From IMG/VR virus record IMGVR_UViG_3300027522_000046, positions 1 to 21,823 of that record: a stretch of 21,823 nt of DNA. One strand, written 5' to 3'. The stretch comes from a virus. Position numbers and translations under genes: made by a program. Positions 1-21,823 of the stretch are shown here, piece by piece (the stretch's first letter is position 1; each line of letters begins with the position of its first letter). The notes under the pieces were generated by a model. That model saw only the letters and a program-made list of their open reading frames with translations, was not told the origin of the DNA and did not search any database.

Positions 1-303
1 GCCATTGAAGCTAGCCCAGCTTACTATGATGTTGATGGTAACGTTATCAAAGCAGAGGTTGTTGCAGTTGCAGCAGTACATGAAGCCTTTGACTCTGTTG
101 ATGAAGTTATCCATAGCTCAGACGTAGCACAACCTGAAACTTTAGAAGATGGTCAAGCATGGCGTGAAACCACAGAACAGATCATGGCTACTCGTTCAGT
201 GCCAGATATGCAAGGGATCGATCAAGCGAAAGTGGTACCATTATTAGTAGCTACAATCCAAGAGCTTATCGCTCGTGTTGAAGCTTTAGAAGTTGTAGGC
301 TAA
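1..303 (+). CDS. Tail fibre / appendage protein, C-terminal end (partial)
   Basis: The reading frame is open at the left edge and gives the last 100 residues of a protein that starts outside the window. The end of the protein has the pattern WRETTEQIMATR..PDMQG..., followed by VVPLLVATIQELIARVEALE. This resembles the C-terminal helix of the S74-type intramolecular chaperone found at the end of many phage tail fibres and spikes, in which a 'LVPLL.aaIQEL.a.vEaL' helix trimerises the fibre before it may be cleaved off. The catalytic Ser/Lys of such a domain would lie upstream and cannot be checked. Its place directly before lysis-like and tail genes suits a tail appendage. The identification as a virion appendage is an inference from the helix pattern and context; any protein ending in a trimeric coiled coil could look similar. 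Confidence 0.55.
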   Translation, partial: AIEASPAYYDVDGNVIKAEVVAVAAVHEAFDSVDEVIHSSDVAQPETLEDGQAWRETTEQIMATRSVPDMQGIDQAKVVPLLVATIQELIARVEALEVVG

Positions 304-316
304 AGGAATGATAGAG

Positions 317-589
317 ATGGAATCTAAGGATAGGTTTGACAGGTTAGAAACTAAGATTGATAAGTTAGCTGATGCAATGGTTAAACTTGTTGAAATAGAT
401 ACAAAGATTGATGGAATATTAAACCACAACTCTACTCAAGATAATAGATTGAATAGACATAGTGAAGCTATCGATGATCATGCTGTTAAGTTAGCAGTGG
501 TGGTCAAGGCTAGTGGTGCCAATGAGTGGTTCGTTAGATTATTAATAGCTGCTCTGGTAACAGGGTTGGCATTTATGATGAGAGGTTAA
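317..589 (+). CDS. Small coiled-coil protein with C-terminal membrane anchor (holin/spanin-like candidate)
   Basis: The 90-residue product has a long charged amphipathic region (about residues 1-65, with repeated D/E/K heptads such as RLETKIDKLADAMVKLVEID) followed by one hydrophobic segment (about 72-87, FVRLLIAALVTGLAFMM) and a short basic tail. This N-out coiled coil plus C-terminal transmembrane helix is the layout of XhlA-type haemolysin/holin accessory proteins, which take part in host lysis at the inner membrane. I chose the ATG at 317 rather than the in-frame ATG at 308, because AAGG at 303-306 is only one or two bases from the first and well spaced (about 10) from the second. It lies between the fibre gene and a set of tiny genes upstream of a second membrane protein. 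A lysis role is inference only. Confidence 0.6.
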   Translation: MESKDRFDRLETKIDKLADAMVKLVEIDTKIDGILNHNSTQDNRLNRHSEAIDDHAVKLAVVVKASGANEWFVRLLIAALVTGLAFMMRG

Positions 590-590
590 G

Positions 591-866
591 ATGTCTATAC
601 AGTATAGAGGTGAGACTTTCGCAGGATACAATAAACCTAAAGCTTCTGCTAAAGGTAAGAAGTCTCATGTAGTTCTTATCAAGGATAATGGTAAAGATCG
701 AATGATCCGCTTTGGTGAGAAAGGAGCTAGTACAGCAGGTAAGCCTAAAGCTGGTGAGTCTGAGGCAATGAAAGCTAAACGTAAATCTTTTAAATCACGA
801 CATGCTAAGAACATTGCAAAGGGTAAAACCAGTGCAGCTTACTGGTCTGATAAAGTAAAATGGTAG
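591..866 (+). CDS. Small lysine-rich conserved phage protein
   Basis: The 91-residue product is strongly basic. It has a central KDRMIRFGEKGAST segment and a C-terminal part with RKSFKSRHAKNIAKGKTSAAYW. The arrangement 'I.FG...........K.+...RK+F+.RH........tSA.YWs...W' matches small proteins I recall from many tailed phages, often encoded near capsid or tail genes, with no established function. The start codon follows the previous stop by one base and is preceded by GAGAGG, which can act as its ribosome binding site. There is no signal peptide or membrane segment. High charge suggests nucleic-acid binding, or a virion component packed with DNA, but nothing in the sequence proves this. Confidence 0.75.
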   Translation: MSIQYRGETFAGYNKPKASAKGKKSHVVLIKDNGKDRMIRFGEKGASTAGKPKAGESEAMKAKRKSFKSRHAKNIAKGKTSAAYWSDKVKW

Positions 867-1093
867 TTTACTCAATGGCTGTAGCTGTAATGCTAGCAAG
901 CGGAGAGCCTAGTATACCTGCTGTAGTGAAGAGCTTTCCAACTCTTAAAGAGTGTAGGATGGGACTACTTGAAGTATCTAAGATAGGTGGGTTTAATCTT
1001 CAAATAAACCCTATGCTAAACTATGTAACTGTTAGAGAGCAGGTAGATAAGACTACTGTACTGTTCTGTATACAGACACCACTAGCAATTTAA
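860..1093 (+). CDS. Small hypothetical protein with hydrophobic N-terminus
   Basis: The 77-residue product begins with a hydrophobic stretch (MVVYSMAVAVMLASG) that could be a signal peptide or single membrane helix, followed by a mixed region with two cysteines (in KECRM and LFCIQ) that could pair in the periplasm. The ATG overlaps the preceding gene by seven bases. There is an in-frame second ATG at 875. Neither has a clear Shine-Dalgarno sequence, so translation probably depends on the upstream gene. I do not recognise the family. The position among membrane-linked small genes would suit a lysis accessory protein, but this is only a guess. Confidence 0.5.
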   Translation: MVVYSMAVAVMLASGEPSIPAVVKSFPTLKECRMGLLEVSKIGGFNLQINPMLNYVTVREQVDKTTVLFCIQTPLAI

Positions 1094-1105
1094 CAAGAGG
1101 TTACA

Positions 1106-1261
1106 ATGGGTTTATATTCAAACATACACGCTAAAAGAAAGAGTGGCAAGACCATGAAGAAAGCAGGTGACAAAGGCGCACCAACTGCTAAAGATTTCAA
1201 GGCTGCTGCTAAGACAGCAAAGAAGCCAGTTAAGAAAACAGTTAAGAAGAGAGGGTACTAG
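1106..1261 (+). CDS. 51-residue lysine-rich protein (GLYxNIxAKRK family-like)
   Basis: This short gene encodes a product starting MGLYSNIHAKRKSGKTMKKAG and ending in an alternating Lys/Ala tail (AAAKTAKKPVKKTVKKRGY). It is preceded by a good ribosome binding site (AAGAGG, six bases before ATG) and ends three bases before the next start. The N-terminal pattern 'GLYaNIhaKRK+iK.GS..kmRkpG.kGaPT' is one I recall in small proteins next to structural genes in many phages; the function is unknown. The tail resembles histone H1-like or other DNA-condensing tails, so a role in DNA packing inside the head or during ejection is possible but unproven. Confidence 0.7.
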   Translation: MGLYSNIHAKRKSGKTMKKAGDKGAPTAKDFKAAAKTAKKPVKKTVKKRGY

Positions 1262-1263
1262 GT

Positions 1264-1404
1264 ATGAAAGGTGTTAAGCATTATTTAAAGAATGGTACTG
1301 AATACAAAGGTAAGACTCATAAGCATACGTCAGGTAGAGTTATGACAGGTGCTAAACACACTGCCTCTAGTAAAGTATTGGTACATAAGAAGAAAGTTTC
1401 CTAG
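1264..1404 (+). CDS. 46-residue basic protein (GVKHYxKxGxEYKGKTHK family-like)
   Basis: The product starts MKGVKHYLKNGTEYKGKTHKH and is rich in Lys, His and Thr. The pattern 'GvKHY.kdG.eYkG.tHkm.dG...TG..Ht..Sk.L.h' matches a widespread family of very short phage proteins of unknown function that I recall near virion genes. The ATG is two bases past the previous stop. The last codons and the TAG stop lie inside a copy of the dispersed palindrome (core 1397-1409), so this gene's end and that repeat share sequence. With the genes at 591 and 1106 it forms a set of three consecutive tiny basic proteins. Confidence 0.7.
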   Translation: MKGVKHYLKNGTEYKGKTHKHTSGRVMTGAKHTASSKVLVHKKKVS

Positions 1405-1409
1405 GGAAA
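1397..1409. repeat. Dispersed palindrome TTTCC-TAG-GGAAA, copy 1
   Basis: The core TTTCCTAGGGAAA sits in the 20-mer AAAGTTTCCTAGGGAAATTT (1393-1412). As RNA it can form a stem of up to nine pairs, including one G-U, with a three-base loop. The TAG of the loop is the stop codon of the upstream 46-residue gene, and the right arm runs into the ribosome binding site (AAAGGAGG) of the holin-like gene. The same element occurs at five other places in the window. Confidence 0.85.
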
Positions 1410-1424
1410 TTTAAAGGAGGGTAT

Positions 1425-1859
1425 ATGTTTGGACTACCAATGGAAATGATCACAATGATTCTAAGCGTCCTAGGAGGCGCTGTAATGAAGATGTGGTCAC
1501 AGGCACAGTCTGATAAGGCTGAACAGCAGAAAGCTCTCATACAGCGATTCTCGGCCTCTGAGGATAGTGTAGCTAATGCTCGTGCCTATCAGAACCCTAA
1601 TGCACAGTGGATCAGGAGATTCTTAGTAGTTTCTTTTATGGGGATGGCAGCTTTTATATTAACTGCTCCTCTATTAGATCTCCCTACAGTGGTACCTGTT
1701 GAAGTTACTTCTGGGTTTAAGTTTTTATTCTTAGACTTTACTAACACAGTTACTGAATGGGAAACTCTAGAAGGTATGGTTACTCCTGAGTGGTTGCCTC
1801 ATGCAATCATGGCAGTAGTTGGTATGTACTTCGGGCAGTCTATTGTAGCAAGAAAATAA
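1425..1859 (+). CDS. Three-TM holin-like membrane protein
   Basis: The 144-residue product has three hydrophobic segments: about residues 4-22 (LPMEMITMILSVLGGAVM), 66-88 (FLVVSFMGMAAFILTAPLL) and 124-142 (LPHAIMAVVGMYFGQSIVA). A charged helix (SQAQSDKAEQQKALIQRF) follows the first segment, and an RAYQNPNAQWIRR motif precedes the second. This order resembles the 'holin of three TMs' family first described in gene transfer agents (GTA_holin_3TM), in which 'R.PN.QW.RR' and a C-terminal 'GlYFG.S' are typical. Such proteins would form lesions in the inner membrane for lysis. The start has a strong ribosome binding site (AAAGGAGG, five bases away). The endolysin is not seen in the window. The family match is from memory. 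Confidence 0.7.
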   Translation: MFGLPMEMITMILSVLGGAVMKMWSQAQSDKAEQQKALIQRFSASEDSVANARAYQNPNAQWIRRFLVVSFMGMAAFILTAPLLDLPTVVPVEVTSGFKFLFLDFTNTVTEWETLEGMVTPEWLPHAIMAVVGMYFGQSIVARK

Positions 1860-1862
1860 CTC

Positions 1863-1891
1863 TTGACTTTTCAACAAAAATATGGTATAAA
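1863..1891 (+). promoter_or_regulatory. Sigma70-like promoter (TTGACT-17-TATAAA, extended -10)
   Basis: A -35 box TTGACT (1863-1868), a 17-base spacer and a -10 box TATAAA (1886-1891) preceded by TGG give a near-consensus host-type promoter directly after the holin-like gene. The -10 sequence TATGGTATAA is shared with the promoter of the replication operon. The predicted start of transcription (about 1897-1899) falls at or just past the ATG of the next gene, so that gene could not be translated normally from this transcript; the promoter would mainly serve the genes from 2539 on. Confidence 0.6.
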
Positions 1892-1894
1892 TAT

Positions 1895-2539
1895 ATGAAT
1901 TATTTAGTAGCAGTTAACAAAGTTCTACAGCGTTTACGAGAAAGGCCAGTTGAGGCAATCACTGATACTGAGTACAGTCAACTCATTGGTTTATTTATTA
2001 ATGATTCTAAACGTGAAGTAGAAGAAGCGTGGAATTGGTCAGCATTACGAACCACTCTTACTCTTGTTACTTCTGCTGATGTGTTTAACTACGAGTTGAA
2101 TGGAACACAGAATGATATTAATGTTCTAAGTGTTACAAATGCAAGTACTTATTCTTTCCTCACTTACCAAACAGCTCGTTGGTTTGATACTCAATACCTT
2201 TCATCAGCACCTGCTACTGGAGCACCTACTTATTATTCATTCAATGGTGTAAGTACTGATGGTGATACAAAAGTTGACTTGTTCCCTAAACCAGATGGGG
2301 TTTATACAATACGATTTAACGTAGTAGCTCGTACACTAGATCTTGAAACTGATGCTGATAACTTTAATGTTCCTGCAAACCCAGTTGTCATGTTGGCTTA
2401 TGCTAAGGCAGTTGAAGAACGTGGTGAGGATAACGGACAGATGGGTAATACAGCATATATGGTAGCTAATAAAGCATTGAATGATGCTATTCAATTAGAT
2501 GCAAACAAACATCCTGAAGAACTTATTTGGACTAGCTAA
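1895..2539 (+). CDS. Tail tubular protein A-like (gp11-like) head-tail/tail tube protein
   Basis: The 214-residue product starts MNYLVAVNKVLQRLRERPV and continues with a Tyr-Ser-rich line (TDTEYSQLIGLFINDSKREV) and EEAWNWSALRTTLTL. This matches the N-terminal pattern of T7 gp11-type gatekeeper proteins ('AVN.vLrrlgE..V.slt....s.l......a.reve..gW.f'). T7 gp11 has 196 residues, so the length fits. Such proteins form the ring between portal and nozzle in podoviral tails. I chose the ATG at 1895 because this pattern begins there; the frame is open further upstream but that part overlaps the holin-like gene. No Shine-Dalgarno sequence precedes it, and a promoter -10 box lies four bases upstream, which is unusual. 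The stop overlaps the next start as TAATG. Confidence 0.7.
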   Translation: MNYLVAVNKVLQRLRERPVEAITDTEYSQLIGLFINDSKREVEEAWNWSALRTTLTLVTSADVFNYELNGTQNDINVLSVTNASTYSFLTYQTARWFDTQYLSSAPATGAPTYYSFNGVSTDGDTKVDLFPKPDGVYTIRFNVVARTLDLETDADNFNVPANPVVMLAYAKAVEERGEDNGQMGNTAYMVANKALNDAIQLDANKHPEELIWTS

Positions 2540-4077
2540 TGGCACAACTACTCTCAACATCTATAGCAGCCCCAGGATTTTATGGTTTAAATACACAGGA
2601 AAGTAGTATTACTTTAGCCAGTGGTTTTGCCTTACAAGCCACAAACTGTGTAATAGATAAGTCTGGTCGTCTTGGCTCTAGGCAGGGTTGGATAGATCGT
2701 ACAACAGCTAGTACTGTTGTTAACCTTAAAGGAATACATGAGTTTATAAGCAACTCAGGAGTTTCTACTTATATATCATGGGGTGATAACAAGGTCTATA
2801 CAGGCTTGACTACTCTTACAGAAAGAACTCCAGTTTCTAACATTACTATTACTGCTAACAACTGGCAGGGTGTTACGTTAAGTGATCGTGCTTACTTGTT
2901 CCAACGTGGGCATGATCCATTGGTTCAGCAGTCAGGCGGTTCCTTACAAAGAGTAAGAGATCACACAAACGCATCTGGTGTACCCCCTCAAGCAAACTGT
3001 GTCTTGTCTTCTTATGGTAGATTATATGCAGCAGACATTATAGGTGACAACCATACTGTACACTTCTCCGACTTGGTTACTAATAATGGAGGAGGAATTA
3101 AATGGAGTGGAGGTGCTAGTGGTTCTCTAGATATATCAAAGATATGGACTAAGGGTGGAGATTCAATTGTAGCTCTCGGTGCATTTAACGGATTCTTAAT
3201 AATATTCTGTAAGAACTGTATTGTTATTTACGGAGACACTGATTCTAATAACAACTACCTGACCCCATCGACCTTACGTTTAGTAGAAGTAATTGAAGGA
3301 GTGGGCTGCATAGCTCGTGACTCGGTTCAGAACACAGGTACTGATATTCTATTTTTATCTAACTCAGGTGTTCGTTCCTTGAGTAGGGTAATACAAGAGA
3401 AGTCTACTCCAATAGGCGATGTGTCTATTAATGTCCGTGATGAAGTTTCTGAGATTCTTGCTACTGAACCTATTGATAATATTAAAAGTGTTTACTCCCC
3501 TCAACATGCTTTCTACCTTCTTAGTTTCCCTACTAGTCAGGCACTGTACTGCTTTGATATGAGAGGTAAGTTAGAGAACGGAGCTTCTAGAGTTACTAAG
3601 TGGGCAGGGTTAACTCATAAAGGAATGGTTAATACAGCTGATGGTCGTCTATTCTTTGGGCAGACTACAGGCATAGCTGAGTACGATGGCTACCTAGATG
3701 ATGGTGTCCCTTATCGAATGCTCTACTATACTAACTACTTTGACTTTGATCAACCAACAACAACTAAGATATTAAAGACTGTAGGTATTACATTAATTGG
3801 AGGAAGTGGTCAAGCATTCACCATTAAGTCAGGTGTAGATTACGCGGATGAGTACAGATCTTATAATGCTATAGTTAAACAAACGGCTCTATCTGAGTAT
3901 AACACTTCTGAGTATAACATAGGAGAGTTTACAGGTGGTGGCAGTACAGATAAAATTAAACTAGCTCTTGGAGGGAGTGGCTCAGTTATTCAGCTAGGCT
4001 TCGAGACAGAGATAAGTGGAAATGAAGTTTCTATTCAGAAATTTGATTTATATATTAAACAAGGTAGGGTTTCATAA
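2539..4077 (+). CDS. Tail tubular protein B-like (nozzle-like) tail protein
   Basis: The 512-residue product is rich in Gly, Ser, Thr, Asn and beta-prone segments and has no membrane helix. Its N-terminus (APGFYGLNTQES...FALQATNCVIDKSGRLGSRQGW) follows the pattern 'NCv.d..G.l..R.G' seen near the start of podoviral nozzle proteins (T7 gp12-like), which form a beta-propeller tube below the gp11-like ring. It is shorter than T7 gp12 (794 residues). The repeating blocks around residues 180-300 (for example IKSVYSPQHAFYLLSFP) look like propeller blades. It follows the gp11-like gene directly, with a one-base TAATG overlap, which suits a partner in the same tail tube. The assignment rests on gene order plus the N-terminal motif. 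Confidence 0.6.
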   Translation: MAQLLSTSIAAPGFYGLNTQESSITLASGFALQATNCVIDKSGRLGSRQGWIDRTTASTVVNLKGIHEFISNSGVSTYISWGDNKVYTGLTTLTERTPVSNITITANNWQGVTLSDRAYLFQRGHDPLVQQSGGSLQRVRDHTNASGVPPQANCVLSSYGRLYAADIIGDNHTVHFSDLVTNNGGGIKWSGGASGSLDISKIWTKGGDSIVALGAFNGFLIIFCKNCIVIYGDTDSNNNYLTPSTLRLVEVIEGVGCIARDSVQNTGTDILFLSNSGVRSLSRVIQEKSTPIGDVSINVRDEVSEILATEPIDNIKSVYSPQHAFYLLSFPTSQALYCFDMRGKLENGASRVTKWAGLTHKGMVNTADGRLFFGQTTGIAEYDGYLDDGVPYRMLYYTNYFDFDQPTTTKILKTVGITLIGGSGQAFTIKSGVDYADEYRSYNAIVKQTALSEYNTSEYNIGEFTGGGSTDKIKLALGGSGSVIQLGFETEISGNEVSIQKFDLYIKQGRVS

Positions 4078-4748
4078 TGAGTAATTATACAAAGTCCACA
4101 AACTTTGCTACTAAAGATAGCTTACCTGCAGGTAACGCCCTCAAGCGAGTTAAAGGTGCAGAGATAGACGATGAATTTAATGCAATATCAGTTGCGATAG
4201 CCACTAAAGCTAACATTAACAATACAGCTTTGACAGGTACTCCTACAACTCCTACAGCCTCTGCTGGAACGACCTCAGTACAGATAGCTTCTACTGCGTT
4301 TGTTGCTTCTGCAATTAGCACAGCAGTTAGTGCAGCAATTGCAGCAATACCAGCCGTTACAAATGCTGTTGTTAACGCACATGCCTATCCTGTAGGATCT
4401 ATCTACACAGCAATAGTAGCAACCAACCCAGCAACATTATTAGGGGTTGGTACATGGGTAGCTTTTGGCGCAGGTCGTGTACTGGCAGGTCGAGATGGTG
4501 GAGACACTTCAATGCAGACACCAGAACAAACAGGTGGTGCTAAGACGCATACGTTGACTATTAACGAGATACCTAGTCATGTGCATGGTTACACAGGTAC
4601 GGCTGGTGATGGTGACCCTGATGGTGGTGGTGATAGGGGTGGTCAGATGTATCCTAGGGCATCTGAATTAGATTATGAAGGTGGGGGTGCTCAACATAAT
4701 ATCATGCAGCCATACATTGTAGTTTACTTTTGGAAGCGCACCGCTTAA
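4077..4748 (+). CDS. Tail fibre / collar tip protein
   Basis: The 223-residue product has an N-terminal part (about 1-45) with ATKDSLPAGNALKRVKGAEIDDEF, typical of podoviral fibres that join the tail through a short attachment segment. An Ala/Thr/Ser-rich linker follows (45-105). The C-terminal domain begins YPVGSIYTA...GVGTWVAFGAGRVLAG and contains TGGAKTHTL, EIPSHVHG and a final HNIMQPYIVVYFWKR. The order 'PvGSiy...P...lg.GtW...G.gR.l.G......G...htLt..e.PsH.H.....hN.mPPy.v.y.W.R' is that of phage tail-collar fibre tips, in which His clusters bind metal and the tip binds the host receptor. A one-base TAATG overlap couples it to the previous gene. Confidence 0.8.
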   Translation: MSNYTKSTNFATKDSLPAGNALKRVKGAEIDDEFNAISVAIATKANINNTALTGTPTTPTASAGTTSVQIASTAFVASAISTAVSAAIAAIPAVTNAVVNAHAYPVGSIYTAIVATNPATLLGVGTWVAFGAGRVLAGRDGGDTSMQTPEQTGGAKTHTLTINEIPSHVHGYTGTAGDGDPDGGGDRGGQMYPRASELDYEGGGAQHNIMQPYIVVYFWKRTA

Positions 4749-4775
4749 ATTAAATACAGGACAAGGAACAAGAAT

Positions 4776-5648
4776 ATGTGGGGACAAATACTTAGTGCAG
4801 TTGCACCATCATTAATTTCAGGATTATTCGGAGGTGCTGGAGCTAATGCAGCAGCCGCTGGATCTAGGGACGCATCAAAACTACAGCAGGATGCAGCTAA
4901 CTTGGCTTACGCAGGTGGTCAGTATAAGCCATACGGAGTGACTTCTGGCTTAGGTACTTCTTCTTTTAAAGATGGTCAATCTTTATTTGCATTAGACCCT
5001 CGCTATCAAGCACAGCAAGACCAGATGATGGGGTTAGGTAGTCAAGCCTTTGGTGCTGCTGGTGGCGACTATAACCAACTAGCAGATCAGTTCTATAATC
5101 AACAGCGTGACTTAGGTGCTGGTTCTCGTAATGCGGAGGCCATGAGACTAGGTGAGAGTATGTTTGGCACTGGCTCTAGTGGTCTTCGTATGGGTGCTGA
5201 GAGCTTAGGTGCTAGCGGAGGTGGTATGTTGTCTCCTCAAGGATATGGATTTGCTCAAGCATTTGCACAACAGGATGCAGCAGATCGTTACAATGCATTT
5301 GATAGAGCACAACAACAGCGACAGACCGATATTGGTATTGGTCAAAGCATGTTAAATTCTTCTCAAAACCTTGATAATATGGGACTAAAGCAACAAGAGT
5401 TAGGCGGTATGTTCGGTAACTATGCTGCTAATGCTGCTAATGCTGCAGGTAGTAACTTAGTATCAGGTATGTCAGGTGCTGCTGGAAATCTTCAGGATGC
5501 AGGCATGGCTAAGTCAGGTGGTTACACAGGTATTGGTAATTCTCTAGGTAAGATTGACTGGAGTAATCTTAATCAACCTACAGCTCCTGTGCCTACATAC
5601 AATACCAACCCAAACACTTCTGGCAACAACCCATTCGGATACAACTAG
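4776..5648 (+). CDS. Internal virion / ejection-type protein, small (Gly/Ala/Gln-rich)
   Basis: The 290-residue product starts with a hydrophobic helix (WGQILSAVAPSLISGLFGGAG) and is rich in Gly, Ala, Gln, Asn and Ser. It includes the run NYAANAANAAGSNL and Gln-rich stretches such as FDRAQQQRQTDIGIGQSML. Low complexity plus an N-terminal membrane-active helix fits podoviral ejection proteins such as T7 gp14, which leave the head with the DNA and insert into the outer membrane. It is the first of four genes in a row between the fibre tip and the terminator, the position of the ejection proteins in T7-type genomes. I see no enzyme motif. The name is inferred from composition and position. Confidence 0.55.
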   Translation: MWGQILSAVAPSLISGLFGGAGANAAAAGSRDASKLQQDAANLAYAGGQYKPYGVTSGLGTSSFKDGQSLFALDPRYQAQQDQMMGLGSQAFGAAGGDYNQLADQFYNQQRDLGAGSRNAEAMRLGESMFGTGSSGLRMGAESLGASGGGMLSPQGYGFAQAFAQQDAADRYNAFDRAQQQRQTDIGIGQSMLNSSQNLDNMGLKQQELGGMFGNYAANAANAAGSNLVSGMSGAAGNLQDAGMAKSGGYTGIGNSLGKIDWSNLNQPTAPVPTYNTNPNTSGNNPFGYN

Positions 5649-5657
5649 GAGAATACT

Positions 5658-6587
5658 ATGGCTAGTGATGTAATGAGTTTGTTTGGTTTAGATCCAAATA
5701 CAATACAACAGAATAGAACTAACAAGGCAGTGTCGCAAGCATCTGCTATGAATCCCTACTTCGCTGCAGGTGCGGCAGGTGGTGCATTAGTAGGTCAAAG
5801 CGTTAACAACATGTTTGGATTACAGACTCCAGAGATGGCACAGGCTCAGAGTGTGAAAGATGGTATGCAAGGGGCTGATCTTAATACTCCTGAAGGTATG
5901 AGGGGCGCTGCTCAACAACTAATGATGAGTGGTGACTATGCTCAGGCTATGGCTCTACACTCTCGTGCTAATGAGATGGAGGCTGCAGGAACTGAAGCAA
6001 CTAGAAGTACAGAGGATAGGGCTTTAGGTAAGCCTCGTAATGTTATTATTACCCCTGCTTCTTCTAATCCTATAACTGGTACTACTACTCCTGCTGTTAC
6101 ACACAGCATAACTGAGTACCCTGATGGTCGAATAGCTGATGCAACACAAGGCAAGGAATTTAATTCATATGCAGAGTGGATGTCTAGTTTAAGAAAGGGT
6201 CGTAAAACCCCTGCAGGATCGGGAGGAGATAGTACTGTTGCAAATTTAAGTCCAAGTGAGAGTGAGGCAGGTTTAGATCAAAGTGAAATTGAATCGACTG
6301 TTAATGATTTAGAAGAGCAGTTGTTATTTACTAGTGACGAGGGTCTTAAACAGGAAATCCTTAATCAAATAGAGAATGTAAAAGCAGGTGATCCCAAAGG
6401 TGTTGAAATTAAAATAACAAGTTTACTAGCGCAAGCAACCAGTTTGTACAATGAGCTTAGAGCTGGTGGATTAGAGCCTTATGAAATTCAGAATCGTTCT
6501 ATAGAGTTAGGAAAAATTAAAGCTATGTTAGGTACTTTAGGTGCTACCCCTGATGAGATTTCTAAGACTTTAAAAGTAACACCTTAA
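5658..6587 (+). CDS. Internal virion-type protein, medium
   Basis: The 309-residue product has an N-terminal part rich in Ala, Gly and Asn (PYFAAGAAGGALVGQSVNN), a helical hairpin-like section (MRGAAQQLMMSGDYAQAMAL) that reads like a TPR-type repeat, a disordered Ser/Thr/Pro-rich linker (about 110-195) and a charged helical C-terminus. A good ribosome binding site (AGGAG) lies eight bases before ATG. It is preceded by the gp14-like candidate and followed by two larger virion-like proteins. I do not recognise a family beyond a general resemblance to podoviral internal proteins. A role in the ejection apparatus is inferred from order and size. Confidence 0.5.
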   Translation: MASDVMSLFGLDPNTIQQNRTNKAVSQASAMNPYFAAGAAGGALVGQSVNNMFGLQTPEMAQAQSVKDGMQGADLNTPEGMRGAAQQLMMSGDYAQAMALHSRANEMEAAGTEATRSTEDRALGKPRNVIITPASSNPITGTTTPAVTHSITEYPDGRIADATQGKEFNSYAEWMSSLRKGRKTPAGSGGDSTVANLSPSESEAGLDQSEIESTVNDLEEQLLFTSDEGLKQEILNQIENVKAGDPKGVEIKITSLLAQATSLYNELRAGGLEPYEIQNRSIELGKIKAMLGTLGATPDEISKTLKVTP

Positions 6588-6600
6588 CTCTGGAGGTATC

Positions 6601-8457
6601 ATGACTATTTTTTATGAGCACCCTACGTTAGGGACAATGGAGTTTCCTAATGGTACTCCAAGAGAAGTAATGGTCAATAAAGTAGTGGAGAGGGAAGCAG
6701 CGGAAGGTAAGCAATACGGAAACTTTGAAACTTTTGGTGATCAAGCAGGGCGTTCGTTCACTTCAAGTATCCGAGGGATTAAAGATTTTGCAGGAGTGCA
6801 GAAAACTCCTAGACAAGAGAAAGCTGATCAAGTAGCTGAGTATCGTTCTAGGATACAGATGGAACAGAACCCAGTATCTTCTGTTCTTGGTATGCTTGGC
6901 GGTGGTATTCTTGATCCTATTACTATACCTGCGTTTGCTCTCAAGCCTCTTACATTCGCTTCTAAGGTAGGTACATATGCTTCTAGGGGCGCTGCCCAAG
7001 GATTCTTTGGAGGCGCTCTAGAGCCAGTGTATGAGCAGTATGGAGACTCCACTGTAGCTAATATGTTTGCAGGTACTGTGTTAGGAAGTGGCTTAGGTGC
7101 TGGTATTGGTAAGCTTTTAACCAAGTCTACAGACAAGGTAGCTAAAGCAGTAGATGAAGTAGACTCAAGTGCTCCTGTAAAGACAGAGTCAGTAAATATA
7201 GAGCAAATATTTAATGCTCCTGTGCGTACTGTTGAACAGTCTAATGCTAAGATACTGAAAGAACTAGAGTTAGAAGCTAAGGGTGCTCCTTCTAAAGAAG
7301 ACGTAGCTACTCTTAACCAAACTTTAAAGCTTGAGAAAGATAAGTCGTTTAAGCTAGGTAATATTCTTGCAAAACTTCAGGGATCTGGTTCTAAACCAAC
7401 TCTAGGTAATCGTAATGCTTCTAGGGTTATGGAAGCTAGGGCCGTTGAGTCTAATGCTAAGATTAAAAAGTTAGAGCTTGATCTAGCTTCAGCTACTACT
7501 TTAAGAAAAGCAGTTACTAATCTTGAGAATGCAAAGCTAGGTAAATTCAGTAAGATAGAAGGGTATGCTGATAGGCTGAAACAATCTTCTGTTCCACTAC
7601 CTCGTACTCCTATAGCACAAGCTGTGCAAGGACAACCACCTGCCCCTCCTTCTATACTTAGCAGCAAACCTTCTCTAGCTAGGAAGCTAGGCTTAGGACT
7701 TGACACTCCTAGATTCTTAGATAGGAATGATACAGCAGGTGCTCAAAGAGTTAACCAAGATCCATTTGTCCGTCAACAGTTTATGCCTCGTAGTAAAGAA
7801 GACAGTACTCGTAGGGTAGTTCAAGGTAAGGTTAGTGGGGATAATAAGGAAACAATAGTACCTATCAAACTATCTTCCTCTTCTAAAGAAGCTATTGATA
7901 ATGTAAATCGTAAGGTGAATAAAGGAGAAGAGATTACTCCTGATGATTTTGATAAGTATGACAAGGCTAAGAGAGAGCAGACTACCCTTGATGAGTACTC
8001 TGATACTGTGGCTCAGATTGCACGTAGTCGTGGGTTGGATACTTATGCGGCTAGGTTCGGTTCATCAGGAAGGTATACATTTGAGAACATTGAAAAGAGT
8101 GCTAGTAAATTCTTAAAGGACGAGGACATTGATAACCTTGATGACATGGTTAGGTATATATTAGCCAACCCTGAGAAGATATTCAATGCCGCTGAGTTGA
8201 CAGGTATGAGAGATTTATTATCTGAAGTAGATCAGAAGTTACTAGATTTTAGTATGCTTACTAAACACACTGATGGTATGTCAGACGCTGAGATAGCTCT
8301 ACTGCATAATGATATTGATGTGTTCTATGGTATACAGGCATGGTTCAAAGGACAAGGAAGTAAAGTTGCTGGTGTAATGACAGCTCGTAAAAAATTGCAG
8401 CAAGATATAGCGAACAATCGTGAGATTAAGCAGTTGTTTGCAGGAGTGGAATGTTAA
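6601..8457 (+). CDS. Large internal virion / ejection-type protein, first of two
   Basis: The 618-residue product begins MTIFYEHPTLGTMEFPNGTP, a short N-terminal module also found in other large phage virion proteins. At about residues 95-175 lie Gly/Ala-rich membrane-active helices (VSSVLGMLGGGILDPITIPA, GTVLGSGLGAGIGKLL). After these come long Lys/Glu/Leu coiled-coil stretches (about 190-340), a Pro-rich linker (about 345-365) and another charged helical part. This mixture of amphipathic, membrane-prone and coiled-coil segments is typical of podoviral ejection proteins that build a channel across the periplasm. GGAGG lies four bases before ATG. The end overlaps the next gene by seven bases. 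With its neighbour it totals 1339 residues, close to the 1318 of T7 gp16. I see no lytic transglycosylase motif. Confidence 0.55.
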   Translation: MTIFYEHPTLGTMEFPNGTPREVMVNKVVEREAAEGKQYGNFETFGDQAGRSFTSSIRGIKDFAGVQKTPRQEKADQVAEYRSRIQMEQNPVSSVLGMLGGGILDPITIPAFALKPLTFASKVGTYASRGAAQGFFGGALEPVYEQYGDSTVANMFAGTVLGSGLGAGIGKLLTKSTDKVAKAVDEVDSSAPVKTESVNIEQIFNAPVRTVEQSNAKILKELELEAKGAPSKEDVATLNQTLKLEKDKSFKLGNILAKLQGSGSKPTLGNRNASRVMEARAVESNAKIKKLELDLASATTLRKAVTNLENAKLGKFSKIEGYADRLKQSSVPLPRTPIAQAVQGQPPAPPSILSSKPSLARKLGLGLDTPRFLDRNDTAGAQRVNQDPFVRQQFMPRSKEDSTRRVVQGKVSGDNKETIVPIKLSSSSKEAIDNVNRKVNKGEEITPDDFDKYDKAKREQTTLDEYSDTVAQIARSRGLDTYAARFGSSGRYTFENIEKSASKFLKDEDIDNLDDMVRYILANPEKIFNAAELTGMRDLLSEVDQKLLDFSMLTKHTDGMSDAEIALLHNDIDVFYGIQAWFKGQGSKVAGVMTARKKLQQDIANNREIKQLFAGVEC

Positions 8458-10616
8458 TGTCAAAGTTAAGCCCTAAGTGTAGAGTTGCCGTAAACACTAA
8501 TTCTTTAAATGCAGGAGTTATAAGTAACTTAACTCCCCAGCAGCAGAAGAATTGGATGGACGCGCACCTCGCTCGTAAGGATAATAAGGTAAGTGCGTTT
8601 GACGTAGCACTGGACGTAGCTATTAACTCAATGCTCTCAGGTATGGGTACGCCATTAGTCAACATGATTTCTATTGCTCTTCAGCAGACTCTTAAGAATG
8701 CTAATGAGACTATTGGATTTGCATTAGACAGTATAGGTTTAACCAACGGAGGCAGAGAGTGGAGGCAGGTTAAGGCGATGTGGGATGCATCTCTCGAAGG
8801 CTTCAGTGCTGACCTTCTATACTTCCGTGAAGGATTTGGAAAAGGATATTCACTGGATCAAGAGACTGTAAGACGATCTCTACAAATGGACAAGGCTGAG
8901 TGGGATGATTATGTTAAGACTACACTCAAGATAGATGACACTGCTAAGTTAACTAATGACGAGGTAAATGATCTACTGAATGACATGCAGGATTACATGC
9001 ATAACTCCATTGGTCGTACTCGTGTAGGTGGTACTAAGATTGAAGGGGCTGTGCGTTTCCCTACTAAGCTTATCGTAGGTATAGACGAGTATGGTAAGTC
9101 TAGGTATCGTAGGCAGAGCCTATACCAAGCAGCCTCTAAGTATGCTTCTGAAGATAGTAAGCTAGGTATGGGTTCTTACGATGAGCTTTATAAAGATTAT
9201 AAGGGTCAGTTATTTAGTAAGGAATCCCCTACTACTCAGTGGGATGCTCGTCTTAAAGCTTTTGTAGCTGCTCGTAATACTGACAGGGTCAACGCAGGAC
9301 ATAAGGGAGTTGGCGATGATTTAGATGTACTGAGGAAAAGTAATGAGATGGTTTCATGGGTGAGGGATGATGCTTTGTTTAATGCTTTTCAGCAGAAGCT
9401 TGAAGGTATTCCCCTTAAGGCACAGAAGCTTAGGCATGAGTACCCAGCCTTTACTTTGTTTGCTCCATTCATTAAGACTCCTTGGAATATTATTAAAGAA
9501 GGTTACAATTATATTCCAATAGTCCCTGCTCTACACATCAGGAAGATAAATAAGGAAGGACTAGGGGATGCACTACTAGATTTCCGTACTTCTGTAATAC
9601 CTATGCATGGCCCTTCACGGAAGATGACAACAGCAGAGCTACTGCCTCGTCAGGTTATTGGAGCTTCTGTCTTTGCTATGGTAGGCACTATGTATCAAGA
9701 AGATAACCTTACTGGTAGTCTACCTCGTACCGCTTCTGAGAGGCAGCGTTGGAAGGACACAGGCAAGAAGCCATACTCAATTAAGATTGGGGATACTTGG
9801 ATGGAGTATAATCGTATAGAACCTTTAGCCACTCCTCTTGCTATGGCTGCTGATCTATTTGATTTCACTAAAGATTATTTGGATGATGATGACATCAACA
9901 CTGAGGAAGGGATGGAGTTGGTTCAGGATATGTTGTATGCTGTTAAGAGCAACTTAACCTCTAAGACATTCCTAGAAGGCTTCCACGCTTTAACGGAAGT
10001 GATTATTGATCCTAACATAGATACTGGTTCAGCTCTTCTAGAGACAGCGGCTCGTCCCTTTACACCAGCTATTACAGCCAACATAGCTAAGGCTATGGAC
10101 ACGTATGAGAGACAAACTGAGTCTGTTCTAGAAAGACTTCAGGCTCGTATACCTATCTTTCGTGAGCAGTTGCCTAAGAAGTATGGTGTGTATGGTGGCC
10201 CTCAAGAAACTGATATTACCAAAGCTTTACTTAATATAGGGTTCTCTTCTGAAGATAATCTATCTCCTTTACAGAAACATATTACTGATATTGAGTGGAA
10301 CAAGGGAGGGATTGTTAATAAGTTCCAAGGTGTTAAACTTTCTAGTGAGGACGTTGCAGAGCTTAGAGAAATCAATGCTCAGGTGTTAACTCCTATACTA
10401 GAAGCTGTCATTAAAGAACCAGAGTATCAAGCTCTTTCTGATTCTAAGAAGAAAAAGATATTAGATAGTAGGGTACGTAAGGCTCGTCTAAGAGTGGGTA
10501 AGCAGTTTGCTTATAAACTAAAGCAGAAAGATCCAGAGTTTGCTAGGAAGTGGCTGTCTGCTTGGTATAGGAAGCAAGGTCTTGGTGATGTGATGCCTGA
10601 TAATTTGAAGGACTAG
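8451..10616 (+). CDS. Large internal virion / ejection-type protein, second of two
   Basis: The 721-residue product is mostly helical. Its central part (about 335-445) has the line FTLFAPFIKTPWNIIKEGYN, then VIGASVFAMVGTMYQ, then MEYNRIEPLATPLAMAADLF. I recall this set from large structural proteins of marine podoviruses that are annotated as internal or hypothetical virion proteins. The C-terminus is strongly basic (SKKKKILDSRVRKARLRVGK), as expected for a protein packed against DNA. AGGAG lies five bases before the ATG at 8451; a second in-frame ATG at 8457 overlaps the previous stop. It is the last gene of the + strand module and ends just before the terminator. The function is inferred from position, size and composition. 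Confidence 0.55.
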   Translation: MLMSKLSPKCRVAVNTNSLNAGVISNLTPQQQKNWMDAHLARKDNKVSAFDVALDVAINSMLSGMGTPLVNMISIALQQTLKNANETIGFALDSIGLTNGGREWRQVKAMWDASLEGFSADLLYFREGFGKGYSLDQETVRRSLQMDKAEWDDYVKTTLKIDDTAKLTNDEVNDLLNDMQDYMHNSIGRTRVGGTKIEGAVRFPTKLIVGIDEYGKSRYRRQSLYQAASKYASEDSKLGMGSYDELYKDYKGQLFSKESPTTQWDARLKAFVAARNTDRVNAGHKGVGDDLDVLRKSNEMVSWVRDDALFNAFQQKLEGIPLKAQKLRHEYPAFTLFAPFIKTPWNIIKEGYNYIPIVPALHIRKINKEGLGDALLDFRTSVIPMHGPSRKMTTAELLPRQVIGASVFAMVGTMYQEDNLTGSLPRTASERQRWKDTGKKPYSIKIGDTWMEYNRIEPLATPLAMAADLFDFTKDYLDDDDINTEEGMELVQDMLYAVKSNLTSKTFLEGFHALTEVIIDPNIDTGSALLETAARPFTPAITANIAKAMDTYERQTESVLERLQARIPIFREQLPKKYGVYGGPQETDITKALLNIGFSSEDNLSPLQKHITDIEWNKGGIVNKFQGVKLSSEDVAELREINAQVLTPILEAVIKEPEYQALSDSKKKKILDSRVRKARLRVGKQFAYKLKQKDPEFARKWLSAWYRKQGLGDVMPDNLKD

Positions 10617-10623
10617 AAACAAA

Positions 10624-10652
10624 GAAGGGGACTTAATTGTCCCCTTTATTTT
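10624..10652. terminator. Bidirectional intrinsic terminator between converging modules
   Basis: An eight-pair perfect stem AAGGGGAC (10625-10632) / GTCCCCTT (10639-10646) with a six-base loop is followed on the + strand by TTATTTTG, and on the - strand by TTCTTTGTTT. It lies eight bases past the last + strand gene and 22 bases past the last - strand gene, so it can stop transcription from both sides. Confidence 0.9.
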
Positions 10653-10660
10653 GCCTTGAA

Positions 10661-10673
10661 TTTCCCTAGGAAA
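10661..10673. repeat. Dispersed palindrome, copy 2
   Basis: The + strand reads TTTCCCTAGGAAA, so the - strand has the TTTCCTAGGGAAA form. It touches the stop codon (10674-10676) of the zinc-ribbon gene and lies between that gene and the bidirectional terminator. Confidence 0.85.
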
Positions 10674-10820
10674 CTATAACAAACTCTTCTGCCCTTCCTC
10701 TAAGTACCAATCAAACTCTATGTGACAATCCACACATGCTTTCTTATTGATACTTGTGAAGGTGAGTAGGTCTTTGTTCCCACATTGAGGACACTCTTTG
10801 GTAGTTACTTTCTCACTCAT
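10674..10820 (-). CDS. Small zinc-ribbon protein
   Basis: The 48-residue product has two CxxC pairs (CPQCG at residues 10-14 and CVDC at 29-32) joined by a short beta-prone segment (DLLTFTSINKKA), a classical zinc ribbon. An acidic/aromatic tail follows (HIEFDWYLEEGQKSLL). Very similar mini-proteins ('CPkCGs...stFtSin.kaC.dCg..w.W.L.eGq.pl') are, as I recall, common among T7-like marine phages beside DUF3310. Function is unknown; DNA, RNA or protein binding are all possible. GGAG lies five bases before ATG. The start overlaps the stop of the DUF3310 gene by eight bases. It is the last gene of the replication operon. Confidence 0.8.
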   Translation of the reverse strand: MSEKVTTKECPQCGNKDLLTFTSINKKACVDCHIEFDWYLEEGQKSLL

Positions 10821-11151
10821 GATTCTCCATCCAATCTTCTATCATCATATCGATACAGTGCTTTGCCTTAGCTAAGTCCTGTAATGGTGTACCCTTATCT
10901 TGATAACGAGTTACGTACTTAATAGCTGTATGCTGTAGTGCATTCAACTCATTAGCCATAGAGTATTCCATAGGCTGTATCTTAAGCTTAGAGTAGTGGT
11001 CACCTCCTACCTGAGTAGCTTTAGCAGAACCTAGGAATGGTTCATGTTCATCAGGTGTATTGGCCTCCCCTTGTGAGAAGATATTCCTTGACCATATTTC
11101 GTCTTCGTTTATGTACTGGGGGTTTATGAAGGTGGGTTCAACCTTATTCAT
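10813..11151 (-). CDS. DUF3310 protein (T7 gp1.7-like, nucleotide-kinase-related)
   Basis: The 112-residue product has a variable N-terminal half (1-45) and a C-terminal DUF3310 domain: VGGDHYSKLKIQPMEY, then HTAIKYVTRYQDKG, then DLAKAKHCIDMMIE. The signature 'GGdHY.....qPie......l....g.aiKYv.Ry..Kg...DL.KA..yl' is diagnostic. In T7 the domain occurs in gp1.7, reported as a nucleotide kinase acting on dGMP/dTMP, so a role in phage nucleotide supply is possible, although many DUF3310 proteins are shorter and untested. It sits in the replication operon between two very small genes and overlaps both by eight bases. AGAGGAT precedes the start. Confidence 0.85.
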   Translation of the reverse strand: MNKVEPTFINPQYINEDEIWSRNIFSQGEANTPDEHEPFLGSAKATQVGGDHYSKLKIQPMEYSMANELNALQHTAIKYVTRYQDKGTPLQDLAKAKHCIDMMIEDWMENHE

Positions 11152-11314
11152 AACTTCTATCCTCTAACTGTTCTTCTAGTTCTGAGAACTTATTAATAAT
11201 AATATCCTCATTCCTATTCACTAAGGTTGCACTGTCAAGCTGTAACAACTCAATGAGCATGACTTCATCCAACGCTTGTAAATGTACTTTCAACTCTTCG
11301 AGTGTCATTGGCAT
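11144..11314 (-). CDS. Small acidic protein overlapping the phosphoesterase gene
   Basis: The 56-residue product (MPMTLEELKVHLQALDEVMLIELLQL..., ending EDRSYE) is acidic and helical. The pattern 'MTLEeLkehL..lDEvtLlElLdi.se.lv.rf.d.ie.....l' is familiar to me from short genes of marine podoviruses, with no known role. AAGGA lies six bases before the ATG at 11314; an in-frame ATG at 11308 is an alternative. The first 50 bases lie inside the end of the phosphoesterase gene in another frame, and the stop overlaps the DUF3310 start by eight bases. Both overlaps and the ribosome binding site argue that it is translated. Confidence 0.75.
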   Translation of the reverse strand: MPMTLEELKVHLQALDEVMLIELLQLDSATLVNRNEDIIINKFSELEEQLEDRSYE

Positions 11315-12062
11315 ATCGTTTCCTTAAATAGTTCATACTAACTGGCATCTCGTCAAAGCTTCCATCCTTTACATCATTCATTACCCACAGTCCACGCCAT
11401 GATCCATTGGTCTGAGGTGTCAAGTACTCTTCATCGTGTTGGTAGTAGATACCAGCAAAGAGTCCTGTCATATTCAAACCATCAGCCCTACGTGCATAGG
11501 CTATGTCCCTGTCTTGAACATGCCCCATCACACAGCTCATGTGCTTCTTAGTGAGTAGCATCTTAGCAGAGGATACTGGTCTACCCATGACACCTGATGT
11601 AAAGTAATGGCAGTACGCTACACCATCAACAACAATGGGGTCTAAGAACTGCTTAACTTCCCAGCCTTGCAGGTTGAAATCATCGTAGCTAATTAACCCA
11701 TCAAGTTTAGGATCATTCTCAGTGGCTCTGTTGATTCGGTTCTCATGGTTACCCATTAAGAATATCATTCTAGGATTCCACTGCTTCTTCTTGTTACGAG
11801 TGAGCCGCCATTGCTCCTGCAGGATAGGCTTCATGAGAGCAGCCATAGCCTCATTACCAGACTCTACGTCCTTAGTGTACCGCCTACCTTCAAAGCTCTT
11901 CTTACCTACATCATAGGAGCTTAGGGAGGACATATCCCAGTGATCCCCTAAGTGTATAATAACATCAGGCTTAGTGTCAGCAGCAAACTTACCTGCCCAC
12001 TCTAAGTGATCATAACTTGTGTCGGGTTTGACCTGCGTATCAGGTATGATTAAATGTTTCAT
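11265..12062 (-). CDS. Calcineurin-like metallophosphoesterase
   Basis: The 265-residue product has the ordered metal-binding motifs of this superfamily: D8 in IIPDTQ, GDHWD (D40 and D43), GNHE (residues 104-107) and GH at 180-181, with H152 in CHYF as a further candidate ligand. Enzymes of the family hydrolyse phosphodiester or phosphomonoester bonds with two metal ions. Phage members include nucleases and protein phosphatases, so the substrate is open; position in a replication operon favours a nucleic-acid substrate. The start overlaps the HNH gene stop by ATGA, so translation is probably coupled. The last 50 bases are shared with the following small gene. Length is normal for phage members. 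Confidence 0.85.
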   Translation of the reverse strand: MKHLIIPDTQVKPDTSYDHLEWAGKFAADTKPDVIIHLGDHWDMSSLSSYDVGKKSFEGRRYTKDVESGNEAMAALMKPILQEQWRLTRNKKKQWNPRMIFLMGNHENRINRATENDPKLDGLISYDDFNLQGWEVKQFLDPIVVDGVAYCHYFTSGVMGRPVSSAKMLLTKKHMSCVMGHVQDRDIAYARRADGLNMTGLFAGIYYQHDEEYLTPQTNGSWRGLWVMNDVKDGSFDEMPVSMNYLRKRYANDTRRVESTFTSVG

Positions 12063-12460
12063 TTAGTATTCCTTCTAGTTAAGGTTCTAACTTCACGTTC
12101 ATCACGAGTCTTAATGCCATGACATACCCAGCACAAGACTTGATAACCATCTTCTTCTAGGAACATACGGTTTATGTATGTGTCCCAATCTACAAAGCCC
12201 ACTGCTGGGTCAACAACAGGATCGATGTGATCCACTGCAGCGTTGTTTCTCCTACGACCTTTTCCAACAGGTGGAAGAGTAGCAGGGCCAATGACCCCAC
12301 AGCAAGCACAAAGATAGCGCCCTGTAGAAACTCTAGCAGATTTCTTAACATCAGTCTTCACTCCCCACTTACCATGTGCTCCACGTAAAGCGGAGGTTAT
12401 GAAGGACTTATGTCTAGCTTCTGTCCAGCGTCCGTTGTTACGGGTCTTGGTGGTTGCCAT
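12059..12460 (-). CDS. HNH endonuclease
   Basis: The 133-residue product begins with a basic helical part (TEARHKSFITSALR) that I recall as constant in a family of T7-like phage HNH proteins. A first zinc site follows (CACC at 51-54), then the catalytic VDHIDPVVDP (D77, H78) and a second zinc site CWVCH (110-114). The order C-C / DH / C-C-H is that of zinc-stabilised HNH nucleases. It lies between the exonuclease and phosphoesterase genes, a place where such genes are stable in these phages, so a role in host DNA degradation, recombination or packaging is more likely than homing. The first 64 bases are inside the exonuclease gene in another frame. The start is kept because the N-terminal motif is family-like. 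Confidence 0.85.
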   Translation of the reverse strand: MATTKTRNNGRWTEARHKSFITSALRGAHGKWGVKTDVKKSARVSTGRYLCACCGVIGPATLPPVGKGRRRNNAAVDHIDPVVDPAVGFVDWDTYINRMFLEEDGYQVLCWVCHGIKTRDEREVRTLTRRNTK

Positions 12461-13128
12461 AGTTCATCATCCTGTCTACGTAAGTATAAGAGAATCCCAT
12501 TCTCAATGGCTCTCTCTTCACTACCTAGTTTATCAACACATATATTATACATTTCAAGCTCAGTCTTACCAGCCAGTAACTTACCAGCTTTAACAGGGCC
12601 AATGCCAGCAACACCTATGATGTTGTCAACCTTGTCACCTTCTAAGAATTGCTTATAGAAATTAAGTAAGCCTTCTTCTTCCGTAATATAATATTTAATC
12701 TTCTTAACAAAGTTATAATGCCAGCCTTTAAACTGGTCAAAGTCTTTATCTAAAGATATGGCGATAGCTTTATCACCTTCCTGTGTTGCACGTATTGCTA
12801 TCCTATCATCTGTCTCTTCACCACTAGTCACAATAGCACCGAGTTCTTCTACAAAGAAATCCCTCAGTGCTTGGAGGTGTATAGGCTTTTCCATACCATC
12901 ACGATTACCTTTGTAGGGTACAGTGACAGCGTGATCATTCCTAAAGTTACCTTTGCCTGTAATGTAATACTCAACTGTATGAGTAGCATCATCTGAATCC
13001 ATTACTAGATCCTCAATGATAGTATTCACATAGTTGAGCAGTGTCTTACAAGCGACCTGTTGTGACTCGTTGTTGCAAGCGAAACCTATGCGATAGCAAA
13101 AGATGTCTGCATCAACGAGTAAGATCAT
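12397..13128 (-). CDS. 5'-3' exonuclease (T7 gp6 / FEN-like)
   Basis: The 243-residue product has the acidic active-site set of the FEN superfamily: D6 and D8 in LLVDAD, EETDD (104-108), LDKDFD (126-131), and D165/D168 in GDKVDNI. It also has the helix-hairpin-like DNA-binding segment GVAGIGPVKAGKLL (172-185). A basic arch region with YKGNR lies at about 72-76. Such enzymes remove RNA primers and degrade host DNA 5' to 3'. The length is close to but shorter than T7 gp6 (300 residues). The ATG overlaps the SSB gene stop by ATGA, and the 3' end is shared for 64 bases with the HNH gene. All key residues are present, so I expect an active enzyme. Confidence 0.92.
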   Translation of the reverse strand: MILLVDADIFCYRIGFACNNESQQVACKTLLNYVNTIIEDLVMDSDDATHTVEYYITGKGNFRNDHAVTVPYKGNRDGMEKPIHLQALRDFFVEELGAIVTSGEETDDRIAIRATQEGDKAIAISLDKDFDQFKGWHYNFVKKIKYYITEEEGLLNFYKQFLEGDKVDNIIGVAGIGPVKAGKLLAGKTELEMYNICVDKLGSEERAIENGILLYLRRQDDELWQPPRPVTTDAGQKLDISPS

Positions 13129-13532
13129 AGCTCTGGAATATCCTCAAAGCTAGTAGCAGCAGACTCGTAACGAACCAAGTCATTCACTCGTGCTTTGGAT
13201 ATGCCTAAGCTAACACCTGTCTTACCTTTAAAGTTGTAGTCAAAAGGTTTAACAATGAAGGTACACTTAGATCCATTACCTACAGATTCAGTCATCTTGA
13301 AACCCATATCATCCTCTACATGAGGTGGATACTTAGACGACTTAGCTGTGACAAAGTAACCTCGGTCATCACCTTTGTTCTTAACTGATACACCCATACC
13401 TTCTAGGCGATCAACTTGTTCTTCTGATAGTTCACTAAGATCTACCTGATACTTGTCTGACATTTCATTCTTCTCTAGGAATGAGAACCAGAAAGCAGTG
13501 GCTTCGATTTTAAGTGGGTTATGATTTTGCAT
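13125..13532 (-). CDS. Single-stranded DNA-binding protein (T7 gp2.5-like)
   Basis: The 135-residue product starts MQNHNPLKIEATAFWFSFLE and continues with KYQVDLSELSEEQVDRLEGMGV, a GNGSKCTFIVKPFDYNFKGKTG segment (86-106, here split by me at the domain core) and an acidic end (SFEDIPEL). The order of these blocks matches short gp2.5-like OB-fold proteins of marine T7-like phages. The acidic tail would contact the polymerase and helicase, as in T7. It is shorter than T7 gp2.5 (232 residues), with a reduced loop region. AAAGGA lies seven bases before ATG. The gene lies between polymerase and exonuclease, as expected for a replisome partner. Confidence 0.85.
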   Translation of the reverse strand: MQNHNPLKIEATAFWFSFLEKNEMSDKYQVDLSELSEEQVDRLEGMGVSVKNKGDDRGYFVTAKSSKYPPHVEDDMGFKMTESVGNGSKCTFIVKPFDYNFKGKTGVSLGISKARVNDLVRYESAATSFEDIPEL

Positions 13533-13578
13533 GGATTTTTCCTTTGTTTAAACATTATCACTAGACCTATGTGCAAAG

Positions 13579-15267
13579 CTAGTGTGTGTGCGCCCAAGTT
13601 GGCCCTACGTTGTAGTCACCATCCAATGGACAATTCATTTCAAAGTGCAGCCCAGCATCAACGATGGCCTGTACTCCTAACTTACCTACCAAGTCTGCAT
13701 CTTCTGCTGAAGATTCGATCTGCCATTCGTCATGGACGTTAGCTACAAACTTGTACCACACTCCACTATCATCAAGAGATTTCTTGAGAATAACTAGAGC
13801 TTGCTTCATCACTATTGCGCCAGCAGATTGTAAGAGAAAATTTAAAGCACTGTGCTCTGACTCTACTCTTAACCTACGTCCGTCCAGCCCTCGTAGTGTA
13901 CCACGTTTACGCATACTCTGCAATACGATCTCTTTCAACCGAGCATACGCAGGTAGGTTCTTCATAAACTTATCAACCAGTTGCTTACCCTTACGAGCAG
14001 AGCCACCAGCTATCTCTCCAATCTTAGCGAAACCTCCACCATAAATCAGGGCATATATGAAAGTCTTCGATTGATCACGAGTAGCTAGCCCAGCCATGTG
14101 TTGATTATACGTATGTATATCCCCTTCAAGTAGTTGCTTGATGTAGGCTTTATCATTCATGTAATGGGCAAGCATCCTCAACTCCAAACCAGAAGCATCG
14201 ATGCCAGTTAATAAGTTCCCTTCCTCTACAATCCAACAGGCTCTACAGTCTGTACTATAGGTTGAACCTGCACCAAATAGTAACTCACCTGTCTTCTTGT
14301 CCTTCTTAGCTGATGGTACTTGGGCCATGTTAGGATTATTATGAGTCATACGTCCAGAGACAGCTCCATTAGTAATCACTCCACCATGTACACGACCATC
14401 ACTACCAACTGCATTTACCCAGCTATCGATCTGACTAACTCTTTTCTGTAAGGTTAGATATTCTAGTATCAACTTAGCTTCAGGTAAATCTATTCCTGCC
14501 AAGGTCTTCTCATTAACAATGATGTTACCCTTGTCAGTTTGACTACTGAATACTACTCCTTTGCCTTGGAGTCTTTCAGCGATTTGCTTACGGCTTCCGA
14601 GGTTGAAGACTGTGACTTTATCTTTAAGCCGCTTACCTGTCTTTTCCGAGACTCGCTCCTCCACCAAGGGTGGGAAGACTGCTTGGACTGCTCGTTCGAT
14701 TTCATTCATTCTCCCCATAAGATCACTTAACAATTGGTTTGCTCTCACAGTGTCTAACTTAAATCCATTAGACTGCTGCTCTGCAATTATGATTGCTACT
14801 TCATGCTCTAGCTTAATACATTCCTCTGAGAATCCATCCTCTAGTAGTAGGCTGGTGAGGTGAGGCTCAAGCAGATGGGTTATCTCAACATCCATCTTGC
14901 AGTAGGTACGCATCTCCTCTGTTAGACCACCATCATAATCATCGAACTTAATCTTAGGGTATCCCAACCTGTCACCCCAAGCTGATAATGAATGACCACC
15001 TTCTAATCGTGGACACCATAGACGAGATAGCAACACTGTATCTCTCAGCTTGTGGTTAGGGATCTGCACCTGCCATAGTTTATCTATCTTAGGTGCATCA
15101 AACCCTGTGATGTTATGTCCTATTACGTGGCTTGTATGGCGAAGGTGTTGCTCTAACTGCATTGGGTTCACTAGTAACCTCTGCTTTACCTCGCCCTCTC
15201 TTTGGATTCCACAACACCAGATATGATCCTGCTTCCATGTTGTCTCTATATCTAGCGTTAGCTTCAT
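13579..15267 (-). CDS. Family-A DNA polymerase with proofreading exonuclease (T7 gp5-like)
   Basis: The 562-residue product has the 3'-5' exonuclease motifs LDIETT (D6, E8), HNITGFD (D57) and YCKMD (Y122, D126). The polymerase motifs are A (DASGLELRMLAHY from D357), B (RDQSKTFIYALIYGG, with R397, K401 and Y405) and C (VHDEW, H512-D513-E514). All catalytic residues are present, so both activities are expected. The position matching Escherichia coli Pol I F762 and T7 Y526 is Y405, as in T7. It is shorter than T7 gp5 (704 residues), so insertions such as the thioredoxin-binding loop are probably reduced or absent. I chose this start because GAGGTG lies seven bases upstream and the first exonuclease motif begins at residue 5. 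The 5' part overlaps another reading frame. Confidence 0.96.
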   Translation of the reverse strand: MKLTLDIETTWKQDHIWCCGIQREGEVKQRLLVNPMQLEQHLRHTSHVIGHNITGFDAPKIDKLWQVQIPNHKLRDTVLLSRLWCPRLEGGHSLSAWGDRLGYPKIKFDDYDGGLTEEMRTYCKMDVEITHLLEPHLTSLLLEDGFSEECIKLEHEVAIIIAEQQSNGFKLDTVRANQLLSDLMGRMNEIERAVQAVFPPLVEERVSEKTGKRLKDKVTVFNLGSRKQIAERLQGKGVVFSSQTDKGNIIVNEKTLAGIDLPEAKLILEYLTLQKRVSQIDSWVNAVGSDGRVHGGVITNGAVSGRMTHNNPNMAQVPSAKKDKKTGELLFGAGSTYSTDCRACWIVEEGNLLTGIDASGLELRMLAHYMNDKAYIKQLLEGDIHTYNQHMAGLATRDQSKTFIYALIYGGGFAKIGEIAGGSARKGKQLVDKFMKNLPAYARLKEIVLQSMRKRGTLRGLDGRRLRVESEHSALNFLLQSAGAIVMKQALVILKKSLDDSGVWYKFVANVHDEWQIESSAEDADLVGKLGVQAIVDAGLHFEMNCPLDGDYNVGPTWAHTH

Positions 15268-15307
15268 TGTCCATCACCTCTAGTGCGTAGCTGCCTATCT
15301 TACTCAT
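15113..15307 (-). CDS. Small protein overlapping the start of the DNA polymerase gene
   Basis: This 64-residue frame starts MSKIGSYALEVMDNEANARY and ends with a basic, Pro-rich tail (PSPYKPRNRT). It begins 40 bases upstream of the polymerase ATG and runs 155 bases into that gene in another frame. A very strong ribosome binding site, GGAGGTGA, lies five bases before its ATG; no other start codon could use it. This supports translation, at least of the first part. It may serve as a real protein, or as a leader that controls translation of the polymerase, whose own ribosome binding site lies inside it. I do not recognise a family; the first 20 residues resemble N-termini of short phage proteins. 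The later residues may be forced by the polymerase frame. Confidence 0.5.
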   Translation of the reverse strand: MSKIGSYALEVMDNEANARYRDNMEAGSYLVLWNPKRGRGKAEVTSEPNAVRATPSPYKPRNRT

Positions 15308-15310
15308 GAA

Positions 15311-15619
15311 TCACCTCCATCCCTTACGTTTTGCATAGGCCATGTAACTCACTCCATGTTCTTCAATAGCTTTATATACTGCATCCATTGAAGTGGCACG
15401 ATTCCATTTCCTATTAGCTTTGTTCCGTAAGCACCAGCTCCAAGTTAATGTATTGATGAAGAAGTAGTTTCCTTTATGATGAAAGCATATCTTACCATTA
15501 TCATAAGGCATAGGGTTCCTCTTACCTTTTAGTTTAAGATAAGCCATAGCCTCCTCAAAGTTAACTAGGTCAATCTCCTCAGGATTGGTAATTCTATAAG
15601 TGTTTATCTGTTTACTCAT
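15311..15619 (-). CDS. Hypothetical protein in the replication operon
   Basis: The 102-residue product is basic and aromatic, with SWCLRNKANRKWNRATSMDA and AIEEHGVSYMAYAKRKGW near the C-terminus and a mixed N-terminal half. I see no known motif, signal peptide or membrane segment. The ATG overlaps the primase-helicase stop by ATGA, and AGGAG lies nine bases before it. The overlap with a replication gene and its position between helicase and polymerase suggest a DNA-replication accessory role, but no function can be given. Confidence 0.75.
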   Translation of the reverse strand: MSKQINTYRITNPEEIDLVNFEEAMAYLKLKGKRNPMPYDNGKICFHHKGNYFFINTLTWSWCLRNKANRKWNRATSMDAVYKAIEEHGVSYMAYAKRKGWR

Positions 15620-17214
15620 AACTCTTTCTCCTCTTCCTTCTCAAGCATACGACCAGTAGAGTGGCTGTATGCCAGCTCATTAGCCTTACCTGTGAGGCCA
15701 CAGAATCGGTTCTTAAGTACACGTACATGAGTAGTGTTCCTAGTCTCTTCATCCTCTGCTTGTCCATTACGTTCAAGACCTAGTACCATATCACTAAGCT
15801 GTGCGATAGAGCCAGAGCCACGTAGCTGTGACAAGCTAGACGCTGCACCTTCCTCATGACCTTTACCATCAGGACGCTTGAGGTGAGATACAATGAACAG
15901 TGCAATTCCTGTCTCCTGTACTAGCATACGAAGCCTAGTCATGATCTCGTCTAATGCTTTACGTTCATCGCCACTAGCCTGTGCTGACACCACAATGGAT
16001 ACGTGATCCAATACTACATACTTACATCCTAATCCTTTAGCCATGTAACGTACACGAGCTACAATATTATCAACACCAGTAGAACCGAAGTGGTCGAATA
16101 AGAATATACGATCAGTGCCTAACGTGGCATCGAATGCATCCTTCCTCTCCTCGTCTGTAGCTATAGTGTCAGGTAGATGTAATGGTTTGTTAGCAGCAAG
16201 GGACATTAAAGATAGAGCAGCTTTCTTAATACTCTCTTCAAGGAATAATATTCCTATGTTATCTTCTGTCTTACTGATGATCTGCCATATAATCTCACGC
16301 ATGAACTGACTCTTACCTAGTCCAGATCCAGCGGTAACTGTAACCAACTCACCAAATCTAATTCCATACGTAAGTTTATTGAGTCCATCGAAAGGATAGA
16401 GGCAGTCTGCTGGGGCGATAGGCTTGTTAACCTCTTCCCATAGTGAAGCTCCTGCAATAATTCCATCTGGGACAAAGCGTTCTGAGTTCCACCATCGGTC
16501 AATGAACTCTTTTGTACGTCCAAACTTAAGGTAATCGTTTGCATCCTTCTCGTCCTTAGTGTGCTTATATACCTTAGTCTTACCACCAAACAACTCAGCC
16601 ACTTGGTTAGCAGCCTTGACTCCCACCTCATCTGAGTCGAAGCATACCACTATGGTATCGAAGCTATCTAGGTACTCGTATGAGGCTCGACAATCTTTCA
16701 ATGCACCAGAGCTGCCATTCTTAATAGATACTACAGGGTACTTACTACCTAGCATCTGGTAGGCAGACAGAGCGTCATACTCACCTTCAGTTACAGTAAT
16801 GTACTTACCGCCTTTAGGGAACAAGTTCTGTCCGAACAGTACTGTGTCCGACCAAGCACCTGATGTAAAGAACTCCTTCTCTGGAGTCCGAGTCTTAGCT
16901 CCCACTAAGAAACCATCCTTATCATGGTATCCGAAGATCATACGTTCGCCATGTAACTGGGCCTTGTATGTCTTACAGGTATCGCTTGATATGCCACGAG
17001 CAACTACACTCTTATATGGCTTGGTGTTTAAGTCTTCTTTAGTTCTATCGAAATTTCCTGAGGAAACTTTAGTACTAGGTACATCCATATCTATCTCCTT
17101 ACCTCTAGTTCGTTTATCACAGGCGAAGCAGTTGCTCCACCCTTTATCATCAATGCTCAGTGCGTCACTGCTCCCGCAGTCGTCACAAGGCAAGTGTGTT
17201 TTGACGAAGCCCAT
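15616..17214 (-). CDS. DNA primase-helicase (T7 gp4-like)
   Basis: From the ATG at 17214 the product has 532 residues (five fewer than the longest possible frame; the numbers here are for that longer, 537-residue frame). It has an N-terminal zinc site (CDDC at 15-18 and CFAC at 34-37) for template recognition, a TOPRIM-type primase core (TEGEYDALS at 147-155 and FDSDEVG at 197-203), and a C-terminal RecA-like helicase: Walker A GSGLGKS (301-307), LEES (330-333), Walker B YVVLDHV (404-410), SHLKRP and LRGSGSIAQLSD. All match T7 gp4 in order and spacing, so it should unwind DNA as a hexamer and make primers. GAGGA lies eight bases before the ATG at 17214, which is why I chose it. The 5' end overlaps the preceding small gene by 32 bases. 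Confidence 0.95.
   Translation of the reverse strand: MGFVKTHLPCDDCGSSDALSIDDKGWSNCFACDKRTRGKEIDMDVPSTKVSSGNFDRTKEDLNTKPYKSVVARGISSDTCKTYKAQLHGERMIFGYHDKDGFLVGAKTRTPEKEFFTSGAWSDTVLFGQNLFPKGGKYITVTEGEYDALSAYQMLGSKYPVVSIKNGSSGALKDCRASYEYLDSFDTIVVCFDSDEVGVKAANQVAELFGGKTKVYKHTKDEKDANDYLKFGRTKEFIDRWWNSERFVPDGIIAGASLWEEVNKPIAPADCLYPFDGLNKLTYGIRFGELVTVTAGSGLGKSQFMREIIWQIISKTEDNIGILFLEESIKKAALSLMSLAANKPLHLPDTIATDEERKDAFDATLGTDRIFLFDHFGSTGVDNIVARVRYMAKGLGCKYVVLDHVSIVVSAQASGDERKALDEIMTRLRMLVQETGIALFIVSHLKRPDGKGHEEGAASSLSQLRGSGSIAQLSDMVLGLERNGQAEDEETRNTTHVRVLKNRFCGLTGKANELAYSHSTGRMLEKEEEKEL
17054..17066. repeat. Dispersed palindrome, copy 3 (inside primase-helicase)
   Basis: The + strand reads TTTCCTGAGGAAA; on the coding strand the longer form is AAAGTTTCCTCAGGAAATTT. 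The sequence encodes part of the linker between the zinc site and the primase core (residues KVSSGNF), where codon constraints are weak. The loop differs from other copies, but the arms are conserved. Confidence 0.7.
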
Positions 17215-17389
17215 TATTAAAATCCTCATATTCGTGGTCAGTCATAAAGTGACACATTACTTCATCAAGGGCCATGAGTGTACCCCAATCTGAACTGTCA
17301 CCACTATCTTTTAATATACTCATGTAGTAACTTTTAAGGCAACTAACTGTAATTGCATTAGCATCTTCTATCCCCACTTCAATCTTCAT
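17183..17389 (-). CDS. Small acidic conserved phage protein
   Basis: The 68-residue product (MKIEVGIEDANAITVSCLKSY..., with MTDHEYEDFN near the end) is acidic and helical. The pattern 'MkIei..e.ad.I....Lk............d.......l..a...i..y+...e.e.f' is familiar to me from small genes next to primases in T7-like marine phages; there is no known role. I chose the ATG at 17389 because AGGAGG lies five bases upstream; a longer frame needs a GTG at 17410. It overlaps the membrane-protein gene by 11 bases and the primase gene by 32. Confidence 0.7.
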   Translation of the reverse strand: MKIEVGIEDANAITVSCLKSYYMSILKDSGDSSDWGTLMALDEVMCHFMTDHEYEDFNNGLRQNTLAL

Positions 17390-17621
17390 CCTCTCCTCCT
17401 TCCTTAGCACTATGCATAAGCGTAATGCTGATGGGTTTGCCTGTCTCCTCAGACTTATCTAACGCTTCACACATGATAGTGTATAGCTTAGTCTCTGTAT
17501 CTACACTATGTTTAGTGTACTGGAAGAACTCATACATAGGTGACAGGAAGAATATGATAACAGATCCTAGTATGGAAAGTCCAGCCGCTAACCACACTAC
17601 CTCCGTGAACCAACTAAGCAT
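17379..17621 (-). CDS. Small single-pass membrane protein
   Basis: The 80-residue product has one clear transmembrane helix (about residues 7-28, VVWLAAGLSILGSVIIFFL) and a charged C-terminal part ending in an acidic tail (KEGGEDED). There is no cleavage site, so it is probably an inner-membrane protein with its tail in the cytoplasm. GGGGTGA precedes the ATG. It overlaps the HTH gene by eight bases. Membrane proteins in middle operons of phages can modify host membrane functions or block superinfection, but I cannot assign a role. Confidence 0.65.
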   Translation of the reverse strand: MLSWFTEVVWLAAGLSILGSVIIFFLSPMYEFFQYTKHSVDTETKLYTIMCEALDKSEETGKPISITLMHSAKEGGEDED

Positions 17622-17898
17622 CAGTCACCCCTGCTATGTGCATAGCCCTCTTCTCAGCTATCTTCTCGTACAGGTCGTGGTGTACTATAGCTGCTGATAC
17701 TGAGGTGTGTCCTCTATTTAGTATTTTAGCAGTGTCTGATAGTGATACTCCTAATGCTCTTAGGTCTACTACTTTCTGCAGCTCAGAAGATACCCAGTAT
17801 TTATGAGGTCGTCCACTAACTTTCTTTACTACAGATTTTACTGGCTCCTTCCTATCACCGAACCAAGCAGCGATCTTAGGTTTGAATATTATACTCAT
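17614..17898 (-). CDS. HTH DNA-binding protein
   Basis: The 94-residue product has a basic N-terminal part, then GRPHKYWVSSELQKVVDLRALGVSL (about 29-53, quoted in two parts by motif: GRPHKYW and VVDLRALGVSL), followed by SDTAKILNRGHTSVSAAIVHH. The 'lRalGvSl..tAkiLnRghtsV' section is a resolvase/transposase-type helix-turn-helix, in which residues near 62-75 would contact DNA. There is no catalytic domain, so it is probably a DNA-binding regulator or architectural protein. It is the third gene of the operon, soon after the promoter, a good place for an autoregulator of middle transcription. AGAGGGG lies eight bases before ATG. Confidence 0.75.
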   Translation of the reverse strand: MSIIFKPKIAAWFGDRKEPVKSVVKKVSGRPHKYWVSSELQKVVDLRALGVSLSDTAKILNRGHTSVSAAIVHHDLYEKIAEKRAMHIAGVTDA

Positions 17899-18071
17899 AG
17901 CAACTGCCCCTCTTTAAATAATTTAATAGCCTTAACAAGGTTCTCTGCTTTGCCCTTGTTGTAGGTTCCGAATGGCTCAGACATTAAAGCCCCCTTAGAG
18001 TACGCATCTAGCTCATTGTTCAGCCTCTCTAACTTTCTTGCTCGTGCTAATTTTTCTTTAAGTTCTGACAC
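17895..18071 (-). CDS. 58-residue hypothetical protein with GTG start
   Basis: This short gene starts with GTG (VSELKEKLARARKLERLNNEL), eight bases after GGAG and directly after the TAG of the preceding gene. The stop TGA overlaps the HTH gene's ATG (ATGA). The first half is a charged amphipathic helix that could form a coiled coil. The second half contains a GTYNKGKAENLVKAIKLF stretch. I do not recognise a family. Tight coupling on both sides supports that it is translated despite the rare start codon. Confidence 0.65.
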   Translation of the reverse strand: MSELKEKLARARKLERLNNELDAYSKGALMSEPFGTYNKGKAENLVKAIKLFKEGQLL

Positions 18072-18233
18072 CTATTCATCTCCAATTGATAACAAGTCCA
18101 TACGATTAATAGTTCCTATCTCTTCATCCATACATTTACTACAACCACCACACAGATCAAGGTATTCACCTGACTCGTATTTTCTTGTTGATTCATAATC
18201 CGTTAACTCACAGTCGCAACTAATACAACGCAT
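18072..18233 (-). CDS. Small zinc-finger-like protein, first gene of the replication operon
   Basis: The 53-residue product has four or more cysteines in two clusters: CISCDC (residues 3-8) and CGGCSKC (28-34). This fits one treble-clef or ribbon zinc site. The acidic C-terminus reads MDEEIGTINRMDLLSIGDE. The pattern 'mkCi.C...Ltd.E.trK...GeylDlC..C' is that of short phage zinc proteins I have seen in operons of this kind; the function is unknown. It starts about 22 bases after the predicted transcription start, with GGGG as a weak ribosome binding site. Confidence 0.75.
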   Translation of the reverse strand: MRCISCDCELTDYESTRKYESGEYLDLCGGCSKCMDEEIGTINRMDLLSIGDE

Positions 18234-18262
18234 AACTACCCCTATACATAACCCAGTGGTTA

Positions 18263-18291
18263 ATTATACCATAGGGGTTTACTTGTGTCTA
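18263..18291 (-). promoter_or_regulatory. Sigma70-like promoter of the replication operon
   Basis: On the - strand a -35 box TAGACA (18286-18291; five of six match TTGACA), a 17-base spacer and a perfect -10 box TATAAT (18263-18268) are preceded by TATGG. Transcription would start at about 18256, just before the first gene. The TATGGTATAA sequence is shared with the promoter at 1863-1891, which suggests one class of promoters read by the host enzyme. Confidence 0.75.
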
Positions 18292-18306
18292 CATATGTGC
18301 TATACT
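18278..18306 (+). promoter_or_regulatory. Possible divergent promoter, antisense to the early genes
   Basis: On the + strand TTTACT (18278-18283), a 17-base spacer and TATACT (18301-18306), preceded by TGC (extended -10), form a second candidate promoter. It overlaps the operon promoter head-on. No + strand gene follows, so a transcript would run antisense into the array of small genes. Such matches also arise by chance in A+T-rich DNA. Confidence 0.35.
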
Positions 18307-18400
18307 CTACTCTGTTGTTAACAAGACATGAACATCTAATAATAATTATGTATAATCCTATTAAGAAACTCTATAGAGATAGCAAAATAAGAATACTATA

Positions 18401-18428
18401 ATTATATATAACACTATCTTTCTAACAA
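18401..18428 (-). promoter_or_regulatory. Weak candidate promoter at the upstream end of the intergenic region
   Basis: The - strand has TTGTTA (18423-18428), a 16-base spacer and TATAAT (18401-18406). The -10 box is perfect and the -35 box matches at four of six positions. It lies four bases past the last small gene and would give a leader of about 160 bases before the first operon gene. The region is very A+T-rich, so chance is likely. The remainder of 18234-18431 has no open reading frame, tRNA or clear terminator that I can see. Confidence 0.3.
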
Positions 18429-18431
18429 CCA

Positions 18432-18782
18432 TTATTCATTGTCCTCAGATCCATACAACTCCTGCAGTAGGATTAATTCACTTTCCTGAAGAACTAAAGG
18501 ACTCTCAGAATAGTACTCAGTCCATCCTTCAACAGAACTAACTAGCTGCATGTCACCAATCAATGCATCATGAACATAGCTATCCCCATAATCAAATGAC
18601 CCATGAGTTGCGTCAGTCTTAGCACCAATAAGCCATTTAGCGTATCGATTCTTTCTCTCATTGTCGGGGTGTTGGTAGGTTTTAATTACATGTACAGTGC
18701 AATGTCCCCACGGCCCTTCCCCCTCATAGATTGCATGTGGTGTATCAAAGTTACTCTTACCAAACGGATTCTTTTTTCTCAT
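18432..18782 (-). CDS. Hypothetical protein, end of the small-gene array
   Basis: The 116-residue product starts MRKKNPFGKSNFDTPHAIYE. It has aromatic and charged segments (GPWGHCTVHVIKTYQ, YAKWLIGAKTDATHGSFDYG) and an acidic C-terminus (ELILLQELYGSEDNE). I chose the ATG at 18782 because GGAG lies seven bases upstream and it overlaps the previous stop as ATGA; the in-frame ATG at 18794 has neither. The beta-rich pattern suggests a compact folded domain. I cannot name a family. It is the last gene before the operon promoter, at the end of the presumed early transcript. Confidence 0.7.
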   Translation of the reverse strand: MRKKNPFGKSNFDTPHAIYEGEGPWGHCTVHVIKTYQHPDNERKNRYAKWLIGAKTDATHGSFDYGDSYVHDALIGDMQLVSSVEGWTEYYSESPLVLQESELILLQELYGSEDNE

Positions 18783-18967
18783 GTTGCACTCCATTCATCA
18801 TATGATAGTTGAAAGTCATCGTCATCTAAGCTATTGATATAGAGTATGTAGTCTGCATTATACTCTGCTTTAGTGTCATCGTTGTCGTCAGCCATTGCCA
18901 TGACTGCCTTGATAAACTTCCTGTCCTCTGCTTGACGCATCCACACCCTGCTCTCTGAATTAGTCAT
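18779..18967 (-). CDS. Small very acidic protein
   Basis: The 62-residue product is strongly acidic, with the clusters MADDNDDTKAEYNAD and SLDDDDFQLSYDEW, and no cysteine. Such small acidic proteins in early regions of phages can act as DNA mimics or bind host factors, but there is no sequence proof here. GGAGAG lies eight bases before the ATG, and both ends overlap their neighbours by ATGA. Confidence 0.65.
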   Translation of the reverse strand: MTNSESRVWMRQAEDRKFIKAVMAMADDNDDTKAEYNADYILYINSLDDDDFQLSYDEWSAT

Positions 18968-19170
18968 ACTAAACTCTCCTCTATAGCTATTCGTAAGTTA
19001 TAAGATGCTGACAGCGCGTCAGATAGTAGTGACTCAAGCGCCTTATCATCTCCCTTGTACTTGATCATAACATCTATAAGGTGCGAACGAACTCGCTCTA
19101 ACTTATACACATCTAGTGCGTCATAAGTTTCCTTGGGAAATTTTAATTCTTCTGTTTCTATAATATTCAT
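18964..19170 (-). CDS. Small helical hypothetical protein
   Basis: The 68-residue product (MNIIETEELKFPKETYDALD...) is acidic and predicted helical, with an amphipathic centre (KLERVRSHLIDVMIKYKG). There is no recognisable domain. Its N-terminal codons for LKFPKET lie over a copy of the dispersed palindrome. The stop overlaps the next start by ATGA, and its start overlaps the preceding stop in the same way. Confidence 0.65.
   Translation of the reverse strand: MNIIETEELKFPKETYDALDVYKLERVRSHLIDVMIKYKGDDKALESLLSDALSASYNLRIAIEESLV
19128..19140. repeat. Dispersed palindrome, copy 4 (inside a small gene)
   Basis: The + strand reads TTTCCTTGGGAAA within AAGTTTCCTTGGGAAATTTT (19125-19144). It codes for KFPKE on the other strand. 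The two arms are conserved but the central base triplet differs from the TAG form, so coding may explain part of it. Confidence 0.6.
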
Positions 19171-19367
19171 GACATCGTCCTGTAATCTGAGTTAACCATG
19201 TATAGGTATTCGGGCTGGCCTACGACAGTGGATTTAGGGTTATTAACTTGCGTAACAAAACCAACAGCTATAGCCTTAGCTACAAGCTCTTCTTCACCTA
19301 ACTCAAAGTTAAATGATGGGGCGTGATTATGAAACAACTCTTTACTGGTTAAGAATATATCACTCAT
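19167..19367 (-). CDS. Small hypothetical protein
   Basis: The 66-residue product (MSDIFLTSKELFHNHAPSFN...) has a short helical part with ELVAKAIAVGFV and an aromatic C-terminus. I chose the ATG at 19367 because AGGGG lies eight bases upstream and the stop of the previous gene is one base away; a longer frame starts at 19412 without a ribosome binding site. I do not recognise a family. Confidence 0.6.
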   Translation of the reverse strand: MSDIFLTSKELFHNHAPSFNFELGEEELVAKAIAVGFVTQVNNPKSTVVGQPEYLYMVNSDYRTMS

Positions 19368-19368
19368 A

Positions 19369-19557
19369 TTATTTCCCCTTGATTCCAAATTGCCTAAAGC
19401 TGTAGCCATCACGCTTACCTGCCTTGATTAAATACTCGGTGTCCTCACTTTCAGAACATCCCTTCAATTCTTTAATCATTATGTCTTCATATGCTAGGGA
19501 GTTACCTAGTCTTAGAAACTTACGTGCTCGTTTTACTGTTGAATCTAATGTGTTCAT
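19369..19557 (-). CDS. Small basic hypothetical protein
   Basis: The 62-residue product (MNTLDSTVKRARKFLRLGNS...) is basic, with an amphipathic N-terminal helix and Lys/Arg-rich C-terminus (KAGKRDGYSFRQFGIKGK). GGAGAG precedes the ATG by six bases. The start overlaps the previous stop by ATGA. There is no known motif; binding to nucleic acid is possible. Confidence 0.6.
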   Translation of the reverse strand: MNTLDSTVKRARKFLRLGNSLAYEDIMIKELKGCSESEDTEYLIKAGKRDGYSFRQFGIKGK

Positions 19558-19787
19558 GCTTTCTCTCCTTCACTATGCTTATATACAGACCACCATTGCT
19601 CGTCACTGAGTAGTTCAAGGTACTCAAGAGACTCAATCCACCCACTCTTTTCCTCAAGGATGTCAAAGTACTCACTATTCACTAAAATAGTCTTCTGATC
19701 TCCGTAATAGTCTAAAGCCCTAGTAACAATAGCCTTAGCTTCAGGCGACATTGCATCTAATTCATCCATCAAGTCTTGATATTTCAT
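19554..19787 (-). CDS. Small acidic hypothetical protein
   Basis: The 77-residue product (MKYQDLMDELDAMSPEAKAI...) is acidic, with several aromatic residues in the C-terminal half (EYFDILEEKSGWIESLEYLE, then DEQWWSVYK). GGAGG lies eight bases before ATG, and the ATG overlaps the stop of the GP88-like gene as TAATG. There is no recognisable domain. Confidence 0.65.
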   Translation of the reverse strand: MKYQDLMDELDAMSPEAKAIVTRALDYYGDQKTILVNSEYFDILEEKSGWIESLEYLELLSDEQWWSVYKHSEGEKA

Positions 19788-20428
19788 TATAAAACCTCCA
19801 ATAGTGCAATCATTTTCATTCCTTTCTTACCATGCATAGGGTAAGCTACAACTTTTGTGTCCTTATCCCAACAATCTCTACATTCCCCACACTTCCCACC
19901 TCTTGAGTAGGCGTGGCATATGGTAGCAGTAGTTGGAGTATCTACATAGGGTAGAATAGTAGATGAATTAGCCCCATCAATAAGCTCGCCTGTGATGCTA
20001 TCGCTACTATACCTAACGACAACATTGCGTAGTGATTCCATTTCATTAAACACCCCTCTAAATTTAATAAACTTGTGCATACGTGTGGGTAGCCAATGCT
20101 TGGTTAGAGGCGTACGAGACATAACCTCTAGTATCTTGATAGCTAGTCGTTTATCGTAAACGTCACCACTATCGAACCACCTAAAGAATTTACTCTTTGT
20201 TAGTAGCCCTACCATTTCATCCACCCACCCATCACGATGCCAATCTTCTTTATTATGCACCCGCAGATCTTTAACTACAGGCATATTATAAAACCCTGTC
20301 GTTGCATAGCAACCTTGACACGCTGGCACTAACTCACCATCATCCTGCAAACTTGCTGGACAGGTTGTCAACGCTTCCAAACTCCATGAATTACATGGCA
20401 TCTTACTTGGCTTGCTTAACTTGATCAT
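19787..20428 (-). CDS. Cysteine-rich GP88-like protein (possible Fe-S enzyme)
   Basis: The 213-residue product starts with a cysteine-rich part: C12, C23, C37 and C40 (SKMPCNSW, TTCPAS and ACQGCYATTGFY). FRWFDSGDVYDKRLA (82-96) and HWLPTR (111-116) follow. A C-terminal cluster contains C171, C180, C183 and C186 (KCGECRDCW). The order 'CP.......C.gCYa..g.y' plus 'FRw..sGD..d...........P...fw..TR' is what I recall of the phage 'gene product 88' family, which is unrelated in name to a known reaction but has radical-SAM-like features. Two Fe-S clusters are plausible from the spacing. It is the largest gene of the early array. GAGAGG precedes the start. The stop overlaps the next start by TAATG. 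The family match and chemistry need a profile search. Confidence 0.65.
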   Translation of the reverse strand: MIKLSKPSKMPCNSWSLEALTTCPASLQDDGELVPACQGCYATTGFYNMPVVKDLRVHNKEDWHRDGWVDEMVGLLTKSKFFRWFDSGDVYDKRLAIKILEVMSRTPLTKHWLPTRMHKFIKFRGVFNEMESLRNVVVRYSSDSITGELIDGANSSTILPYVDTPTTATICHAYSRGGKCGECRDCWDKDTKVVAYPMHGKKGMKMIALLEVL

Positions 20429-20468
20429 GATACTACCTCTCTAAGCTCCTGTAAGGCTGTCTAACGAG

Positions 20469-20481
20469 TTTCCTAGGGAAA
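20469..20481. repeat. Dispersed palindrome, copy 5 (intergenic)
   Basis: GTTTCCTAGGGAAAC (20468-20482) is a perfect six-pair stem with a three-base loop. It lies in the 97-base gap between two small genes (20429-20525), about 45 bases past the stop of the upstream gene and about 40 bases before the start of the GP88-like gene. No U-run follows on either strand, so it is not a normal intrinsic terminator. Nothing else recognisable was seen in this gap apart from the ribosome binding site. Confidence 0.85.
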
Positions 20482-20525
20482 CCCAAGCTACCCTACTAGG
20501 TGCTAATAAATTATCTTAGATCGCA

Positions 20526-20867
20526 TTACACGATCACAACTACTTCTTCAATAATCTTAATAGAATTGCACAAGTATACATTGCCTCGTGCATGATTCTT
20601 CTTCTCGTATGCTCGACACTCAACTAACACAATGGTCTTGTCAAGTGGATCATCAAAGTTCTCCATATATTTTAGAGCGTCAGCCAAGGAGGGTAGAACG
20701 TGAATACCAGAGTAATAGTATTTACCGCCACTACCATCACGAACATGTTTAACGTCAGCATACAACCACTCCTTCTCTTTAACTTGCTTCGATCCATCAA
20801 TAGCATGAAACAAAGTGCTCCACCATCCATCATTTTTACCATACTTCATAATTTTATAAGCAATCAT
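20526..20867 (-). CDS. Hypothetical protein of the small-gene array
   Basis: The 113-residue product starts MIAYKIMKYGKNDGWWSTLF and has GKYYYSGIHVLPSLADALKY in the centre, followed by a hydrophobic beta-rich end (NSIKIIEEVVVIV). The pattern 'sGiHvlpsl.dAl.Y.......kvv.vec' resembles small phage proteins in which a 'GlHv...eeAl.y' segment is followed by a beta hairpin. This is only a weak resemblance. I chose the ATG at 20867, nine bases after GGAG; a longer frame would need TTG. It lies two bases past the previous stop. Confidence 0.65.
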   Translation of the reverse strand: MIAYKIMKYGKNDGWWSTLFHAIDGSKQVKEKEWLYADVKHVRDGSGGKYYYSGIHVLPSLADALKYMENFDDPLDKTIVLVECRAYEKKNHARGNVYLCNSIKIIEEVVVIV

Positions 20868-20869
20868 TA

Positions 20870-21040
20870 TTATGCACTCCAAAAAACTTTATTAAGGCCA
20901 TATTGCTTGGCAATTACTGGTAGTAGTGGACTCACTGATAACTCAGCTTCATCGTTGTAACTTCGATTAGTATTCTGTGATACTACAGTCAATAAAACGT
21001 AGCCCTCAGCGTCTACAATGTAATAGGTGTGCTTAGTCAT
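20870..21040 (-). CDS. 56-residue hypothetical protein
   Basis: The product (MTKHTYYIVDAEGYVLLTVV..., ending QYGLNKVFWSA) has a beta-prone first third and a short helix at the end. The start overlaps the stop of the upstream gene as TAATG, and its stop lies two bases before the next start, so the spacing fits the rest of the array. GAGGG lies about eight bases before the ATG. There is no known motif, and short length limits certainty. Confidence 0.6.
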   Translation of the reverse strand: MTKHTYYIVDAEGYVLLTVVSQNTNRSYNDEAELSVSPLLPVIAKQYGLNKVFWSA

Positions 21041-21234
21041 TACTGTTCCCTCATAACATATAGGCGTTCAAACATTGGCACATCATCGGCTAGAACCTCG
21101 TTCCATCCATCCTCATCATCATTAGCATAGTACCATTCGGGAGGAAATGTAGACAAACATACGCGGAGTAAAAGTTGACCACCTATAAACATAGTACTGC
21201 AAGAACCCTTAACTACTGACTCAGCTTTAAACAT
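21040..21234 (-). CDS. Small hypothetical protein
   Basis: The 64-residue product (MFKAESVVKGSCSTMFIGGQ...) has a hydrophobic centre (MFIGGQLLLRVCLSTF) with two cysteines, and an acidic section (YYANDDEDGWNEVLADD). GGGAG lies six bases before ATG. It overlaps the preceding gene by 22 bases and the next by one (TAATG). No family is recognised. Confidence 0.6.
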   Translation of the reverse strand: MFKAESVVKGSCSTMFIGGQLLLRVCLSTFPPEWYYANDDEDGWNEVLADDVPMFERLYVMREQ

Positions 21235-21383
21235 ACTAACTCCCTATCATAATTATCTTGTAAAGTTTGGCTCACATCATCACCTGAAGCATAAGCTAAT
21301 GTAATATAATACGCCATCGCCATCATCCTAGGCCAGCCACGGGCCATTATCAATCTGTTAACATCTCGCATCGTGTATTTCAT
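21213..21383 (-). CDS. Small hypothetical protein after the terminator
   Basis: The 56-residue product (MKYTMRDVNRLIMARGWPRM...) is helical and Met-rich. I prefer the ATG at 21383 because AGGA lies about ten bases upstream; the in-frame ATG at 21407 has no ribosome binding site and lies at the end of the terminator's T-run. It is the first gene after the terminator hairpin at 21422-21450, so its transcription needs readthrough or a promoter that I could not find. No family is recognised. Confidence 0.5.
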   Translation of the reverse strand: MKYTMRDVNRLIMARGWPRMMAMAYYITLAYASGDDVSQTLQDNYDRELVCLKLSQ

Positions 21384-21407
21384 AAGATCAATTCCTGAAA
21401 TTTTCAT

Positions 21408-21450
21408 ACAAATAAAAATAAGGAAACTCTCTAGACTTCAGAGAATTTCC
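21408..21450 (-). terminator. Intrinsic terminator after the right-edge gene, fused to a palindrome copy
   Basis: On the - strand GGAAA-t-TCTCT, a seven-base loop and AGAGA-g-TTTCC form a ten-pair stem with one mismatch (21422-21450), followed by TTATTTTTATTTG. It lies 11 bases past the stop of the gene that runs off the right edge. The GGAAA arm next to the gene is also one arm of palindrome copy 6, so two alternative hairpins compete for the same bases. Confidence 0.75.
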
Positions 21451-21458
21451 TAGGGAAA
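21446..21458. repeat. Dispersed palindrome, copy 6 (overlaps terminator)
   Basis: The + strand reads TTTCCTAGGGAAA (longer form AATTTCCTAGGGAAACTTT, 21444-21462). One end reaches the stop codon of the right-edge gene (21461-21463), and the other end is part of the terminator stem. RNA could fold either as the short palindrome or as the terminator. Confidence 0.85.
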
Positions 21459-21460
21459 CT

Positions 21461-21823
21461 TTACGCTGCCAAGGCTTCAGCAATTGCCTCTGAGATTTCT
21501 TCCTGCGTAACCGCTGGCGTAACGTCACAAGCCTTGTAGCTATCAATTAACATTTGCAAATCCTGCAATGTAATTTCTGGTTCGTCTGCTTCAATCCATT
21601 TCTGAATTGTTTCTAACTTGGTTGGAGGTGTTTCGTTATATACTGCCTTGCGCCATTCGGCATATGTATCAAAGTTATTAGGTGATAGATTCTCATCACG
21701 CGACTTCTTAAAACATGACAGCACTTGACGTACCGCACTCACTGCTTTTTTCTCTGCTACATCTGCATTTTTACCAGTTCCTTTAGGGAAAGCCTTGGCA
21801 ATATCTACTTTAATTTCGAGGGC
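21461..21823 (-). CDS. Hypothetical protein, C-terminal part (partial)
   Basis: The frame is open to the right edge, giving the last 120 residues of a protein whose start is outside the window. A GTG at 21742 could be taken as a start, but 27 codons upstream are also open (including KVDIAKAFPKGTGKNADVAE), so I treat it as partial. The visible part is mixed charged helix with DTYAEWRKAVYNE and an acidic, Ala-rich end (QEEISEAIAEALAA). No motif is recognised. It ends just before a terminator, so it probably closes a separate transcription unit from the array that follows. Confidence 0.65.
   Translation of the reverse strand, partial: ALEIKVDIAKAFPKGTGKNADVAEKKAVSAVRQVLSCFKKSRDENLSPNNFDTYAEWRKAVYNETPPTKLETIQKWIEADEPEITLQDLQMLIDSYKACDVTPAVTQEEISEAIAEALAA

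Follow-up and report, generated by a model that had tools for sequence, protein, structure and literature searches.

A GP88-family gene upstream of the replication genes

The window analysed here is the whole of virus record IMGVR_UViG_3300027522_000046, 21,823 bases in length. Positions 19787..20428 of its minus strand carry an open reading frame of 213 amino acids, with the ATG at 20428-20426 and the stop codon at 19789-19787, and its product matches the Pfam family GP88 (PF17338) with an E value of 7.6e-28, scoring 98.4 bits where 24.4 is the cut-off. A first-pass annotation of the sequence had called a GP88-like protein at these positions; the family and the coordinates both hold, and the strand, which it left unstated, is minus. 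Over the same interval, frame 1 of the plus strand contains many stops, and the ORF list has no plus-strand ORF of at least 60 amino acids inside it. A likely ribosome-binding site recognised by eye (20436..20444, minus strand) has its AGAGG core 7 bases ahead of the ATG. Downstream, an ORF of 77 amino acids (19554..19787, minus) shares one base with the stop codon of GP88 (TAATG) and has no match among PHROGs or in Pfam. Upstream, a 118-amino-acid ORF (20526-20882, minus) has relatives upstream of GP88 in four other loci and matches DUF7666 very weakly, with 15.3 bits against 27.

GP88 lies 5' of the primase-helicase (15616-17229) and DNA polymerase (13579-15267) genes, on the same minus strand, amid short ORFs that belong to no known family and gave no Pfam or PHROG match of note. 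Genes for a Gp2.5-like protein (13125-13532) and an exonuclease (12397-13128) follow on this strand, and those for a calcineurin-like phosphoesterase (11265-12062) and a DUF3310 protein (10813-11151) close the replication block. The genes of the plus strand include those for virion proteins.

Family membership and distribution

All 75 rows of the GP88 alignment (A2) match PF17338 at E up to 1, and the conserved features of the family (three plus four cysteines, the DxGD motif and the W..T motif) are all present in the window protein. The protein also exceeds the cut-off for DUF7227 (PF23872) by 0.3 bits (27.3 against 27), and 51 of the 75 rows match DUF7227 at E up to 1, so the two models overlap. 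GP88 is widespread among bacterial viruses, yet it has no function in Pfam or in PHROGs, where phrog_1392 is the matching family. With the window protein as query, 17 places were found in viral contigs, while the alignment query gave at least 600 stretches in viral contigs (599 of the 600 listed were confirmed and 80 were kept) and 77 in genome contigs, of which 33 were confirmed. Queries with divergent members added 165 places (80 kept), 122 (80 kept) and 40. Mycobacteriophage D29 gene 88 was matched by a GP88 query, and the actinophage type matched 372 of 50,697 phage records. The family was rejected as a plasmid gene after tblastn with two members (L116 and L025) found no match in 72,556 plasmids. 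Searches with GP88 of PDB sequences and of NCBIfam gave nothing useful.

In the open-licence literature we found no paper on PF17338, none that treats DUF5131 together with radical SAM, and none relevant by title for DUF5131, Gp37Gp68, Gene product 88 or DUF7227. Neither the reading of GP88 as radical-SAM-like nor its link to DUF5131, both described below, was seen among the open-licence papers listed. The gp88 of PMC8066314, a paper that combines GP88 with radical SAM, is an unrelated protein as described in the available part of that paper. In the accessible sections of PMC11797047 and PMC2884959, nothing said of their gp88 proteins points to the PF17338 family. In the parts available, the main text of PMC7474061 does not use the name gp88, its genes going by other names, and PMC12172466 does not mention gp88.

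The gene had been assigned to an early array on first reading, and its position in the window and in several reference phages agrees with this. GP88 occupies positions 1-663 of 40.8 kb in Roseobacter phage CRP-4 and 2.9-3.6 of 97 kb in Acinetobacter phage AM24, is the last gene of Roseobacter phage CRP-125, and lies at 49.7-50.4 of 52.2 kb in Mycobacterium phage Anthony and at 46,764-47,474 of 49,127 in D29. Streptomyces phage Daubenski has two copies, one near each end, and in other Streptomyces phage loci (such as L256/L257 and L258/L259) each genome likewise has a copy of GP88 close to either end, a layout that suggests terminal repeats. The gene is not terminal in Caulobacter phage Seuss, Pelagibacter phage HTVC027P and several environmental contigs. 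RNA-seq of D29, in the part of the report available, shows the right-arm genes as a group, and not gene 88 specifically, to be well expressed at 15 min from near Pleft, and in L5 Pleft is at the right end ahead of gene 89 (PMC5712189). In the available text on phage Kampy, high coverage is described upstream of its gene 88, which shares the number without implying a GP88 identity (PMC4626039). Such an early position suggests a role in host take-over or counter-defence rather than in virion assembly.

We compared the flanks of 337 loci, which pool the search places with seven reference-phage loci and are not all independent, since one Streptomyces phage, for instance, contributes both of its ends. 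Flanking proteins vary by lineage and no partner recurs across lineages, so the idea of a conserved operon partner was dropped. On the opposite strand, the neighbour is small-terminase-like by eye in 47 loci of the CX13 type and VRR-NUC-like by eye in 92 loci. Of 81 actinophage-type loci, 67 have a DUF932 gene on the strand of GP88, as do three other loci; in L256-L335, which are of the actinophage type, the block of GP88 often also holds DUF932 and Api92-like (DUF1281_C) genes. None of the neighbouring or co-occurring genes that we looked for hints at the substrate of GP88.

Two conserved sets of cysteines

The 213-residue translation contains cysteines at positions 12, 23, 37, 40, 171, 180, 183 and 186, and seven of these eight form two conserved sets. 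The first is a triad, C23-x13-C37-x2-C40, followed by Y41 and A42 (20309..20362, minus strand), which we propose as a SAM-binding [4Fe-4S] loop after strand 1. The second is a tetrad, C171-x8-C180-x2-C183-x2-C186 (19871..19918, minus), proposed as a second metal site between strands 5 and 6. The first-pass annotation had described two clusters of four; C171/C180/C183/C186 and C23/C37/C40 are borne out by conservation, while C12, Cys in only 35 of the 75 rows, was dropped as a metal ligand, leaving three cysteines in the first set. The SGD and WLPTR motifs that it named between them are present in the translation, the former at 87-89 within D86-S87-G88-D89 (FRWFDSGD; 20162..20173, minus) and the latter at 112-116 (20081..20095, minus), where it ends strand 3.

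C37, C40 and all four tetrad cysteines are kept in 75 of 75 rows, as are nine further residues (R83, W84, D86, G88, D89, W112, R139, S141 and R184). The C23 column holds Cys in 50 of 75 rows; we think that this loop is misaligned there, because, sought as a pattern, C-x13..17-C-x2-CYA occurs in 251 of the 337 loci and a second spacing, C-x4..9-C-x3-CYA, in 81, so that 332 loci have one of the two. The five with neither are three truncated by the ends of contigs (L016, L017 and L128), one with a 12-residue gap (L095) and one divergent member (L138). The tetrad pattern C-x7..30-C-x2-C-x2-C is absent from 7 of 338 ORF hits: four truncated at contig ends (L230, L372, L373 and L374), a degenerate second fragment (L137), a sequence with four cysteines and a long insert (L107), and again L138. 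The window type combines CX13CX2C with CX8CX2CX2C, and the actinophage type CX6CX3C with CX16CX2CX2C. Three N-terminal and four C-terminal cysteines are therefore conserved across divergent phage lineages. In the Cellvibrionales MAG locus L107:5241-8705, the GP88 frame is open for about 900 codons upstream; the upstream sequence looks Hpt/chemotaxis-like by eye, and the long frame appears to be a fusion or an assembly chimera.

Predicted fold and structural neighbours

An AlphaFold2 model made from the 75 sequences has a pLDDT of 94.3 and a pTM of 0.90. Its N-terminal half consists of a strand (13-15), the triad loop, two helices (50-62 and 68-76), a strand (81-84), the DSGD motif and a helix (93-105). 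The C-terminal half continues with a strand (110-115), a helix (121-131), two strands (136-141, bearing R139 and S141, and 155-159), the tetrad loop, a further strand (193-197) and a helix (201-212). Triad and tetrad thus occupy two separate loops of a confidently predicted model. The order of the predicted strands is that of radical-SAM proteins, with the triad after strand 1 and the tetrad between strands 5 and 6, and we read the modelled fold as a short radical-SAM barrel.

Structural neighbours were ranked with VIA-align, run on Foldseek's 1000 best PDB chains; the tool warns that values below Z 8 may reflect common arrangements. Ranks 1 to 14 are all radical-SAM enzymes, with 13 chains reaching Z 5 and none Z 8. 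The top row is QueE (Z 6.5, rmsd 6.1, 153 residues aligned), and the viperin-like 9dgw also has Z 6.5 (rmsd 4.5, 152 aligned). Lysine aminomutase, EpeE, SkfB, BtrN, ChlB and 7bi7 are also among these ranks; 7bi7 we take to be NifB, and the families of some other chains are likewise presumed. A second model, of the 37%-identical member L116 (pLDDT 95.7, pTM 0.92), has radical-SAM chains in ranks 1 to 5 (Z 5.4-5.7) and in 10 of its 14 highest rows; RsbS and glycosidase folds are interspersed with them at Z 5.0-5.3. Foldseek against the PDB at E 0.001 gave no match for either model, and no radical-SAM chain was among the first 50 for L116. Against viral models, the first ten Foldseek matches included GP88 proteins, a DUF7227 protein, a Gp37/Gp68-like protein (E 5.9e-5) and unnamed entries.

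Profile links to DUF5131 and radical-SAM proteins

Comparison of the GP88 profile with a DUF5131 profile gave P 59.4 with 9 sequences and P 83.8 (E 7.9e-6) with 31. The score of 45.8 compares with 26.2 for the highest of 40 column shuffles and with 17.8 for the reversed profile. C37-C40 and WLPTR are in register in both alignments; DSGD is aligned (on MSD) in the weaker comparison only and gapped out in the stronger. Among the 75 GP88 rows, 19 match DUF5131 at E up to 1 (best 0.0034), and with a purpose-built DUF5131 model 26 of 338 GP88 ORFs match at E up to 10, the best of them at 2.2e-4. The window protein itself is not matched by the curated DUF5131 model (PF07505). In the reverse direction, one of five scanned DUF5131 proteins matches PF17338, below the cut-off at 2.1e-4, and the other four do not match it.

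The second link runs from DUF5131 to canonical radical-SAM proteins. L172, a PF04055 protein (3.8e-16) that had been found through a DUF5131 search, matches DUF5131 at 2.2e-5, which is below the cut-off. The DUF5131 profile against 15 radical-SAM sequences related to L172 gave P 96.2 and E 2.5e-9, with a score of 69.9 against 22.2 when shuffled. The sole NCBIfam model to match the DUF5131 protein L139 was 'radical SAM mobile pair protein A', at 7.2e-27 and with 94.3 bits, short of the cut-off of 355. Compared directly, GP88 and the radical-SAM profile match weakly (P 2.5, E 0.019; 23.0 against a best of 17.8 in 40 shuffles). By profile comparison, then, GP88 is a remote relative of DUF5131, which is itself a relative of canonical radical-SAM proteins.

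Several hallmarks of the superfamily were looked for and not found. PF04055 does not match the window GP88 at E up to 10, and across 40 GP88-bearing records its three hits all fall on genes other than GP88. In record G130 (locus L086 at 5.4-8.1 kb), a 155-kb viral contig, GP88 and a PF04055 radical-SAM gene (1.2e-13) are separated by about 1.5 kb. The canonical CX3CX2C motif is absent, GP88 having CX13CX2C in its stead. Radical-SAM folds have a GGEP-type motif after strand 2; this too is absent, and DSGD stands in what we take to be that place. We do not file GP88 as a radical-SAM member because CX3CX2C, PF04055 and GGEP were all sought without success. Variant cluster motifs have been accepted for QueE, HmdB, PhnJ and ThiC, and QueE has CX14CX2C and a beta6/alpha3 core, as stated in the part of PMC4389238 available. 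The first-pass suggestion of a radical-SAM-like enzyme therefore gains from the strand order, the structural neighbours and the chain from GP88 through DUF5131 to radical SAM, and loses by the three absences. GP88 is supported, at a distance and through DUF5131, as radical-SAM-like and not as a proven member of the superfamily.

Proposed activity and the nature of the second metal site

We consider it fairly likely that the early block codes, in GP88, for a radical-SAM-like enzyme of a minimal and non-canonical kind. In this scheme C23, C37 and C40 would hold a [4Fe-4S] cluster whose one open iron binds S-adenosylmethionine, the stretched CX13CX2C taking the part that CX14CX2C plays in QueE. 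Reduction of the cluster would come from a host flavodoxin or ferredoxin, and SAM would be cleaved to the 5'-deoxyadenosyl radical. A SAM-binding [4Fe-4S] cluster at the triad, with radical chemistry, is probable on this evidence. The target is more of a guess: a nucleotide or nucleic acid base, from either the host or the phage, is tentatively put first, and a host protein, the next choice, seems rather unlikely. The only pointer to a nucleic-acid target is L380, one of the 15 radical-SAM sequences above, with a weak match to spore photoproduct lyase (1.7e-4).

The C-terminal tetrad would form a second metal site that shapes the active site or binds substrate. Auxiliary Fe-S clusters are common in radical-SAM enzymes, and the C-terminal Cys motif of QueC is a zinc site. 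The latter motif, C-x7..14-C-x2-C-x2-C, is present in 18 of 18 QueC rows (loci L403-L419 and L423), and the GP88 tetrad scores slightly above shuffles against QueC, both as a whole (22.5 against a best shuffle of 19.2) and in the C-terminal part (19.9 against 15.4). A sub-threshold QueC match (5.4e-4) also falls on the GP88 frame of record G149. Since the tetrad resembles the QueC motif, it may hold zinc and not Fe-S, and full confidence in a second Fe-S cluster was given up. An Fe-S cluster here has close to an even chance, and zinc is a plausible second candidate.

The strongest alternative is that GP88 is a barrel-derived protein with structural zinc or Fe-S sites that has lost the use of SAM and acts by binding, for example by inhibiting a host nucleic-acid or transcription protein. 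The QueC-like tetrad, the missing PF04055 match and CX3CX2C motif, the low structural Z values and the lack of a conserved enzyme partner in the flanks of the 337 loci would all fit such a protein. However, the invariant R83, D86, D89, R139, S141 and R184 lie in or beside the strands and Cys loops in an active-site-like arrangement, and the profile link to DUF5131 and thence to radical-SAM enzymes also counts against it; we hold this alternative to be unlikely. Placing GP88 beside radical-SAM enzymes opens a 'function unknown' family to testing: it indicates the chemistry to assay and the cysteines to mutate, and D29 in M. smegmatis offers a tractable phage for the work.

Relation to the DUF5131/TcmP pair

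A different reading starts from the neighbours of DUF5131. TcmP-like ORFs adjoin DUF5131 in 19 of 37 loci (L139-L175), nine of which supplied the model used to find them, and none of the 337 GP88 loci has one. All five tested DUF5131 proteins match the PADLOC models PDC-M30B and PDC-M41B with E below 1e-38, and all six tested TcmP-like neighbours match PDC-M30A or M41A; three of three tested neighbours match NCBIfam TcmP. We take the PDC-M30 and PDC-M41 names to denote phage-defence candidates, which goes beyond the library's own description. A phage early gene is in this way tied to a family listed in a defence catalogue as half of a candidate pair.

On this reading, DUF5131 with TcmP, a candidate anti-phage pair, would form the cellular side of a clan and GP88 its phage side; the early GP88 product, lacking TcmP and bearing an added second metal site, would chemically modify or reverse the same target, or serve as a decoy or counter-defence against that system. 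Besides the PADLOC matches and the contrast in TcmP neighbours, three observations fit. DUF5131 (2421-3458) and GP88 (5968-6678) are same-strand genes of a 75.6-kb viral contig (L355) with about 2.5 kb between them, GP88 is followed by ArdC in MW202796, and the S. meliloti TcmP gene SMa2243 has a locus tag next but one to that of the Hna phage-defence gene SMa2245, according to the available part of PMC12445080. In PMC12429752, as far as the accessible text goes, TcmP appears only within a prophage gene table. Against this reading, PADLOC models searched up to E 1 gave no match for the window protein (P0001), and the defence role of the pair is itself only a candidate one. PADLOC also gave nothing useful for L116 and merely 0.055 for L025. 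We regard this reading as improbable; if true, it would mean a radical-SAM-based counter-defence or host take-over enzyme in hundreds of phages, from those of Pelagibacter to those of Mycobacterium and Streptomyces.

A QueE-like or other 7-deazaguanine-related enzyme that modifies DNA or tRNA is very improbable, for although QueE heads the structural ranking (tied within 1 Z with viperin), and has a similar motif (CX14CX2C, in the portion of PMC4389238 available), and although the GP88 tetrad resembles that of QueC, QueC is above cut-off in 1 of the 40 GP88-bearing records, many of which may be partial and whose hosts may supply the pathway. In that one record (G149, locus L365), a viral contig of 70 kb, QueC stands next to a separate PF04055 gene, with GP88 about 7 kb away, and GP88 was not retained as a QueE stand-in.

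Comparison with known systems

The radical-SAM-like reading of GP88 can be set beside four known groups. DUF5131 (PF07505; Gp37/Gp68) is similar in size and resembles GP88 from C-x2-CYA through the strand-4 region, with WLPTR falling on VLTKR. It differs in having mostly CX6CX2C, a consensus without the C-terminal tetrad, a C-terminal half marked by GGESG...FFFKQWGG and often a TcmP neighbour. Proteins of the PA0069/Rv2578c type (PF04055) align with GP88, in a weak direct comparison, at C-x2-CYA and at a D-x-Y after strand 2, but they have CX3CX2C, a PF04055 match and a longer core. QueC aligns with GP88 over about 23 residues, barely above shuffles, and outside this stretch no relation to QueC was seen. 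QueE shares with GP88 the stretched motif and the short core, whereas the tetrad is GP88's own.
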